DNA of 64,000 nucleotides, from NCBI RefSeq assembly GCF_023223645.1, contig NZ_JALKBY010000008.1, positions 1-64,000 on the forward strand. Direction: 5' to 3'. Under the pieces are notes generated by a model that was given only the letters and a program-made list of their open reading frames with translations, did not search any database and was not told the DNA's origin. The position numbers and the translations under genes are program-made. Below, piece by piece: positions 1 through 64,000 of the stretch; positions within the stretch are counted from its first letter, which is position 1, and every line of letters begins with the position of its first letter. The stretch comes from Natroniella sulfidigena (GTDB taxonomy: Bacteria > Bacillota > Halanaerobiia > Halobacteroidales > Halobacteroidaceae).

Positions 1-350
1 TTTTCAAAGACCGAATTGCTTCTTCAATTTCTGACGCTTTCTCAAGCGACATTTAATATACTATCAAATTCGTTCTTATTTGTCAAGAACTTTTTTGAAA
101 TCTTTTTTGTCGCCAAACTTCCTTTTTTTGCGGCAACATCGAGTAGTATATCACTTCATTCTAAATCTGTCAAGAAAAATTTAAAACCTTTCTTCCTTGA
201 CCAGCACTTCTAACAATTTAACATATTAGCTCAAACTTGTCAAGAAAAATAATCATTCTTTCTGTGGCCAACAAACCTTAACAAGTACTGCTCAACCACA
301 ACTATTAATTTAACACACCAGCTTTTATTTGTCAAGTATATCTCTAAATT
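1..350 (-). promoter_or_regulatory. Tandem promoters and leader of an rRNA operon leaving the window leftward
   Basis: This gene-free stretch holds four copies of TTGACA on the minus strand, each followed at normal distance by a -10-like hexamer: -35 at 330-335 with TAAATT at 307-312; -35 at 239-244 with TAAATT at 215-220; -35 at 169-174 with TATACT at 145-150; -35 at 81-86 with TAGTAT at 58-63. The spacers are 17 or 18 bp. Below the last promoter there is a small inverted repeat (cgctt/aagcg, 36-49) and, at the very edge (1-13), a GGTCTTTGAAAA stretch that resembles the boxA antitermination element found before 16S rRNA in Firmicutes. Several strong tandem promoters plus boxA are typical of rRNA operons. 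The 16S gene itself is outside the window, so this is inference. Confidence 0.68.
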
Positions 351-351
351 A

Positions 352-975
352 TTACTTACAACAGATAGCAACCATTAGATAATATTTAACACCAGCTTGA
401 CGTTTTTCAATCCTTTCATTTAATTGATAAAAAAGTTCAATCTCAAAATACCTTTCTAACAATTCCCTAAACTCTTCTTCTGTATACTGACGATAATGAT
501 ATGGATTGCTACATTCCTTCTCTCTTCCTCTACCAAAAGGGGTAGAAATTATTAATTGTCCAGTATCTTTTAATAAGTTATTTAAATTAGCAATAAATTT
601 ATAATCATCTTTAATATGTTCTACAGTTTCAAAGCTAATTATTGTATCAAACTGTCCTAATTTCTCTACTAAATTAGGATCTGTTCCTTCTCCCACCATA
701 AAATCAACCAAAGGATAACCATAATGATACTTAGCATAATCGATACTTTCTTGAGCTAGATCAACACCAATGATTTCTTCTATCTGTTCACCCTGAGCCA
801 ACAATACTTCTGTTCCATAGCCAACACCACAAGCTAAATCCAACACTCTTCCTTGAGCATAATTACTAGCAAATTCATAACGGACTATATGTTCTTTTAA
901 TAAACCATTATTAGGATTCATTTTTTTAGGCATAACTCTTTCATCAGTCAACTCCAAGTCCAAAATCACCACCAC
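352..975 (-). CDS. Class I SAM-dependent methyltransferase
   Basis: A 207-residue protein with the methyltransferase fold. The SAM-binding glycine motif I (VLDLACGVGYG) is near residue 45, an acidic motif (IIGVDLA) about 25 residues later, and the post-motif II segment FDTIISFETVEHI near residue 110. This is the layout of methyltransferases that act on small molecules, such as the UbiE/Methyltransf_11 group; the substrate cannot be told. The coding start is uncertain: GTG at 975 lies in the Shine-Dalgarno-like AAGGTGGTG, so a TTG at 966 or the ATG at residue 15 may be the real start. It begins 8 nt after the end of the glycosidase-like gene, so the two are probably co-transcribed. Confidence 0.75.
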   Translation of the reverse strand: MVVILDLELTDERVMPKKMNPNNGLLKEHIVRYEFASNYAQGRVLDLACGVGYGTEVLLAQGEQIEEIIGVDLAQESIDYAKYHYGYPLVDFMVGEGTDPNLVEKLGQFDTIISFETVEHIKDDYKFIANLNNLLKDTGQLIISTPFGRGREKECSNPYHYRQYTEEEFRELLERYFEIELFYQLNERIEKRQAGVKYYLMVAICCK

Positions 976-983
976 CTTATTAC

Positions 984-2174
984 TTATTTATCATTAATTA
1001 CAGCATCAATAGTATAAACAGAACGAGGGTTCCATAATAACCATCCTGAAACCTGACTATCCTTTACAGCTTCAATCTGTTCTCGCACTTCTTGTTCACC
1101 ATATCTATGCTGCATCGAAAAATCCTGCAACCAGGGACGTAGTTTATAACTTTCTTCTCCAAGCTTTTCTCTAGCATCTGCTAAACTTTCATATATAACT
1201 TGGTAAGGAGCACTATCTGGATTAGCTAAGCCATACATCCTAGGGCTATAGTGAGATGGATAAATCATTGGTGAAATATAATCAAGATGTTCAACCATCT
1301 TAGTAATATCTTGTCCAATCCCTAAATCACCTTCAATAGTTGTTGTTAATCCAAATACATCTGCAGAAATTAAAGTATCTTGTTTATCTAGTTCTTGATT
1401 AGCATACTTTAAAAACTCAATAATAATCTCCGATTTAGAATATTCCTCCCTTTCTCTAATAGTCAAACTACTTTCTTGAGATAAGGTTGGAAAGCGTATG
1501 TAATCAAACTTCAGCTCATCTAACCCTAAATCGATTGCTTGTTGAGCTATTTCCAAGTTATAATTCCAAACATCGTCAGAATAAGGATCAGTCCATTTTT
1601 CACTATGAATAATCTCTTCTTCTTCTCCTATATAATACTGTAATGCGTGTTCCTCTTGCTGTGCCAAAATTGCATCTTTAAAGAGTACTTGCCTACCAAT
1701 CGTATAGACTCCACGCCTTTGAAATTCTGCTATTAACTCTTGTAAATCTCTAATCATTGCGTCTTGAGAAGCTGCTCCAAAGTCTTTAGAAAACGTAATT
1801 CTTCCTGCAGCATCTTTCAAATCAATAACAACAGCATTCAAATCACTCTTTTCAACCTCATTCATTAACCTTTCAATCCTTCTTTGATCTCCAGCAGCCC
1901 AACCACTAATATAAAGCCCTTTAATATTTTGAGCTTGACTTATATGAGGAGCAACTAGCTCAACATTCTCCAGAGAAATTCTTCCTTCTACCCCTTCAAA
2001 CGAAGTGAAAAATTGATCAATCTCAAATTCTGCTAATTCTAATTTTGCTTCTTCATAAATAGGAGTATCCTTTAACTCAAAATTCTGGTTTGCCAATAAA
2101 TTAAAATCATTTCCTAAAGTAAAAAAGCTAAATACAATTACTGAAATAACTACAAACCTAATTTGCTTATTCAT
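984..2174 (-). CDS. Secreted putative glycoside hydrolase (DUF4015 family)
   Basis: A 396-residue protein with an N-terminal hydrophobic signal or anchor (about residues 7-28). The remainder looks like a TIM-barrel glycosidase-like domain of the DUF4015 family: VNAVVIDLKDAAGRITF-type strand (about 95-110), DELKFDYIRFPT (about 219-230), SADVFGLTT (about 271) and YISPMIYPSHY (about 300). Acidic residues in the DxKD and FDYIRFP motifs are the likely active-site positions by family resemblance. Members of this family are found next to cell-wall genes in sporulating Firmicutes, but no substrate has been settled as far as I know. It lies directly upstream of the methyltransferase and downstream of a lysS terminator. 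Confidence 0.72.
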   Translation of the reverse strand: MNKQIRFVVISVIVFSFFTLGNDFNLLANQNFELKDTPIYEEAKLELAEFEIDQFFTSFEGVEGRISLENVELVAPHISQAQNIKGLYISGWAAGDQRRIERLMNEVEKSDLNAVVIDLKDAAGRITFSKDFGAASQDAMIRDLQELIAEFQRRGVYTIGRQVLFKDAILAQQEEHALQYYIGEEEEIIHSEKWTDPYSDDVWNYNLEIAQQAIDLGLDELKFDYIRFPTLSQESSLTIREREEYSKSEIIIEFLKYANQELDKQDTLISADVFGLTTTIEGDLGIGQDITKMVEHLDYISPMIYPSHYSPRMYGLANPDSAPYQVIYESLADAREKLGEESYKLRPWLQDFSMQHRYGEQEVREQIEAVKDSQVSGWLLWNPRSVYTIDAVINDK

Positions 2175-2260
2175 TTTAACACCTCTTATTAATTAAGGTT
2201 ATCTCCTATAATTATAACACACGCTCTAATTATTGTTGATGTTATTTTTTGTAATTAATT

Positions 2261-2289
2261 ATAAAAAAGGAGGTAAGCCCTCCTTTTTG
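2261..2289 (-). terminator. Intrinsic terminator after lysS
   Basis: A 10-bp stem (aaaaaggagg at 2264-2273 with cctccttttt at 2279-2288) lies 16 nt beyond the lysS stop. On the minus strand the 3' arm ends in a T run. It separates greA-lysS from the downstream glycosidase-like gene. Confidence 0.75.
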
Positions 2290-2304
2290 TAAGTTGATCT
2301 TTGA

Positions 2305-3780
2305 TTAATTTTCCGGTCGTAAATGCGGAAATAAAATAACTTCTTTGATCGATTCAGAACCAGTTAATAACATAACCAAACGATCAAGCCCAATCCCTAA
2401 TCCTCCTGCAGGAGGCATTCCATATTCTAATGCTCTAATGAAATCTTGATCCATCCTATGAGCTTCATCATCACCAGCTTCCCTTTGTTCCATCTGTTTC
2501 TCAAACCTTTCTTTTTGATCAATCGGATCATTAAGTTCAGAAAAAGCATTAGCTATTTCATTACCAGCAATAAATAATTCAAACCTATCTGTAAACGCTG
2601 GATTATCTGAATTTCGCTTAGCCAATGGAGATACTTCAACCGGATATTGAGTAATAAATGTAGGCTGAATCAACTTCTCCTCTACTATCTCTTCAAAGAA
2701 TTCATTAATAATTTCTCCTATTGAAACTTTTTCTTCACACTCTAAATTATTTTCTTCAGCCAATGATTTAGCTTCTTCTAAAGTAGATACATTAGTAAAA
2801 TCTACTCCTGTATGGTTATTAACCGCTTCAACCATGGTCATTCTATTCCAACTATTTAAATCAATTTTGTGATCATTATATGTAATTTCTAAATCATCCA
2901 ATACATCTTCAGCAACAGTTTTAATCAATTCTTCAGTAGTATCCATAATATCTTCATAGTCAGCATAAGCCTGATACAATTCTAAAGTAGTAAATTCAGG
3001 ATTATGCTTTCTCGACAAACCCTCATTTCTCATATTTTTTCCGATTTCAAAGACCTTTTCAAAACCACCCACTAATAACCTCTTTAAATATAATTCAGGA
3101 GCAATTCTCAAGTATAGGTCAGTATCTAAAGCATTATGATGCGTTGTAAAAGGTTTGGCAGCAGCTCCTCCAGCAATTGGATGCATCAACGGAGTCTGAA
3201 CCTCTAAAAAGTTCTTTTCTTCTAGATATCCTCTGATGCCATGAATTATTTTACTTCTTGCAATAAAGGTCTCTTTAACATCTGGATTTACGATTAGATC
3301 TACATATCGTTGTCTATATCTTAGTTCAACATCCTTTAAACCATGCCATTTTTCAGGTAATGGTCGCAAAGACTTTGCTAATAATTTAAACTCTTGAATC
3401 CTAACCGTAATTTCACCACGACCTGTCTCAAATAAAGTACCTTCAATTCCAATATGGTCTCCAATATTCAAATCAGTAAACAGGCTATATTTCTCTTCCC
3501 CAACTTCTCCTTTTTTAGCATACAACTGTACTTTACCTGATAAGTCAACCAAATCAGCAAAGCTAGACTTACCATGATCACGTAATGCCATCACTCTACC
3601 TGCAATCTTAACCTTCTTTTCTTCTGCTGTTAATTTATCAAAATTATCTAACACTTCAGTAATGGAATGCGATCTTACAAAATCATTATTATAAGGCTCT
3701 ATACCTGCTTTTTTTAAATCATCTAATTTTTTTCTACGTTCAATCATTAATTCATTTAAGTCAGTTTCTTGCTCAGCCAT
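2305..3780 (-). CDS. lysS: Lysyl-tRNA synthetase, class II
   Basis: A 491-residue enzyme that charges tRNA-Lys with lysine in the cytoplasm. The N-terminal OB-fold anticodon-binding domain spans about residues 55-145 (KIAGRVMALRDHGKSSFADL). The class II catalytic core follows: motif 1 around LRYRQRYVDLIVNPD, motif 2 FEIGKNMRNEGLSRKHNPEFTT, and motif 3 GGLGIGLDRLVMLLTG near the C-terminus. Length is normal for the bacterial enzyme. The gene starts 22 nt downstream of greA and is closed by a terminator, so greA-lysS is a two-gene unit. In Bacillus lysS also sits at this place, just before an rRNA operon. Confidence 0.97.
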   Translation of the reverse strand: MAEQETDLNELMIERRKKLDDLKKAGIEPYNNDFVRSHSITEVLDNFDKLTAEEKKVKIAGRVMALRDHGKSSFADLVDLSGKVQLYAKKGEVGEEKYSLFTDLNIGDHIGIEGTLFETGRGEITVRIQEFKLLAKSLRPLPEKWHGLKDVELRYRQRYVDLIVNPDVKETFIARSKIIHGIRGYLEEKNFLEVQTPLMHPIAGGAAAKPFTTHHNALDTDLYLRIAPELYLKRLLVGGFEKVFEIGKNMRNEGLSRKHNPEFTTLELYQAYADYEDIMDTTEELIKTVAEDVLDDLEITYNDHKIDLNSWNRMTMVEAVNNHTGVDFTNVSTLEEAKSLAEENNLECEEKVSIGEIINEFFEEIVEEKLIQPTFITQYPVEVSPLAKRNSDNPAFTDRFELFIAGNEIANAFSELNDPIDQKERFEKQMEQREAGDDEAHRMDQDFIRALEYGMPPAGGLGIGLDRLVMLLTGSESIKEVILFPHLRPEN

Positions 3781-3802
3781 TTTCTAAATACCTCCAAGTT
3801 TG

Positions 3803-4276
3803 CTATTTTTTAATTGCTAATATTTCGTATTCAATAACTCCTACTGGTGCTTCAACTCCTATAATGTCTCCTACACTATTTCCAATTAAAGCTTTTCCTA
3901 ATGGAGATTCATTAGATATTCGTTTTTCATCGGGATCTGATTCTGTAGAACCTACAATTTCATATTCAAATTCTTCATCTTCCTCTAGATCCTTAATTGT
4001 TACAGTAGTTCCAACACTCACTTCAGTTGTATCAATTTCATCTTTATTAATAACTTCTGCATTTTTTATCATCTGCTCTAGCTCTTTAATTCTACCTTCG
4101 ACAAAGGCTTGTTCATTTTTAGCATCATCATACTCAGAATTTTCACTAATATCGCCAAAATCAAGAGCTTGCTTAATTCTTTTTGCAACTTCTCTTCTTT
4201 TAGCACCACGTAAATATTCCAACTCTTCTTTTAATTTATTTAAGCCCTCTTCTGATACAATAACCTTTTCATTCAT
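3803..4276 (-). CDS. greA: Transcription elongation factor GreA
   Basis: A 157-residue protein that binds the RNA polymerase secondary channel and stimulates cleavage of backtracked transcripts. The N-terminal antiparallel coiled coil occupies about residues 1-75 and carries the conserved tip DISENSEYDDAKNEQ with the acidic residues that act at the polymerase active site. The C-terminal FKBP-like domain includes ESPLGKALIG. It is preceded by a consensus promoter and a leader hairpin, which suggests its transcription can be attenuated. It is followed closely by lysS. Confidence 0.96.
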   Translation of the reverse strand: MNEKVIVSEEGLNKLKEELEYLRGAKRREVAKRIKQALDFGDISENSEYDDAKNEQAFVEGRIKELEQMIKNAEVINKDEIDTTEVSVGTTVTIKDLEEDEEFEYEIVGSTESDPDEKRISNESPLGKALIGNSVGDIIGVEAPVGVIEYEILAIKK

Positions 4277-4310
4277 TATTGATTACCCCTTTACTCTCTT
4301 GATTTTATTT

Positions 4311-4395
4311 GTAAAAAGATAAAATAGTGTTTGGACAAACACTATTATCCCCATCATTAGTATGACATTATAATCTAATTTGCAGAATTTGTCAA
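4311..4395 (-). promoter_or_regulatory. greA promoter with leader terminator
   Basis: On the minus strand TTGACA (4390-4395) and TATAAT (4367-4372) are 17 bp apart, a perfect sigma-A consensus. The -35 overlaps the TGA stop of the gene upstream. The leader then folds into an 11-bp hairpin (4323-4333 with 4336-4346) followed by a T-rich tract (4311-4324), which is the form of an intrinsic terminator, 35 nt before the greA start. Short aborted leader transcripts are therefore expected unless the terminator is bypassed. Confidence 0.75.
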
Positions 4396-5462
4396 GTAGA
4401 GTTAACTATCCTTCTCATCCTACTAACCTGTTGCAAAGAAATCTCCCGTTCCATACTTCTTAAGCTAGCTAATTTAAATCCATGCTTAGTTGCTAACTGA
4501 CTGATCATTAAGGTTTTTTGAAGATCGAGATCAGGACCTAAACTATAGTTTTCGTATTTCTTATCTAAAGCCAAAATCATAGTCTCAGCCATACAAGCAT
4601 AAGCAGCATTTGCAGGGAATCCGAAATCAAAGTTAAAATTGACCTGACCTGGAACTTCCACAATTCCACCATCTATTACTAAGACATCATCTCGCTTTAA
4701 ATTTATCTCTCTAGCTACATCCCTAGGGCGAGCTACATCACAGACAACAGCTCCACTCTTTAAGAGATTAATATCTATCAAGCTATCTAGTGAACTAGAA
4801 GCTGTAATAACAATATCTGCCTGTGGTAACAACTCTTCTAAATTAGTTGTAATTATAGCTTCTACCTCTGATTCAATCTTAAGTTTTTCTGCTAGTTTTC
4901 TTAACTTTGCTTCTCTTCTAGCTGCTAACATTAAATACTTATTATTTCGGGCCAACAAACGCACACAAGCTTTTCCAATAGAACCAGTAGCCCCGATAAC
5001 TAATATATTACTCCGCTTCATTTCAAGCCCCATCATATCACAAGCTAATTTAGTTCCCTCTATTGCTGTCGCAACAGTATAGCTATTTCCAGTAGTTACT
5101 GGTATATCAAGTTCTTTAGCAACCTTAATCCCTTTATCCCCTACTATAGAAGTAAATGCACCTAATCCTACAATCTTTGCCCCTAGCTTCTGTGCTTTAA
5201 TTCCTGCTGCTATAATCTTCTCCATTACCTCTTCAGTTGGCAACTCCAAAATTTGGCGTGAAGTTAGTGGGCAACCTACAAACCATCCTTCCGCTTCAAC
5301 ACCCAACTCAGATCTAACCCCTGTAATTTTAGAAACTTCAAATGGTGGAACCAATTTAATCATACTTTCCACTAAATGACTAGGTAGAAAATCACAAACA
5401 GGAAATTTACGTGCTACATCTGCTACCTCTAAAGGGTGAATGATAAACCCAAATTTCTCCAT
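4392..5462 (-). CDS. Rossmann-fold reductase resembling cyanobacterial acyl-ACP reductase
   Basis: A 356-residue cytoplasmic protein often named shikimate/amino-acid dehydrogenase-like. Its motifs line up along the whole length with cyanobacterial fatty acyl-ACP reductase: GLGAFTSIVG (about residue 100), PVTTGNSYTVATAIEG (about 125), the dinucleotide-binding VIGATGSIGKACVRLL (about 155), a DGGIVEVPG segment (about 260) and AAYACMAETM (about 290). The last contains a Cys where the acyl-enzyme Cys of acyl-ACP reductase is. This suggests an NAD(P)H-dependent reduction of a thioester or carboxyl substrate, but the substrate is unknown. It follows a second oxidoreductase-like gene with 32 nt between them. 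Confidence 0.6.
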   Translation of the reverse strand: MEKFGFIIHPLEVADVARKFPVCDFLPSHLVESMIKLVPPFEVSKITGVRSELGVEAEGWFVGCPLTSRQILELPTEEVMEKIIAAGIKAQKLGAKIVGLGAFTSIVGDKGIKVAKELDIPVTTGNSYTVATAIEGTKLACDMMGLEMKRSNILVIGATGSIGKACVRLLARNNKYLMLAARREAKLRKLAEKLKIESEVEAIITTNLEELLPQADIVITASSSLDSLIDINLLKSGAVVCDVARPRDVAREINLKRDDVLVIDGGIVEVPGQVNFNFDFGFPANAAYACMAETMILALDKKYENYSLGPDLDLQKTLMISQLATKHGFKLASLRSMEREISLQQVSRMRRIVNST

Positions 5463-5494
5463 TCATCTTCCTCCTTAATTGTACAGTTGAAATT

Positions 5495-6421
5495 TTAATT
5501 ATTGATAAATTTCTCAGCTTGATTAAAATCTATTACTCGAGGTTTGAAATCAATTTCTTGTAATAGATTCAAATAATCAGAAATGTTTATCTCAGTTACT
5601 GGCTTATCTAATAGAGCAACTAAAATAGCTTCCATTAAATTAGTCCCAAACGATCTTCCTTTGAACTCAGGTGTAGTTGTAATTAATTTACTGACCCCTC
5701 TTTCTTTTAGCAAATTTAAATCTTCTACTGTAATTGTATTAGTTAAAATTATTTTTCCAGTTAACTTTGAAGGTAAATAATGTTTTATATAATGAAAGTC
5801 TCCTGCAATAATATCTGCCCAATGATAATACTTCTCATATTTTTTATTAGCAACTTTCTGATCTTGTTCTTTCCCAGTAGGATAGAAAATTTTAAAGGGC
5901 AATCTACTAATCAAAGGCATAGTAAATTTGGCAATTAAATTTAAAATATCAAATGACTTAATTGGAATTGGTAACCCTAAAGCAAACATTAAGTCCCCAA
6001 ATAGAATTTCAGCTTCCACTTCTTGTAAAGCTTTAGCCATTCCGAATCTATCCAAAGCAGATACAACTAATACTTTCTTATCTTTAAGATTAAGTTCTTG
6101 ATCTAAATTTTTTATTGCATCTGACTCTAATGTCCTCTTTAACCCACTTCCATCAACAATCGGTGTTTTTTCAACTTGCTCAATTATTTTTTGAGCATCA
6201 CGTACTATATATTTTTTATCATTTATAAATAAATAAAGATCCATTCCTCCTAATCCAAATGCATCTACTTGACCATCTAATTCTTTAAATAATTTAATTG
6301 CTTCCTTTAAATCACCATCTGTTCCTATTCTTTCAATAATAAATTTTTTACCTAAAACATCAGTCTCTATTCTTCGATCCCGACTTGAAGCTCCTAAACT
6401 AATACTAACTACCCGCTTCAT
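5495..6421 (-). CDS. Uncharacterised protein of the so-called quinate 5-dehydrogenase family
   Basis: A 308-residue protein with no signal peptide. I recognise only similarity in style to proteins annotated as quinate 5-dehydrogenase in clostridia; biochemical support for that name is not known to me. Visible features are an N-terminal beta strand MKRVVSISLGAS, a GGMDLYLF segment near residue 60 and a mid-protein strand KKVLVVSALDRFGMA. The start at 6421 is favoured over the ATG six bases earlier because it is 9 nt from AGGAGG. It is paired with the acyl-ACP-reductase-like gene, which suggests that the two act together. Confidence 0.5.
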   Translation of the reverse strand: MKRVVSISLGASSRDRRIETDVLGKKFIIERIGTDGDLKEAIKLFKELDGQVDAFGLGGMDLYLFINDKKYIVRDAQKIIEQVEKTPIVDGSGLKRTLESDAIKNLDQELNLKDKKVLVVSALDRFGMAKALQEVEAEILFGDLMFALGLPIPIKSFDILNLIAKFTMPLISRLPFKIFYPTGKEQDQKVANKKYEKYYHWADIIAGDFHYIKHYLPSKLTGKIILTNTITVEDLNLLKERGVSKLITTTPEFKGRSFGTNLMEAILVALLDKPVTEINISDYLNLLQEIDFKPRVIDFNQAEKFINN

Positions 6422-6490
6422 ACCCATTAACCTCCTAAAGATAATCTCAACCCTTAATATGTACTACTGATTTAAGATTTATGTATAAAA

Positions 6491-6527
6491 AAATAAAATT
6501 AAGCTGATACCTATTAGATATCAGCTT
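6491..6527 (-). terminator. Intrinsic terminator overlapping the dusB stop
   Basis: An inverted repeat (aagctgata at 6501-6509 with tatcagctt at 6519-6527) overlaps the last codon of dusB and is followed on the minus strand by a T-rich tract. Confidence 0.7.
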
Positions 6528-7492
6528 AATTCTTGATGATAATTATTCAATATTCTTTTCATTTCTACTATTGTCTCTGCTTGATTTAAAGAGTCTTTTA
6601 CTTTAGTACAATTTTTAAGACCTTTGATATACCACGCTGCATGTTTTCTCATCTCTCTGACCCCTACATATTCACCTTTAAACTCAACTAAGTCCTCTAA
6701 GTGTTCAATAGCTACTTCAATTCTTTCTCGTGGCGTTGGGGGAGGTAATAGCTCTCCTGTCTTTAAATAATGGGCTGTTCTAGTAAAAATCCAAGGATTT
6801 CCTTGAGCACCTCTTCCAATCATTACAGCATCACAACCTGTTTGCTCTACCATTTCTAAAGCATCTTCAGGGCCAAATATATCCCCATTCCCGATTACAG
6901 GAATTGAAACTACCTCCTTTACATCTTTGATTACCTTCCAATCAGCTTGCCCTTGATAAAACTGCTCTCTTGTCCTGCCATGAACTGCTACAGCTTTGGC
7001 CCCATTCTCTTGAGCGATTTGAGCAACTTCTACAGCATTAATCTCTTCTTTACACCAACCCGTTCTAATCTTAACTGTAATTGGTTTCTTTACTGCTTGA
7101 TCCATCGCCTTTATAACTTCACCAACCTGCTCAGGTTCTTTCATTAGAGCAGACCCATAACCATTCCTTACAATCTTAGGAGCTGGGCATCCCACGTTAA
7201 AGTCTATTATTTCAGGATCACTTTTTTTACTTATTATCTGGACAGCTTGGGCCAACACTTCAGGCTCCCTACCAAACACCTGTAAAGAAACAGGTCGTTC
7301 TACTTCAGATATTGCTAGCATCTCCTCAGTTCTTCGATTATCATTGACTAATCCTCTAGCACTGACCATCTCAGTGCAAACTAAGCCACAGCCCATCTGT
7401 TTAACTATCTTCCGATAAGGTAGATCAGTTACTCCTGCCATTGGAGCTAAAAAGACTGGTGGATCTATACTTACATCTCCTATCTTAAGCAC
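6521..7492 (-). CDS. dusB: tRNA-dihydrouridine synthase B
   Basis: A 323-residue FMN enzyme that reduces uridines in the D-loop of tRNA. The TIM barrel begins with the typical FLAPMAGVTDLPYR, carries the catalytic Cys in DFNVGCPAPKIVRNGYGSALM (about residue 100), the phosphate-binding segments VAVHGRTREQFYQG and VIGNGDIF, and the conserved GCDAVMIGRGAQGNPW. A C-terminal helical tRNA-binding domain follows. Length is normal. In Bacillus the homologue (yacF) is likewise next to lysS. Confidence 0.95.
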   Translation of the reverse strand: MLKIGDVSIDPPVFLAPMAGVTDLPYRKIVKQMGCGLVCTEMVSARGLVNDNRRTEEMLAISEVERPVSLQVFGREPEVLAQAVQIISKKSDPEIIDFNVGCPAPKIVRNGYGSALMKEPEQVGEVIKAMDQAVKKPITVKIRTGWCKEEINAVEVAQIAQENGAKAVAVHGRTREQFYQGQADWKVIKDVKEVVSIPVIGNGDIFGPEDALEMVEQTGCDAVMIGRGAQGNPWIFTRTAHYLKTGELLPPPTPRERIEVAIEHLEDLVEFKGEYVGVREMRKHAAWYIKGLKNCTKVKDSLNQAETIVEMKRILNNYHQELS

Positions 7493-7532
7493 CTTAATCC
7501 TCCTTTTTCACCTTGCTAACTGTAAGTTTTAA

Positions 7533-7567
7533 ACTTTAAAGCTAAAAATCTAGACTTTAAAGTTTTT
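7533..7567 (-). repeat. Inverted repeat between coaX and dusB
   Basis: The 98-nt gap between coaX and dusB holds an 11-bp AT-rich inverted repeat (aaactttaaag and ctttaaagttt) and, next to the coaX stop, a short run of TAGCT units. It could be a weak terminator or a degenerate intergenic repeat; no clear T tract follows. Confidence 0.4.
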
Positions 7568-7590
7568 AGTCCATAGCTGATAGCTCACAG

Positions 7591-8361
7591 CTAATCATCC
7601 CGATTCATCTTAACAATTAATCTCAAACCTTCTAGAGTAAGAAAAGGATTACTGATATCTATCTCTTCAGAACGAGGACTGATTAATTCTGCAAACCCAC
7701 CTGTAGCTATTACTATTGGATTTTCAACAAACTCTTCTTTCATTCTTTTGACAACTCCATCTACTTGTCCAATTACTCCATACAAGATACCCGATTGTAA
7801 ACTATCATGAGTATTCTTACCAATTACTTGCGATGGTAGATCTAGCTCAACTCGAGGCAACTTAGCTGCATAATCAAATAATGCTTCCGTCGAAATACCA
7901 ATTCCTGGAGCAATAGCCCCTCCTAAATATTCCCCAGCAGCAGAAACAGCACAAAATGTCGTTGCTGTTCCAAAATCAACAATGACTGTTGGCCCGTCAT
8001 ACAATCTAGAAGCAGCTACAGCATTAACAACCCGATCTGCACCTACCTCTTTAGGATTTTCAATCTTAATATTAATACCAGTCTTAACCCCCGGGCCAAC
8101 AATCAAAGCTTCTACTCCAAAATATTTAACTGCTACCTCCTCTAAGCAATTAATAACCGGTGGAACTACAGAAGAAATGATTATCTCTTTAACTTCAGTC
8201 AAATTAAAATCATTCTTTTCAAATAAATTGATTAATAAGATTCCATACTCATCAACCGTCTTAGCTCTATCTGTAGCAATCCTCCAATCAACCACTAGTT
8301 CATCTTCTTGGTATAAACCTAATACAGTATGAGTATTCCCAACATCTATTGCTAAAATCAT
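7591..8361 (-). CDS. coaX: Type III pantothenate kinase
   Basis: A 256-residue kinase that phosphorylates pantothenate, the first step from vitamin B5 to coenzyme A. It belongs to the ASKHA fold: phosphate-1 motif [16 protein letters not shown] at the N-terminus, the [11 protein letters not shown] segment near residue 100, and [11 protein letters not shown] (phosphate 2) near residue 125. The start at 8361 is preferred because AAGGAGTG sits 6 nt ahead; the GTG three codons earlier lies inside that Shine-Dalgarno. It follows birA by about 20 nt. Together with the panBCD operon nearby, the window encodes most of the route to phosphopantothenate. Confidence 0.95.
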
Positions 8362-8379
8362 CAACTTCACTCCTTATCT

Positions 8380-9378
8380 TTAATTTCCTGAATCAAACTC
8401 CTGATGAGATAAAGATACATCACCAGAATAAACCTTCTCTCTCTTGCCATTACTTTCAATCACCAAAGCTCCATCAGGAGCAATCTCAACTGCTATCCCT
8501 TTGCGCTCTCGTTTAGCATCTTTAATTACAACCTCCTGCCCTAAGGTATAAGCATACTCTTTCCATTCAGCTAAAATAGCATCGAAATCAGTTAATCTTT
8601 GGTAATAATTTTCAATTTCTAATAATAACCTCTGTAAAAATTGAAGACGATCAACCTTCTCTCCTAACTCAGAATAGAGAGTGGTCGCCTTTGTATGTAA
8701 TTGAGAAGGAAGTTCAGCAAGTGCAAAATTTAAATTAATTCCTACTCCTACAACCAAATAATCAATTTGATCTAGTTCAGCTCCCATTTCAGTCAAGATT
8801 CCACATGCCTTCTGACTACTGATTAAGATATCATTAGGCCACTTTATCTTTGCTTCAACAGCAGTCAATCGATTAATCGTCTTAGCTACAGCTAATGAAA
8901 TAATATATGTAACTCTTGTTGCCCAGACTGGCTTTAAATCAGGTCGTAAGATACAAGATAACCAAATTCCTCCTTGCGGACTAGAATAATCACGACTCAA
9001 CCTACCCTTACCTGCTACTTGTCGTTCAGCAAGTACAATCGTTCCTTCTTTAGCTCCATCTTCTGCCTTCTTCCTAGCTATCTGATTAGTAGAATCAACC
9101 TGCTGATAATAAAGGATATCTTGACCAATAATTTCAGTAGTCAAATTACGCTTAATCTCTTCTGGTAGTAATTTATCAGGTCGTTTAAGTAAACGATAAC
9201 CTACTTTAGAAGAAGATTCAATTTCATAGCCAACTTCCCTAAAGTATTTAATATATTTCCAGATTGTTGTCCTAGAAACTCCCAATTTATTGCTCAATTC
9301 CTCTCCTGATAAGTACTGATCTTGAAATTGATATAACAACTCAAGTACCTTCTCTCTTCTACTTAAATTTTTCCTCAT
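8380..9378 (-). CDS. birA: Biotin-protein ligase / biotin operon repressor
   Basis: A 332-residue bifunctional protein. An N-terminal winged helix-turn-helix (about residues 8-65, LSNKLGVSRTTIWKYIK) is followed by the ligase domain with the biotinyl-AMP site GKGRLSRDYSSPQGGIWLSCIL (about 122-145), KWPNDILI and CGILTEMG, and a C-terminal SH3-like domain. It makes biotinyl-AMP, attaches biotin to carboxylases and, with its HTH, can repress biotin genes. No biotin gene lies in the window. It is divergent from htrA and heads birA-coaX. Confidence 0.95.
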   Translation of the reverse strand: MRKNLSRREKVLELLYQFQDQYLSGEELSNKLGVSRTTIWKYIKYFREVGYEIESSSKVGYRLLKRPDKLLPEEIKRNLTTEIIGQDILYYQQVDSTNQIARKKAEDGAKEGTIVLAERQVAGKGRLSRDYSSPQGGIWLSCILRPDLKPVWATRVTYIISLAVAKTINRLTAVEAKIKWPNDILISSQKACGILTEMGAELDQIDYLVVGVGINLNFALAELPSQLHTKATTLYSELGEKVDRLQFLQRLLLEIENYYQRLTDFDAILAEWKEYAYTLGQEVVIKDAKRERKGIAVEIAPDGALVIESNGKREKVYSGDVSLSHQEFDSGN

Positions 9379-9539
9379 GATTTCACCTTCTTTCTTTATA
9401 TAAGTTGAATTTAAATTAGCCTTTTCGATTTTAAAAAAAGTGAGTTATTTATATTGATAAAATCATTGATTCAATTTATATACTTCCTTCATATTATATA
9501 ATATTCTATTTTAAAATACAAAATAAACCAACTTTACAA

Positions 9540-9568
9540 TTGAAAATTAAACCTATACTATGTATAAT
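9540..9568 (+). promoter_or_regulatory. htrA promoter
   Basis: TTGAAA (9540-9545) and TATAAT (9563-9568) are 17 bp apart on the plus strand, about 30 nt ahead of the htrA start. It shows that the longer reading frame opening at 9540 is not the real gene start. Confidence 0.65.
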
Positions 9569-9599
9569 GATATTAACTTTTAAAGTCAGGGGGAGTGGT

Positions 9600-10682
9600 A
9601 TGTTATATCAAAATAAATTTAAATTCAACTTCTTACAATTACTTATCTGGTTTACGCTCTGGCTTGCCATTACTCAACCTACAACTTCTGCTAATCAGAC
9701 TCAAATCACTAGAGATACTTTCGCTGAAATTACTGAAGAAGCAAGCCCAGCTGTAGTCCAATTAAATGTTATACGTAAACAAGAAGAACAAGAAGATTCA
9801 TTTACTAATCAGACTGAACCGTTTTACAACAAGGACTTTAATGAAGATGATGGCGTAGGAACTGGTTTTATTATTAACGAAGATGGCTATATCTTAACCA
9901 ATCAGCATTTAGTTGATAATGCTACAGAAGTTAGTGTTTTTATTAAGGGCTATGAAGAAAAGTTTAAAGCTGAAAAAATAGGCAGTGATTTTAACCTAGA
10001 TCTTGCCTTACTAAAAGTAGATACCGCTCAGCAATTACCAAAACTTGAACTAGGTGATTCTAATACCATTCGCCCTGGAGATTGGGTCTTAACTATTGGC
10101 AATCCTTATAATCTAAGCCATACTGTAACATTTGGTATCATTAGTGCTATTGATCGCCCCCTTAAAATTAAAGAAAATAATCAAACCAGAATTTATAATA
10201 ATTTAATCCAAACAGATGCAGCAATCAACCCAGGTAATAGCGGTGGCCCCTTATTAGATATTGATGGTCAAGTAATTGGAGTTAATACTGCTATCAATAA
10301 TGAAGGACAAGGAATTGGTTTTGCTATCCCTATTAATGAAGCTAAAGAAATAATTTTTCAGTTGAAAGAACATGGACAAGTTATTCGCCCTTGGATTGGA
10401 GTTTATATGCAGAAGATCAATGAAAATATGATCGATTACTTCAACCTCGAACAAACCACTGGTACCTTAGTTGCTGAAATTGCAACAGCCAGCCCTGCCG
10501 AGCAAGCTGGTTTAAAAGTAGGAGATATCATCACTAAAATTAATGATATTAAAGTTGATCATCCTAAAAAAGCTTTTGCCATCATAGAAAATTTAGAGCT
10601 GAATCAAGAAGTTACCCTTGAAATTATTAGAGAGGGTGAAGTTAAAGAACTAAATCCTAAAGTTACTAAAAAACCAAGATAA
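9600..10682 (+). CDS. htrA: HtrA/DegP-type serine protease with PDZ domain
   Basis: A 360-residue membrane-anchored or exported protease and the only plus-strand protein gene in the window. The hydrophobic N-terminal segment (about residues 10-28) is an anchor or signal. The trypsin-like domain shows the catalytic triad: His in ILTNQHLVDNA, Asp in DFNLDLALLKV, Ser in INPGNSGGPLLD. One PDZ domain follows (about 255-355, TGTLVAEIATASPAEQAGLKVGDIITKIN). It degrades or refolds damaged exported proteins. The start at 9600 is chosen for the GGGGGAGTGG Shine-Dalgarno just ahead and because a promoter covers the upstream extension. Confidence 0.93.
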   Translation: MLYQNKFKFNFLQLLIWFTLWLAITQPTTSANQTQITRDTFAEITEEASPAVVQLNVIRKQEEQEDSFTNQTEPFYNKDFNEDDGVGTGFIINEDGYILTNQHLVDNATEVSVFIKGYEEKFKAEKIGSDFNLDLALLKVDTAQQLPKLELGDSNTIRPGDWVLTIGNPYNLSHTVTFGIISAIDRPLKIKENNQTRIYNNLIQTDAAINPGNSGGPLLDIDGQVIGVNTAINNEGQGIGFAIPINEAKEIIFQLKEHGQVIRPWIGVYMQKINENMIDYFNLEQTTGTLVAEIATASPAEQAGLKVGDIITKINDIKVDHPKKAFAIIENLELNQEVTLEIIREGEVKELNPKVTKKPR

Positions 10683-10704
10683 AGAAGAAAATTTCTTAAT
10701 AAAT

Positions 10705-10730
10705 TAAAAAGCCCTGCTCAGGGCTTTTAA
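10705..10730. terminator. Bidirectional terminator between htrA and the ECF transporter gene
   Basis: A compact GC-rich hairpin (aaaagccct and agggctttt around a 4-base loop) has an A tract on the left and a T tract on the right, so it can end both the htrA transcript and the convergent pantothenate operon. Confidence 0.85.
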
Positions 10731-11239
10731 TTAGAAACTTCGGTCGTTTGTAATACTTTTACAATAATCAATGTAATTACTACTCCCACAATCACCTCAG
10801 GAATTCCATGGCCTACAGCTACTCCTAAGGCAGCTTCTATAGTTAAATAGCCTCGTAAAGTTGCAAGAATTAAAACTCCACCTGTATTAGTTAAAGTACC
10901 AACTACTGCTGCTACACCACTTCCAATCAGTTGATGATTAACTAACTTATAACTATAAGCTGCCAAAATTCCAATTAATATTCGTGGAATAATAGCTATT
11001 ACTGGATCAACAAAAAATGAAACTCCCCTAATAAAACTAAATAACCCAAAGATTAATCCTACTAATCCCCCTACCACAGGACCGGACATAATTCCTCCAA
11101 TAATAACTGGCAAGTGCATAATCGTAGCTGATCCTGCTGGAGTTGGAACAGGTATAAAACCTAAGGGAGTCAATCCTAATACAACTGAAACTGCACTCAA
11201 TATTCCAGCAATTGTAACCTCTCTAACTGTTAATTTCAT
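10727..11239 (-). CDS. panT: ECF transporter S component, probably for pantothenate
   Basis: A 170-residue integral membrane protein with about five or six hydrophobic segments and the polytopic layout of energy-coupling-factor S components. It begins with a charged MKLTVREVTIAGILSA typical of the family. S components capture a vitamin at the membrane and share an ATPase/T-component module encoded elsewhere. Its place as last gene of the panG-B-C-D operon makes pantothenate, or a precursor, the likely substrate; this is inferred from context rather than from a substrate motif. Confidence 0.72.
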   Translation of the reverse strand: MKLTVREVTIAGILSAVSVVLGLTPLGFIPVPTPAGSATIMHLPVIIGGIMSGPVVGGLVGLIFGLFSFIRGVSFFVDPVIAIIPRILIGILAAYSYKLVNHQLIGSGVAAVVGTLTNTGGVLILATLRGYLTIEAALGVAVGHGIPEVIVGVVITLIIVKVLQTTEVSN

Positions 11240-11275
11240 TCATAATCACCCTTCTAAAGATCAATTTTTTAATAA

Positions 11276-11632
11276 TCATTCTGGCTCAATAATCTTATTA
11301 TTTTCATCAACAAATACAACCTTCGGCTCTAAATTTTCAGCTTCTTGTTGTTCTAACAAAGCATAAGAGATTATAATTACTACATCACCAGGTTGAGCTC
11401 TTCTAGCTGCTGCACCATTTAAACAGATTGTTCCCGAGCCTGCCTCACCTGGAATTACATAAGTTTCTATCCGTTCTCCATTATTATTATTAACTACTTG
11501 TACTTTTTCATTGGGTAAAATGTCTGCTGCCTTCATTAACTCTTGGTCAATAGTAATACTCCCTACATAATCTAAATTAGCATCAGTTACTCTAGCTCGA
11601 TGAATCTTACCTTTATACATTGTTCTCATCAT
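11276..11632 (-). CDS. panD: Aspartate 1-decarboxylase precursor
   Basis: A 118-residue pyruvoyl enzyme that makes beta-alanine from aspartate for pantothenate. The self-cleavage site Gly-Ser is seen in DYVGSITID near residue 25, and the conserved [22 protein letters not shown] lies in the second half. I place the start at 11632 because GGAGGT lies 8 nt ahead; a longer reading frame would overlap panC. The gap to the panC stop is 4 nt. Confidence 0.96.
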
Positions 11633-11636
11633 TATT

Positions 11637-12482
11637 TTATACCTCCACAATCAGATTATCAATCAATCTTGTTTCTCCAATATAGACTGCTAGTGCAAGT
11701 AAGACTTCTCCTCTTATCTTATCTATATCCTTTAGGCTACTTGCATCAACAACAGCTACATAGTCTATCTCTGCTAAAGGTTCAGCCTCAATGTTACTGA
11801 TCAATTCTTGCTCAATAACTTTAGCCTTCCTTTCTCCACCAACAATTAATTCCTTGCCTCTTTGTAATGATTCAAATAAAACTAGTGCTGCTTTTCGCTC
11901 GGCTTGATTTAAATACTTATTTCTAGAGCTAATTGCCAAGCCATCTTCCTCCCTAACGATAGGTACAGTTACTATATCTAGATCAAAATTCAGATCCTCA
12001 ACCATCCTCTTAATTACCAATACCTGCTGATAGTCCTTTTGACCAAAGTAAGCTCGAGTTGGATTGACTATATTAAACAACTTACTGACTACTGTACAGA
12101 CTCCACTAAAGTGACCATCACGAGATGCACCACAAAGCTTACCAGTCAATCCCGTTACTTCAACTTTAGTCGCAGCATTATCTGAATACATCTTATCAGC
12201 CTTGGGTGTAAAGACCAAATCTACTCCAGCACTACGGGCCAACTCCAAATCCCGCTCTAAATCTCTCGGATAATCTTCATAATCTTCATCTGGTCCAAAT
12301 TGAGTTGGATTAACAAAGATACTGAGTACTACTATATCATTCTCTTCTCTTGCCTGCTCTAGTAAAGCCAGATGTCCTTGATGTAAATAACCCATCGTCG
12401 GTACAAAGCCAACAGTTTTTTCCCTATCCTGCTTAGTAAACTCTCTAACCTCAGAAATCTCTTTTACAACTTTCACTCTCAA
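11637..12482 (-). CDS. panC: Pantothenate synthetase (pantoate-beta-alanine ligase)
   Basis: A 281-residue ATP-dependent ligase joining pantoate and beta-alanine. It shows the nucleotidyltransferase HIGH-like motif [18 protein letters not shown] near residue 28, [18 protein letters not shown], the YFGQKDYQQ motif and the KMSKS-like [10 protein letters not shown]. Length is normal. It sits between panB and panD in a tight operon. Confidence 0.97.
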
Positions 12483-12492
12483 TTCCTCCTCA

Positions 12493-13296
12493 TTAAAAGC
12501 TCTCTTCTTGACTTGGAAACTTACCTTCTTCTACATCTTCTTTATATCCTTTAATCGCCTCTAACATCTGTTGGTTCAACTTAGCATACTTTCGAACAAA
12601 CTTAGGAGTAAAGTCAGAAAAGATCCCGAGCATATCTTGAGTCACTAAAACTTGACCATCACAACCTTTACCAGCTCCAATACCAATAGTAGGTACTGAT
12701 AATTGATTACTGACTTCAGTAGCTAAATCACTTGGGATACACTCTAGTACTATAGAGAAGACACCAGCTGCTTCCAAGGCCTTAGCATCTTCAATCAATT
12801 TTTTAGCTGCTCTGTCATCTCTTCCCTGCACACTATAATCTCCTAGTTGATTGATCGCTTGAGGAGTCAATCCTAAATGCCCCACCACCGGAATTCCTGC
12901 CTTAATAACAGCTTCTATCTCTGTTACTAACTCACTTCCTCCTTCTAATTTAACTGCCTGAGCTCCTCCTTCTTTAACTAATCGTCCAGCACTCTCGACT
13001 GTTTTAGCAAGATTACTTACCTTATAAGACATAAATGGTAGATCAGCAACCACTAATGAATTTTCAGCTCCTCTAGCTACAGCCTTAGTATGATGGATCA
13101 TATCTTCAACAGTTACCTTTAAGGTATCTTCATAACCTAGGACAACCATCCCTAATGAATCCCCTACTAAAATAACATCTATCCCCGCCTGATCAATCAC
13201 TTTAGCCATCGGATAATCATAAGCAGTCAACATCGTGATTTTGTCATTTGCCTTCTTTTTTTGCTCTAAGGTCTTAATAGTCTTCTTTTCAGCCAT
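12493..13296 (-). CDS. panB: 3-methyl-2-oxobutanoate hydroxymethyltransferase
   Basis: A 267-residue TIM-barrel enzyme that adds a hydroxymethyl group from methylene-tetrahydrofolate to alpha-ketoisovalerate, giving ketopantoate. Visible motifs are TAYDYPMAKVID, DVILVGDSLGMVVLGYEDT with the metal-binding Asp residues, GAQAVKLEGG and PVVGHLGLTPQ. It overlaps the preceding panG-like gene by 8 nt, showing translational coupling. Confidence 0.97.
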   Translation of the reverse strand: MAEKKTIKTLEQKKKANDKITMLTAYDYPMAKVIDQAGIDVILVGDSLGMVVLGYEDTLKVTVEDMIHHTKAVARGAENSLVVADLPFMSYKVSNLAKTVESAGRLVKEGGAQAVKLEGGSELVTEIEAVIKAGIPVVGHLGLTPQAINQLGDYSVQGRDDRAAKKLIEDAKALEAAGVFSIVLECIPSDLATEVSNQLSVPTIGIGAGKGCDGQVLVTQDMLGIFSDFTPKFVRKYAKLNQQMLEAIKGYKEDVEEGKFPSQEESF

Positions 13297-14182
13297 TAAA
13301 TTTTTCCCCCTCTAAAATTTTAATTAACTCAACTTTGTCTGACTCAGTAATACTTCCTTTCTGCTCTGCAATTTCAGTAGTATAACTACCTAGCTTACAA
13401 TATAATTCACTTCTTTGAGGTGAAAACTGATCAAATGCCTCTAAATGTTCCTTAATCGTAGAGCTATCTCCTCTTGAGATTGGCCCAGTCAAAGCTGCTA
13501 TTGGCCCTAAACTCTCAACATTATTAATACTACCTTTAATTAATGGTAATAAAGCATTCAAAGCCTGTTCTTTAGAAATTCCAATCTGCTGATTCATCTC
13601 TAAAGCTAAATTAACAATAGCTACCAAATAATTAGAGGCTACACAGGCAGCTGCATGATAAAAAGGTTTTGCTTGTTGAGAAATAACTTCATACTCTACC
13701 CCAAGGGTAGTTAGAATCTCCTCACCAACTTCAACTCCTAACTGATCTCCTTCAATAGTAAAGAAAGCTTGTGGTAAATTAGTGATTCCATTTTCAACAT
13801 CTGCTACCGACTGTAAAGGATGTAAAGATAGTCTGCCATACTTTTGCCTTTTACCTTCTCCAGTCAATATCTCAGAAGTCAAAGCACCACTTAAATGAAT
13901 CAGACAACCACCTTTACTAATTAGCTCTAACTCAAATAACTCCTCAGCAACTTCAGCAATGACCTGATCTGGAGTCGAAACTATAATTAAATCAGCTTCT
14001 AAAATAAATTCTTCATACTCTGTAGTAGCAATACCCTGACCTACTAGTTCAACTCCCTCCTGTGCAGATGATAATGATCTACTGATAAAACCTAAGATTT
14101 GATACCCTTGCTGGGCCAACAAATAACCAAAACTCTGTCCTACTCTTCCTGCCCCAATAATCACTACCTTCTTTTCAGCCAT
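13289..14182 (-). CDS. panG: PanG-type ketopantoate reductase candidate (Rossmann + DUF2520)
   Basis: A 297-residue protein with an N-terminal NAD(P)-binding Rossmann domain (KVVIIGAGRVGQSFGYLL, residues 4-21; LIIVSTPDQVI near 68) and a C-terminal helical DUF2520 domain with HAAACVASNYLVA and TGPISRGDSSTIKEHL. It is not the classical PanE. The same Rossmann-DUF2520 architecture is the one I associate with PanG, the alternative ketopantoate reductase described in Francisella. As the first gene of an operon with panB, panC and panD, and with no panE in sight, it is the natural candidate for reduction of ketopantoate to pantoate. Confidence 0.75.
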   Translation of the reverse strand: MAEKKVVIIGAGRVGQSFGYLLAQQGYQILGFISRSLSSAQEGVELVGQGIATTEYEEFILEADLIIVSTPDQVIAEVAEELFELELISKGGCLIHLSGALTSEILTGEGKRQKYGRLSLHPLQSVADVENGITNLPQAFFTIEGDQLGVEVGEEILTTLGVEYEVISQQAKPFYHAAACVASNYLVAIVNLALEMNQQIGISKEQALNALLPLIKGSINNVESLGPIAALTGPISRGDSSTIKEHLEAFDQFSPQRSELYCKLGSYTTEIAEQKGSITESDKVELIKILEGEKFNG

Positions 14183-14188
14183 AATTCT

Positions 14189-14444
14189 CCCCCTTTATAA
14201 AGAAAAAAAGCTTCTTGACTGAACAGTCAAGAAGCTTTTCCTAAGTAACTAGGCATAGATAGCCTATATTATCTTCAAACTTCCAACCGTCTCAGTCCTA
14301 ACTAGGATCTAAGCGAAAAAGTTTCATATTTAATTATTACGAAAACCTGTGATCTAGTTTAACTAGATCACAGGTTAAAATTTAAATTTTCTAAGGTAAT
14401 CATCACTCATTAAGCATTATACCACATCAGCTTAAATATCTCAA
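14189..14444 (-). promoter_or_regulatory. Pantothenate operon promoter and attenuator leader
   Basis: The 307-nt gap between fhs and panG carries a strong minus-strand promoter: TTGAGA (14439-14444), 17 bp, TATAAT (14416-14421) with an extended TG. The transcript begins near 14409. Its leader holds a long hairpin (14344-14376), a central region with inverted CCTAG/TAGG motifs (about 14238-14325), then a very stable 15-bp hairpin with a 4-base loop (14206-14239) and a T run at 14202-14209. The last is a textbook terminator, about 10 nt before the GGGGGAG ribosome site of panG. This is the layout of a riboswitch or attenuator. The known pan RNA motif of Firmicutes is the first candidate, but I cannot confirm its consensus by eye. 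Confidence 0.7.
14344..14376 (-). repeat. Long perfect hairpin in the pan leader
   Basis: A near-perfect inverted repeat of about 14 to 16 bp (aacctgtgatctag and ctagatcacaggtt) lies between the pan promoter and the terminator. It may also end read-through transcripts from fhs, although the tail TTTTCG is a poor T tract. Confidence 0.6.
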
Positions 14445-14489
14445 AAACAATCTAGAAAAACCTTAGAAATATTGAATTCTTAATAATGA

Positions 14490-16169
14490 TTAGAATAATC
14501 CTGTGATATTACCGTCAGCGTCAACATCAATTTCCTCTGCAGATGGAACTTTCGGTAAACCAGGCATTGTCATTACTGCACCAGTTAATGCTACTAAGAA
14601 ACCAGCTCCAGCTGATACATTAATCTCTCTAACTGTAACTTCAAAATCAGTTGGTCTACCTAGCTTAGTAGGATCATCAGATAAAGAAGTTTGAGTTTTT
14701 GCCATACAGACAGGCATATTGTCAAAACCTTGCTCAGTTAATTTCTCAATATCCTTCTTAGCATTATCAGTAAAGTTAACACCGTTTGCACCATAAATCT
14801 CTCTAGCAACAGTTTCTATCTTCTCAGCAATCGGCATCTCATCTGGATATAATTGATCAAAGTCTTCATTGCTTTCTTCATCCATAGCTTCTAAAACAGC
14901 TTCAGCTAATTCAATTCCACCTTCGCCACCTTTAGCCCAGATTTCAGATAACGCAACTCGAGCTCCTTTTTCTTCACATAGCTCTCTAACCTTCTCAAGC
15001 TCTGCTTCAGTATCAGTTGGGAATCTATTGATAGCAACTACTGTAGGTAACTTAAACTTCTCACTAATATTTTCGATATGCTTAGCTAAGTTTCCAAAAC
15101 CTTCTTCTACAGCTGCTACATTTTCAGTTTCTAAATCGTCTACATCCATTCCTCCATTTAACTTAAGCGCTCTTACAGTAGCAACAATTACAACTGCATC
15201 AGGTCTTAAGTTTGCAAAACGACACTTAATATTTAAGAACTTCTCAGCACCTAAGTCAGCTCCAAATCCAGCTTCTGTAATTGTAATATCAGAAGTCTTC
15301 ATTGCTAACTTTGTAGCTGCAACACTGTTACAACCATGAGCAATGTTAGCAAATGGTCCACCATGGATAAATGCAGGAGTATTCTCTAAAGTCTGTACTA
15401 AGTTAGGCTTAATTGCATCTTTAAGTAAAGCTGCCATTGCACCATGTACATTTAATTCTTTAGCTTGTACTAGATCTCCATCAAATGTATAACCAATTAC
15501 AATATTTCCTAATCTCTCTTTTAAGTCTTCAATTCCTTCAGATAAACATAAAATTGCCATAATTTCAGAAGCAACAGTAATCATATACCCATCTTCTCGA
15601 GCTTGGCCATTTGGCCCGCCTAATCCTACAATTACTTCTCTTAAAGCACGATCATTTAAATCAACAACTCGCTTAAAAGTAATCTCTTTAGGATCAAGTC
15701 CTAAATCATTACCTTGCTTGATATGGTTGTCAATTGTTGAAGCAAGTAAATTGTGAGAAATTCCAATAGCATGTAAGTCACCAGTAAAGTGTAGGTTAAT
15801 ATCTTCCATTGGAACTACCTGAGAATAACCTCCACCTGCTGCACCACCTTTAACTCCCATACAAGGCCCTAGAGATGGTTCTCTTAAAGCTACTGTAGTA
15901 TCATGATCTAATTGATTTAAAGCTTGTGTTAAACCAACACTCGTAGTAGTCTTTCCTTCACCGGCAGGAGTAGGATTGATAGCTGTAGTTAAAATCAACT
16001 TACTATCTTCATTATCCATTCTTTCCTTATATGCTTCATACTTAATCTTAGCTTTGTTATCACCATACATCTCAAGCTCATCTTCACTGAAACCTAACAT
16101 ATCTGCAATCTCTCTAATGTGTTTTAGCTCCGCTTCTTGAGCTATTTCAATATCTGACTTTACTGACAT
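14490..16169 (-). CDS. fhs: Formate-tetrahydrofolate ligase
   Basis: A 559-residue enzyme that makes 10-formyl-tetrahydrofolate from formate, ATP and tetrahydrofolate, the entry to C1 metabolism and the methyl branch of the acetyl-CoA pathway. The ATP-binding P-loop [17 protein letters not shown] is near residue 65, followed by [23 protein letters not shown]. Length matches the usual 555-560. It has its own leader region and no close neighbour, so it seems to be a single-gene unit. The downstream panB needs a folate C1 unit, but the two are separately promoted. Confidence 0.98.
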
Positions 16170-16335
16170 AATTTAATCACTCACCTTCCATTTTTAGTAT
16201 CTTATAATCATGATGGTAATCTCTAAATATTCAGACAGTTGGGCATGACAAACCCGATACTTCTACAAACCCCACTCTTCTTTAAGTAAGTACTTAAGCT
16301 ATACTCGCCCTATCTCCTCCTTTCAAAGAATAATA
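16170..16335 (-). promoter_or_regulatory. Leader region of fhs, possible structured RNA
   Basis: In the 387-nt gap between ftsH and fhs, after the ftsH terminator, the minus strand shows a TATGATATTATT promoter-like stretch near 16330-16345, then a GC-richer leader. It contains GGGC and GCCC segments (16307-16310 and 16241-16244) that could close a stem, an inner hairpin cttaagta/tacttaaag, and two copies of GGGTTTGT 20 bp apart. I compared it from memory with ZTP, THF, glycine and SAM riboswitches and found no match. Confidence 0.35.
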
Positions 16336-16493
16336 TCATAATTAGTTAGTAAAAAATAAGTTTTTATTTATAGCAAATATAATATTAAACAGCAAGATAT
16401 GGTGATTAATCGCTATATTCTTTCTTCTCTATCTACTTTAAAAATTCCTTCTTTTATTTTAGATTTTCCTGTTCTAATTTTCAATTAATTCAG

Positions 16494-16545
16494 AACAAAA
16501 AAGTAAATATTTTTACTAGGAGATAAGCTTACCCCCTAGTAAAAA
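16494..16545 (-). terminator. Intrinsic terminator after ftsH
   Basis: An 11-bp stem (tttttactagg at 16510-16520 with cctagtaaaaa at 16535-16545) is followed on the minus strand by a T-rich tract. Confidence 0.75.
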
Positions 16546-16556
16546 TCAAATATAAA

Positions 16557-18434
16557 TTATTCTTCAGTTTCTTCATTATTTTCATTATCAACACTTGTTA
16601 AATCTTCATCCTCTTCATTATCATAAAAATCAGGCTTATATTTTTCAACAATATTCTTGATATCTTTTCTTTCTAAAGTCTCTTTTTCTTTTAGTGCTGC
16701 TACCATTTCTTTTACCATATCACTATTTTCAGTTAAGAGATCTTTAGCTGTTTGATAACAAGATTCAATCATATCTCTCACTTCTTGATCTATTGCTGCT
16801 GCTACATCTTCACTATAATTACGGCTACGAGAAATATCTCGCCCTAAAAAGACTTGATCATTATTCTTCTGTCCTAAAGTTAAAGGGCCAAGCTTTTCGC
16901 TCATACCATAATTCGTAATCATATCTCTTATAATCTTTGTAGCTCGTTCTAAATCATTTTGAGCTCCAGTACTAATGTCGTCTAAGAATATCTCTTCAGC
17001 TATTCTACCACCTAATAACCCAGTAACTTTATCCAACAACTCAGATTTAGTTATAAAACTCTTCTCTTCTTCAGGTAACGGAATAGTAAAACCACCAGCT
17101 CTACCTCTTGGAATAATAGTTACCTTATGTGTTGGGTCAGAATGTTCTAGTAACTCTCCTAATAATGCATGGCCTGTTTCATGATAAGAGACAATATCTT
17201 GTTCTTTATCACTAATCACCCTACTTTTCTTTTGTGGGCCAGCAATTACTCGATCAATTGCATCATCAAACTCTAACATTGCTATCTTATCTTTATTACG
17301 TCGTGCTGCCAAAATAGCAGCTTCATTAGCTAGATTTTCCATGTCAGCTCCTGTGAAACCAGGCGTTCTTCTAGCTAACACATCCAAATCAACATCATCA
17401 ACTAATGGTTTATCTTTAACATGAATCTCTAAAATTCCTTTTCTACCTTTATAATCAGGCTTACCTACAATAACCTGTCGATCAAATCTACCTGGTCTTA
17501 ATAGTGCAGGATCTAAGACATCAGGTCTGTTAGTAGCAGCCATCAAAATAATACCTTCATTAGATTCAAACCCATCCATCTCAACAAGTAACTGGTTTAA
17601 TGTCTGCTCACGTTCATCATGACCACCACCTACACCAGCACCACGTTGGCGACCAACTGCATCAAGCTCATCAATAAAGATAATACAAGGAGCATTTTCC
17701 TTACCTTGCTCAAATAGATCTCTTACTCGAGAAGCACCTACTCCTACAAACATTTCTACAAAATCAGAACCACTAATAATAAAGAATGGAACTCCAGCTT
17801 CCCCTGCTACAGCTCTAGCCATTAAGGTCTTTCCAGTTCCTGGCGGGCCAACTAATAGAACACCTTTTGGTATTTCTGCTCCTAGCTTAGTAAACTTGCT
17901 TGAGTTCTTTAAAAATTCCACTACCTCAACTAATTCTTCTTTAACTTCTTCATAACTAGCCACATCATCAAAGGTGACCTTCTTATTCTTATCTTCATTA
18001 TGTAAGCGTGCCTTATTCTTACCAAAAGACATCATCTTCTTGCCGCCACCTTGCATCTTATTCATAATAAAGATCCAAGCACCAATTAAAATAACTGTTG
18101 GTAATAAATAAGCAAATACTCCTGTCCACCAAGGCGGTTCAGGTTCAGGCTCTGTATCAATTTCAACCTCATTAGCTGCTAAAATACCTTCTACCTTTTC
18201 TACAGTACCAGGAATATTTATTTCAAATTCTTCTCCAGTTTCTAGAGTACCTTCAATCTTATTTTCTCCAATAATTGTTACTTGATCAATCTGTCCAGTT
18301 TCAACCTGTTCGATAAACTGACTATAAGTCAAGTCCTGTTCAGGCTGTTCTGGAACAATAATATATTGTGCTATTAAAACTCCTATTGCAATAATAATTA
18401 AATAAAAGCCTATACTCTTTGAAAAATTCTTCAA
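16557..18434 (-). CDS. ftsH: ATP-dependent zinc metalloprotease FtsH
   Basis: A 625-residue membrane protease of the AAA family that degrades damaged and regulatory membrane proteins. Two N-terminal membrane segments (about residues 7-25 and 105-125) flank an extracytoplasmic domain. The AAA module has Walker A GPPGTGKT (about 193), Walker [12 protein letters not shown] and the second region of homology [18 protein letters not shown]. The zinc site is [10 protein letters not shown] near residue 416; the third ligand is in the NDLERAT region. The start is TTG with AGGAGG upstream. The acidic C-terminal tail ([21 protein letters not shown]) is not catalytic. It follows hpt and tilS as in Bacillus. 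Confidence 0.97.
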
Positions 18435-18525
18435 CTAATATCCTCCTTCCATCACTCACTTAAATAATTTTATGCCTACTAACCCTTATTGATTATATCA
18501 TATTTGAAAATCTATAGCAAATAGA

Positions 18526-19071
18526 TTAATCTTGGTATACCTCCGGCTTAAGAATAGAGATATACGGTAAATTACGATATCTTTCATTATAATCTAATCC
18601 ATAACCAACAACAAACTCATCAGGTATCTCAAATCCATTCCAATCAGATTCTAACTCCTTTTCAGTTCTACGTTCAGGCTTATCAAGTAAGGTACAAACT
18701 TTAATACTATTAGGTTTCCGCGTCTCTAAAATACTAATAACATGCTTTAACGTTCTTCCTGTATCAATAATATCCTCTATAATTAAAACTTCTTTATTTT
18801 CAATACTTTCTTCTAAATCCTTAATGATCCTAACATTTCCAGTAGAAACTGTCCCCTCATAACTAGTAACATCCATAAAATCAAATACAACAGGAAGCTC
18901 AATATAACGAGCTAAGTCAGCCATAAAAACAAAGCCACCCCTTAGAATACATACCATAATAATTTCATCATCTTCATCATAGTAATCAGTAATTTCTACT
19001 CCTAATTCTTTAATTCTTGTTTGTAGCTGTTCTTGATCAATTAAAATCTTTTCTACTTCATTTTCTAACAC
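18526..19071 (-). CDS. hpt: Hypoxanthine phosphoribosyltransferase
   Basis: A 181-residue purine salvage enzyme that makes IMP or GMP from hypoxanthine or guanine and PRPP. The PRPP-binding motif VLIIEDIIDTGRTL lies at about residues 95-108 and the ICILRGGF-like dipeptide region (MVCILRGGFVFMADL) at about 40-55. Length is usual. It starts 12 nt after tilS; tilS-hpt-ftsH is a conserved Firmicutes cluster. Confidence 0.96.
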   Translation of the reverse strand: MLENEVEKILIDQEQLQTRIKELGVEITDYYDEDDEIIMVCILRGGFVFMADLARYIELPVVFDFMDVTSYEGTVSTGNVRIIKDLEESIENKEVLIIEDIIDTGRTLKHVISILETRKPNSIKVCTLLDKPERRTEKELESDWNGFEIPDEFVVGYGLDYNERYRNLPYISILKPEVYQD

Positions 19072-19083
19072 CTTAACTCCTCC

Positions 19084-20481
19084 TTAATTAACAATTTCAA
19101 TTATTAGAATTTTTTCTGTCTCTTCTGTAATCTTAAACCTCTCATCAACTCTTAGCCTACCTATCCAAAAAATTTCCCCTTGTAATGTAGTAAAAATAGG
19201 AATTTCATCCCTTATTGATATAAGCACCTTTTCATCAATTAAAAAATCCTTTACCTTCTTACTTCCTTTCATCCCTAATGGATAAAAGCGATCTCCATCT
19301 TGACGCTGGCGAAGATAAAATTCAGAACCTATCTTAGAAAAATCTAAATGAGCTTTATTAGGATCATTAATTTCCTCTCGCCACTGATAATCATTACCTA
19401 CCACTTTAGCTTTTACCGTTAAGCCTAAGTTTACAAGTCGATTTTGCCCTAGTGATAATTTATGTTCAAAATAATTACACTCCCTAACCGCCGCTTTATC
19501 AATTCTAAAACTAACCTCTTCATAATTTAATGCCACAACTATTTGATAAGGAAGATCAATCTGAGTTCCAGTCTGTCCAGTTAGTATAAATTCTAAGATA
19601 GACTCTATATGATGATAATAAAACCCTTGTTCTTGACCACTAAGTAACTTTAAAGCTCTTTTAATAACTCTACGTTGCAAGGCAAGATGTAATTTAGAAA
19701 ATCTTTCTTTAGAAATGATTAATTGCTGAGAACTCTCCTCTAATAATAACTCATTCATTATTTTCTTTGTAGATTGTTGCAAAAAGTCTTCTTCTTTATC
19801 TAAAATTTCAGCAGTCCTTTGTAATGTATTGATCAGATTACTATTATATTCCTCTATTAATAATGGTAGTAGTTCTAACCTAACTTTATTCCTATAATAA
19901 ATAGTTTCTAAATTGGTTTCATCTAATCTCGGCTGAAGGTTATACCGCTGACAATACTCATTTATTTCTTGCTTAGTCAGTTCAAATAAAGGTCTAATAA
20001 TCTGATCCCGCTTAGGAGCGATTCCAGCTAACCCCTTTAAGCCAGCCCCTCGTATTAAATTCATCAATATCGTTTCAGCTTGATCGTTAGCATGATGTCC
20101 TACTGCAATCTTAGTTAAGTTTAATTCTTCTAACTGGTTAAATAAAAGCTCATATCTTACCTCTCTAGCAGCCTCCTCTAAGGAAAGATCCATTCGCTGC
20201 TGATAAGATTTAACATCATACCTCTCAACTGTAATTGGCACTTCCCATTGCCGGGCTATTTGTTTCACAAACTCAGCATCTGCAATAGCCTCTTCTCCAC
20301 GCAACATATGATCTAAATGAAAGATATGTAAATCTAAATCATAATCTTTTTTTAATCTCTTTAAAATATGTAATAAAGCTAATGAATCAGGCCCCCCAGA
20401 AACAGCAACCAAAACTCTATCTCCTGTAGATAATAAACCATATCTATTAATTGTTTCCTTAACTTTAGTTAATAAAGGCAT
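19084..20481 (-). CDS. tilS: tRNA(Ile)-lysidine synthetase
   Basis: A 465-residue ATP pyrophosphatase that converts C34 of the CAU anticodon of tRNA-Ile2 to lysidine. The PP-loop VAVSGGPDSLALLHIL is at about residues 24-39, followed by HLDHMLRGEEAIADA, GHHANDQAETILMNLIRGAGLKGL and the C-terminal substrate-binding domain with RQRDGDRFYPLGMKGSKKVKDFLID. The start codon has no Shine-Dalgarno close by; the nearest, AAGGAGGT at 20538-20545, is separated from it by a perfect hairpin. Confidence 0.95.
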   Translation of the reverse strand: MPLLTKVKETINRYGLLSTGDRVLVAVSGGPDSLALLHILKRLKKDYDLDLHIFHLDHMLRGEEAIADAEFVKQIARQWEVPITVERYDVKSYQQRMDLSLEEAAREVRYELLFNQLEELNLTKIAVGHHANDQAETILMNLIRGAGLKGLAGIAPKRDQIIRPLFELTKQEINEYCQRYNLQPRLDETNLETIYYRNKVRLELLPLLIEEYNSNLINTLQRTAEILDKEEDFLQQSTKKIMNELLLEESSQQLIISKERFSKLHLALQRRVIKRALKLLSGQEQGFYYHHIESILEFILTGQTGTQIDLPYQIVVALNYEEVSFRIDKAAVRECNYFEHKLSLGQNRLVNLGLTVKAKVVGNDYQWREEINDPNKAHLDFSKIGSEFYLRQRQDGDRFYPLGMKGSKKVKDFLIDEKVLISIRDEIPIFTTLQGEIFWIGRLRVDERFKITEETEKILIIEIVN

Positions 20482-20491
20482 TCTATGTATA

Positions 20492-20545
20492 AATTCATAC
20501 CAATTAGTTATTAATAACTAATTGGTATGAATTAGTTACCTCCTT
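20492..20545 (-). promoter_or_regulatory. Hairpin placed between the tilS ribosome site and its start
   Basis: A perfect 19-bp inverted repeat (20492-20510 and 20515-20533, loop of 4) stands between AAGGAGGT (20538-20545) and the tilS ATG at 20481. When folded it leaves only about 4 plus 10 unpaired bases between ribosome site and start. Confidence 0.65.
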
Positions 20546-20634
20546 ATTTAAAAAATAAATTCAGCTTTGTATACAATCCTTCGATAAAAATCAATCTAGT
20601 CCTCTTTTTTTATTTACTTTTATTATATTATATC

Positions 20635-23037
20635 TTAACACTGATCTACTTTAATTACAAGTGCTGTCATATCATCTTTTATTGCCTTATTTTCAGCTTT
20701 AGCTTTATCCAAAATATATTGAGCTAATGACTGTGGATCATCGATCAAATTATTTTTAAGAATCTTCAAAACCCACTCCTCTTTAATTGTTAACTCCTCT
20801 TTACTATCTAAAACACCATCAGTTAGCATAATTATTAAATCACCATCTTGCAACTGTAAAGACGTAGGCTCTGCTTCAACCTGATTTAAGATTCCTACAG
20901 GTAGTGAAGTAGATTTAACCATACTGACATCTGAATCACGTTTAATAAAGCTAGAAGCTGAACCTACCTTAATAAACTCTGCTTCTCCAGTTAGTTGATC
21001 AATACTCAACAGATCAATTGTAGCAAAAGTATCTTTGTGGGTTCTAATCTCTAAAATTGAATTAACAATTTCTAAAGCTACATTATAGTTTAAACCAACT
21101 GCTAGCATCTTATGCAATAAACTTATAGCACTGCTGCTTTGTTGATAAGCATTTGAACCAACTCCCATACCATCACTTAATATAGCATAAAATTTTCCAT
21201 CCTTCCGTTTGAAAAAGGTATAATTATCTCCTGAAATATCATTTTGTTGACTTAAAGTAGCTACTCCACCTTGAAAGTCATATTTACTACCAGGAATAAA
21301 TTGACAAGTACAATTAGACTTATCCATTTGATACCCACATTCACTCCAACCTAAATTTAAATTATAATCTAATCTATTATTCATTAAAGGAATCATCTGC
21401 TTAATACATTCTTGATTACCATTACAACTCTGTTTTGTGATGGTAATCTCTAGCTCTTCATCATTATAATTAGTAGTGAAAATTTCTTTAACTGCTAGTC
21501 CATTACTTTTCAATAATGAAAAAATTTTATTTTCCAGTTCTTTATCTGCTTCTACTTTAACAGTCAATTTGTCAGTTAATTGATCAACCACCTTAGACAT
21601 ACCCGATAACTGCTTTAATAGAAGTTCTTCTTTACTCTTCATTCTATCTTGCCAATAACTATTTAATTCTTGTTTTTTCATAAATTGATCAATCTCAGTA
21701 GTCAGTTTAACCTTTCTTATACAATCTATTTTCATCTGCCCCTTTAAGTCATCTACTAATATTTCACCTTTATTTTCAGCTAAAATTAATAGATCAAATA
21801 ATGAATTATAGGTCTTATAAAAAGAATCCTGCCAACAAGATTTATATAAGCCACATTGTTTACAGACCTTATCAGTAATTATATCTAAAAAGACTCCTAA
21901 ATTATTCAAATTATTTTCTTCTAAATTATTTGGAGTTGTCTCTGTTTTAGAAAATGTTTGAGCTAGTTCGGCAAAAATATCAGAAAAATCACTAATTCTT
22001 TCTTTGAAAAAAGTCTCAGACTTTCTATTTTTCAACTTTTTACCACGTTTTTCTTTACTGACTAACTCTTCAAAAGAAGAAATAATCGCTTTAGGAGTTA
22101 TTAATAAAATAAAACCCGCAATTAATCCTTCTTGAACCAAAGCTAAAATATATCCAGTTTCATTAATAAATAATGTATAAATTATGCTACTTAATACATA
22201 ACCACTGATCACCCCTAATTTATTCTGCTTTTCAAAACTACCAGCAATCAAACCTGCTAAAGCATAATTTCCTATTAAAGGGGCCAACTCTAAATTAGAA
22301 ATACTATAAATAAATCCAATTACAACTCCTACAACAGTTGCTAACTTAACTCCAGCAATTAAAGCAGTTAACATTATAAAATACGAACTAATTAATCTAG
22401 CCAGATTTATAATCCCAATCGTTTGGATAGACAAACCACTCATAAATAGTCCAAATATTACTCCAGTTACTAGTAAGGTCCTTCTTAATAGTTTATTCTC
22501 TCCTTCTATTACCGATATCAAATTAGGAGTCAATCTCAATACTAATAATGTAATTAGTGATATTAACAATACTTCAGAAGAAAAATTAACAGCTAACGGT
22601 AAAGAAAAATTAAATATTAAATCAGGTAATCTAACTGCTACAGAACTAAATGCAACTAAAAAGGTGTAAAATAAAACCCCTTTCTTAAATTTATTCAAAA
22701 AATATTTACTACTAAATAGTAGTAATAAAATACTGAAAATATATCTTAACCCCTGCCAACCTAACTGGCTAACATAGCCAAAACTGACTCCCATTAAGAC
22801 AAAAATTAATTTTGCTAAACCTAGTTTTCCTTTCTGCCATTGATAAAAGAATATTGCCAAATAACTAATTCCAAAAGGCATTAATTCATTTAAAATAATC
22901 GATCTTCCTAACAAAAACCCAATTAAAGCTAACATCAAATCTACAATTAGCACTTTATCCCACAAAGGTAAGTTAGCGCTCCCTGTTTCTTGTCTATTGT
23001 CCTGTCGCTGATAAATAGGTAAGTCTAAACCTTTCAC
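20635..23037 (-). CDS. spoIIE: Stage II sporulation protein E (SpoIIE)
   Basis: An 800-residue membrane phosphatase that dephosphorylates SpoIIAA and so activates sigma-F in the forespore; it also takes part in asymmetric division. About ten N-terminal membrane segments (about residues 20-320) precede a linker with Cys pairs (VCKQCGLYKSCW) and a PP2C-type phosphatase domain (about 590-800) with KFYAILSDGMGVGSNAYQQSS and DLIIMLTDGVLDSKEE carrying metal-binding Asp residues. The GTG start at 23037 is chosen because AAGGGGG lies 6 nt upstream; the frame stays open 45 codons further. Its promoter is Spo0A-like. Confidence 0.95.
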   Translation of the reverse strand: MKGLDLPIYQRQDNRQETGSANLPLWDKVLIVDLMLALIGFLLGRSIILNELMPFGISYLAIFFYQWQKGKLGLAKLIFVLMGVSFGYVSQLGWQGLRYIFSILLLLFSSKYFLNKFKKGVLFYTFLVAFSSVAVRLPDLIFNFSLPLAVNFSSEVLLISLITLLVLRLTPNLISVIEGENKLLRRTLLVTGVIFGLFMSGLSIQTIGIINLARLISSYFIMLTALIAGVKLATVVGVVIGFIYSISNLELAPLIGNYALAGLIAGSFEKQNKLGVISGYVLSSIIYTLFINETGYILALVQEGLIAGFILLITPKAIISSFEELVSKEKRGKKLKNRKSETFFKERISDFSDIFAELAQTFSKTETTPNNLEENNLNNLGVFLDIITDKVCKQCGLYKSCWQDSFYKTYNSLFDLLILAENKGEILVDDLKGQMKIDCIRKVKLTTEIDQFMKKQELNSYWQDRMKSKEELLLKQLSGMSKVVDQLTDKLTVKVEADKELENKIFSLLKSNGLAVKEIFTTNYNDEELEITITKQSCNGNQECIKQMIPLMNNRLDYNLNLGWSECGYQMDKSNCTCQFIPGSKYDFQGGVATLSQQNDISGDNYTFFKRKDGKFYAILSDGMGVGSNAYQQSSSAISLLHKMLAVGLNYNVALEIVNSILEIRTHKDTFATIDLLSIDQLTGEAEFIKVGSASSFIKRDSDVSMVKSTSLPVGILNQVEAEPTSLQLQDGDLIIMLTDGVLDSKEELTIKEEWVLKILKNNLIDDPQSLAQYILDKAKAENKAIKDDMTALVIKVDQC

Positions 23038-23083
23038 AACAATCCCCCTTCTCCGATTTACATTTTTTGTAATTACTAGATAT

Positions 23084-23151
23084 ATTATACACGTTTCCCG
23101 GGGGATAATTTGTCGAATAAAGACAGTATGAATTCTAAAAATATTGACAAA
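23084..23151 (-). promoter_or_regulatory. spoIIE promoter with Spo0A boxes
   Basis: A perfect 0A-box core, TTTGTCGAA on the plus strand (23109-23117), places TTCGAC at the -35 position on the minus strand, 22 bp from TATAAT (23084-23089). A second 0A-like element, TTTGTCAAT, is at 23143-23151. In Bacillus the Spo0A-activated spoIIE and spoIIG promoters also have spacers of 21-22 bp with a 0A box at the -35. Confidence 0.68.
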
Positions 23152-23160
23152 TATAAAGAA

Positions 23161-23184
23161 TAAAGTGAGCATTAGCCCACTTTA
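23161..23184 (-). terminator. Second terminator after the tRNA operon
   Basis: A 10-bp hairpin (taaagtgagc and gcccacttta, one mismatch) followed by a T-rich tract stops tRNA transcripts just before the spoIIE promoter. The hairpin is almost the same as the one at 46015-46036. Confidence 0.6.
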
Positions 23185-23240
23185 AGAGTTAAATTATCTT
23201 AATAAATTATTTTGTTAAAAAATTTCCCTAGCCAATAAAA

Positions 23241-23281
23241 ATAGAGTGCTTTCCTTATCAAGGATAAGGAAAGCACTCTAT
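23241..23281 (-). terminator. Terminator of the tRNA operon
   Basis: A perfect 19-bp stem (23241-23259 with 23263-23281) with a 3-base loop is followed on the minus strand by TTTTTATT. It lies 33 nt past the tRNA-Met gene. Confidence 0.85.
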
Positions 23282-23313
23282 TTATGTATATATCGATTTA
23301 TTAATTTCTTAAT

Positions 23314-23390
23314 TGGTAGCGGCGGAGGGACTTGAACCCCCGACTCTGCGGGTATGAACCGCATGCTCTAGCCAACTGAGCTACACCGCC
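23314..23390 (-). tRNA. tRNA-Met (CAT), elongator
   Basis: A complete 77-nt cloverleaf with encoded CCA. The acceptor stem is GGCGGTG, the anticodon loop TTCATAC gives CAT (23354-23356), and the T loop is TTCAAGT. It lacks the C1-A72 mismatch and GGG/CCC anticodon stem of the initiator, and resembles Bacillus elongator tRNA-Met rather than the lysidine-modified tRNA-Ile2. It is last in a three-tRNA operon. Confidence 0.95.
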
Positions 23391-23399
23391 ATATAAGTG

Positions 23400-23490
23400 C
23401 AGTTAATAGATAATAATTAATAGTGAATAGTTAAAATCTTTTATGCTCTTGACTTTCAACTATTATCTATTCACTATTCTCTATTCATTG
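23400..23490. repeat. Intergenic repeat between tRNA-fMet and tRNA-Met, copy A
   Basis: The left arm (23400-23432) is made of ATAGATAATAATTAATAGTG-type units. The right arm (23457-23490) is an approximate reverse complement made of CTATTCACTATTCTCTATTC units. The same pair of arms recurs in the next tRNA spacer. Confidence 0.8.
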
Positions 23491-23499
23491 CTTTTTAAT

Positions 23500-23575
<76 letters not shown>

Positions 23576-23584
23576 ACAAAAGTT

Positions 23585-23670
23585 CAGTTAATAGATAATA
23601 ATTAATAGTGAATAGTTTTTAAGTTCTTAAAAACTTGAACTTCAACTATCCTCTGTTCTCTATTCATTAT
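23585..23670. repeat. Intergenic repeat between tRNA-Leu and tRNA-fMet, copy B
   Basis: The first 33 bases (23585-23617) are identical to the left arm of copy A at 23400-23432. The right arm (23643-23670) is a diverged version of the right arm of copy A. Confidence 0.8.
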
Positions 23671-23685
23671 TCTCTTTTTTAAAGA

Positions 23686-23775
23686 TGGTGCCGGGGGTCG
23701 GACTCGAACCGACACGGGCACGAAAGTCCCATCGGATTTTAAGTCCGATGCGTCTGCCAATTCCGCCACCCCGGC
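23686..23775 (-). tRNA. tRNA-Leu (TAA)
   Basis: A complete 90-nt class II tRNA with encoded CCA and a long variable arm. The acceptor stem is GCCGGGG with CCCCGGC, and the anticodon loop CTTAAAA gives TAA (23739-23741). It is first in the tRNA operon Leu-fMet-Met. Confidence 0.96.
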
Positions 23776-23811
23776 TTGTTTAAATTGTATATTTCCTAAG
23801 CGACAATTAGT

Positions 23812-23840
23812 ATTATAGTATATCATCGGCTTCCAGTCAA
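23812..23840 (-). promoter_or_regulatory. Promoter of the tRNA operon
   Basis: TTGACT (23835-23840), a 17-bp spacer and TATAAT (23812-23817) stand about 36 nt upstream of the tRNA-Leu gene. Confidence 0.78.
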
Positions 23841-23922
23841 TTAAGCGAGTCATTATCACAGTCAACTAAGACTAATTAGCACCGTTTTACTTCAGTATAA
23901 TCATTTTAAGGCCAATTTTCAA

Positions 23923-24801
23923 TTAAATATGTTTTTGAATAATTCCTTCTAAAATCCCTGCTTCACTAACTTGAATTTGCTCTAAGTTAGTCTCTTCCAT
24001 AATTTTCAGCAAAATAATTATACCTGCTAAAATTATATCAGCCCGTTTAGGTTGTAAGCCTATTATTTTCTTTCGCTCTGCTAAAGATAGACAGGACAAC
24101 TTATTAAATATTCTTTCTATAGAACTCTTAGTCAAAAAATAACCATCAACCTTCTTTCGATTATAAGGTTCTAACTCCAATTCAATTGCTACTAGAGTAG
24201 TTACTGTACCTCCTACCCCTAATAGCTGTACACAGTCTTTGTTATCAATAGCTTCTTTTATCATTTTCTCTGCTACTAAATTTATTTTATCAAAATCATC
24301 ATCATATTTTTCTGTTAATCGCACTGCCCCTAAATTGATACTAGTGTATTCTTCTAGCTCATCTTTTACTCCATAAATAAATTCAGTACTCCCACCACCA
24401 ATATCAACTGCTAAAACTTGCTCCTCTAAGTGAGTAATTGAGGAGGTAATCCCTAAGTAAGATAATCGAGCTTCTTCCTCTCCACTAACAACCTTGATCT
24501 CAAAACCAGTTTCTTCTTTGACTTGCTGTAAGAATTCTTGTTGGTTAGTAGCATCCCTAACCGCACTTGTAGCTACTACGTAAGAACTGGCATCAAATTG
24601 CTCGACAATTTTCTGATAACCCTTAAGCACTTCAATTGTCCGCTCAATAGCATCCTGATTAAGATAATCATTTTGACAAATACCTGCTCCTAAGCGAGGA
24701 GTTTCTAACTTACTAGCTAACCTTTTTAATTGTTTACCTTCCTGTTGAGCAATTAGCAACCTTACAGAATTAGTCCCGATATCAATTGCTGCTACTGACA
24801 A
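23923..24801 (-). CDS. ppx: Exopolyphosphatase / ppGpp pyrophosphatase family (Ppx/GppA)
   Basis: A 292-residue ASKHA-fold enzyme expected to hydrolyse polyphosphate or pppGpp. It shows the phosphate-1 motif VAAIDIGTNSVRLLIA at the start, EEARLSYLGI and the phosphate-2 motif VLAVDIGGGSTEFIYG near residue 135, and GVGGTVTTL near 205. The length is that of the short, two-domain Ppx form without a C-terminal HD-like domain. A TTG start at 24801 is chosen because AGGAGG lies upstream at the right distance; it then begins 2 nt after the DUF501 gene. Confidence 0.88.
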   Translation of the reverse strand: MSVAAIDIGTNSVRLLIAQQEGKQLKRLASKLETPRLGAGICQNDYLNQDAIERTIEVLKGYQKIVEQFDASSYVVATSAVRDATNQQEFLQQVKEETGFEIKVVSGEEEARLSYLGITSSITHLEEQVLAVDIGGGSTEFIYGVKDELEEYTSINLGAVRLTEKYDDDFDKINLVAEKMIKEAIDNKDCVQLLGVGGTVTTLVAIELELEPYNRKKVDGYFLTKSSIERIFNKLSCLSLAERKKIIGLQPKRADIILAGIIILLKIMEETNLEQIQVSEAGILEGIIQKHI

Positions 24802-24803
24802 TT

Positions 24804-25373
24804 TTATTCCTCCTCTCCCTGACACTTCGAACAACACTCTTTTGGATCTAACAGAGTAAATCTTTCTTGTAATAAGTCATCTACTAGTTGACCTACTGGA
24901 TTGATCGGATCAACTAAATAATGGGCATAATGAGTATGTAAACACTTAATCCCTCCAAAATCCATAATTCCTCCTACTCCAGATTCCTTTAAAACATTAT
25001 ATTGGCCTTCATTTTCTTCTTTTAATCTAGCTAATAGTTGCTGGTCAGCTAATTCTATCCTCTGTTTGGCATAGTTTTGGTGTGCTTGTTTTAATTTAGT
25101 TGCTAATTTTTGATTTGATTTGATCTCTTGTTGAATCTTTTGCACCATTCCCTCTCCCTCTAACCTGCCAATTCTATAATTTAATTCAGGACACGTTAAC
25201 CAAAAAGTGGTCGGAAAGATCCCAAAGCTATCATCTTTAATCAAAATTGGTTTGGTAGTAATAACTTGAGGATGTTCACCTACACACTGCTTAGCAATCT
25301 CAGCTACATTTCTTGGTTCTCTTCCTAGCTGTCTAGTTAAAACTTTTAGTTGTTCTTGAGTTAAATTCATCAT
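24804..25373 (-). CDS. DUF501 family protein
   Basis: A 189-residue cytoplasmic protein with REPRNVAEIAKQCVGEHPQVI near residue 17, FPTTFWLTCPELNYRIGRLEGEG near 50 and a Cys/His-rich C-terminal half (GGIKCLHTHYAHYLVDPINPVG, then CCSKC). These are marks of the DUF501 family, whose function is not known to me. The Cys/His residues suggest a metal site. It is coupled to ppx, as DUF501 genes often are, so a link to polyphosphate or (p)ppGpp metabolism is possible. The start at 25373 is set by AAAGGAG 5 nt upstream. Confidence 0.8.
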   Translation of the reverse strand: MMNLTQEQLKVLTRQLGREPRNVAEIAKQCVGEHPQVITTKPILIKDDSFGIFPTTFWLTCPELNYRIGRLEGEGMVQKIQQEIKSNQKLATKLKQAHQNYAKQRIELADQQLLARLKEENEGQYNVLKESGVGGIMDFGGIKCLHTHYAHYLVDPINPVGQLVDDLLQERFTLLDPKECCSKCQGEEE

Positions 25374-25390
25374 CTTGACTCCTTTCAAAT

Positions 25391-25423
25391 ATAAAGAAAC
25401 ACCCTCAAATAAATTTGAGGGTG
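25391..25423 (-). terminator. Intrinsic terminator after yabR
   Basis: An 11-bp stem (caccctcaaat at 25400-25410 with atttgagggtg at 25413-25423) is followed on the minus strand by TTTCTTT. Confidence 0.7.
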
Positions 25424-25456
25424 CATATATATCATTAGCCGAATTTATAATTTATA

Positions 25457-25822
25457 TTAAGAACTTTGACCGCTTCTTTTTTCTAAACTACGTCTTAGGT
25501 CTTGTTGTCGTTGTTCACTTTCTTTCATAAAGTCAGATAGCCTATCTTCAAAAGACTTTTTAGGAACTGTCTTGAACTTCTTTTTCTTATTGTCTAGTTG
25601 CTTAATAGACAAACCAATCTTTCCATCATCATCAATAGAAATAACCTTTACCTTAATCTTCTCTCTCATTTTTAAGTAATTGCTAACATCTTTAACATAA
25701 GTATCAGCTACTTCAGAGATATGAACTAGACCAGTTTCACCTCCATCTAACTCAATGAATGCTCCAAAGTTTGTAATGCCTGTTACTACCCCTTCTACAG
25801 TAGATCCAACCTCAATTGACAT
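25457..25822 (-). CDS. yabR: S1-domain RNA-binding protein (YabR-like)
   Basis: A 121-residue protein with one S1 RNA-binding domain (about residues 3-75: GSTVEGVVTGITNFGAFIELDGGETGLVHISEVAD) followed by a charged tail. In Bacillus the homologue lies at the same place between divIC and spoIIE; its role is poorly defined, with a link to polynucleotide or stress biology. The start at 25822 is preferred over the earlier frame opening because GAGGAGGAA is about 10 nt ahead of it. Confidence 0.88.
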   Translation of the reverse strand: MSIEVGSTVEGVVTGITNFGAFIELDGGETGLVHISEVADTYVKDVSNYLKMREKIKVKVISIDDDGKIGLSIKQLDNKKKKFKTVPKKSFEDRLSDFMKESEQRQQDLRRSLEKRSGQSS

Positions 25823-25914
25823 ACTAAAAAAATTCCTCCTCATAAGATTTTATATGTGAATGATCACATTAATATGTCATATTATACACTATATTTTAAG
25901 TTGTGTCAAATTAA

Positions 25915-28071
25915 CTAAAAGTCCATAGTCAATGAAATTCTCCCTCTAGAAGAATCAACCTCCAGGACTTTCACTTCTACATTATCTCCAACTCCAACAA
26001 CTTCTAATGGATCAGTTATATATTGAGCACTGAGCTTAGAAATATGTACTAAGCCATCTTCTTTAACCCCTATATCCACAAAAGCTCCAAAGTCAACCAC
26101 ATTCCTTACCGTACCAGATAAAATCATATCTGGCTTTAAATCTTCTATTGCTAAAATTTCTTCTTTAAAGATTGGTTTAGGTAGCTTATCTCTTGGATCA
26201 CGCCCTGGTTTTAATAACGATTCTTTTATATCCTTTAATGTTGGTAACCCAACTTTAAGTTCTTCACTTATATCAACAAGAGCACAATCCTTTAAGGATT
26301 GTTTTAATTCTTTTAAAGCTGATTTATTCTTTAAATCTTTAAGTTCAAAGTTAAACCTTTTTAATAATTGTTCTGCTATTTGATAAGATTCAGGATGAAT
26401 AGCAGTTTCATCTAACAGATTTACACCATCTTTGATCTTTAAAAATCCAGCTGCTTGAGTGAATGTCTTTGGCCCTAACCGATAGACCTCCTTTAATTCT
26501 TCTCTATTTTTAAACCCTTTATTCTCTTCTCTATATTCAATAATATAGTCAGCCACTCCAGAATTAATCCCTGCTACATATCCTAATAAGGCACTAGAAG
26601 CAGAGTTTAGATCAACTCCTACATAATTAACAACCGACTCTACAACTGTCTCTAATGCTTCTTCTAGGCGTGATTGATTAATATCATGCTGATACATTCC
26701 AACTCCAATATGCTTAGGATCAATTTTCACTAACTCGGCTAAAGGATCTTGTAACCTTCTCCCAATTGAAATAGCCCCACGCATTGCAACATCCAATTCT
26801 GGAAATTCAACTCCTGCTAACTTAGATGCCGAATAAACAGAGGCTCCTGCTTCATTAACAATAATATACTTTAAATCTAGCTCTAACTCTTGAATTAATT
26901 CTGTTACTAACTGCTCTGTTTCTCGACAAGCAGTTCCATTCCCAATAGCTATTGTATTTAATTGATGACCATTGATCAAATCAGTTAATATCTCTTTCGC
27001 TTCCTGCTTTCTATTTTGTGGTTTATGAGGGTAGATAGTCTCTGTTACTAATAATTCACCAAAGCAATCAAGTACAGCTATCTTGCATCCTGTTCTGAAG
27101 GCTGGGTCAATCGCTAATACTTTGCTATTTTTTAATGGTGGTTGTAATAATAAATTCCTTAAGTTTTTACTAAATACATCAATTGCGTGTTCTTCTGCTT
27201 TATCAGTTAAGTGACTTCTAATCTCTCTTTCAATTGCCGGGCCAACCAACCGATAATAGGCATCCTCAATTGCTAATTTCAACTCTTCTTTAAAGATTGA
27301 ATCTCCAGTTATAAATTGATTCTCTAATTTATTAATAATCTTCTCATCATTTGAAGTCACCTTAACTTGTAAAATATCTTCCTCTTCTCCCCGATTAATA
27401 GCCAACACTCGATAAGGAGGCACCTTTTGAATCTGCTCTTGATAGTCATAATAAATTTCATAATCTGTCTGCTGCTCATCAACCTTACTTTTAGAGACTA
27501 GTTGGCCCTCATCTAAAGTTATTTGCCGGGCCAACCTCCTACTAACAGCTTGATCAGCAACATATTCTGCTACTATATCACGTACCCCTTGCAAAACATC
27601 TTCTATGCTACTTAAATCTTGTTCAGAGTCTAAATACTCACTACAGATCTCCTTAATTGAACCAGACTCTACCTTTTGTTCTAAAAACTTACTAGCTAAC
27701 GGCTCTAACCCCTTCTCCTTAGCCATTGTAGCTCGTGTTCTTCTTTTAGGTCTATAAGGACGATAAATATCCTCTAACTCTTGTAATTTGGCAACTTGAT
27801 TGATTTTAGCTTCTAACTCAGCAGTTAACTTATCTTGTTTAGCAATTGAAGCAATAACTTCTTCCTTCCTCTGCTGCAACTTCTCTAAATATTCCCATCT
27901 TGCTTTCAAATCTCTTAAAGTAACCTCATCTAACTTGCCAGTTGCTTCTTTTCTATAACGAGCTATAAAGGGAATAGTATTTCCGTCTTTTAATAACTTA
28001 ATAGTTCTGTTAACTTGTCCAATTTCTAAACTTAATTCCTCTGCTAATTGCTCTTCTAAATTAAATTTCAA
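25915..28071 (-). CDS. tex: Tex family transcription accessory protein
   Basis: A 718-residue nucleic-acid-binding protein with the full Tex layout: N-terminal helical/HTH-like region with the ATGKLDEVTLRDL motif (about residue 43), a YqgF/RuvC-like domain (about 320-450, VLAIDPAFRTGCKIAVLD), helix-hairpin-helix segments (SALLGYVAGINSGVA and KEVYRLGPKTFTQAAGFLKI) and a C-terminal S1 domain (about 645-715). It is thought to act in transcription or RNA quality control. The start is TTG after GGAGGG. It is inserted between divIC and yabR relative to Bacillus order. Confidence 0.95.
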   Translation of the reverse strand: MKFNLEEQLAEELSLEIGQVNRTIKLLKDGNTIPFIARYRKEATGKLDEVTLRDLKARWEYLEKLQQRKEEVIASIAKQDKLTAELEAKINQVAKLQELEDIYRPYRPKRRTRATMAKEKGLEPLASKFLEQKVESGSIKEICSEYLDSEQDLSSIEDVLQGVRDIVAEYVADQAVSRRLARQITLDEGQLVSKSKVDEQQTDYEIYYDYQEQIQKVPPYRVLAINRGEEEDILQVKVTSNDEKIINKLENQFITGDSIFKEELKLAIEDAYYRLVGPAIEREIRSHLTDKAEEHAIDVFSKNLRNLLLQPPLKNSKVLAIDPAFRTGCKIAVLDCFGELLVTETIYPHKPQNRKQEAKEILTDLINGHQLNTIAIGNGTACRETEQLVTELIQELELDLKYIIVNEAGASVYSASKLAGVEFPELDVAMRGAISIGRRLQDPLAELVKIDPKHIGVGMYQHDINQSRLEEALETVVESVVNYVGVDLNSASSALLGYVAGINSGVADYIIEYREENKGFKNREELKEVYRLGPKTFTQAAGFLKIKDGVNLLDETAIHPESYQIAEQLLKRFNFELKDLKNKSALKELKQSLKDCALVDISEELKVGLPTLKDIKESLLKPGRDPRDKLPKPIFKEEILAIEDLKPDMILSGTVRNVVDFGAFVDIGVKEDGLVHISKLSAQYITDPLEVVGVGDNVEVKVLEVDSSRGRISLTMDF

Positions 28072-28090
28072 TTATTTCCCTCCTGATTTA

Positions 28091-28390
28091 TCATTCATCT
28101 ATAATGATATATAACATTTCCCCTTCTTTTACCAATCCTAATTCACTCCTAGCCACCTGTTTTATAAACTTTTCAGAATTGACATGTTCGACCTGTTTTT
28201 CAAGCTCTTTTTTATCAAAAGCTATCTCCTCAATCTCTTCTTCTAGCCGTACAATCTCTTCTTGTAACCTCTTTCTTTCTAAACTGCCTTGATAAAAATT
28301 ATTGATAGTTCCAGCTAAAAAAAAGATTCCTGCAATTAAAAATAATACTTTAAATAATCTACTTTTAATTATCTTAAGTACTTTCATCAT
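28091..28390 (-). CDS. divIC: Septum formation initiator DivIC
   Basis: A 99-residue bitopic membrane protein: a short basic N-terminus, one membrane span (about residues 13-30) and an extracytoplasmic coiled coil (about 35-75, RLQEEIVRLEEEIEEIAFDKKELEKQV) ending in the FtsB/DivIC-type ARSELGLVKEGEMLYII motif. It is part of the FtsL-DivIB complex that activates septal wall synthesis. Confidence 0.92.
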   Translation of the reverse strand: MMKVLKIIKSRLFKVLFLIAGIFFLAGTINNFYQGSLERKRLQEEIVRLEEEIEEIAFDKKELEKQVEHVNSEKFIKQVARSELGLVKEGEMLYIIIDE

Positions 28391-28462
28391 TTCACCTCTT
28401 TGATTAATTCCTTAGTCAATGCTTTTACTTTATTCTAGGTTTAAATTATTTTATCCTGCAAG

Positions 28463-28879
28463 TTATCTTTTAAATATTTCCTTAAATTTCTCTTTAATCT
28501 TCAGTAAAATGGACTTTAATCTATTATAAATTAATAAAACGATACTCTTTATTTTCTGGTAAAATACTCCAATCAATTTTACTACTCGCTGAAAAAAGAT
28601 AATACTATACTTACTGATGGTTAAATAATAAATAACCTCCCCACTAATAACCCCTATAAATATATATAACCTAACTTGACCTTGATTACTATAAATTAAA
28701 CCTAAAAAAACAAATAATGTAACTGCTAAACAAAATAAAAGATCAAATAAATCAGTAGCTACTCTACCCAATTGGCACTTTCCCCTCAAAACACGATAAA
28801 AATCAAAAAAAAAGCCAATAACCACTCCTATCATCATCATATTTAAAAATGTAAAAGCTTGTAACCTTAATGAAACCAT
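28463..28879 (-). CDS. yabQ: Spore cortex protein YabQ
   Basis: A 138-residue membrane protein with about three or four hydrophobic segments and the YabQ-type N-terminus (FLNMMMIGVVIGFFFDFYRVLRG) followed by DLFDLLFCLAVTLFVFLGL. YabQ is needed for spore cortex formation in Bacillus. The C-terminal 35 residues are very basic. It is placed, as usual, between yabP and divIC. Confidence 0.9.
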   Translation of the reverse strand: MVSLRLQAFTFLNMMMIGVVIGFFFDFYRVLRGKCQLGRVATDLFDLLFCLAVTLFVFLGLIYSNQGQVRLYIFIGVISGEVIYYLTISKYSIIFFQRVVKLIGVFYQKIKSIVLLIYNRLKSILLKIKEKFKEIFKR

Positions 28880-28902
28880 ACTCTTTTCCTCCTAAATCTA
28901 AA

Positions 28903-29172
28903 CTATTTGAATAATCGTTTGATAATCCCTCCTTTATGTAACTCTTGGTCATACTTTAGTTCCCTAATATAACCATCTACACTCAATTTTGAACTATCTA
29001 AATCAAGTTGATTGATATGCAACTCTTCTCCGAGAATTACTAAACTTCCTAGATTTGTCTCTAATACTATCTTAGTTTCATCAAAATTAATTACTTCTAC
29101 TACTCCAGTCAAATTTAATAACTTGCGATCATATAATTCTAAGTTCTGTTTAGCACCATTGTTTTCTGTCAT
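28903..29172 (-). CDS. yabP: Sporulation protein YabP
   Basis: An 89-residue protein of the YabP family, with RKLLNLTGVVEVINFDETKIVLETNLGSLVILGEELHINQLDLDSSKLSVDG. The family is also called spore coat/cortex assembly protein. The start at 29172 follows a GGGGGG ribosome site. It begins the yabP-yabQ-divIC group; the usual yabO upstream is absent and the lactate cluster stands there instead. Confidence 0.9.
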   Translation of the reverse strand: MTENNGAKQNLELYDRKLLNLTGVVEVINFDETKIVLETNLGSLVILGEELHINQLDLDSSKLSVDGYIRELKYDQELHKGGIIKRLFK

Positions 29173-29227
29173 CTTATCCCCCCTTCTCACTCAATATTTA
29201 TGCTGTTATTAATAATTCTATTCAAAA

Positions 29228-29265
29228 AAAAGAAGTCTGCTAGCTATAGCCAACAGACTTCTTTT
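29228..29265 (-). terminator. Terminator after larA
   Basis: A 12-bp stem (aaaagaagtctg and cagacttctttt) runs into a T tract on the minus strand. It ends the lactate operon before yabP. Confidence 0.82.
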
Positions 29266-29279
29266 CTACTATTTATTAT

Positions 29280-30557
29280 TTATTTTGAGACTGTTACAGA
29301 AACACCATCAGGAATAACAGTAATCCTAGCTTCAGAATCATCAAGTATCTTTTCTGCCATCTCTAATGCTTCATTTAAATCCGCAGCCCAGTGCATAGAC
29401 ATATCTTCAACCATCTCTCGAGGTGCATCAGTTACCATAATCACTTCAAATTGCAATAACAATCTAGCTAACACCTGAGACTCCCATTGATCTGGAATAG
29501 TATCCTTACGATCTCTAGCTTCTATTTCATCCATCACTTGTTGGACAGAATCTGCTTCAGCAAAAGTCTTATAAAAGGCTTCTCCACCATGACCATCAGA
29601 GCATTCAGCAGCAATAATAATTACGCCACCCTCTTTACAGGTAGCTTCACCTGCAGTCATCCCCTTAACTGATTGATAAATATTTTGATCTAGAGGATAA
29701 CCCCCATTAGTCGTAATTACTATCTCAGCAGGTTTAGCTTTGGCCCCAGACAGCTCTGCTACAAATTGGCACCCTTCTGCATGAGCTTCCTCACGATGGC
29801 CCGCAAAAGCATTGATTACTTCCTTATCTTCATTAATTACTACATTAAGAATAAACTCAAGATTAGCCTGTTCAGCTGCATATAGCATATCTCTATGCAG
29901 TGGATTACCATCTAAAATACCGGTTCGAGCTTTATTATGTCCAATAAACTCCGAACAATGATTAGCCAAAACTGTCATCTTACTTGCTACTCCTGGCAAA
30001 ACACTCTTTCTACCGCCAGAAAAGCCAGCAAAGAAATGTGGTTCAATAAAACCCTCAGCAATCAATAAATCCGCATCTACAGCCAATTTATTTAGGATTA
30101 AATCTCCACCAGAAGGTAAAGTTCCTAAATGAACCATACTATCTTGATCTCGGCTATCATGATTGATTATTGTTTCATTGTCCACAATATCATCTCCATA
30201 CTTATGACGCAACTCCTCTTCAGTAGATGCTCGATGAAAACCGGTTGCTATTAAGATAGTAATCTCTGCTTCAGGATTACCTGCCCTGATTTCATCTAAA
30301 ATAATCGGCATCGTTACATGGCTAGGTACAGGTCGAGTATGATCACTAGAAATTACAACTATATTATCTTTTCCAACTGCTAACTCTCTTAATTGAGGAC
30401 TATTAATTGGATTTTTCAAAGCTTCCTTGACCAATTCTTCTTCACAAAGATCTGCAACATAATCATGAGCTTGTGAAACAAGAACCCCTTCCAACCTTTC
30501 TTCTGGAAGCTCAAGACTTAACTTCTTTTCTCCATAAGGTAATTTAATTTCAGGCAT
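29280..30557 (-). CDS. larA: Lactate racemase (nickel-pincer enzyme) LarA
   Basis: A 425-residue enzyme that interconverts D- and L-lactate with a nickel-pincer nucleotide cofactor. Visible signature regions are VISSDHTRPVPSH (about residue 69), ATGFHRAS (about 104), GFIEPHFFAGFSGGRKSVLPG (about 170-190) with the Lys that carries the cofactor, and ANHCSEFIGHNKA (about 199). The cofactor genes larB, larC and larE are not in the window. It is the last gene of the lactate cluster and lets the organism use both isomers with one dehydrogenase. Confidence 0.9.
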   Translation of the reverse strand: MPEIKLPYGEKKLSLELPEERLEGVLVSQAHDYVADLCEEELVKEALKNPINSPQLRELAVGKDNIVVISSDHTRPVPSHVTMPIILDEIRAGNPEAEITILIATGFHRASTEEELRHKYGDDIVDNETIINHDSRDQDSMVHLGTLPSGGDLILNKLAVDADLLIAEGFIEPHFFAGFSGGRKSVLPGVASKMTVLANHCSEFIGHNKARTGILDGNPLHRDMLYAAEQANLEFILNVVINEDKEVINAFAGHREEAHAEGCQFVAELSGAKAKPAEIVITTNGGYPLDQNIYQSVKGMTAGEATCKEGGVIIIAAECSDGHGGEAFYKTFAEADSVQQVMDEIEARDRKDTIPDQWESQVLARLLLQFEVIMVTDAPREMVEDMSMHWAADLNEALEMAEKILDDSEARITVIPDGVSVTVSK

Positions 30558-30598
30558 TAATTCTCCTCCCTCTATAAATCAAATAAATGTTATTAAAT

Positions 30599-31990
30599 CT
30601 AAACAGTCTTTCCTGGGTTTAAGATGTTATTAGGATCGAATGTATCTTTGATTCCACGCATCAGCTTAACTTGAGCCTCTCCAACATCTTGATGCAAATA
30701 TTCCTTCTTAGCAGAAGCAATACCATGCTCACCAGAAACTAACCCTCTTAACTCTCTTGCTTTAGCATACATATCATCCATTACTGCTTTATTCTTTTCT
30801 TGCCAAGTCTCTTCATCAAGATCTTCTTTCATTGTGTAAATGTGAAGGTTACCATCACCTGCATGACCAAATCCACGGATCTTAAGACCATGCTTTTCTT
30901 CTAAAGCATCAGTATACTTTACAAATTCTGCAATCTTATTACGAGGCACAACAACATCACATTCATCTAAGTGGCTGACTGCTTTTAACGCCTCAAGCAA
31001 CGCTCCTCGAGTATCCCAAATTATACTCTGACGTTCATCAGTATTAGCAATATAGACATCATGAGCATCATTATCTAAACAAACTTCAGCAGCAGCTTCA
31101 TACTTCTTCTCTAACTCATCTTTGTCATTGCCATAAAAAACAAGTAATAGATAAGCATCCGCTGATGTATCAGGAAACTCCTTCCCTAAATATTCAGTAG
31201 CTGCTAATAAGACATCACGCTGCATATATTCAATACCTGTCGGTACTAATTTAGCATTAATAATTTCTGGTACCGTACCGATTGCCTGTTCTAAACTATC
31301 AAAAGGAACTAACAAAGTAAGTTGTTTTTTCGGTAATGGAAGTAACTTTAAAGTAATCTCAGTTACAATTCCTAATGTACCTTCTGAACCAATCATTAAT
31401 TCTTGGATACTATAACCTGAACTATTTTTAACTAATTTCCCACCAGTTTCAATTACCTCTCCAGTAGGAAGAACTATCTTCATCCCTTGTACATAATCTC
31501 TAGTTACCCCATACTTAACAGCTCTCATCCCACCAGCATTAGTCATTACATTACCACCTAAAGTAGCACTCTTTTCACCAGGATCTGGGGGATACAAAAA
31601 TCCTAAATTACTTACTGTTTCAGCAAAATTCATCAAAATAACACCTGGTTGTACTTTAGCCATTAAATTTTCCTCATCAATCTCAATAATTTGATCCATA
31701 GCAGTAGTTAATAATAAAATACCACCTTCCATTGCCACTGCACCACCACAAAGCCCTGTTCCAGTACCACGAGGAGTTACTGGAATATTTCTTTCGTTAG
31801 CAAATTTCATAATTTCTGAGACTTCTGCTGTAGTTTCAGGTTCAACCATCACTTCAGGATAAACCTTAAGCTCTGCTAATTCATCATGAGAATAATCTTC
31901 ACTAATTTGATCACCTACATAAACACGATCATCATCTAAGATTCCTTTTAAACGCTGGATATCAATTTCAGTAACTTTATTATAACTCAT
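30599..31990 (-). CDS. lctD: FAD-linked lactate dehydrogenase (GlcD-type)
   Basis: A 463-residue flavoprotein of the FAD_binding_4/GlcD family. The FAD-binding PCMH domain covers about residues 35-215 (VTPRGTGTGLCGGAVAMEGGILL; PPDPGEKSATLGGNVMTNAGGMRAVKYG) and the C-terminal FAD-linked oxidase domain carries GFGHAGDGNLHIY and GEHGIASAKKEYL. It oxidises lactate to pyruvate and hands electrons to the EtfAB proteins encoded next to it, an arrangement known from Acetobacterium woodii. The start at 31990 is set by AAGGAGGA 7 nt upstream. Confidence 0.92.
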   Translation of the reverse strand: MSYNKVTEIDIQRLKGILDDDRVYVGDQISEDYSHDELAELKVYPEVMVEPETTAEVSEIMKFANERNIPVTPRGTGTGLCGGAVAMEGGILLLTTAMDQIIEIDEENLMAKVQPGVILMNFAETVSNLGFLYPPDPGEKSATLGGNVMTNAGGMRAVKYGVTRDYVQGMKIVLPTGEVIETGGKLVKNSSGYSIQELMIGSEGTLGIVTEITLKLLPLPKKQLTLLVPFDSLEQAIGTVPEIINAKLVPTGIEYMQRDVLLAATEYLGKEFPDTSADAYLLLVFYGNDKDELEKKYEAAAEVCLDNDAHDVYIANTDERQSIIWDTRGALLEALKAVSHLDECDVVVPRNKIAEFVKYTDALEEKHGLKIRGFGHAGDGNLHIYTMKEDLDEETWQEKNKAVMDDMYAKARELRGLVSGEHGIASAKKEYLHQDVGEAQVKLMRGIKDTFDPNNILNPGKTV

Positions 31991-32007
31991 TAATTTTTCC
32001 TCCTTCA

Positions 32008-33225
32008 CTATTTGGCAGCTGCAACCTGCTCTTTAAAGATCTCTTCTCCATTCTTTATCTTTTCAATTAATTGTGGCACTACTTCATAAAGATCTCCTAC
32101 AATTCCATAATGGGCTACATCAAAGATATTTGCTTCTGGATCATTATTAATCGCAAAAATATTTTCAGAGTTCTGCATTCCAGCTACAAACTGTACAGCT
32201 CCTGAAATACCTAATGTAATTATTAATTCAGGTCGTACTGACCTACCACTAAGACCAATTTGTTGTTGATGATCAGTCCAACCTTTCTCGATTAATGGTC
32301 GAGTAGTTCCTATCTTACCACCTAATAAATCAGCAAGTTCTCGAGCCATTTCTAAATCTTTCTCTTCTCTAAGTCCACGACCAACAGCTACAATTATATT
32401 AGCATCTTCAATACTCTCTACTTCTGGCTTTTTAGTAATATCAATAATATTAGCTCTCGTTTTTAATTTTTCTTCTGCTACACTAAATTCTACAACTTCA
32501 CCAGTTGGATCTTCAACTCTCTTTGCTGGCTCCATGACTTTATAACGCATAGTAGCCATCTGTGGTCGATTCCTAGTAGTTAAAATTGTAGCCATAATAT
32601 TACCACCAAAAGCAGGTCGAGTCTGTACTAAATCAGTATTCTCTCTAACATCTAGCACAGTACAGTCAGCCGTTAGACCTGTTCTAAATCTAGTAGCCAC
32701 ACGTGGAGCAAGGGATCGACCAATCGAAGTAGCTCCCACTAGTATAATAGCAGGCTGAGTTCTATTAACACAGTCCTCAATTGCCGTTGCATACAATTCA
32801 ACATTGAAGTGATGTAATTCTTCTTGATCATAGACATATACCTTGTCAGCACCATGAGCAATAATTTCATCAGTTTGGTCTGTAATATTATGACCAAGTA
32901 AGACTACATGTAATTCTTGATCTATTTTATTAGCTAGCTCTCTTCCTTTCCCCATCAATTCATAAGTTACAGGATGAATTTCTCCCTCTAACTGCTCAGC
33001 AAAGACTAATACATCTTGCCACTCATCCTTATTAACCACTTCTCTTTCATCCTTGATTGGTTCAATAACACCTTTTTGACATTCATCAACGCAAATTCCA
33101 CATGCTTTACAAGCGGCATTCATCTCAACCTTCTCATCTACTATCTCTATTGCATCAAAAGGACAAGCATCCATACACTTTCCACATAAATTACAATTCA
33201 CATAATCTATACTGTAATTACTCAT
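32008..33225 (-). CDS. etfA: Electron transfer flavoprotein alpha with ferredoxin domain
   Basis: A 405-residue protein. Residues 1-60 are a ferredoxin domain with two Cys sets (CNLCGKCMDACP and CKACGICVDECQKG), fused to a standard EtfA (about 65-400) with the FAD-binding C-terminal motif GRGLREEKDLEMARELADLLGG and LIITLGISGAVQFVAGMQNSE. This fusion is typical of the EtfA that works with lactate dehydrogenase in electron confurcation. It overlaps etfB by 4 nt (ATGA type). Confidence 0.95.
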   Translation of the reverse strand: MSNYSIDYVNCNLCGKCMDACPFDAIEIVDEKVEMNAACKACGICVDECQKGVIEPIKDEREVVNKDEWQDVLVFAEQLEGEIHPVTYELMGKGRELANKIDQELHVVLLGHNITDQTDEIIAHGADKVYVYDQEELHHFNVELYATAIEDCVNRTQPAIILVGATSIGRSLAPRVATRFRTGLTADCTVLDVRENTDLVQTRPAFGGNIMATILTTRNRPQMATMRYKVMEPAKRVEDPTGEVVEFSVAEEKLKTRANIIDITKKPEVESIEDANIIVAVGRGLREEKDLEMARELADLLGGKIGTTRPLIEKGWTDHQQQIGLSGRSVRPELIITLGISGAVQFVAGMQNSENIFAINNDPEANIFDVAHYGIVGDLYEVVPQLIEKIKNGEEIFKEQVAAAK

Positions 33226-34016
33226 ATGATTTTCAACTCCTTTAACTCATTATACATTTTATCAGCTAATTCTTCTCCACTACCATCCCACACAACTTGC
33301 TCAATATCATCTTCTGGTGGGAAAACCCTCTCTACCTGTGTTGGAGATCCTTTTAAACCAAAGTTAGTCTCATCATCATCTGCTAAATCATCAAAAGTAA
33401 GCGTCTTAATCTCTTTATCCTCAGTCTCTAACTTAAGCTTATAGGAAGGTAATCTCGGCTGACTTACATGCTTAGTTACAGTTATTAAACCAGGATAACT
33501 AAACTCCACTACCTCAATTGTATCCCCCATATCCTTCTCTACAACTATCTTCTCCACAGTAGATTCTTCTATGGAGCTTACATAAGCTACATGAGGAATC
33601 CCTAATGTCTCTGCGATAGACGGGCCAACCTGAGCAGTATCTCCATCAGTACTCTCCATTCCACAAATAATTAAATCATAACCATTCTTTAAACCTATTA
33701 CCTCAAGCCCTTGAGCTAATGTATAACTAGTAGCTAAAACATCAGCACCAGCAAATTTAATGTCAGATAAAATATATCCCTTATCAGCTCCCATCATATA
33801 TGCTTCTCTAATAACTTCCTTAGCTTGAGGAGGCCCCATTGTAATAACTGTCACTGTACCTCCATGCTCTTCTTTTAATTGTAAGGCAGTTTCAAGAGCA
33901 TATAGATCATAAGGATTCATAATAGAATCAACACCATCACGAATCAAATTACCATTTTCATCAACTTCTACATTTTTAGTATCAGGAACTTGCTTGATAC
34001 ATACTAAAATTTCCAA
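33222..34016 (-). CDS. etfB: Electron transfer flavoprotein beta subunit
   Basis: A 264-residue subunit of the ETF that binds the second flavin and contacts NAD(H) in bifurcating forms. It shows ILVCIKQVPDT at the start, SIMNPYDLYALE, AYMMGADKGYILSD and the signature ICGMESTDGDTAQVGPSIAE. I choose the TTG at 34016, 6 nt after GAGGTG, because it gives the typical N-terminus; a GTG three codons earlier lies in the ribosome site. It is the first gene of the etfB-etfA-lctD-larA unit. Confidence 0.95.
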   Translation of the reverse strand: MEILVCIKQVPDTKNVEVDENGNLIRDGVDSIMNPYDLYALETALQLKEEHGGTVTVITMGPPQAKEVIREAYMMGADKGYILSDIKFAGADVLATSYTLAQGLEVIGLKNGYDLIICGMESTDGDTAQVGPSIAETLGIPHVAYVSSIEESTVEKIVVEKDMGDTIEVVEFSYPGLITVTKHVSQPRLPSYKLKLETEDKEIKTLTFDDLADDDETNFGLKGSPTQVERVFPPEDDIEQVVWDGSGEELADKMYNELKELKII

Positions 34017-34149
34017 TTTAGTCACCTCTTCTTTAAAATTTTATTAATTTAGTCTTACTAAACAAACTCAACTTATCTATATATTAGATCTACCTCTTAA
34101 TAAAACAGACTGAGAAGCTCTATTTTATATCCCACCTCCCTTATTAGGA

Positions 34150-34210
34150 TATGGTCAGGTGGTCTGACCATATTCTTGCTAAGCACCTGACTCTATCTAG
34201 AGCCAGGTGT
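34150..34210 (-). promoter_or_regulatory. Operator and dyad ahead of etfB
   Basis: TGGTCTGACCA (34160-34170) lies inside a larger dyad, TATGGTCAG (34150-34158) with CTGACCATA (34164-34172), upstream of etfB. The core matches the FadR-type GntR site TNGTNNNACNA and is identical to three sites upstream of the permease gene. A hairpin with one mismatch (34183-34210) stands between it and the permease stop. It has no good T tract, so part of the transcription may read through from the permease. Confidence 0.7.
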
Positions 34211-34224
34211 TATAACTATTTGGA

Positions 34225-35898
34225 CTAGAACAATCCTGGAACAAATACTGAAACAGATAATGCTCCAATAATACCAACTACTAGAGCATAAACAAAAGCT
34301 GGTACTAAATTGGTTCTAATTACCTTCCCTTCTTGACCTAATACACCTACAGTTGTACAAGCAGCTACAACATTATGAACACAGATCATATTTCCTGCCG
34401 CTCCACCAACAACCTGTAAACCAAGAATTACAATTCTTGATACTCCAACACTATCAGCAACTCCATACTGAAAACCAGAAAACAAAATATTAGAAACAGT
34501 ATTACTACCTGACATAAATGCTCCAAGAAGACCAATGAATGGAGCAAAAATTGGCCAAACCCCTTGGAACATATTAGCAGCAGCAGTTGACATAGCATCC
34601 ATCATACTTCCAACCTCTAAAATCGTTACTTCACCTGAGTTAAGCATTACTTGTACCATTCCTACAGCAAATACTAAAGCAATTGTAGCAGGAATTATCT
34701 GCTTTAATGAATCAACCCAAGTCTTCTTAGCTACATCCCCATCCATCTGATGCATAAAAATTGTCAAGAAAGCAACCAACATAAATGGAATTGTTCCTGG
34801 TAAATATAAATAATCAAAAGAATAACTTAAATTTGTTCCAAGTATCCCTTCCCAACTAACTGAAAAACTGGTTAAAAATGATTGTAATGGGCCAACAACT
34901 CTAGTAGCCACCAAGATAATTGAAACTAAAAGATAAGGCATCCAAGCATTTAATGGGCTAATAGTAAGCTCTTCATCTTCTCCGCCGCCTGGTTTTAAAT
35001 CACCAATCCAATCACTATCCCAGTCTGACTGTTCAGCAAAATCCCAAGTCTCTTCAGGAACTAAAAAACCAGCTTTAGTAGCAGGAACTACAATTGCAAG
35101 AGAAATTAATCCAGCACCCAATGCAGGTAATTCTGGGCCAACAAAAGCAGCAATTGCTACATAAGGAACTGAAAAAGCAAGTCCCGCAAAGATAGCAAAA
35201 GGTGCCACTTCAAAGGCTGGCTTAAATGAGCGCTCTGGCCCAAACAATTTAGTCAAGACCATTACAATTATCAAAGGAATAGCTAGTCCCATAATTGCAT
35301 GAGGCAAAGCCGACCAAAGACCTACTTGATCTAAAAACTCACTTTGTGTAAATCCAGCAGCTTCTACTTGAGCTAAAATATCACCACTTAATATTGAAGA
35401 TACCCCACCAAAAATTGGTGTTCCTACAGCACCAAAACTAACCGAAACACTATCACCAATCAAAGCAACCATAGCAGCTGCTAAAGGTGGAAACCCAAGC
35501 CCTACTAACAAAGGCCCTGCTAATGCAGCAGGTGTACCAAAACCAGCAGCTCCTTCTATAAATGACACAAATAAGTACGCAATAATTACTGCTTGAATTC
35601 TTCTGTCAGGGCTAATATCAGTAAATGTCTTATTAATTGTCTTAATTGCCCCACTATTTTTTAATGTATTCATCAGTACTATTGCACCAAACACAATTAC
35701 CAAAATATTAAATGCACTCAACCCACCAAAGATAGTAGCTCCAGCCAACCATTGACCTGGCATCCCCCAATAGCCACCAGCAATCACAATAGCCACTAAC
35801 CATGCTAAAGGCATCACTTTCTGAGCAGGCCAATCATAAAATACCATTAGTATAATTGTCAACAAAATTGGTAAAGCAGCTAATATAGCTACAAACAT
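34225..35898 (-). CDS. lctP: L-lactate permease
   Basis: A 557-residue polytopic membrane protein of the LctP family with about 13 or more hydrophobic spans. Characteristic stretches are [57 protein letters not shown] and the C-terminal [23 protein letters not shown]. It imports lactate with protons. It has its own ribosome site (GGAGGAG) and an upstream region with three GntR operators. Confidence 0.94.
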
Positions 35899-36031
35899 AA
35901 CTAACTCCTCCTTTTGTTTTTTTATTATTCAGTCAATTAACAGCCTTTAAATTCCACAATGTAACTAAGTAAAATATAATCCAGACTAATAATTATTATT
36001 TTTTAATATCTCCTCCTCCCAAGAGGACAGA

Positions 36032-36163
36032 TGGTCTGACCACAACTTCAAAATAAAATTTTTGTTATTTGACTTTCCTGATGGACATATGGTCTGACCA
36101 CTACCCTAAAAATCAGATTTTCTTCTATTATATAATTATTCTGATGAACATATGGTCTGACCA
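36032..36163 (-). promoter_or_regulatory. Three GntR operators upstream of the lactate permease
   Basis: The palindrome TGGTCTGACCA occurs at 36032-36042, 36090-36100 and 36153-36163, spaced 58 and 63 bp. Longer flanks are shared by the copies (GAACATATGGTCTGACCACAA and relatives). It fits the FadR-family half-sites with GT and AC three bases apart, and the adjacent gene codes for such a regulator. The most distal copy ends 12 bp before the end of that gene. A TATAAT-like -10 is at about 36129-36134. Confidence 0.75.
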
Positions 36164-36175
36164 CAAATTCAAAAT

Positions 36176-36874
36176 TTATATGTCCATCAAATCTTGTGAC
36201 CAGTTTAAATGTTCTACCATAGCTTCTTTAGCCAAATCTTTATCTCCAAGCTTAATTGCTTGATAAATCTTATCATGCTGACGGATAAAAGCTTCATTCT
36301 TATTTTCATCCTTTACTATTCTCTCCATTGCATTAGCTAAATATAGATCGATAACTCCAGAAATAGAGTTTAAAAACTTATAGATCAATTTATTACCAGT
36401 CGTTTTAGCTAAGGCATAATGAAAGCCTCGATCAGCTCGTCGGCTATCAACTGCATCTCCTCTACTATCTTTCATTAAATCTACATGCTTTTTAATTTGA
36501 TTTAAACTTTCTTGATCAGCTCGCCATGCTGCTAGCTCAACACTACTAGTCTCAATCATTTTTCTTAATTCGATTAAATCTCCATTAACATCCTCTTCAA
36601 CCATAAATAATAACGATAATGGTTTCAAGAAATTGTCATCTGTATTTTCTTTGATAAAAGTTCCTTCTCCATGTCTACTTTCAATCAACCCTATAATCTC
36701 CAAGGCACTAAAAGCTTCTCGTAATGATGAACGACTAACATTCAATTCTGCAGTTAATGTTCGCTCAGAAGGTAATTTATCACCTTTTTTCAATTGACCT
36801 TGATAGATCATTTGCTTAATTTGATCAATAATCTGCTGATAAACTTTCTTGTCTTGAACTGGATTAAATTCCAT
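36176..36874 (-). CDS. GntR-family (FadR subgroup) regulator of lactate genes
   Basis: A 232-residue DNA-binding protein. The winged helix-turn-helix is at about residues 10-75 (GDKLPSERTLTAELNVSRSSLREAFSALEIIGLIESRHGEGTFI) and the all-helical FCD ligand domain at about 95-220, with His residues (FHYALAKTTGN) that often hold a metal and a small acid such as lactate. It matches the place of LctA in Acetobacterium and LldR elsewhere. Operators of the right type stand before the permease and etfB genes, so it probably controls both, with lactate as inducer. Confidence 0.88.
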   Translation of the reverse strand: MEFNPVQDKKVYQQIIDQIKQMIYQGQLKKGDKLPSERTLTAELNVSRSSLREAFSALEIIGLIESRHGEGTFIKENTDDNFLKPLSLLFMVEEDVNGDLIELRKMIETSSVELAAWRADQESLNQIKKHVDLMKDSRGDAVDSRRADRGFHYALAKTTGNKLIYKFLNSISGVIDLYLANAMERIVKDENKNEAFIRQHDKIYQAIKLGDKDLAKEAMVEHLNWSQDLMDI

Positions 36875-36954
36875 CTTATAATCTCCCCTTATTGATCACA
36901 ACTAACGGTCAAATTTCAACAAATATGAACATTGTGAATCATTTAATTAAATAA

Positions 36955-36999
36955 ATCCCACCCTTAACTAAGAGACTTACTCCTTAGATAAAGTGGGAT
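36955..36999 (-). terminator. Hairpin between pgm and the GntR gene
   Basis: Outer arms atcccac and gtgggat enclose inner arms ctaag and cttag. On the minus strand the hairpin runs into TTTATTTAATT. It stands in the 287-nt gap between pgm and the regulator and probably insulates the regulator promoter. Confidence 0.5.
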
Positions 37000-37135
37000 C
37001 TTATAGACAATAGGATTATAAAGTTATATCCACTCTCTTATTCTACTTATTAAATTTATTTTCTATGTATATTATAATCTTTTTTTTCTGACTTGTCAAT
37101 CATTTTAGCCAAAATATTTTTTCCATAATTTTAAT

Positions 37136-37163
37136 AGAAGTTTGGCTAAACAGCCAAACTTCT
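37136..37163 (-). terminator. Terminator overlapping the pgm stop
   Basis: A perfect 12-bp stem (agaagtttggct and agccaaacttct) with a 4-base loop covers the pgm stop codon. Confidence 0.65.
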
Positions 37164-38877
37164 ATTCTACTAACTCCATCATCTCATCTTTTAATGCTAC
37201 TAACTTTTCTTCAGCAATCTCCTCTGTCTCTCCTACAACTGAAAAATAAAACTTTATTTTAGGCTCCGTTCCTGAAGGTCTAATCGTTACTAAACTATCA
37301 TCTGCTAATTTAAATTGTAATACATTCGACTCCGGTAAATCTAGCTCAACTTCCTCTTCAGTTTCTAAGTTATAACTTTTTCCTAATAAATAATCTTTCT
37401 TAATTACTACTGGTTGATTATTTATTTTTTGCGGACTCTCTTCTCTTAATTCTTTTAAAATCTGTTCAATCTGCTCTTTACCTTCTTTTCCTGGCTTCCG
37501 CAAAGCTTCTAAATCTTCCTTGTAGTAGCCATGCTCTTCATATAACCTTGACATTTGCTGATAAATAGAACTACCTTGCTGTTGGTAATAAAGAGCCATC
37601 TCTGCAATCAACATAGTAGCTACTACTGCATCTTTATCCCGCGCATGAGTTCCATATAAGTAACCATAACTTTCTTCAAAGCCAAAGATAAATTCTTTAT
37701 CATATTTTCCTTCCTTAAATTCTCTAATCTTTTCTCCAATATATTTAAAACCAGTTAACGTATTTAGAACTTCTAAATTATATTCCTTAGCAATTGGATT
37801 AATCATCTCTGTAGTTACAACCGTTTTAATAATTACTCCATTATCAGGAACCTGCTTTGATGAATTAAGTATATAATCTGTCAATAAAACTCCAACTTGA
37901 TTTCCATTTAAAAAAGCCCACTCACCTTGGTCATCCTTGACTGCTATTCCTACTCGATCAGCATCCGGATCATGAGCCATAATCAAATCAGCATCCTTCT
38001 GCCGGGCCAACTCAATTGCCAACTCAAAAACTGCTGGCTCCTCTGGATTAGGATAATCTACAGTAGAAAAGTCAGGATCTGGTTCTTCCTGTTCAGGAAC
38101 AACATGTAGATTTTCAAAGCCAAGCTCCTCAAAAATCCTCTGCACTGGAATATTTCCTGTTCCATGTAGTGGAGTAAAGACAATATCAAAATCAGAACCT
38201 GCTTCTGCAACCAACTCAGGCTTTAAAGCTAAATCCTTTAAGGCTTGAGTATACTTATCATCCATTTCAGAAGAAATGATTTCAAGTAACCCTTCTTTTT
38301 GGGCCTCCTTTTTAGAAACTCTTTTAACTTCTGCAAAACTTTCTATCGCATTAACTTCCCCAATAATTCCTGTGTCATGAGGTGGTACAACCTGAGCTCC
38401 ATCTTCCCAGTAGACCTTATACCCATTGTATTCAGGAGGATTATGGCTAGCTGTAACCATAATTCCAGCTGTTGCTTCTAACTGCCTCACTGCAAAGGAA
38501 AGTTGAGGTGTAGGACGTAAATCATCAAATAAGTAAGCCTTAATCCCATTAGCAGCCAATACAAGAGCAGCTTCTACAGCAAACTCTCGTGACATATGTC
38601 TTGGATCATGAGAGATAACAACCCCTTTAGATTTATCTCCTTCGCGGGAAATATAATTAGCCAATCCTTGTGTTGCCTTTCTAATAGTATAAATGTTAAC
38701 TCGATTAGTACCTGCTCCAATAATCCCTCTCATGCCACCAGTTCCAAAACTTAATTCTGTATAAAACCGCTCCTCTATCTCCTCTTCATCACCAGCTATT
38801 GCCTCTAACTCTTCTTTAGTTTGTTGATCAAAATAATCACTCTCTAACCATTGATCATATTTTTCTTTGTAATCCAT
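37162..38877 (-). CDS. pgm: Phosphoglucomutase / phosphomannomutase
   Basis: A 571-residue alpha-D-phosphohexomutase that interconverts hexose 1- and 6-phosphates. The catalytic phosphoserine loop TASHNPPEYNGYKVY is near residue 140, the metal loop DPDADRVGIAV near 305, the sugar-specificity loop GFEESYGYL near 400 and the phosphate-binding RPSGTEPKIKFY near 540. Length and order of motifs match the long PgcA-type mutase of Firmicutes. No operon partner is visible. Confidence 0.92.
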   Translation of the reverse strand: MDYKEKYDQWLESDYFDQQTKEELEAIAGDEEEIEERFYTELSFGTGGMRGIIGAGTNRVNIYTIRKATQGLANYISREGDKSKGVVISHDPRHMSREFAVEAALVLAANGIKAYLFDDLRPTPQLSFAVRQLEATAGIMVTASHNPPEYNGYKVYWEDGAQVVPPHDTGIIGEVNAIESFAEVKRVSKKEAQKEGLLEIISSEMDDKYTQALKDLALKPELVAEAGSDFDIVFTPLHGTGNIPVQRIFEELGFENLHVVPEQEEPDPDFSTVDYPNPEEPAVFELAIELARQKDADLIMAHDPDADRVGIAVKDDQGEWAFLNGNQVGVLLTDYILNSSKQVPDNGVIIKTVVTTEMINPIAKEYNLEVLNTLTGFKYIGEKIREFKEGKYDKEFIFGFEESYGYLYGTHARDKDAVVATMLIAEMALYYQQQGSSIYQQMSRLYEEHGYYKEDLEALRKPGKEGKEQIEQILKELREESPQKINNQPVVIKKDYLLGKSYNLETEEEVELDLPESNVLQFKLADDSLVTIRPSGTEPKIKFYFSVVGETEEIAEEKLVALKDEMMELVE

Positions 38878-38979
38878 AAAACCCTCCTTTTCTTTTTTAG
38901 TACTCTATCATGATTTATTCGAGATGAATTTAAAAATTCCTGGTAATTTATAACATTTTATTTAATGTGCTCTAGTGAG

Positions 38980-39010
38980 AGAAGCCTTTAATCAAAAATT
39001 AAAGGCTTCT
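38980..39010 (-). terminator. Hairpin after the SpoIID-domain gene
   Basis: A 13-bp inverted repeat (agaagcctttaat and attaaaggcttct) covers the last codon of the gene. The tail after it on the minus strand is not T rich, so termination strength is doubtful. Confidence 0.5.
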
Positions 39011-39941
39011 AATCCCATTTCTTCTCTACTTCAATATCCTGAAAATAATGTTTGATTATTTCTTCTGCTGAACTACCTTCTTGGGCCATCTGATAAGCTC
39101 CCCATTGACTCATTCCTACACCATGACCCCATCCACTTCCAACAAACAAAAACCCATCATCTTGTTCAGTTATCTCTTCAACTACTGTAGATTTTAAATT
39201 ATCCGGGCCAACAAGTGTTCTAAATTCAGCTCCTCTCAACTGCTTTGTACCTTGATCATGAACTATATCAAGCTTAACAATTCGACCTGTATCATCCTTC
39301 TCAAGAATATTTATTTCAGAAACTTGACTTGCTTCTTCTCCAGTTTCTTCTAAAGCTTCTAGAACCTCTTCTTGACTGATCATAACTTGCCAATTTTGAA
39401 TATCTTCAGGGGCTTGATGATCAGGTGATTCTACACTGACTACATAAGGTGGTTCAGGATCATCATAAGCTAGCCCTACCTGAGCACTAGTCGTCTGCCC
39501 TGCTGCACTCGAGTGGAACCAAGCTTTGATGTACTCTCCATTATGAGTAGCTACCAATCCTCGTGTCTGCTCAACTGCTTCACTAATCTCTGGAGTGATT
39601 TGATCGGGGTCATAGGCTTGAGCTTTTTCATGTTCGGCACTGATTCTATTCTCCCCTCCCTCTTCTTCCATAAACCTTAACGTAAAGGTTCTGGCCTTAA
39701 TCGCCTGAGCTGCATAAGCATTAACTGGCCAATCTGGTTTCATCTCTGCTCCTACAACTCCAGCAACATATTCTTCAATACCCAACTGTTCAGTTGTTCC
39801 ATCCTCAAATTCAACCGTAATTAATGGTGCATCTCCTTCACCAGCATCTTCAATCTTATCATCACCAGCTGGATCACAACCTACAAGAAATACTAGTAAT
39901 CCTAAGATAATCAAACCTGTAAAAACTCTTTTTAGCTTCAC
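39009..39941 (-). CDS. SpoIID/LytB-domain lipoprotein
   Basis: A 310-residue exported protein with a lipoprotein signal (FTGLIILGLLVFLVGC, Cys near residue 22). The SpoIID domain begins with EYVAGVVGAEMKPDWPVNAYAAQAIKARTFTL (about 57-90) carrying the Glu used by SpoIID for peptidoglycan cleavage, and ends with the conserved GSGWGHGVGMSQWGAYQMAQEG (about 265-285). SpoIID-type enzymes degrade denuded glycan strands in engulfment. The lipid anchor instead of a transmembrane anchor, and the place beside non-sporulation genes, mean it could be a housekeeping LytB relative. A GTG start at 39941 follows AAAGGAGGA. Confidence 0.82.
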   Translation of the reverse strand: MKLKRVFTGLIILGLLVFLVGCDPAGDDKIEDAGEGDAPLITVEFEDGTTEQLGIEEYVAGVVGAEMKPDWPVNAYAAQAIKARTFTLRFMEEEGGENRISAEHEKAQAYDPDQITPEISEAVEQTRGLVATHNGEYIKAWFHSSAAGQTTSAQVGLAYDDPEPPYVVSVESPDHQAPEDIQNWQVMISQEEVLEALEETGEEASQVSEINILEKDDTGRIVKLDIVHDQGTKQLRGAEFRTLVGPDNLKSTVVEEITEQDDGFLFVGSGWGHGVGMSQWGAYQMAQEGSSAEEIIKHYFQDIEVEKKWD

Positions 39942-40006
39942 CACAACTCCTCCTTTTATCACTAGTATTGCTTCTAGATTCGCCTTTTATTCACAAATTT
40001 AATGCT

Positions 40007-40049
40007 AAAAAAAATAGACCCTTACAGAATAAAATTCTGCAAGAGTCTA
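40007..40049 (-). terminator. Terminator of the molybdoenzyme/rhodanese operon
   Basis: A 16-bp stem with two mismatches (40015-40030 and 40034-40049) is followed on the minus strand by an eight-T run (40007-40014). It closes the five-gene cluster after the selenocysteine rhodanese. Confidence 0.85.
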
Positions 40050-40064
40050 AACCTCTAATCTAGC

Positions 40065-41291
40065 TTAAAAACTAAAGTTTCCACTACCATCAATTCTGAT
40101 TGCATTATCTAAATACAAGGCATTCTCATAACCCAACTCTTCAAAGACCTTTTCTGCTGCCCCCTGTGCTCTTACTCCACCAGCACAATGAAAAAGTACT
40201 ACTTCATCCTTATCAGCTGGTAGTTGACTAGCAATAGCCTCTGGGTCTGATAGGATATCTCCCTGTGGAATATGAATAGCTCCTGGAATCATTCCTGAGG
40301 CCACTTCATCATCATCTCGTACATCAATTACCGTTGCCCCTGCCTCAAGTTCTTCTTGGAATTGAACAGGAGTTATCCCTAAATCAGGTCTACCATCTGT
40401 AACATCAAAATCACCACCGCTAGATTCAAGACCAAACATTGGTAATCCTGCCTCTTTCCAAACCGGTACTCCACCAGCAAAGACCTTCACATCAGTATAA
40501 CCACTGTTTGCCAAAAACTTGGCAATTTGATGACTATGTCCTCATTGAAAACCTCCACAATAGACTATGATCTCTATGTCCTTATCTCTAGGCATAGCAC
40601 CTTTATACTTCTCTTTAAAAATATCTACATCCATTGAAACCGAATTAGGAATATGCTCATTAAAATAAGAATTATAAGGTCTGGAGTCAATTATCATGTA
40701 TGGTTTCCTTGCAGGATCACTTACTGCATCATCACCAATCAAGGTTTCTAAATGTTCAGCTGTAGTTGTAAAGTAATTCCCAGCTTCCCGCCAAGCAGGA
40801 GTGCCCTCCTGATAAACATATACATTTTGATAACCCATCTCCATTGCTTTTCTAGCTGAGTTAGCACTTAAAGGACAGTGAAGCCCACCACAATAAAAAA
40901 TCAGCTTCTTTTCCTTATCATCAGGTAATAAATGAGCTGACTCTTCAAACTGACCATCAGGAATATTAATGGCACCATTAATATGTCCTTCATCATATCT
41001 ACCCTCTGGACGAGAATCGACCACTACAAACCCCCACTCAGGCATATACTCATCATATGACTCTCGCATTGTACTAGTAGGGCTTACATGGCTCATCAAC
41101 CTCATTAAGGTTTCAGTATTAATATAATTAAGCTCAGGATCTTTAGGCACTATATCTTCTTCTGTATCATCTTCAACTATAAACCTTGATAAATCCTCAG
41201 CATCATAGGATTCTACAGGAAACGCAGCTATAGTACTTAATACTAAGAAAGAGATCAAAACAACACCTAAAAATGAAAACCTCTTCTTCAT
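40065..41291 (-). CDS. Three-domain rhodanese with in-frame TGA, probable selenoprotein
   Basis: Read through the TGA at 40542-40544, this is one 408-residue exported protein with an N-terminal signal (about residues 5-24) and three rhodanese domains (about 55-172, 195-288, 300-408). Domain 1 has the loop YCGGLHCPLS (Cys134, Cys139). Domain 2 has YCGGFQ, then TGA, then GHS, so the codon (residue 250) aligns with Cys139 and its catalytic Cys is 245. Domain 3 has FHCAGG (Cys369). Both halves are in the same frame and domain 2 is complete only when the TGA is decoded. A hairpin suited to a bacterial SECIS lies just downstream. Rhodaneses move sulfur (or selenium) from thiosulfate or polysulfide through a Cys persulfide. 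It is last in the operon with the molybdoenzyme. The alternative is a nonsense mutation, giving a 249-residue and a 149-residue fragment. Confidence 0.78.
40508..40544 (-). promoter_or_regulatory. SECIS-like hairpin behind the in-frame TGA
   Basis: After the TGA (40542-40544), TTGCCAA (40525-40519) and TTGGCAA (40514-40508) form a perfect 7-bp stem capped by the 4-base loop GTTT. The loop G is 24 nt from the TGA. Bacterial SECIS elements are hairpins within the coding region, with a small apical loop containing a G, roughly 16 to 37 nt behind the UGA. A weaker outer pairing (ACATAGT with ACTGATGT) may extend it. Confidence 0.7.
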
Positions 41292-41307
41292 GCCTTTACT
41301 CCTCTCT

Positions 41308-41928
41308 TTAACTTTTTATAATTAATTTCGTCTGCTCAATACAACTTATTAGAGATTCAGTTATACTTATAAATAAGGGTAATGCTTCGATTTCAATCAA
41401 CCTTTCCTTGAAATCTGTCAACCAATCAAAATGATCATCTAAAAATTGCTTAACCTCATCAGTTTGACAATGTTCTATTGTATATACTAATAGTTCTAAT
41501 AAAATGGTTAAATGATCAGGCATCTGTTTATATTCCTCTGGTATTTCTAAACCCAAGCCTTCAATTAAGTGTTTAATATGCAAAGCTGAATCCCCCATCA
41601 GATAACCTTTTTCATTAGCAATATTGATCTGTGCTTGCTCATCAGTAGTCCATACTTTATAGATTGATTCTACTGGTAAAGCACTAGGTTGATCCATGCC
41701 GATAAAGCATCTAAGATATTCCTGTTTAAACTGATGAAAATCAGGGATATCAGCTTGTTGAGTAAGACAATCTGTTTTAACCTCAATTTTTTCCATTCTT
41801 TCTCTCAACTCATCAAGTAATTCATCTGAAATAAGTGCATCATAAAATTTCTGATCTGGATACTTGTAAAATTCGGCTATTGTTAAGAATATTTCTGGCA
41901 ATACTTCATTTTGAATAGTCAACAACAT
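41308..41928 (-). CDS. TorD/DmsD-family chaperone for the molybdoenzyme
   Basis: A 206-residue all-helical cytoplasmic protein of the TorD family. Visible features are the LYKYPDQKFYDAL-like opening (AEFYKYPDQKFYDALI, about 18-33), the conserved E-x3-Y-x3 region PVESIYKVWTTDEQ (about 84-97) and MPDHLTILLELLVY (about 137). Such chaperones bind the Tat signal of a specific molybdopterin oxidoreductase and hold it until the cofactor is inserted. Its gene lies right behind the catalytic and Fe-S subunit genes. Confidence 0.85.
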   Translation of the reverse strand: MLLTIQNEVLPEIFLTIAEFYKYPDQKFYDALISDELLDELRERMEKIEVKTDCLTQQADIPDFHQFKQEYLRCFIGMDQPSALPVESIYKVWTTDEQAQINIANEKGYLMGDSALHIKHLIEGLGLEIPEEYKQMPDHLTILLELLVYTIEHCQTDEVKQFLDDHFDWLTDFKERLIEIEALPLFISITESLISCIEQTKLIIKS

Positions 41929-41943
41929 TATTAATCACCCTTC

Positions 41944-42501
41944 CTATTTACCACTAAGTTCCAACTTGTTTCCAACATAGTAAATACTAGGTTTAGTCCC
42001 TTCCCTTGTAAGCAGCTGATATACATCCTTTTCTTTCATTAATTTAGTAATTTTGCTAGTAGGATCATCTAAATCTCCAAAAACTCGTACATCATTCATA
42101 CAAGTACTAACACATGTCTCTCCTTGGCTTATAAAGCCAGCACAAAACTTACATTTGCCAGGAACTCCTGTTTCCTGATCAATTACTCTAGCATCATAAG
42201 GACAGACATAGAAACAAGCCTTACATTGAATACAGTTATCTGAATCAACATTTATAATTCCACCATGACCCTTATTAGTAGCTCCAGTAGGACAAACATT
42301 CAGGCAAGGTGCCTCCTCACAGTGCTGACACTGAACAGGAAGAATCTCCATCTTAGCATTAGGGTATTTCCCACTTTCTTTAAATTCTACTCTGTTATAA
42401 TACATTTTAGGTGCTAACTGCCACTGCATCTGACAAGCCATTCTACAAGCACCACAACCTGTACAACGATCAGGATCAATTAACATTGCATAATTTGCCA
42501 T
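41944..42501 (-). CDS. Four-cluster Fe-S subunit (PsrB/DmsB/NrfC type)
   Basis: A 185-residue electron-transfer protein with four Cys groups typical of four [4Fe-4S] clusters: CTGCGACRMAC (Cys13-23), CQHCEEAPCLNVCP (about 60), CIQCKACFYVCP (about 92) and CKFCAGFISQGETCVSTC (about 113). It has no signal of its own, so it is expected to travel with the Tat-exported catalytic subunit. Its start is adjacent to the stop of the catalytic subunit gene. Confidence 0.93.
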   Translation of the reverse strand: MANYAMLIDPDRCTGCGACRMACQMQWQLAPKMYYNRVEFKESGKYPNAKMEILPVQCQHCEEAPCLNVCPTGATNKGHGGIINVDSDNCIQCKACFYVCPYDARVIDQETGVPGKCKFCAGFISQGETCVSTCMNDVRVFGDLDDPTSKITKLMKEKDVYQLLTREGTKPSIYYVGNKLELSGK

Positions 42502-44706
42502 TTACTTGCCCTCCTTCCTGACTCGTACTATCACTTCTTGCCCCATTGTACTTCCAGCGATAGGTTCTACCATAGCAGGCAAGAAGTCATTCCAGTTAAT
42601 CCCTACACCGTATGCAGTTTCAGCCTTCTTTGAAAACCCACCATAAGCAGAAGGAACCCATACACAATCAGGGTGTAATAATTCAGTCGCTTTCACTTCT
42701 ACTTCTTTTTTAGCAATTTCTGATTCTACTGTAACTGTATCACCAGTCTTAATACCCAATTTATCTGCCCGTTCTTTATTAATCCACATTCGTGTAGCAT
42801 CATATTGCTCACTAATAGCCATCAAATAAGGATTATTACTGGTAATGTGATGAGAATGCCATGGTTGTTTTCCATGAATTAATCTAAACTCATCTTGCCT
42901 TTTTGGTTCGACCTTAGGGGGAATCCATCTTGGCACTCCACTAAATCCATTTACCTTATAAAGCCCTACAGAAAATTCAACCTTTCCTGAAGGAGTATTT
43001 AAAGCAGGCTCTCCACCCTCTAAAGGAAACTTAGGATCAATACCCTGATTACGGAATTCAATACATCCTGCTTCTTTAAGGTGTTCTAGCGTAACTCCTA
43101 AAGGTTCAATCATAGCTTTGGCCCAATCATCAACAGTAAAATCAAAGTACTCTTCTGCTCCAATCTCTTTTGCAATCCCTTTCATAATATCAAGTAGTGG
43201 TTTAGTATCCTCCATTGGTTCTACAACTTCAGTTCTCATAGCAATCTGTGGATAGTCATGAGTAATATGACCACTTGTCTGGACTGGAAGTTCAGCCCTT
43301 TCCATAAAGTAACACTCAGGTAGTATATAATCAGCCGTATACAATGATGTTTCATTCCAGTCTATAGGCATTGAAACAACAAGATCGGCATCTTTAATCT
43401 TCTTTTGATATTCTGGATCAGGACAAGTACGTAGAGGATTGTAATGGTAAATAAATAATGCTTTTATCTTTCCTTCCTCTACTAACTGAGGAACTCGCTG
43501 AGGGATACCCCTTACTGCTTCAACTGTAGCATAAGGGCCTTCTTCTCCAGCCCCATCTACTCGAGGGCCTTTTTCTTTCTCAGGTGGTCTTTTAGTCTCA
43601 AATTGCCCAAACTCAACACTAGCTGATGGGAGCAATCCACCGCGTTGATACATATTACCTAATAGAGCATTAATAATAACATTCATCTGTGCCTGCTGAA
43701 CACTATTTTGATAGTGAGCATTTAAGCCATGATAGCCTGTTTCTAGAAAAGCTTTTGGTGCATGTTTAGCTAAATCTCTAGCAATCTCTCTTATCTTATC
43801 TGCTGGCACATCAGTTATCTCTTCTGCCCATTCTGGAGTACAATTCCTATTAGCATTCCAAAATTCCTCAAAGTTCTCTACATATTCTCTTGTAAACTTT
43901 CTGTCCTTTAAATCCTCTGTAACAAGAACATGAGCTATTGCTAAGAAGAATGCTAAATCAGTTCCTGGTTTAATCGGTATCCACTCATCAGCTACCTTTG
44001 CTAGCTCACAACATCGTGGATCTACTACAACTAACTTAGCCCCTCTTTCCCTTGTAGCCTTAAGCACCTTTCTCATTCCATTTGGAATAATCCCTCCAGC
44101 AAAATTTCTCCCTACAAAGAGCATATAATCACTATTCTCATGATCGCCAAAGAGATTTGTAGCCATCATTCTACTCCATACGTTTGTCTTAGAACTAAAA
44201 CAGGTAGCATAGTGAGTAATGTAGTTAGGAGAACCAATATAATCTAAGAAGATATCAGCATAATTCTTTCCTCTTACTCCATGCTCCAGCCAAGTTACTG
44301 AATTAGCTGAATGTTCATCTATAATCCCTGTTAATTTCTCTCCAATTTCACTAAAGGCCTGCTCCCAAGAAATAGGTTCAAACTCTTGTTCTCCTACTCT
44401 TTTCATCGGTCGAGTAACTCGATCTGGATTATAGATATCTGCTACCATTCCATGCCCTCTAGCACAAATCTTACCTTTATTTTTTAAATGAATTGGATTA
44501 CCTTCTGCTTTTACTACACGACCATTCTTAACATAAACAAATAACCCACACATATTAGAACATCCATTACACAAAGTATGTCTTTTTTCAACTTCAGCAT
44601 TAGCAGCTGCTTTGCTATACTCATTAAAACTAAATTTAAGCGAAGTACTAGCAACACCAGTTGCTGCTGCAGTCTTCAAAAAATTACGTCGCGTCATTTT
44701 TACCAT
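42502..44706 (-). CDS. Tat-exported molybdopterin oxidoreductase (PsrA/PhsA/ArrA-like)
   Basis: A 734-residue catalytic subunit of the DMSO reductase superfamily. The twin-arginine signal TRRNFLKTAAATG is at residues 5-17. A [4Fe-4S] site follows (Cys46, 49, 53, 81: CNGCSNMCG and KICARG). The segment THYATCFSSKTNVW (Cys169) offers a Cys as molybdenum ligand, as in polysulfide, thiosulfate, arsenate and Srd-type selenate reductases. The C-terminal domain includes HGKQPWHSHH and YDATRMWINKERADKLGI. Substrate is not determined; rhodanese partners point to sulfur or selenium compounds. No NrfD-type membrane subunit is encoded here. The start at 44706 is chosen because AAAGGAGCA precedes it. Confidence 0.88.
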   Translation of the reverse strand: MVKMTRRNFLKTAAATGVASTSLKFSFNEYSKAAANAEVEKRHTLCNGCSNMCGLFVYVKNGRVVKAEGNPIHLKNKGKICARGHGMVADIYNPDRVTRPMKRVGEQEFEPISWEQAFSEIGEKLTGIIDEHSANSVTWLEHGVRGKNYADIFLDYIGSPNYITHYATCFSSKTNVWSRMMATNLFGDHENSDYMLFVGRNFAGGIIPNGMRKVLKATRERGAKLVVVDPRCCELAKVADEWIPIKPGTDLAFFLAIAHVLVTEDLKDRKFTREYVENFEEFWNANRNCTPEWAEEITDVPADKIREIARDLAKHAPKAFLETGYHGLNAHYQNSVQQAQMNVIINALLGNMYQRGGLLPSASVEFGQFETKRPPEKEKGPRVDGAGEEGPYATVEAVRGIPQRVPQLVEEGKIKALFIYHYNPLRTCPDPEYQKKIKDADLVVSMPIDWNETSLYTADYILPECYFMERAELPVQTSGHITHDYPQIAMRTEVVEPMEDTKPLLDIMKGIAKEIGAEEYFDFTVDDWAKAMIEPLGVTLEHLKEAGCIEFRNQGIDPKFPLEGGEPALNTPSGKVEFSVGLYKVNGFSGVPRWIPPKVEPKRQDEFRLIHGKQPWHSHHITSNNPYLMAISEQYDATRMWINKERADKLGIKTGDTVTVESEIAKKEVEVKATELLHPDCVWVPSAYGGFSKKAETAYGVGINWNDFLPAMVEPIAGSTMGQEVIVRVRKEGK

Positions 44707-44785
44707 CTCTATATCTGCTCCTTTCATTAATAAAGTCAAGAACTATAACAAATTTTTTGTCCCATCCTGGGACTTAATTTTAGCT

Positions 44786-45856
44786 TCAGCCACCATCTCC
44801 CTCTTCTACATCAATCCTAGTTATAACTGTTGGATAATCTACAACCTCCCTACAAACAACTGGTTGGTCACCGATTACTTCTTCATTGGATGTCCAAGCA
44901 CTCATGCCAAAAGTCGAAGCCATAGCCTCATAACCTAACACATTTAAAATCCTTGCTGCTTGGCTAGCTTCGTAACCATGTGAACTGATAAGCACAATTT
45001 CTTTATCTGTAGGCAATTTAGCTAAATTCTCTGGATCAGTAATAGTTTTTAAAGGAATATTTATTGCTCCTTCAATAAATCCTTTTTGATATAATTTAGA
45101 AGTTCTTAAATCAACTAAGAAATAATCATCGCTTTCTTCTTTTACGATAGATTTAACATCACTATATCCTATTACCGGTCTTAATGAATCCTCAATGATT
45201 TGCTGCCCTTGAGCAATTATCAACTCTTTTAAAGTATCAACTTCATAATCAATCTCTGGCAATTCAAATTCTTCTGTTGCTTCTGTAGGCTCTGTTGCCA
45301 ATTCATAATCAGCAGGATCACAGTCTAAAGATCCTCCCCAGCCTCCAAAGCCATTTTCCATAGCCACTGTATCAAAGCCTAACATACCCCAAAAAGCAGC
45401 AGTTTGGCTAGCAGTATGCCCTGAATAACAGACCACAATAATCTTTTTATCCTGTGGCAACTTATCAATTTGATGCTCTTCACTAATAGTTTCGTACGGT
45501 ATATTGACAGAACCAATAATACTAGCATCAGTAAAGTCATCAGCTCCCCGAATATCTACCACATAATAGTCAGGATCTGGATATAATACAACATTTTCAT
45601 ATACTTCTCTTGGAGTAATAACTTCCTGATAATCATTTTGCAAATAATCATCTGCAACTTCTATTAATGCTTCAAACTGCTCTCCTTCCAGCTGCTTTTC
45701 TAATGGATCAACAACTACTTCTTCAACCTCTTCTTCAACAACATCATCTGTAATTGTTGGCTCCGATTGATCATTACAAGCCACTAAACTTAATATAATT
45801 ATGAGACTAAAAATTAAAAGTATTGATTTTTTTCTAAACAATAACTTTCTAAACAT
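44786..45856 (-). CDS. Lipoprotein with two rhodanese domains, one lacking its Cys
   Basis: A 356-residue exported lipoprotein: signal with lipobox LSLVAC (Cys27), an acidic linker, then two rhodanese domains. Domain 1 (about 80-180) has the active Cys143 in VVCYSGHTAS. Domain 2 (about 225-330) has SSHGYEAS at the same place, with Ser for Cys, so it is probably not catalytic. The start at 45856 is set by AAGGAGG 11 nt upstream. It is the first gene of the molybdoenzyme operon and would place sulfurtransferase activity on the outer face of the membrane with the enzyme. Confidence 0.85.
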   Translation of the reverse strand: MFRKLLFRKKSILLIFSLIIILSLVACNDQSEPTITDDVVEEEVEEVVVDPLEKQLEGEQFEALIEVADDYLQNDYQEVITPREVYENVVLYPDPDYYVVDIRGADDFTDASIIGSVNIPYETISEEHQIDKLPQDKKIIVVCYSGHTASQTAAFWGMLGFDTVAMENGFGGWGGSLDCDPADYELATEPTEATEEFELPEIDYEVDTLKELIIAQGQQIIEDSLRPVIGYSDVKSIVKEESDDYFLVDLRTSKLYQKGFIEGAINIPLKTITDPENLAKLPTDKEIVLISSHGYEASQAARILNVLGYEAMASTFGMSAWTSNEEVIGDQPVVCREVVDYPTVITRIDVEEGDGG

Positions 45857-46002
45857 TACATTTATAACCTCCTTAATTCTATTTTGATAAAACCAAATCA
45901 ACTATACCCTTCCTTTCACACCCCCTTTGTAAAGTTATTTCTCTTGCCTTAGCTAAAAATACTTAATTCAACTTTTAGAGGTAATTATCACATTCACTAA
46001 CT

Positions 46003-46036
46003 AATCAAAAAAACAAAGTGGGCATTAGCCCACTTT
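46003..46036 (-). terminator. Orphan terminator in the operon upstream region
   Basis: A perfect 9-bp stem (aaagtgggc at 46015-46023, gcccacttt at 46028-46036) is followed on the minus strand by GTTTTTTTGATT. No recognised gene lies between it and the dacF terminator. Confidence 0.75.
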
Positions 46037-46140
46037 AGGCTAAGTCTAAGATTAAGAATAAGTGAAATCAAAAAGTTATTCATAACCTTTAAAAAACATA
46101 GTTTCCTAAATAATAAAAACTTGCTTTTTCTTAATTAAAA

Positions 46141-46152
46141 TGATCTAAATCA
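46141..46152. promoter_or_regulatory. FNR/CRP-like dyad
   Basis: TGATCTAAATCA is a perfect TGAT-N4-ATCA dyad, the core of Fnr-type sites, in the gap before the molybdoenzyme operon. Such a short motif can arise by chance in AT-rich DNA. Confidence 0.35.
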
Positions 46153-46285
46153 TTGTCATTAAAATTAATTCATGTTACTATTATTATTCTAGATTATTCT
46201 CAACCATCCTGTTAACTGGCTATTCGCTTTAGTTATAGCCTGATAACCAAACGGAATAGCTAAAAAATATGACCTTATACACAGA

Positions 46286-46314
46286 AAAAAGCCTTCTCAT
46301 TGAGAAGGCTTTTT
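46286..46314 (-). terminator. Terminator after dacF
   Basis: A 13-bp stem (aaaaagccttctc and gagaaggcttttt) with a 3-base loop overlaps the dacF end and runs into a T tract. Confidence 0.85.
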
Positions 46315-47472
46315 TTAAGCAAAGAATCCTAATATGAAGTTTTTAATCCACCTAAAGAGCAATGTTAAAATCCCTGCTCGTTCTACCTCTTCAGCTGTTA
46401 CTAATTCAACCCGACCTAATTCTTGATCTTCTTGGATAAATAATAACTCTCCAACTCTTGCTCCTTCTTCCACTGGTGCCTCTAATTCTTCTTCAATCCT
46501 TACTTCCTGCTCAATTTCATCTTTTGTTCCCCGTTCAATAAATGCCGAAAATTCAGTAGCTGTAACAACTGGAACTTCTAACTCTTCTCCTTTATCTACC
46601 TCTACTTGCTCTACTTCTACCCCAGAATTAATTAGCTTTGTTTCATGAAATGCTCTAAAAGCATAATCTAATAACCGAGCAGTCTCATTTACTCGAGCTT
46701 GATCACTATCTGTTCCCAATACAACTGAAATGAACCGAACTCCATCCCGTTCAGCCGTTCCTACTAAATTATATCCTGCTTGTGTAGTCCAACCTGTTTT
46801 TAATCCATCTGCTCCTTCAAAATGTCCAATGAAATTATTTGTGGTATAAATCGGATACTCTCCACCTCTAATTCTCGCAGTCCTCCTTGCAGAATAATCC
46901 ATAACTAAATCATATTTAATCAACTCTCTAGACATAACTGCAATATCTTCAGCAGTCGAATAGCTATCTTGACCATCTCTAACAGGAAGACCTGTTGCAT
47001 TACCAAAATAAGTATTCTCTAAGCCTAACTCCTCTGCTCTGCGATTCATCTGCCGTACAAAGTTATCTTTAGAACCACCTATATGTTCCGCTAAAGCAAC
47101 AGTAGCATCATTAGCTGAAGGAATAATAACTGCCTTTAATAAATCCTCAACTGTCATCTTCTCTCCTGCTTGTAACCAAATCTGTGATCCGCCTTTTGAT
47201 TGGGCCAACCTAGTCGCCTCTACCTCTTCTTCTAAAGAGATCTCTCCTGCTTCTAATGCCTCCATAACTAATAATAAAGCCATTGTCTTGGTTATACTAG
47301 CTGGAGCTAACTCTAAGTCCTCATTATAACTATATAGTACTTGCCCAGTTTCAGCTTCTACTAACATCGCAGATTTAAGATCTAAGTCTGGCTCACTAGC
47401 ATAAGCAGTTGGAATCAAAGCTAAAAATAGAATGATTAATAAACTACTAACTCCCCTTTTAAAACTCAACAT
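46315..47472 (-). CDS. dacF: D-alanyl-D-alanine carboxypeptidase (DacF/PBP5 type)
   Basis: A 385-residue penicillin-binding protein that trims the stem peptide of peptidoglycan. A signal peptide (about 5-25) is followed by the peptidase S11 domain with the SxxK motif in APASITKTMALL (about 57), the SxN motif in IPSANDATVAL (about 118) and KTG in DGLKTGWTTQAGYN (about 226). A C-terminal PBP5-like domain and a terminal amphipathic/hydrophobic helix (LLFRWIKNFILGFF) anchor it. It follows mazG by 13 nt, probably in one transcript. Confidence 0.94.
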   Translation of the reverse strand: MLSFKRGVSSLLIILFLALIPTAYASEPDLDLKSAMLVEAETGQVLYSYNEDLELAPASITKTMALLLVMEALEAGEISLEEEVEATRLAQSKGGSQIWLQAGEKMTVEDLLKAVIIPSANDATVALAEHIGGSKDNFVRQMNRRAEELGLENTYFGNATGLPVRDGQDSYSTAEDIAVMSRELIKYDLVMDYSARRTARIRGGEYPIYTTNNFIGHFEGADGLKTGWTTQAGYNLVGTAERDGVRFISVVLGTDSDQARVNETARLLDYAFRAFHETKLINSGVEVEQVEVDKGEELEVPVVTATEFSAFIERGTKDEIEQEVRIEEELEAPVEEGARVGELLFIQEDQELGRVELVTAEEVERAGILTLLFRWIKNFILGFFA

Positions 47473-47485
47473 AATCTTTCCTCCC

Positions 47486-48928
47486 TCAATATAATTCCTT
47501 TTTTGCTTGCTGCCATAACTTTTCTAACTCTTCATTAGTTAATTGCTCTAATTGCTGTCCATTTTTATCAGCCTGTCGCTCCATATAATTAAATCTTTTC
47601 TTAAACTTATTAACTGCTTGGCGTAAACACAGCTCTGTATCAATTTCTAAGAATCTCCCTAGATTGACTACAGCAAAGATTAAATCACCTAATTCTTCAA
47701 TTATCTCTTCAGCTTGATTATTTTTAAGGGCATCCTTTAATTCCAATAATTCCTCATCAACCTTAACTAATACTTCTTCTACTTTCGTCCAATCAAAACC
47801 AACCTTAGCTGCTTGCTTTTGAACCTTCTGGGCCAACATCAATGCTGGCAGTTGATTAGGAACCTGCTCTAATAAAGAAGGTCTATCTTTACCTTCAGCC
47901 TCTTGTTCTTTAATCTCTTCCCAATTGCTGATTACTTGATTTTCATTCTCCACTTCAAGCTCTCCAAAGACATGAGGGTGGCGTCTGATTAGCTTTTCAA
48001 TAATCTCTGTAATGACATGATAAATTGTAAATGGTCCTTCTTCCTTAGCTATCTGAGCATGAAAAACAACCTGTAATAATAAATCCCCCAGCTCCTCTGC
48101 TAAACCAAAATAATCTTCATCTTCAATCCTTTCAATTACTTCATAACTTTCCTCGATTAAATGCTTCTTTAAAGTCTGATGATCCTGTTTTTGATCCCAG
48201 GGGCAACCATCTTCCCCCCTTAAAGTCTCCATAATCTCTAATAACTGATTAAACTGAGTCGAATTAGCCTGATCAACTGGTAGATATAAACTAGTTAAAT
48301 GATCAATCCACTCTAATCTATCGAGTTGATAAAGTTCAATCTCTTCAACCTTCTCTTCTGGTAGCCCCACATGGTGCAATAACTTGACTTTAAATTGATC
48401 TGGATAAATCTCCATCAACTTTAACTTAATTTCAGAAGCAATATTCCGATTATAAACCTGACAGATAATTGTATCAACACTAGGATCTAAATCATTAACA
48501 CTAAAAGCAAGTCCATCTAAAACCTTTAACCCACTAATTGGATCAAGACCTAAAGCAGCAAAACTGAGCTCTAAAAAACTTGGCCCGGCTATTATTTGAT
48601 ACTCTTGATCATCTAAATTATTAATAATCTGTTGTACCGACTCTTCAGCAACCAGTGGGTGACCTGGCACAGCATAAACGACCTGCTTGTCCTCCTGAAC
48701 TAACTCAATAATCTCCCTAGCTATCTGCTCATAAATCACTTCAAATTTATCCTGCTTTTGATAAAGATAATCAAATGTATTAAATTCAATCCCTTCCTGC
48801 TTCAAATCTTGAGCAGCAGGATGTTTTTCCGTTCTCAAATATACTAGTTCCGCCTCTTGTAAGCTCTGATAAGCTTCTAAAGTCAATAACTTTAAATCAC
48901 CAGCTCCTAAACCAATTATCTTTACCAT
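47486..48928 (-). CDS. mazG: Tetrapyrrole methylase-MazG fusion (YabN)
   Basis: A 480-residue two-part protein. Residues 1-210 resemble tetrapyrrole/SAM methylases (MVKIIGLGAGDLKLLTLEAYQ; VYAVPGHPLVAEESVQQI), and the rest contains two MazG units (LRGEDGCPWDQKQDHQTLKKHLIEESYEVIE from about 235, and a second EExxE region EVDEELLELKDA from about 385). MazG hydrolyses noncanonical or signalling NTPs to NMPs. The fusion is the YabN form of sporeformers and sits in the mfd-spoVT-spoVB group. Confidence 0.94.
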   Translation of the reverse strand: MVKIIGLGAGDLKLLTLEAYQSLQEAELVYLRTEKHPAAQDLKQEGIEFNTFDYLYQKQDKFEVIYEQIAREIIELVQEDKQVVYAVPGHPLVAEESVQQIINNLDDQEYQIIAGPSFLELSFAALGLDPISGLKVLDGLAFSVNDLDPSVDTIICQVYNRNIASEIKLKLMEIYPDQFKVKLLHHVGLPEEKVEEIELYQLDRLEWIDHLTSLYLPVDQANSTQFNQLLEIMETLRGEDGCPWDQKQDHQTLKKHLIEESYEVIERIEDEDYFGLAEELGDLLLQVVFHAQIAKEEGPFTIYHVITEIIEKLIRRHPHVFGELEVENENQVISNWEEIKEQEAEGKDRPSLLEQVPNQLPALMLAQKVQKQAAKVGFDWTKVEEVLVKVDEELLELKDALKNNQAEEIIEELGDLIFAVVNLGRFLEIDTELCLRQAVNKFKKRFNYMERQADKNGQQLEQLTNEELEKLWQQAKKELY

Positions 48929-48930
48929 TA

Positions 48931-50541
48931 TTATCCCCTCACTAATCCAAACTTATCTAAAAAATTGATTAATTTAATTCCAACTCTAGGTAAGACCTCT
49001 AAATCCTCTCTAGTAATTGCAGCAGTTAATAATAATACCAACCCATAACTTAACATTCCCACTAAAATACTAAATAATGTACTAAATACTTTATACTGAC
49101 TAATTTGTAACAATCCTTCATAAACTACAAAGACCAAAATAGACATAACTCCACCACTGATTAAAGGTTTTAAAATTAATGTCTGATAATCAAAATCAGG
49201 TTTAGCTATCTTAAAGACACCCCAAATATTCAATCCAGCTGCCAAACTAAAACCAGCTGCCGTTCCAATTGCAGCCCCCCTGATCCCTAGATGAGGTATT
49301 GCTGTTAAGGTATAATTTAAGACTACATTTAATAAAGCTCCTAAAAATAGATTGCGAGCTGGTAACTTCGGTCGATCAAACCCCTGTAAGATACTTGATG
49401 TAACTTGCTGTAATCCAATAGCAACTACCCCTACTGATAAATAACGGAGTGGAATTGCTGCTTCAATATTAGCAAAGATCATTTCAGTTAATGGTTCTGC
49501 TAAAATAAAGAGTCCTAAAGCAGCAGGAATTGCTACATATAAAGTTAATTTAAAAGCTTTAGCAATCCTTCGTTTAGCTAGCTTGTCCGCATCAAGAGCA
49601 TACGCTTCTGAAATAGCTGGAACTAAGCTGACTGCCAATGAAGCAGCAATCACAGTAGGAAACCTAACTAAAGTCATAGCCATTCCATTGAATTGGCCAT
49701 ATAGTCCAGTAGCAGCTTGTAAGGAATAACCTGCTACTTCTAACCTTCTAGTAATCATTGAAGCATCAATCAATCTCATCAACGGTAAAATTAACCCTCC
49801 CAGTGTAACAGGGATTGCTAATGAAAAAATTTGATTTAAGACCTCTTTAACAGTTGGCTTCTCTTTCAACTCAGATTCTGCTTTAAGCTCCCGATTAGCC
49901 TGAAAGCGATAATAAATAACCAATAAGATAGCCAAACCTGCAATTGATCCAAAGAAAGCTCCCGCTGCTGCTCCTGCTGCTCCAAATTCAACTCCATAGG
50001 GTATCAACAAATAAGCTAAAATAATCATAATAACTATCCTAAACAACTGCTCAATTACTTGAGAGACTGCTGTTGGCTTCATCTGCTGCCAACCTTGAAA
50101 ATAACCACGATATGTAGCCATAATTGAAACTAGAAATATTGCTGGAGCAATTGCTAAGATCGAATAATAAACATTGATGTCATCTAATAAATAGCGAGCC
50201 ATCGGTCTAGCTAAGACTCCAACCATAATTGCTGCTAATAACCCGATTACAAAACTGACCTTCAACGCTACTTGAAAGATAAAATCTGCTATCTCTTCCT
50301 TCCCTTCAGCCCTTTTTTCTGCTACCAACTTAGAGATAGCTACAGGAATTCCTACAATCGAAATGGTTAAAATCATAGTATAGATTGGATAAGCTTTTTC
50401 ATAAATCCCAAGCCCTTCTGCTCCAATTAACCTTGATAAAACCGCTTTATAAATAAATCCTAAAAATTTACTAACAAATGAAGCACCTGCTAAAATAGCT
50501 GTTCCTTTTAATAAAGTGTTTTTTTTGTTACTCACTACCAT
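48931..50541 (-). CDS. spoVB: Stage V sporulation protein B (MOP-superfamily flippase)
   Basis: A 536-residue membrane protein with about 14 spans, in the MATE-like polysaccharide/lipid flippase group. The opening LLKGTAILAGASFVSKFLGFIYKAVLSRLIGAEGLGIYEKAYPIY and the SILQGFDRPKLPARN region match SpoVB/YabM. It is thought to flip lipid-linked wall precursors for spore cortex synthesis. It ends 3 nt before mazG. Confidence 0.9.
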   Translation of the reverse strand: MVVSNKKNTLLKGTAILAGASFVSKFLGFIYKAVLSRLIGAEGLGIYEKAYPIYTMILTISIVGIPVAISKLVAEKRAEGKEEIADFIFQVALKVSFVIGLLAAIMVGVLARPMARYLLDDINVYYSILAIAPAIFLVSIMATYRGYFQGWQQMKPTAVSQVIEQLFRIVIMIILAYLLIPYGVEFGAAGAAAGAFFGSIAGLAILLVIYYRFQANRELKAESELKEKPTVKEVLNQIFSLAIPVTLGGLILPLMRLIDASMITRRLEVAGYSLQAATGLYGQFNGMAMTLVRFPTVIAASLAVSLVPAISEAYALDADKLAKRRIAKAFKLTLYVAIPAALGLFILAEPLTEMIFANIEAAIPLRYLSVGVVAIGLQQVTSSILQGFDRPKLPARNLFLGALLNVVLNYTLTAIPHLGIRGAAIGTAAGFSLAAGLNIWGVFKIAKPDFDYQTLILKPLISGGVMSILVFVVYEGLLQISQYKVFSTLFSILVGMLSYGLVLLLTAAITREDLEVLPRVGIKLINFLDKFGLVRG

Positions 50542-50682
50542 CTTCCTTCCTGCACTAGTACCTCTAATTATAATATCAAAATTATAATCAATATGCTACA
50601 CTTTTTTATTCTTTATAATTCAAATAATAGAAAAATTTACTTAAATAACAGACTTCAGTAGGAAATAATCTCAGAAAATGAA

Positions 50683-50706
50683 AGGTGAGCTATTGCTAGC
50701 TCACCT
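50683..50706 (-). terminator. Terminator after spoVT
   Basis: A perfect 10-bp stem (aggtgagcta and tagctcacct, loop ttgc) follows the spoVT stop, with a T-rich tail on the minus strand. Confidence 0.78.
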
Positions 50707-50710
50707 AGAG

Positions 50711-51268
50711 TTAATCCTCCATCTGTTTAGCTAAAAAACCTGCTGCTGTAGTAGCTAACTTAACTTCTAAATCACCCATCTCTGTTCCTTCGCTCTGAGA
50801 TGCTAAAACAACAACTCCAATCGCTTCACCTTGAGACATAATCGGAGTTAAAACTTGAGCAGTAAATTTATCTTCTTCATAAATTCCTTCACAAAATATT
50901 TCTTCATCAACTTCATTAGCTTCATTAATTATTTTAGTTTCCCCAGATTCCATTACTCCTTCTGTCAATTCACTGGTCGGTTTATCAATAAATTTATTCT
51001 TTTTGGCCCCTGCTACTGCTACAATTGCATCACGATCTAATACACAAGCAATATGACCTGTTACTTCAGCAAGAGAATCTACATACTCTTGTGCAAATTC
51101 TCCTAACTCACCAATTGGAGAATATTTTTTTAAGATAACCTCCCCATCACGATCAACAAAGATCTCTAATGGTTCACCTTCTCTAATCCTCATCGTTCTT
51201 CTAATCTCTTTAGGAATCACAACCCGCCCTAAATCATCTATGCGACGTACTATACCTGTAGCTTTCAT
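50711..51268 (-). CDS. spoVT: Stage V sporulation protein T
   Basis: A 185-residue transcription regulator of forespore sigma-G genes. The N-terminal AbrB-type swapped-hairpin DNA-binding domain (MKATGIVRRIDDLGRVVIPKEIRRTMRIREGEPLEIF, residues 1-37) is followed by a GAF-like domain (about 58-180). Length is close to the Bacillus protein. It lies between mfd and spoVB as in Bacillus. Confidence 0.95.
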   Translation of the reverse strand: MKATGIVRRIDDLGRVVIPKEIRRTMRIREGEPLEIFVDRDGEVILKKYSPIGELGEFAQEYVDSLAEVTGHIACVLDRDAIVAVAGAKKNKFIDKPTSELTEGVMESGETKIINEANEVDEEIFCEGIYEEDKFTAQVLTPIMSQGEAIGVVVLASQSEGTEMGDLEVKLATTAAGFLAKQMED

Positions 51269-51409
51269 TTTTTAATGATTAGCATCTGACTTAAAATTGA
51301 ATACTAACCAATTGACACCTCCTTTAAATTTTATTTCCTACCCCTTTCATTACTAGTATATAATTAGATTAAAAATTTTATTCTTATTATGCCAACTAAT
51401 GGGTCAAAA

Positions 51410-54400
51410 CTATTCTTCTGCAAGTAAGAACTCTAAAATAGCATTTATTAGTTTTACCTTTTGTTGATCGGCTAAGCCTGTTACTTTAACTTCTATCCTA
51501 GGTTGAGTGCCATTAATAAATTTCAAATCAGCAAATTGGTGACTTAATTCTAACAAACGTCTACCACTTAATGAATGATCTTCAAAAAACTTTAAAGTAA
51601 CTCGTTCTGCTTTTTCTTTAATTTCAGCTATTGCTAATTTGTTACCTCTAATCTTAATTTTAGCTAATTCTAATAAAATTATTACTTCCTGTGTTAACTG
51701 TCCAAATCTATCTTTTAACTCTTTTACCAATTCATCACACTCTTCCTCAGTTTCTAAAGCATCAATTTTTTTATAAATCTCAATCTTTTGCTTAGAGTCA
51801 GGAATATAATCTTCAGAAAGGTAAGCATCTACTTTAAGCTCTAGTTCAATCTCTTCTTCTTGCTCTTCACCTTCAGTCTGTAATTCTGTAATAGCATCCT
51901 CTAACAACTTACAATAAAGTGAAAATCCAATTGCTTCAATATGACCATGTTGCTCTGGCCCTAAAATATTCCCCGCACCTCTAATCTCTAAATCACGCAT
52001 TGCAATTTTGAATCCTGAACCTAATTTAGTAAACTCTTTAATTGCTTTTAATCTTTTTTCAGCTATTTCTGATAAGATTTGATCTTGTTCATATAATAAA
52101 TAAGCATAGGCTACCTTATTACTTCTACCTACTCGTCCCCGAAGTTGATACAATTGAGATAATCCCATCTTATCTGCTCGATTAATAATAATTGTATTGA
52201 CATTAGAAATATCTAATCCAGTTTCTATTATTGTTGTACAGACTAAAATATCAAATTTTCCTTCTAAAAAATCAAGCATTAACTTCTCTAACTTCAATTC
52301 ACTCATTTGTCCATGAGCTACTGCTATTTCAGCTTCAGGTACTAAATTCTTAATTTTAGCAGCTAATTTTTTGATATCCTTAACTCGATTATGAACAAAA
52401 TAGACCTGACCACCCCGATTTAACTCTCTATTCAAAGCAGTTTTAACTAAATTCTGATCATACTCTCGTACATAAGTCCTAATTGGATACCTATTTTCAG
52501 GCGGAGTCTCAATTAAACTGATATCTCTAACCCCAACTAGCGACATATGTAATGTTCGAGGAATAGGTGTAGCAGTCATAGTTAAGACATCAATACTCTT
52601 TTTCAACTGCTTTAATCGCTCTTTTTGACTAACCCCAAATCTTTGTTCCTCATCTACCACGACTAACCCTAAATCTTTAAATTTAACATCATTTGATAAC
52701 AATCTATGAGTTCCAATTACTACATCAATTGTACCAATCTTTAAACCTTCAATAATCTTTTTCTGTTCTGTAGCAGTTCTAAATCTACTCAACATTGCTA
52801 CTTCAATTGGATAATCTTCAAACCTTTCCTCTAAATTATTCCAATGTTGCTGGGCCAAAATGGTTGTCGGCACTAAAAAACCAGCCTGTTTGCCATCCAT
52901 AACCGCCTTGAAAATAGCCCTAATAGCCACTTCAGTCTTACCATATCCGACATCACCACATAACAATCTATCCATTGGTTGAGTTGATTCCATATCTTCT
53001 TTAACTTTTTCAATTGCTGTAAGTTGATCAGGAGTTTCTTGATAAGGAAATTTAGCCTCAAACTCTTGTTGCCAAACTGTATCTTCACTGAAAGCATAAC
53101 CTTTCTTCAACTCTCGTTGAGCATATAGTTCCAATAATTCTTCTGCCATCTCAGCTACAGACTTTTTAACTCGCGACTTGACCTTATTCCAGTTATCACC
53201 ATCTAATTTATGTAATTTAGGTTCTTTATCATCCATCCCAATATATTTTTGAATCAAATCAACCTGATCGGTCGGAACATATAATTTATCATCATCTGCA
53301 TAAGATAACAATAAATAATCTTTATTCTTGCCTTGTACTTGTAATGTTTTAATCCCTAAATAATGACCAATCCCATGATTTTCATGAACTACATAATCCC
53401 CTTGATTTAGCTCTGTAAAAGAAGAAACTTCAACTCCTTGATTAAAACCTACTGCTCTCTTTTTTTTCCGTTTCTGCTCTTTAAATAATTCATTCTCAGT
53501 ATATAAGATAAACTTTGCTTCTGAAAATAAAAAGCCATGCTTTAAATTGCAGGTTGTTAAGATTATATTTCCTACCTTTAATTCGCCACCAATCTCTTCA
53601 ACTACAATTACTGGTAAATCATCTTCTGCTAGACGCTCTTTTAATCTATGAGCTTTCTTTAAATTATTCAAACCGATCACGATTTTATAGCCATTATTCA
53701 GCTGTTCAGTAAGCTGTTCAACTAATAAATCAAGCTTACCTTGAACTCCTTGCAATCTTCGGGAACTGATTTCTAACTCAAAATCGGTTTCAATATAATC
53801 AATATTCTTTTTAGTAGGAGAAAGATATATCTTTTGTTGCTTAATCCCATAAAAAAAATGATTAAAATCAATAAATAAATCCTGATATCCTGTCAATAAA
53901 CTACCTTGTTCAAGCATAGTAATATAAGTTTGATTAACTTCCTCTAAAAAGTTAACCCCTGCCTTTTTTATCTGAAGAGGATTAAGCAAGGTTACAAACC
54001 CTGTAAAATAATCTAATAAAGAAACCTGTTGCTGGAAATAATTCAAATATTGCCTGATTTCAGGAAATTTAACTCCTTCTCTTATCCGTTCTAGATCAGT
54101 GGCTACTTTTTCTCTTAATTCAGTCACTGCTTGTGCTTCTAATTTTTTTGCAGTAGCCTCTAAATCTTCTTTTATTTTCTTACAACCTGATTCTATCATT
54201 TCTTGTGATAATATAAATTCAGTTGCCGGGCCAATCCTGACTACCTCTAATTGTTGTTGAGAAGACTGGCTTACCAGATCAAATTGACGGATCGAATCAA
54301 TCTCTTGACCGAAAAGATCAATTCTAACTGGATTTTGATAAGTTAAAGGATAAATATCTAAGATTCCTCCTCTAACACTAAACTCCCCTTCTGCTTCTAC

Positions 54401-54901
54401 CTTTGTTACACTCCGATAGCCCATTTGTACTAATTTATTCGTTAATTGATCAAGTTGCACCTCAGCCCCTAACTCCAAATCAATCCTATAGTCTTGATAG
54501 GTTTGTAAAGGAATTACTCTTTCTAATAAAGCTTGAATTGGAGCAACAATTACCCTACTTTTAGCAGTAGCTAAACTTTTTAAAACCTGTAATCTCTCCC
54601 GCTTGATACTTTGTTCGATTTCTAATGATTCATGGGGGAAGATTTGATAACGAGGAAATAATAATACCTCTTTTTCCGAAAGTAATCGTACTAAATCTTC
54701 ATAGATTAGATCTGCCTGCTTTAAATTAGAAGTGACAATTAATAAGTTGTCCGCTAGATTTAATTTTAAATTAGCCAGTAAAAAATTCTGACTACTTTCA
54801 TCAACTCCTATTATTTGCCCTTCTTTTCCCGCTTGACAATATCTAATCAACTCTTTATAATTAGGTGATTGGTTTAAAACGCTCAATAAATCTTCCTTCA
54901 T
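51410..54901 (-). CDS. mfd: Transcription-repair coupling factor Mfd
   Basis: A 1163-residue ATP-dependent translocase that removes stalled RNA polymerase from DNA lesions and recruits UvrA. The UvrB-like N-terminal part (about 1-340) is followed by the polymerase-interacting CarD-like domain (about 490-560, LNQGDYVVHENHGIGHYLGI), the RecG-like helicase core with Walker A CGDVGYGKTEVA (about 645), DEEQRFGV (about 750), the TRG motif region and the C-terminal UvrA-gating domain. Full length. Confidence 0.96.
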   Translation of the reverse strand: MKEDLLSVLNQSPNYKELIRYCQAGKEGQIIGVDESSQNFLLANLKLNLADNLLIVTSNLKQADLIYEDLVRLLSEKEVLLFPRYQIFPHESLEIEQSIKRERLQVLKSLATAKSRVIVAPIQALLERVIPLQTYQDYRIDLELGAEVQLDQLTNKLVQMGYRSVTKVEAEGEFSVRGGILDIYPLTYQNPVRIDLFGQEIDSIRQFDLVSQSSQQQLEVVRIGPATEFILSQEMIESGCKKIKEDLEATAKKLEAQAVTELREKVATDLERIREGVKFPEIRQYLNYFQQQVSLLDYFTGFVTLLNPLQIKKAGVNFLEEVNQTYITMLEQGSLLTGYQDLFIDFNHFFYGIKQQKIYLSPTKKNIDYIETDFELEISSRRLQGVQGKLDLLVEQLTEQLNNGYKIVIGLNNLKKAHRLKERLAEDDLPVIVVEEIGGELKVGNIILTTCNLKHGFLFSEAKFILYTENELFKEQKRKKKRAVGFNQGVEVSSFTELNQGDYVVHENHGIGHYLGIKTLQVQGKNKDYLLLSYADDDKLYVPTDQVDLIQKYIGMDDKEPKLHKLDGDNWNKVKSRVKKSVAEMAEELLELYAQRELKKGYAFSEDTVWQQEFEAKFPYQETPDQLTAIEKVKEDMESTQPMDRLLCGDVGYGKTEVAIRAIFKAVMDGKQAGFLVPTTILAQQHWNNLEERFEDYPIEVAMLSRFRTATEQKKIIEGLKIGTIDVVIGTHRLLSNDVKFKDLGLVVVDEEQRFGVSQKERLKQLKKSIDVLTMTATPIPRTLHMSLVGVRDISLIETPPENRYPIRTYVREYDQNLVKTALNRELNRGGQVYFVHNRVKDIKKLAAKIKNLVPEAEIAVAHGQMSELKLEKLMLDFLEGKFDILVCTTIIETGLDISNVNTIIINRADKMGLSQLYQLRGRVGRSNKVAYAYLLYEQDQILSEIAEKRLKAIKEFTKLGSGFKIAMRDLEIRGAGNILGPEQHGHIEAIGFSLYCKLLEDAITELQTEGEEQEEEIELELKVDAYLSEDYIPDSKQKIEIYKKIDALETEEECDELVKELKDRFGQLTQEVIILLELAKIKIRGNKLAIAEIKEKAERVTLKFFEDHSLSGRRLLELSHQFADLKFINGTQPRIEVKVTGLADQQKVKLINAILEFLLAEE

Positions 54902-54977
54902 TGGTTATCTACTCCTTTATCCATGCCAAAAAAGGTCTTAGGTTAACCTAAGACCTTTAACTAACTTTCTTTTATCT

Positions 54978-55199
54978 TTAATGCAGTTGTTGCTGATAAA
55001 TTAATTGATCCCAATCATATTCTCTTTCACATTCATCACATGTTACATTAATATGAACACTATCTGCTTTCCTTTTAATTATATCTTCTTTCTCTTGTTC
55101 CGTCAAGATATCAAAACCTAACTCAACTTCACTTAAAGAAGCAATCTCCAAATGATCTATTATCTTTTGGCATTCAGGGCATTTATAGATTAATTCCAT
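54978..55199 (-). CDS. fin: Anti-sigma-F factor Fin (YabK)
   Basis: A 73-residue protein with two CxxC zinc-binding pairs (KCPECQ near the start and TCDECE near residue 55) and the family motif LGFDILTEQEKEDII. It resembles Bacillus Fin (YabK), which inhibits sigma-F when sigma-G takes over in the forespore. The location between pth and mfd supports this. The start at 55199 is chosen because a GGGGGG ribosome site lies just upstream; it overlaps the end of the preceding membrane protein gene by 10 nt. Confidence 0.85.
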   Translation of the reverse strand: MELIYKCPECQKIIDHLEIASLSEVELGFDILTEQEKEDIIKRKADSVHINVTCDECEREYDWDQLIYQQQLH

Positions 55200-55567
55200 T
55201 CTACTATCCCCCCTATTTTGTAATTCCAATAACTATGAACCAATCCTACCATTAGAATGGCTAATAACAACTCTCCTGTCTGTTCAAAGATAACTAGTGT
55301 CAAATAACCAAATATTAAATGACTTATAACAGCTAAGATTGCTGCTAAAGTACTATCCAAGTAATCAAAAATTCCTTCAATTATTCCAAACCCTAAATGA
55401 ATTATGACTAAGTTACCACCAAGTAAATAAAACCCTCCACTCTTTAAGATTTCTTCTACTAATGGAATCAGATAAAACATTGTTTCATTACCAAATTTAA
55501 TTACAAGCTGGCGATTAATTGTAAAAGCTAATAAGGATACTACCATAGCTATTAGTAGCGAATTCAT
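55190..55567 (-). CDS. Small PrsW-like membrane protein
   Basis: A 125-residue protein with about four hydrophobic segments. It has an EEILKSG motif (about residue 38), HLGFGIIEGIFDY (about 57) and SHLIFGY (about 82). These recall the EExxK, FxxxE and His motifs of PrsW-type glutamic intramembrane proteases, but the protein is much shorter than PrsW. Its last codons overlap the fin start, so translation of fin is probably coupled. Function is not known; a role in sporulation signalling is a guess from location. Confidence 0.5.
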   Translation of the reverse strand: MNSLLIAMVVSLLAFTINRQLVIKFGNETMFYLIPLVEEILKSGGFYLLGGNLVIIHLGFGIIEGIFDYLDSTLAAILAVISHLIFGYLTLVIFEQTGELLLAILMVGLVHSYWNYKIGGIVEWN

Positions 55568-55620
55568 TATATACTCCTAACTATTTTTAATTATTCTCAC
55601 CTAAATTGTTCTATAATATA

Positions 55621-55647
55621 CAAAAAAGCCTGAGAAAAGATCTCAGA
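55621..55647 (-). terminator. Terminator after pth
   Basis: CTGAGA and TCTCAG arms around a short loop are followed on the minus strand by GCTTTTTTG. It separates pth from the PrsW-like gene and fin. Confidence 0.65.
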
Positions 55648-55673
55648 CTCAATCTAAGAGTTAATTACATTTC

Positions 55674-55763
55674 AGTTTAAGTTTGAGTCTAAGTCTAAGT
55701 AAGAGCTAAGCCCTTATGTTTCTAATGGTTGACTTAAACTTAAACTCAGCCTTAAACTTAAGC
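55674..55763. repeat. Inverted array of TTTAAG/TCTAAG units
   Basis: The left part (55674-55710) is made of GTTTAAG, GTCTAAG and AAGTAAG units. The right part (55731-55763) is made of their reverse complements (CTTAAAC). Similar TAAGTCTAAG units are at 46040-46060. Confidence 0.6.
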
Positions 55764-55783
55764 TTTATATCAATAGAAAGTAA

Positions 55784-56338
55784 TTAATTATATTGATTCA
55801 TAGCTTGTTGTAAACCTTCGGTTAAAAAAACTTTAATTGCATCACAGGCAGTTGTTAATACAGACTCTAATTCCTTTTCTTCTTGCTGACTAAACTCTCC
55901 TAAAACATAATCAACAACAGAACGATGTTCAGGTCGGCCAATTCCCACCTTAAGTCTAGGAAATTCTTTAGTCTGTAAATGATTAAAGATAGATTTAATT
56001 CCATTATGCCCACCATGACCACCTTTAGGCTTAATCTTAAACCGACCTAACTCCAAATCAAGATCATCATACACAATTAAAATATCTTCAAATTCAATAT
56101 TATAATAATCTGCTAATGATCTTACTGCCTGTCCACTATTATTCATAAAAGTTTGAGGTTTAGCTAAGATCACCTTTTCTGAACCTACTCTCAGTTTACC
56201 CACTATTGCCTTCTTCTCTTCTCGTTTTAAGTTCAGATTATGCTCATCAGCCAACAGGTTCAAGACCATAAAACCCACATTATGACGAGTGAATTGATAC
56301 TTATAACCTGGATTACCTAATCCAACAACTAATTTCAA
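55784..56338 (-). CDS. pth: Peptidyl-tRNA hydrolase
   Basis: A 184-residue enzyme that frees tRNA from dropped-off peptidyl-tRNA. It has the family opening LVVGLGNPGYKYQFTRHNVGFMVL with the catalytic His, KPQTFMNNSGQAV, the Asp in ILIVYDDLDLELG and KGGHGGHNGIKSI. The start is TTG after GAGGTG. In Bacillus it is named spoVC and lies after ctc as here. Confidence 0.96.
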   Translation of the reverse strand: MKLVVGLGNPGYKYQFTRHNVGFMVLNLLADEHNLNLKREEKKAIVGKLRVGSEKVILAKPQTFMNNSGQAVRSLADYYNIEFEDILIVYDDLDLELGRFKIKPKGGHGGHNGIKSIFNHLQTKEFPRLKVGIGRPEHRSVVDYVLGEFSQQEEKELESVLTTACDAIKVFLTEGLQQAMNQYN

Positions 56339-56408
56339 CTAAATCACCTCTGTAAAAATAAAAACTAAGATGCAATCACTTTGATTGCACCTTAGCTCTT
56401 AATTATAA

Positions 56409-57065
56409 TTACTCTTCTTCTTCCTCAACTTCAGCTTCTTCATCTTCTTCGACATCTTCACCAATTACTTCTGGCTCTTCTAACTCTTCTTCTTCAGCTT
56501 CAGCAGGTTCTAGATCTAGCTCAGTAGGTACAACCACTGTAGCTATTGTCTCATCACCATCAGTTAAAATTTCAATGTCGTCACTAACTTCTAATTCAGC
56601 AACACTTAATGATTGTCCAACTTCTAATTCTGTAACATCAGCTTTAATTGTATCTGGAATATCTGTTGGTAAACATGCAACCTCAAGCTCTCTTAAGATC
56701 TGCTCTAAAATTCCGCCTTCTCTTTCTCCAGCAGCAGGGCCAACTAATTCAACAGGAACTTCAATTTCAACTTTTTCATCTAAGTTGATTTGATATAGAT
56801 CTATATGTAATAGATCTCCTTTAATTACATCCCGTTGCACTTCTTTAACCATTACTGGTTGAGTAGTATCATCATCTAACTCCAAATCAAGAATAACATT
56901 ACCACCAATTAATTTATCAACCTTCTTCGCATTTAATTTCAAGTTAACTGGCTGTCGCTCACGTCCATAAAGAACTCCAGGAATTAACCCTTCTCTTCTT
57001 AGACGGCGAGCAGTACCTTTTCCAGTTTCTTCCCTCACCTCAGCATTAAGTTCTAAACGTTCCAT
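56409..57065 (-). CDS. rplY: 50S ribosomal protein L25 / general stress protein Ctc
   Basis: A 218-residue 5S-rRNA-binding protein of the long CTC form. Residues 1-90 are the L25 domain (ETGKGTARRLRREGLIPGVLYG) and residues 95-190 the TL5/CTC C-terminal beta domain (VPVELVGPAAGEREGGILEQILRELEVACLP). A very acidic tail of about 35 residues (mostly Glu) is longer than in Bacillus and would suit a salt-adapted organism, though this is only a hint. Confidence 0.95.
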   Translation of the reverse strand: MERLELNAEVREETGKGTARRLRREGLIPGVLYGRERQPVNLKLNAKKVDKLIGGNVILDLELDDDTTQPVMVKEVQRDVIKGDLLHIDLYQINLDEKVEIEVPVELVGPAAGEREGGILEQILRELEVACLPTDIPDTIKADVTELEVGQSLSVAELEVSDDIEILTDGDETIATVVVPTELDLEPAEAEEEELEEPEVIGEDVEEDEEAEVEEEEE

Positions 57066-57136
57066 AAATACCCTCTCCTTTTTAATATTTTCTCATAAAT
57101 TACATTATACCATACTATAAGTCCAACTAACAAAAA

Positions 57137-58081
57137 TTAAAATAAAACACTTACTGATTGATCATTATAAATTCTTTCAATTCCTTTAGCCATTAGTGGT
57201 GCTACAGATAAAATAGTTACTTTGTCAAAGTTTTTCTCTTCAGCTAACGGAATTGTATCTGTTACAACCAATTCATTAATAGCAGAATTTTTCAACCTAT
57301 CTATTGCAGGCCCTGAAAATAAAGGATGTGTACAAGTAGCAAAGATATCTTTAGCACCATGCTCCTTTAAAGCCGCAGCTGCATTAGTAATTGTTCCAGC
57401 TGTATCAATCATATCATCGACTAAAATTACATTTTTATCTTGTACATCACCGATAATATTCATTACCTCTGATACATTAGCTTCAGGTCTACGCTTATCA
57501 ATAATAGCAATCGATGTATTCAATTTTTCAGCAAAATCACGAGCTCTCTTAACCCCACCAATATCTGGAGCTACAACAATAATATCATCTAAGTTCTTCT
57601 CTAAAAAGTAATTAGCTAAGATTGGTGCTCCAAATAAATTATCAACCGGTATATCAAAGAACCCTTGGATTTGGCCCGCATGAAGATCTATTGCTAACAT
57701 TCTATCAGCACCAGCTTGAGTCAATAAATTAGCAATTAGCTTAGCAGTTACGGGATCTCTAGGCTTAGCCTTACGATCTTGTCTAGCATAACCATAATAA
57801 GGAACAACTGCTGTAATTTCACGAGCAGAAGCCCGCTTTAAAGCATCAACCATAATTAATAACTCCATTAAATTCTCATTAACTGGAGGGCAGGTCGGTT
57901 GAATAACGAATACATCATCTCCTCTGACACTTTCTGTGATTTGTACTCCAATTTCTCCATCACTAAAACGTCTAACTTTAGAGCTTAATAGATCTGTTTT
58001 TAAATAATCACAGATCTTCTGTGCTAAATCAAGGTTTGCATTCCCAGCAAAAATTTTAAAGTCATTTCCTCGTGGGGACAT
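57137..58081 (-). CDS. prs: Ribose-phosphate pyrophosphokinase
   Basis: A 314-residue enzyme making PRPP from ribose 5-phosphate and ATP. Motifs: [14 protein letters not shown], the metal/ATP region [18 protein letters not shown] (about 97), [17 protein letters not shown] and the PRPP loop [18 protein letters not shown] (about 220). Length is standard. The product feeds PurR as well as purine, pyrimidine, His and Trp synthesis. Confidence 0.97.
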
Positions 58082-58125
58082 TATTATAAACCTCCTGTAT
58101 CTAATTATATATTATTTTATTAAAT

Positions 58126-59466
58126 TCAATCTCTTGGCTCTGCCGGTACACCTAATACTAAACTATCTGCTTCAACATCTTTAGTAACTACTGCACCTGC
58201 TCCAGTAATAGCCTGATCTCCAATTCTTAATGGAGCTATCAAGGTCGAATCACTACCAATAAATACATTATCTCCAATAACAGTCCGATGTTTTTGTTGA
58301 CCATCATAATTAGCAGTAATAGTTCCCGCACCAATATTAGTATTTTGCCCAATTAAAGCATCACCAATATAGCTTAGATGAGGAACTTTAGCACCCTTAG
58401 CTATTTCTGACTTCTTAATCTCAACAAAATCACCCACTTTTACTTCAGAGGAAAGTTTACTTCCCGGACGCAAGTAAGCATAAGGGCCAACCTCACTCCT
58501 CTCTCCAATCTGACTATCAATAATAGTTGAACTTTTAATCTCAACTTGATTACCAATCATTGAATCAATAATTCTAGTTTGAGGACCTATAATTACTTCG
58601 CTACCCAGCTTCGTTTTTCCTTCTAAAAAAGTAAAAGGATAAATAATACTATCTTGCCCAATTTCAACTTCGCTATCTATATAAGTATTAGCAGGATCTA
58701 TAATAGTAACTCCATTTTCTAGATGGTAATTACAGATTCTCTGCCTTAAAATCTGTTCAGCTTCTGCTAAATGCTTACGGGTATTGACTCCAATTGTTTG
58801 TTGCGTATCTGAAATAGATAGAGCACTTACTGAATGCCCTTGATCAACTAAAATTTCAGGAACATCTGTCAAATAATACTCTCCTTGAGCATTATCAGTA
58901 TCCAATTTTGCTAAGCAATCCCATAATAGATCACTTTCAAAACAACAAATCCCTGTATTAATTTCATTAATCTTTGCTTCTTCAGCAGTAGTATCCTTCT
59001 CTTCTACAATCTTTGTTACATAATCCGATTGATCACGAACAATTCTACCATATCCAGTTGGGTCATCTACTTTAGTTGTTAAGATCGTCGCCGCAGCCTC
59101 TTCAGTCTGATGCTGTTCGATCAACTGCTGTAAAGTTTCACTAGTCAACAATGGAGTATCCCCATACAAGACCAATACAACCCCTGAAAAATCAATTAAC
59201 TCCTCTTTAGCCTGCATAACAGCATGACCAGTTCCTAACTGTTGCTCCTGCTTTACAAACTCAATCTTACCATCTGTGTCAGCTTTAACTTGATCAGCTT
59301 TATAACCAACTATTACTAAATTATGTTGTGGAGTTAACTGACCAGCAGTGTCAACAACATGCTGAACCATACTCTTACCTGCTACTTGATGCAACACCTT
59401 AGGCAAGCTCGACTTCATTCTAGTACCTTTCCCTGCTGCTAAGGTGATAGTTGCCAAATTAGCCAT
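58126..59466 (-). CDS. glmU: Bifunctional GlmU (UDP-GlcNAc pyrophosphorylase / acetyltransferase)
   Basis: A 446-residue enzyme giving UDP-N-acetylglucosamine for peptidoglycan. The N-terminal uridylyltransferase has LAAGKGTRMKSSLPKVLHQVAGK (residues 11-33) and VLYGDTPLL; the C-terminal left-handed beta-helix acetyltransferase (about 250-446) shows hexapeptide repeats and PHLSYIGDALIGQNTNIGAGTITANYDGQQKHRT. It overlaps the exonuclease gene by one base and precedes prs, as gcaD does in Bacillus. Confidence 0.97.
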   Translation of the reverse strand: MANLATITLAAGKGTRMKSSLPKVLHQVAGKSMVQHVVDTAGQLTPQHNLVIVGYKADQVKADTDGKIEFVKQEQQLGTGHAVMQAKEELIDFSGVVLVLYGDTPLLTSETLQQLIEQHQTEEAAATILTTKVDDPTGYGRIVRDQSDYVTKIVEEKDTTAEEAKINEINTGICCFESDLLWDCLAKLDTDNAQGEYYLTDVPEILVDQGHSVSALSISDTQQTIGVNTRKHLAEAEQILRQRICNYHLENGVTIIDPANTYIDSEVEIGQDSIIYPFTFLEGKTKLGSEVIIGPQTRIIDSMIGNQVEIKSSTIIDSQIGERSEVGPYAYLRPGSKLSSEVKVGDFVEIKKSEIAKGAKVPHLSYIGDALIGQNTNIGAGTITANYDGQQKHRTVIGDNVFIGSDSTLIAPLRIGDQAITGAGAVVTKDVEADSLVLGVPAEPRD

Positions 59467-60320
59467 TAATCTTTCCTCCCCAAATAAATAAATTGGAAAT
59501 CAATCAAATCTCTAACCTCACTCTGCACAACCTTATCTATCTTCAACTTTGAATCAATTAGAGGCAACTTCCCAGTCATAAAATACTCTCGTGCATAAAT
59601 AGGATAAATAGCATCCTTTAATCCATACTTAATAAAATCATCTAAATCCTGATAGGCATTAATCAAACCAACTGTGTCATCAGAAAAAATTTTTTCAATA
59701 ATCCGATCTAGACTTGCCCCTCCAATAATATTAGACACATGGCTTTTTCTGACCATCTTCATTGTATCATCATAATTATGTAAACAATCTATTTTAGTAC
59801 CATATACCTTCTCTAAGACCGTAATATCACAATTAAAATTATGGCCTACAAAGATATCCGGCTTAACCTCATTAATTATATCTTCTAAAATTTTGATACC
59901 TTTACTAGCAGATATCGCTGGAGCTAAATCAGAATTAGTAAATAAAATTCCTAGCTTCCACTCTTGGTTGGATTTAATAGCATATTGAATTGAATCCAAA
60001 TCACTCCATAAATATTCAGTATCAATACACATTATAGTCTCAGCTTCAGGAGCATTACTCAAAGCAGTACCGAATTTAGGAGTCATTAAACGTTGATAGG
60101 TTTGATCCAACTTCTTTAGCTGAGATAAAATTTTAGAGTTTGGATTTTTAATCTTTAAAGCTTGAGAAATTTCAGGTATTGAGGCCTGTTTGAATTCATA
60201 CTCTGTAGGAAAAGCTCTCAACATCCGCTTTAATCTCTTACCTCTCCCTAAAATAGTGGCTAATTTATGCTCATAGAGTTCAGCTTGATACAATTCATCA
60301 GTATCTAAATAAATCTTCAT
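59466..60320 (-). CDS. DEDDy-type 3'-5' exonuclease-like protein
   Basis: A 284-residue protein of uncertain family with an RNase H-like nuclease signature: IMCIDTEYL (about residue 96; Asp and Glu of ExoI), FVGHNFNCDITVLE (about 157; Asp of ExoII) and YGLKDAIYPIY (about 232; Tyr-x3-Asp of ExoIII). The N-terminal 90 residues are helical and unrecognised. The nearest relatives would be DnaQ-like exonucleases. It is the first gene of the glmU-prs-rplY-pth unit, translationally coupled to glmU, and has no counterpart at this place in Bacillus. Confidence 0.6.
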   Translation of the reverse strand: MKIYLDTDELYQAELYEHKLATILGRGKRLKRMLRAFPTEYEFKQASIPEISQALKIKNPNSKILSQLKKLDQTYQRLMTPKFGTALSNAPEAETIMCIDTEYLWSDLDSIQYAIKSNQEWKLGILFTNSDLAPAISASKGIKILEDIINEVKPDIFVGHNFNCDITVLEKVYGTKIDCLHNYDDTMKMVRKSHVSNIIGGASLDRIIEKIFSDDTVGLINAYQDLDDFIKYGLKDAIYPIYAREYFMTGKLPLIDSKLKIDKVVQSEVRDLIDFQFIYLGRKD

Positions 60321-60336
60321 AAATTGTCCCTTCTCT

Positions 60337-60467
60337 ATTAAAAATATAAAAGAAACAATGGAGTAATCACCCCATTGTTATTGACAAAATAAGAACCTAC
60401 ATCAGCTAACAAATTATAATTGCTGATTAATCATAGGTATTATAACAAAGTGCCTTTGCCCTGTCAA
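60337..60467 (-). promoter_or_regulatory. Consensus promoter and leader terminator ahead of the exonuclease-glmU operon
   Basis: TTGACA (60462-60467), 17 bp, TATAAT (60439-60444): a perfect sigma-A promoter. Transcription would begin near 60432. The leader of about 110 nt pairs ATCAGC with GCTGAT (60422-60427 and 60401-60406), then forms an 8-bp hairpin (60372-60379 with 60354-60361) followed by a T-rich tract (60337-60352), a terminator-like element 17 nt before the start codon. Confidence 0.7.
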
Positions 60468-60533
60468 GTTTATTGTTCCTGATTAAAGATAAATTTATTC
60501 TCTATAAGTTGAGTTTAACTATCACATCTAGCT

Positions 60534-62078
60534 TTAATTATTGGTCAAAACATAACCTGGTAAATTTGATAGTTGCTTTCCATCTTTAATAACAAGCTTT
60601 CCATTGACTATTAAGTATTCAACTCCTGCTGCATAGCGATGGGGATTACTATAAGTAGCACGATCTTTGATTTTTTCCAGATCAAAAATCACTAAATCAG
60701 CAAAATAACCCGATTTAATTAAACCACGCTGTAAGCCTAATTTTTTAGCTGGTAGATAGGTCATTTTCTTAATTGCACTTTCTAAAGAGATAAACTTAGA
60801 TTTAACATATTTATCAATCACTCTCGGAAAACTACCATAAGTGCGAGGATGACAATGACTATTTGCTAAAATCGTACCTTTAACTCTAGAGATAGCATCA
60901 GTTCCTACCATACTGAAATCAGCTTGTAAAACCTGCCTTAAATCAGCTTCAGAGACAGAAAACTTAATCATGCTGGTCGATAAATTCTCTGCAATTAATA
61001 ACTCTATAGCAACCTCTGCAGGCTCTTGATTCAATTGCTCAGCAAGCTCTGCTATAGTTAATCCCTCATAACCTTTATGCTTTTTAGCTTCAGAAACTAT
61101 TATCTGCTCCCACCCATCCTGCTTTCTTCGTTCTTGATTTAAGTGCTCAATTATTTGTTGATAATTATCTTTTAACCTAGCAATCACTTCCTCTTTTTGG
61201 CCACCAAAGATCCAACTTGGTAATAAAGCACTCAATCCCGTTGAAGTCGCTAAATAGGGATAAAAATCACAATTGATATCTAATCCCTTCCCTCTAGCCT
61301 GAGTAATCAACTGTAAAGTCTGATTAACTTTACCCCAATTTTGTTGACCAATTGCTTTATGATGAGAAATTTGAACCTTAACATTAGCTTGTTGAGCAAT
61401 AGTAATCGCTTCTTCTACAGCCGCAACCAATTGATCTCCCTCACTTCTTAGATGAGTAGTATAAACTCCATCATATTTAGCAACTACTTGAGCTAAAGAG
61501 ATCAACTCTTCTGTTGAAGCATAACTCGATGGGGGATAGATTAAACCAGTCGATAAACCATAAGCACCTTCCTCTAAAGCCTGGGCCAACATAACCTTCA
61601 TCCGCTCTAACTCTATATCTGTTGCTTCTCGTTTTTGATAACCAACAACTGTTTGACGCAATAAGCCATGCCCAATCAAAGTAACTAAATTAGTCGCCGA
61701 TTTATTTTGACGTAAAATTTCAAAATAACCTTCAGTAGTTTTCCACTTTAAAGGTAATTGATAATCAGCTAAACGTTCTTTAACCTTCGTTACCATTCTT
61801 CCAGAAAGAGGAGCTATTGAAGAACCACAATTACCCGTAACTTCTGTAGTTATCCCCTGATATATCTTACTGCTTGCTGATGGATTAACCAAAATTGATA
61901 ATTCACCATGGGAATGGATATCAATAAACCCAGGTGCTACAATTAAGTTATCAGCATTAATATACTCAATCGCATCGTCAAACTCACCTATACCAACAAT
62001 TTTATCTTGGTTGATAGCAACATCAGCTCGATATCTTAGTTGGCCAGTTCCATCTACTATCAAACCATTCTTGATCAC
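60534..62078 (-). CDS. N-acyl-D-amino-acid deacylase (D-aminoacylase family)
   Basis: A 514-residue amidohydrolase with an N-terminal urease-alpha-like composite domain and the metal site APGFIDIHSHGELSILVNP (about residue 50), TEVTGNCGSSIAPL with the Cys ligand (about 85), THLRSEGDQL and VQISHHKAIG (about 225). It removes acyl groups from N-acyl-D-amino acids or acts on related amides; the exact substrate is not set by sequence. The start is GTG. It stands between the MerR regulator and the glmU unit, with no operon partner. Confidence 0.82.
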   Translation of the reverse strand: MIKNGLIVDGTGQLRYRADVAINQDKIVGIGEFDDAIEYINADNLIVAPGFIDIHSHGELSILVNPSASSKIYQGITTEVTGNCGSSIAPLSGRMVTKVKERLADYQLPLKWKTTEGYFEILRQNKSATNLVTLIGHGLLRQTVVGYQKREATDIELERMKVMLAQALEEGAYGLSTGLIYPPSSYASTEELISLAQVVAKYDGVYTTHLRSEGDQLVAAVEEAITIAQQANVKVQISHHKAIGQQNWGKVNQTLQLITQARGKGLDINCDFYPYLATSTGLSALLPSWIFGGQKEEVIARLKDNYQQIIEHLNQERRKQDGWEQIIVSEAKKHKGYEGLTIAELAEQLNQEPAEVAIELLIAENLSTSMIKFSVSEADLRQVLQADFSMVGTDAISRVKGTILANSHCHPRTYGSFPRVIDKYVKSKFISLESAIKKMTYLPAKKLGLQRGLIKSGYFADLVIFDLEKIKDRATYSNPHRYAAGVEYLIVNGKLVIKDGKQLSNLPGYVLTNN

Positions 62079-62206
62079 TAAATCAAATATAATACCACCT
62101 CACTACATAGAAAACTTCACAAACCACTGCTTTACTAGCCAGTTCTTTTGTGAAACCTTCTAATCTGGTAGTATATCTTTATGCCTTGCTAAGCAAAAAT
62201 AAAACC

Positions 62207-62632
62207 TTACTCTTCCTCTTTTTTCTCTTGTTTCTTCTTTCTTTTATCCAATAATTCCAATAATTGTGCCCTATTGGAGACCGGATATAATGAAGTTAAA
62301 CCCCGCTGTTCCTTACTAAATTTAGTTAAGGGGCGATCATTATAAATCGGATCAACTTCTTTTTCATCTTTCTTATTCTTCTTTGCTTCCTCCGTAACCG
62401 TTCCTAACTTTTCTTTAATCCCAGCTATATTCAATCCTACATCTAATAACTCCTTAATTTCCTTTAGTCTTTCTATATCATCTTGCGAGTAAATCCTTTG
62501 ATTCCCTTCAGTTCGAGCAGGTTTAACCAATTCAGATTCTTCATAATAACGAATCTGCCTACCAGTTAACCCAGTCATCTCTTGTACAACACCAATAGAA
62601 TATAAAGGAGTACTTGAATCTACATCAGACAT
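62207..62632 (-). CDS. MerR-family regulator (GlnR/TnrA-like HTH)
   Basis: A 141-residue DNA-binding protein. The winged HTH (LYSIGVVQEMTGLTGRQIRYYEESELVKPARTEGNQRIYSQDDIERL, about residues 10-56) resembles GlnR and TnrA more than metal-sensing MerR proteins, and no Cys ligands for metal are present. The C-terminal region is short and very charged, ending in a Lys/Glu tail. It could be a nitrogen regulator, but no glnA is next to it. It starts 26 nt after purR. Confidence 0.78.
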   Translation of the reverse strand: MSDVDSSTPLYSIGVVQEMTGLTGRQIRYYEESELVKPARTEGNQRIYSQDDIERLKEIKELLDVGLNIAGIKEKLGTVTEEAKKNKKDEKEVDPIYNDRPLTKFSKEQRGLTSLYPVSNRAQLLELLDKRKKKQEKKEEE

Positions 62633-62657
62633 AGTTATTATTCCCCCTTAATTTAAA

Positions 62658-63482
62658 TTATTCTAAATTTAAAACCCAGTCACTCGGCTTAACCACTATC
62701 TCCTCTTGTTGTTGATCTATTTCCTCTAATACAACTAAAGAGGTATAATCTGCAACCAGTTTATCATCAGGATCAACAGTCTCAACTAAAATTCCCATCC
62801 CTAGCACATCAGCCTTAAACTCCTCCATCAAATCCAATATCCCCTTAGCTGTTCCACCAGCTTTCATAAAATCATCAACAATAAGTACTTTAGATCCTTC
62901 AGGTAAAGCTTTCCTAGCTAAAGACATCGTCTTGATCCTCCTAGAAGAACCGGTCAGATAATTAATACTGACTGCTGAACCTTCCGTAACCATGCTATCT
63001 TTTCTAATATTAACCAATGGTAGATTTAAGGCTCTAGCAACCATCAAAGCAATCGGAATTCCTTTAGTTTCAATAGTAATTACATAATCAGCATCTAAAT
63101 CAGCAAACTTAGTTGCAAAAATTTTCCCAACTTCATTCATTAAACTAGGATCAAAGATCAGATCAGTCATATAAATATAGCCACCTGGTAAAATCCGTTC
63201 TGGATCAGAAAGTTCATTACATAACTCATCAACTACATCTTTTATATCACTAGTTGCCTTGTTAGGAATAAACCTAACTCCTCCTGCCGCTCCAGGAACA
63301 GTTTCTACCTTACCCATCTTCTCTGCTGCAAAAACTCTTCTAATAATTGATAAATCTTCACTAATAGTTGACTTTGCTGCATCAAATCGCTCAGTAAAAT
63401 AATTTAACGAAATCAATTCATATGGTTCATTAACTAAGATCTTAGTTACAGCTACAATTCGCTCACTTCGCCGCATCTTCAT
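62658..63482 (-). CDS. purR: Purine operon repressor PurR
   Basis: A 274-residue repressor with an N-terminal winged-helix domain (MKMRRSERIVAVTKILVNEPYELISLNYFTERFDAAKSTISED) and a C-terminal phosphoribosyltransferase-like domain that senses PRPP (VLIVDDFMKAGGTAKGILDL, about 200-219). High PRPP releases it from PurBox DNA. It heads the conserved purR...glmU-prs neighbourhood. The Bacillus partners yabJ and spoVG are missing here. Confidence 0.94.
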   Translation of the reverse strand: MKMRRSERIVAVTKILVNEPYELISLNYFTERFDAAKSTISEDLSIIRRVFAAEKMGKVETVPGAAGGVRFIPNKATSDIKDVVDELCNELSDPERILPGGYIYMTDLIFDPSLMNEVGKIFATKFADLDADYVITIETKGIPIALMVARALNLPLVNIRKDSMVTEGSAVSINYLTGSSRRIKTMSLARKALPEGSKVLIVDDFMKAGGTAKGILDLMEEFKADVLGMGILVETVDPDDKLVADYTSLVVLEEIDQQQEEIVVKPSDWVLNLE

Positions 63483-63498
63483 TCTGAAATAATGACAC

Positions 63499-63512
63499 TC
63501 CTTCCGAACATT
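63499..63512. promoter_or_regulatory. PurBox-like element at the purR start
   Basis: CCGAACATT (core CCGAAC at 63504-63509, plus strand) matches the central part of the PurBox consensus and overlaps the AAGGAG ribosome site of purR. A second inverted PurBox at the usual distance is not evident, so autoregulation is only possible. Confidence 0.4.
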
Positions 63513-63570
63513 CTATTTTAAACAAGGATTAATCTTCATTTTATCATTGATTACTTACTTTGTAAATGCT

Positions 63571-64000
63571 TTAGTTAATATTTGAACTTGAATCTTGATA
63601 AAATTCCCGGGCCAACATCAACTGCTTAGGCCGATCAATATCAAAACCAATCTCTGGATAATCAACTATCACTGCTTTAGCTTGATATCCAGTCAACTTA
63701 TAAACCTCTTCTTCAATCAACTCTATCGACAGTCTACCTGTCAATAATTTAACAATAAATTTAAACCCTAATAAGTAAGCTAGCTTCCAAGGCTTCTTTC
63801 GCCACGCCAAAATTTTAGCTAACAGCTTTTCTAACCTCAGAATAATTGGCCCGTTGAGCAAAAATATATTGCCTCCAGTAAAACTGCCATCTACTAATTT
63901 AAAACAAGTCCTGTTAGTATCTGAAAAGAGAAGTTGATTAAACTCTTGTGGGATAATTGGATAATAAGCTACTGCTCTATCTGCTTCACACTTAGCCAGA
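63571..64000 (-). CDS. Nucleotidyltransferase (MobA-like NTP transferase), 5' end outside the window
   Basis: The reading frame is open from the right edge to the stop, giving the C-terminal 142 residues. The segment DGSFTGGNIFLLNG (about 84 bases from the edge onward) and the C-terminal DYPEIGFDIDRPKQLMLAREF are typical of the MobA-like NTP transferase fold, where the final Asp-Ile-Asp binds metal. The family includes GlmU-, MobA- and CofC-like enzymes; with the N-terminus missing the substrate cannot be set. The TTG-started short frame at 63861 is only the inner part of this gene. Confidence 0.75.
   Translation of the reverse strand, partial: LAKCEADRAVAYYPIIPQEFNQLLFSDTNRTCFKLVDGSFTGGNIFLLNGPIILRLEKLLAKILAWRKKPWKLAYLLGFKFIVKLLTGRLSIELIEEEVYKLTGYQAKAVIVDYPEIGFDIDRPKQLMLAREFYQDSSSNIN

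Follow-up and report, generated by a model that had tools for sequence, protein, structure and literature searches.

The window, i.e., the whole 64,000-nucleotide stretch of Natroniella sulfidigena DNA that was analyzed, carries on its minus strand a set of genes specifying two rhodaneses, a molybdoenzyme with its electron-transfer subunit, and a chaperone. The features of this region are as follows, in the direction of reading.

44786..45901, minus strand: two-domain rhodanese, probable lipoprotein (LVAC); PF00581 in two stretches
42502..44739, minus strand: PsrA/PhsA/SrrA-type Mo-bisPGD oxidoreductase with a twin-arginine-like N-terminal region (TRRNFLK); assigned from 2vpw and the PhsA model
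41944..42501, minus strand: 4Fe-4S electron-transfer subunit (SrrB/PsrB-like); PF13247 and related Fer4 models
41308..41928, minus strand: TorD-type chaperone (SrrD-like); PF02613, E 2e-17, with the TorD model below its cutoff
40065..41291, minus strand: predicted selenoprotein gene; its product, 408 aa if the TGA is translated as selenocysteine (Sec), has a signal peptide and then three rhodanese domains; read-through frame, PF00581, homologues conserved on both sides of the TGA
40875..40892, minus strand: loop Cys134-x4-Cys139 of domain 1, counterpart by alignment of Cys245-x4-Sec250
40557..40559, minus strand: codon of Cys245, catalytic loop of rhodanese domain 2; invariant in an 11-row alignment
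40542..40544, minus strand: TGA, predicted Sec250, at +5 from catalytic Cys245; codon shared by 7 genomes, the remaining homologues having Cys
40508..40525, minus strand: SECIS-like hairpin UUGCCAA-GUUU-UUGGCAA, 17 to 34 nt after the TGA; in 7/7 domain-2 TGA genes
40185..40187, minus strand: codon of Cys369, loop HCAGGVRA of rhodanese domain 3, by alignment

Elsewhere in the window, inspection by eye of positions 29280 to 36874 (minus strand) identified genes for a LarA-like protein, an FAD-linked dehydrogenase of the lactate/glycolate oxidase type, a ferredoxin-EtfA fusion, EtfB, a lactate permease, and a GntR regulator, a combination resembling that of an electron-confurcating lactate dehydrogenase. 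A pan motif RNA is located at 14283 to 14372 (minus strand; Rfam RF01749, 37.4 bits versus a gathering threshold of 36.2).

The frame extending from the ATG at 41291 to the TAA ending at 40065 is interrupted solely by the TGA at 40542 to 40544, where plain ORF calling splits it into products of 249 and 149 aa. Pfam model PF00581 matches the read-through protein in three rhodanese stretches (E 8e-52), confirming the proposal of the earlier note that a single rhodanese frame is divided by this codon. Domains 1, 2, and 3 have the active loops YCGGLHCPLS, YCGGFQ-U-GHS, and HCAGGVRA, respectively. As that note had also stated, Cys245 is retained and the TGA aligns with Cys139 of domain 1; its description of Sec at the end of the active loop was loosely worded, the exact position being +5 relative to the loop's catalytic Cys. 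An AlphaFold model of the whole protein, built from three sequences, gave a mean pLDDT of 62 and a pTM of 0.35, values too low for structural use.

Decoding of the TGA as Sec at residue 250 is, on comparative sequence evidence, predicted with very high confidence. Homologues were sought in 61 relatives and then in overlapping sets of approximately 300 and approximately 400 genomes from the same phylum, together with genome contigs. The same column holds TGA in Fuchsiella alkaliacetigena (75% identity) and in five more distant genomes, namely, G034, G036, and G044 (42 to 45%) and G142 and G207 (53%), while Cys occupies it in G104, G139, G173, G431, and a Desulfuromonadaceae metagenome-assembled genome (MAG), so that the closest homologue set comprises 7 TGA genes, including that of the window, versus 5 Cys genes. 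The pairing of TGA with Cys which the earlier note had proposed to seek is thus present. For the window gene and its Fuchsiella counterpart, dN/dS was 0.185/1.12 before the TGA and 0.134/0.89 after it, and other gene pairs gave similarly low ratios; as dN/dS is low (approximately 0.15) beyond the TGA, like before it, the 3′ segment behaves as translated sequence.

A candidate SECIS element, in the form of a perfect stem of 7 to 8 bp spanning +17 to +34, follows the codon in all seven domain-2 TGA genes, and its 4-nt loops (GUUU, GGUU, GUUG, or GGUC) all start with G. Three distinct sequences have A-U as the closing pair and three have G-C, representing one compensatory double change whose 3′ side (UUG to CUG) is synonymous, and the remaining six of the seven stem pairs do not vary among these genes. 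Compared with synonymous reshuffles, the hairpin region gave weak minimum-energy z-scores (−0.7 to −2.9), so a test of the stem at its fixed position and a contrast between Sec and Cys genes were chosen instead. The probability of the stem under synonymous reshuffling was 0.04 to 0.14 per gene, which is modest singly, but the hairpin recurs across lineages whose dS is close to or exceeds 1. In the Desulfuromonadia, where Sec lies in domain 1 (see below), 10 of the 10 genes examined had a hairpin that begins at +15 or +16 and has a loop of GGUC, GUC, or CGUGA, and none was found at the corresponding place in Cys genes L097, L125, and L126. Across both domain types, the hairpin occurs in 17/17 Sec genes versus 1/7 Cys genes (2/7 under a looser rule which admits the shifted hairpin of L018), these genes not all being independent. 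The one exception, the gene of G139 (L060), is Cys coded and still has a hairpin of 8 bp where the SECIS element would lie, around its domain-2 Cys codon, possibly as a relic of a Sec ancestor.

The assembly to which the window belongs (G000; 2.6 Mb, 98.7% complete) harbors, within a 7.5-kb stretch (G000:C28, approximately 130 to 136 kb), selA, selB, a tRNA-Sec gene, a yedF-like gene, and selD, the tRNA-Sec (selC) scoring 67 bits and displaying the anticodon loop CUUCAAA. All four of selA, selB, selC, and selD, whose absence the earlier note had regarded as fatal to its proposal of a probable selenoprotein, are present in this one cluster, and that proposal is supported by this machinery, the TGA/Cys pairing, and the SECIS-like hairpin. 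selB exceeded its cutoff in every TGA-carrying genome and likewise in the Cys carriers G104, G139, and G173, in which the Cys forms are, therefore, not explained by missing machinery. The selD frame of the window's genome is itself broken by an in-frame TGA (QTSGUAAK; G000:C28, approximately 135011 to 135013; L066:6012-6014). Many known SelD proteins contain Sec, and that of this genome is probably a selenoprotein as well; the gene at 40065 to 41291 is, therefore, probably not the sole selenoprotein gene of the genome.

Alternative readings of the TGA fare poorly against these data. A true stop, yielding a 249-aa protein followed by a pseudogene or a separate gene, would agree with the 249- and 149-aa products of mechanical ORF calling, but it is highly improbable, as it would fall inside an active-site loop, no conserved start codon follows the TGA among the homologues compared, 7 genomes share the TGA and show purifying selection both before and after it, Cys stands in the same column elsewhere, and selA to selD are present. 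The probability that TGA is read as Trp or Cys through suppression or a changed genetic code is negligible: nothing was found in support of such read-through, TGA terminates 8 of the 40 ORFs of at least 200 codons within the window and is thus otherwise an ordinary stop, homologues carry Cys at this site with Trp never occurring in the TGA column of a 38-row alignment, and a dedicated tRNA-Sec is encoded. Sequencing error, named in the earlier note as a possible refutation, is ruled out by the identical TGA column in 7 genomes; the Sec proposal withstood every computational refutation listed in that note.

The same 38-row alignment defined the position of Sec among three-rhodanese proteins. 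In most members, the two N-terminal domains are C-x4-C rhodaneses, and Sec replaces only the second Cys of this loop, in one domain per protein; the first, catalytic Cys was never replaced by Sec in this alignment. Sec is located in domain 2 in a Halanaerobiia/Bacillota-type clade (100/100 support) and in domain 1 in the Desulfuromonadia, whose Sec proteins (L098 [G533], L111 [G530], L115, L117, L118, and L120 to L124) display the motifs UPFT, UALS, UPFS, and UGMS with a hairpin after each TGA; L097, a close sister of these genes, encodes Cys and is without the hairpin. The domain-1 loop is lost in G034, G036, and G044, with Sec in the remaining domain 2, and the domain-2 loop is lost in L117, L118, and L120 to L124, with Sec in the remaining domain 1. 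That only the second Cys is replaced, and never the catalytic one, points to a resolving or exchanging Sec rather than to a primary persulfide carrier.

In three relatives representing three genera of one family (G034, G036, and G044), a second in-frame TGA immediately follows the signal peptide and aligns with the lipobox Cys of related proteins.

L030:1570-1572 (G044): second TGA
L031:1447-1449 (G036): second TGA
L032:1432-1434 (G034): second TGA

It is present in all three genes found in this family, in the contexts AFG-U, AYG-U, and AFG-U. According to the codon alignment, the column is TGC or TGT in G142, G207, G104, G139, G173, and L018, encoding a lipobox Cys (e.g., VSGC or LAGC) which is likewise found in most other relatives; the window gene and that of Fuchsiella have neither Cys nor TGA there. 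A candidate stem (GGRGCC/GGCUCC with a 16-nt loop) lies 3′ of the second TGA, but its energies were no better than those of synonymous shuffles, and decoding of this codon is, therefore, likely but less secure. Phe or Tyr at −2 is unusual for a lipobox, and the residues A and G at −3 and −1 suit signal peptidase I. It would seem rather probable that the mature exported protein of G044, G036, and G034 starts with Sec, either free following cleavage by signal peptidase I (AFG|U) or Se-lipidated. A literature search, judged by titles and abstracts, retrieved no report of N-terminal Sec, free or lipidated, at a lipobox position.

The 408-aa product is very probably exported and part of the molybdoenzyme operon, and the link to a molybdoenzyme drawn in the earlier note holds, with the genes for the catalytic subunit (A), the electron-transfer subunit (B), and TorD upstream of the selenoprotein gene. 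Among proteins of solved structure, the molybdoenzyme is closest to the Thermus "thiosulfate reductase" (2vpw; E 1e-95), and its score against the PhsA thiosulfate reductase model (NF012032) was 433 bits, below the membership cutoff of 694. Since PsrA, PhsA, and SrrA form one lineage (PMC7331816), the substrate is not readable from sequence. Counterparts of the two-domain rhodanese head the operon in Fuchsiella, G142, and G104. The window operon comprises rhodanese, A, B, TorD, and three-domain rhodanese genes, with no gene for an NrfD-type membrane anchor (SrrC) between those for B and TorD, while G142 and G104 display the order rhodanese-A-B-NrfD-TorD-three-domain rhodanese (the NrfD model match being confirmed for G142); G139 has the same order, NrfD included, but with a short first gene. 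The respiratory selenite reductase (srr) operon of Bacillus selenitireducens (Wells 2019) is described as encoding SrrA (80 kDa), SrrB (17 kDa), SrrC (43 kDa; anchor), SrrD (24 kDa; chaperone), SrrE (38 kDa), and SrrF (45 kDa), rhodanese-domain proteins being included (summarized in PMC12481199). Measured against that description, the window operon contains an srr-type set, with a PsrA/PhsA/SrrA-type A subunit, B, TorD, and two rhodanese genes (products of approximately 38 to 41 and 45 kDa), NrfD also being encoded in G142, G104, and G139; it differs in its lack of an NrfD gene and in the presence of Sec in its 45-kDa rhodanese. The designation "SrrF-like" and the connection to srr are based on this close match in gene content and sizes.

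Rhodanese selenoproteins have been cataloged previously: a 2026 review of the prokaryotic selenoproteome distinguishes five forms, including UxxS and the UxxxxU form TsoB (PMC13188914). Form 1, UxxS, is exemplified in that review by WP_010941598.1 of G. sulfurreducens and credited to Zhang and Gladyshev (2005). The window protein shares with form 1 both PF00581 and the U-x-x-S motif (UGHS), and the Desulfuromonadia three-rhodanese homologues with UALS, UPFS, and UGMS also fit UxxS; compared by motif, the UxxS form is probably a domain-1 member of the same three-domain group. The Sec of those homologues is in domain 1, whereas that of the window gene is in domain 2, beside an srr-like molybdoenzyme operon. 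The earlier note's term "new-type" must accordingly be narrowed, as rhodanese selenoproteins are cataloged and domain-1 Sec occupies the identical loop position in the Desulfuromonadia; it stands for the domain-2 site and the srr-like lineage. Other known families were tried and rejected. TsoB (NF045694) shares the x4 spacing of C-x4-U, and its rhodanese domain is matched (E 3e-35), but it possesses two Sec residues and a DsbD-like part (rhodanese/DsbD fusion-like), and the window protein scored 121 bits against its cutoff of 805. The LYCAU rhodanese-related (seleno)protein (NF041203, CxU) is likewise a rhodanese, but it has a single domain with Sec two residues after Cys, and the score was 80 bits against a cutoff of 115. 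ExtH, the rhodanese of the Geobacter selenite/tellurite ext cluster (NF040901; PMC5877670), is similarly an exported rhodanese tied to selenite reduction; its model did not match the window protein at E 0.1 and weakly matched 2/6 A1 members (best E, 0.0025). What looks new, therefore, is the location of Sec in domain 2 in a lineage with srr-like operon gene content, its invariable substitution for the second of the two Cys residues in a C-x4-C loop, with a single domain of each protein affected, and the second TGA in the lipobox-Cys column of three relatives.

It is proposed that SelB with Sec-tRNA, guided by the hairpin 17 to 34 nt after the TGA, would place Sec at position 250 of an exported rhodanese with three domains, encoded in a PsrA/PhsA/SrrA-type operon that resembles srr in gene content. 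Outside the cytoplasmic membrane, Cys245 would form a persulfide or perselenide with sulfane sulfur or selenium derived from polysulfide or from the Se(0) or selenodisulfide products of selenite reduction. Sec250 would serve as a fast resolving nucleophile which releases or reduces the bound chalcogen via a Cys245-S/Se-Sec250 bridge, and the carrier would feed or clear the reductase in the way that Sud serves polysulfide reductase. Sud of Wolinella succinogenes is a periplasmic rhodanese that hands polysulfide sulfur to Psr; it has a single domain and Cys only, as opposed to the three-domain Sec protein described here. A function as chalcogen carrier for the molybdoenzyme of the operon is likely. 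The resolution of Cys245 by Sec250, suggested by analogy, is considered reasonably probable, as is the mechanism as a whole when the choice of cargo is set aside.

The nature of the cargo is more finely balanced, with selenium slightly favored over sulfur as the main one. Within the PsrA/PhsA/SrrA lineage, the involvement of selenite or another Se species appears moderately probable, that of sulfur compounds alone being a possible but lesser prospect. The specific scenario in which the same selenoprotein serves only polysulfide, sulfur, or thiosulfate respiration in a Sud-like manner, its likeness to srr reflecting shared PsrA/PhsA/SrrA ancestry, is judged unlikely: the Thermus Psr-type enzyme as best solved relative, PhsA as best family model (though below its cutoff), and the single lineage of the three enzymes (PMC7331816) speak for it, but the two accompanying rhodaneses match srrE and srrF in size, and a full A-B-C-D set is present in G142, G104, and G139. 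It is rather doubtful that Sec250, instead of resolving Cys245, forms a selenenylsulfide redox switch that protects the carrier or acts as an electron-accepting partner of the reductase in a relay with Cys134/Cys139. Such a role is consistent with the pairing of C-x4-C/U loops across two domains of the same protein; domain 1 of G034, G036, and G044, however, is without its pair while Sec is retained, and a cross-domain relay is, therefore, not general.

Should the proposed carrier with a resolving Sec be correct, rhodaneses that carry sulfur or selenium outside the cytoplasm and are associated with a respiratory molybdoenzyme would have employed Sec repeatedly, always at a single chemically defined site, that of the second Cys in the C-x4-C loop, and the resolving role of Sec in chalcogen transfer would be directly testable with natural Sec/Cys pairs. 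Standard ORF calling cuts such genes at the TGA, as it does the window gene. An N-terminal Sec at the lipobox position, if true, would put Sec to a new use and serve as a test of whether selenium is accepted in the processing of lipoproteins.
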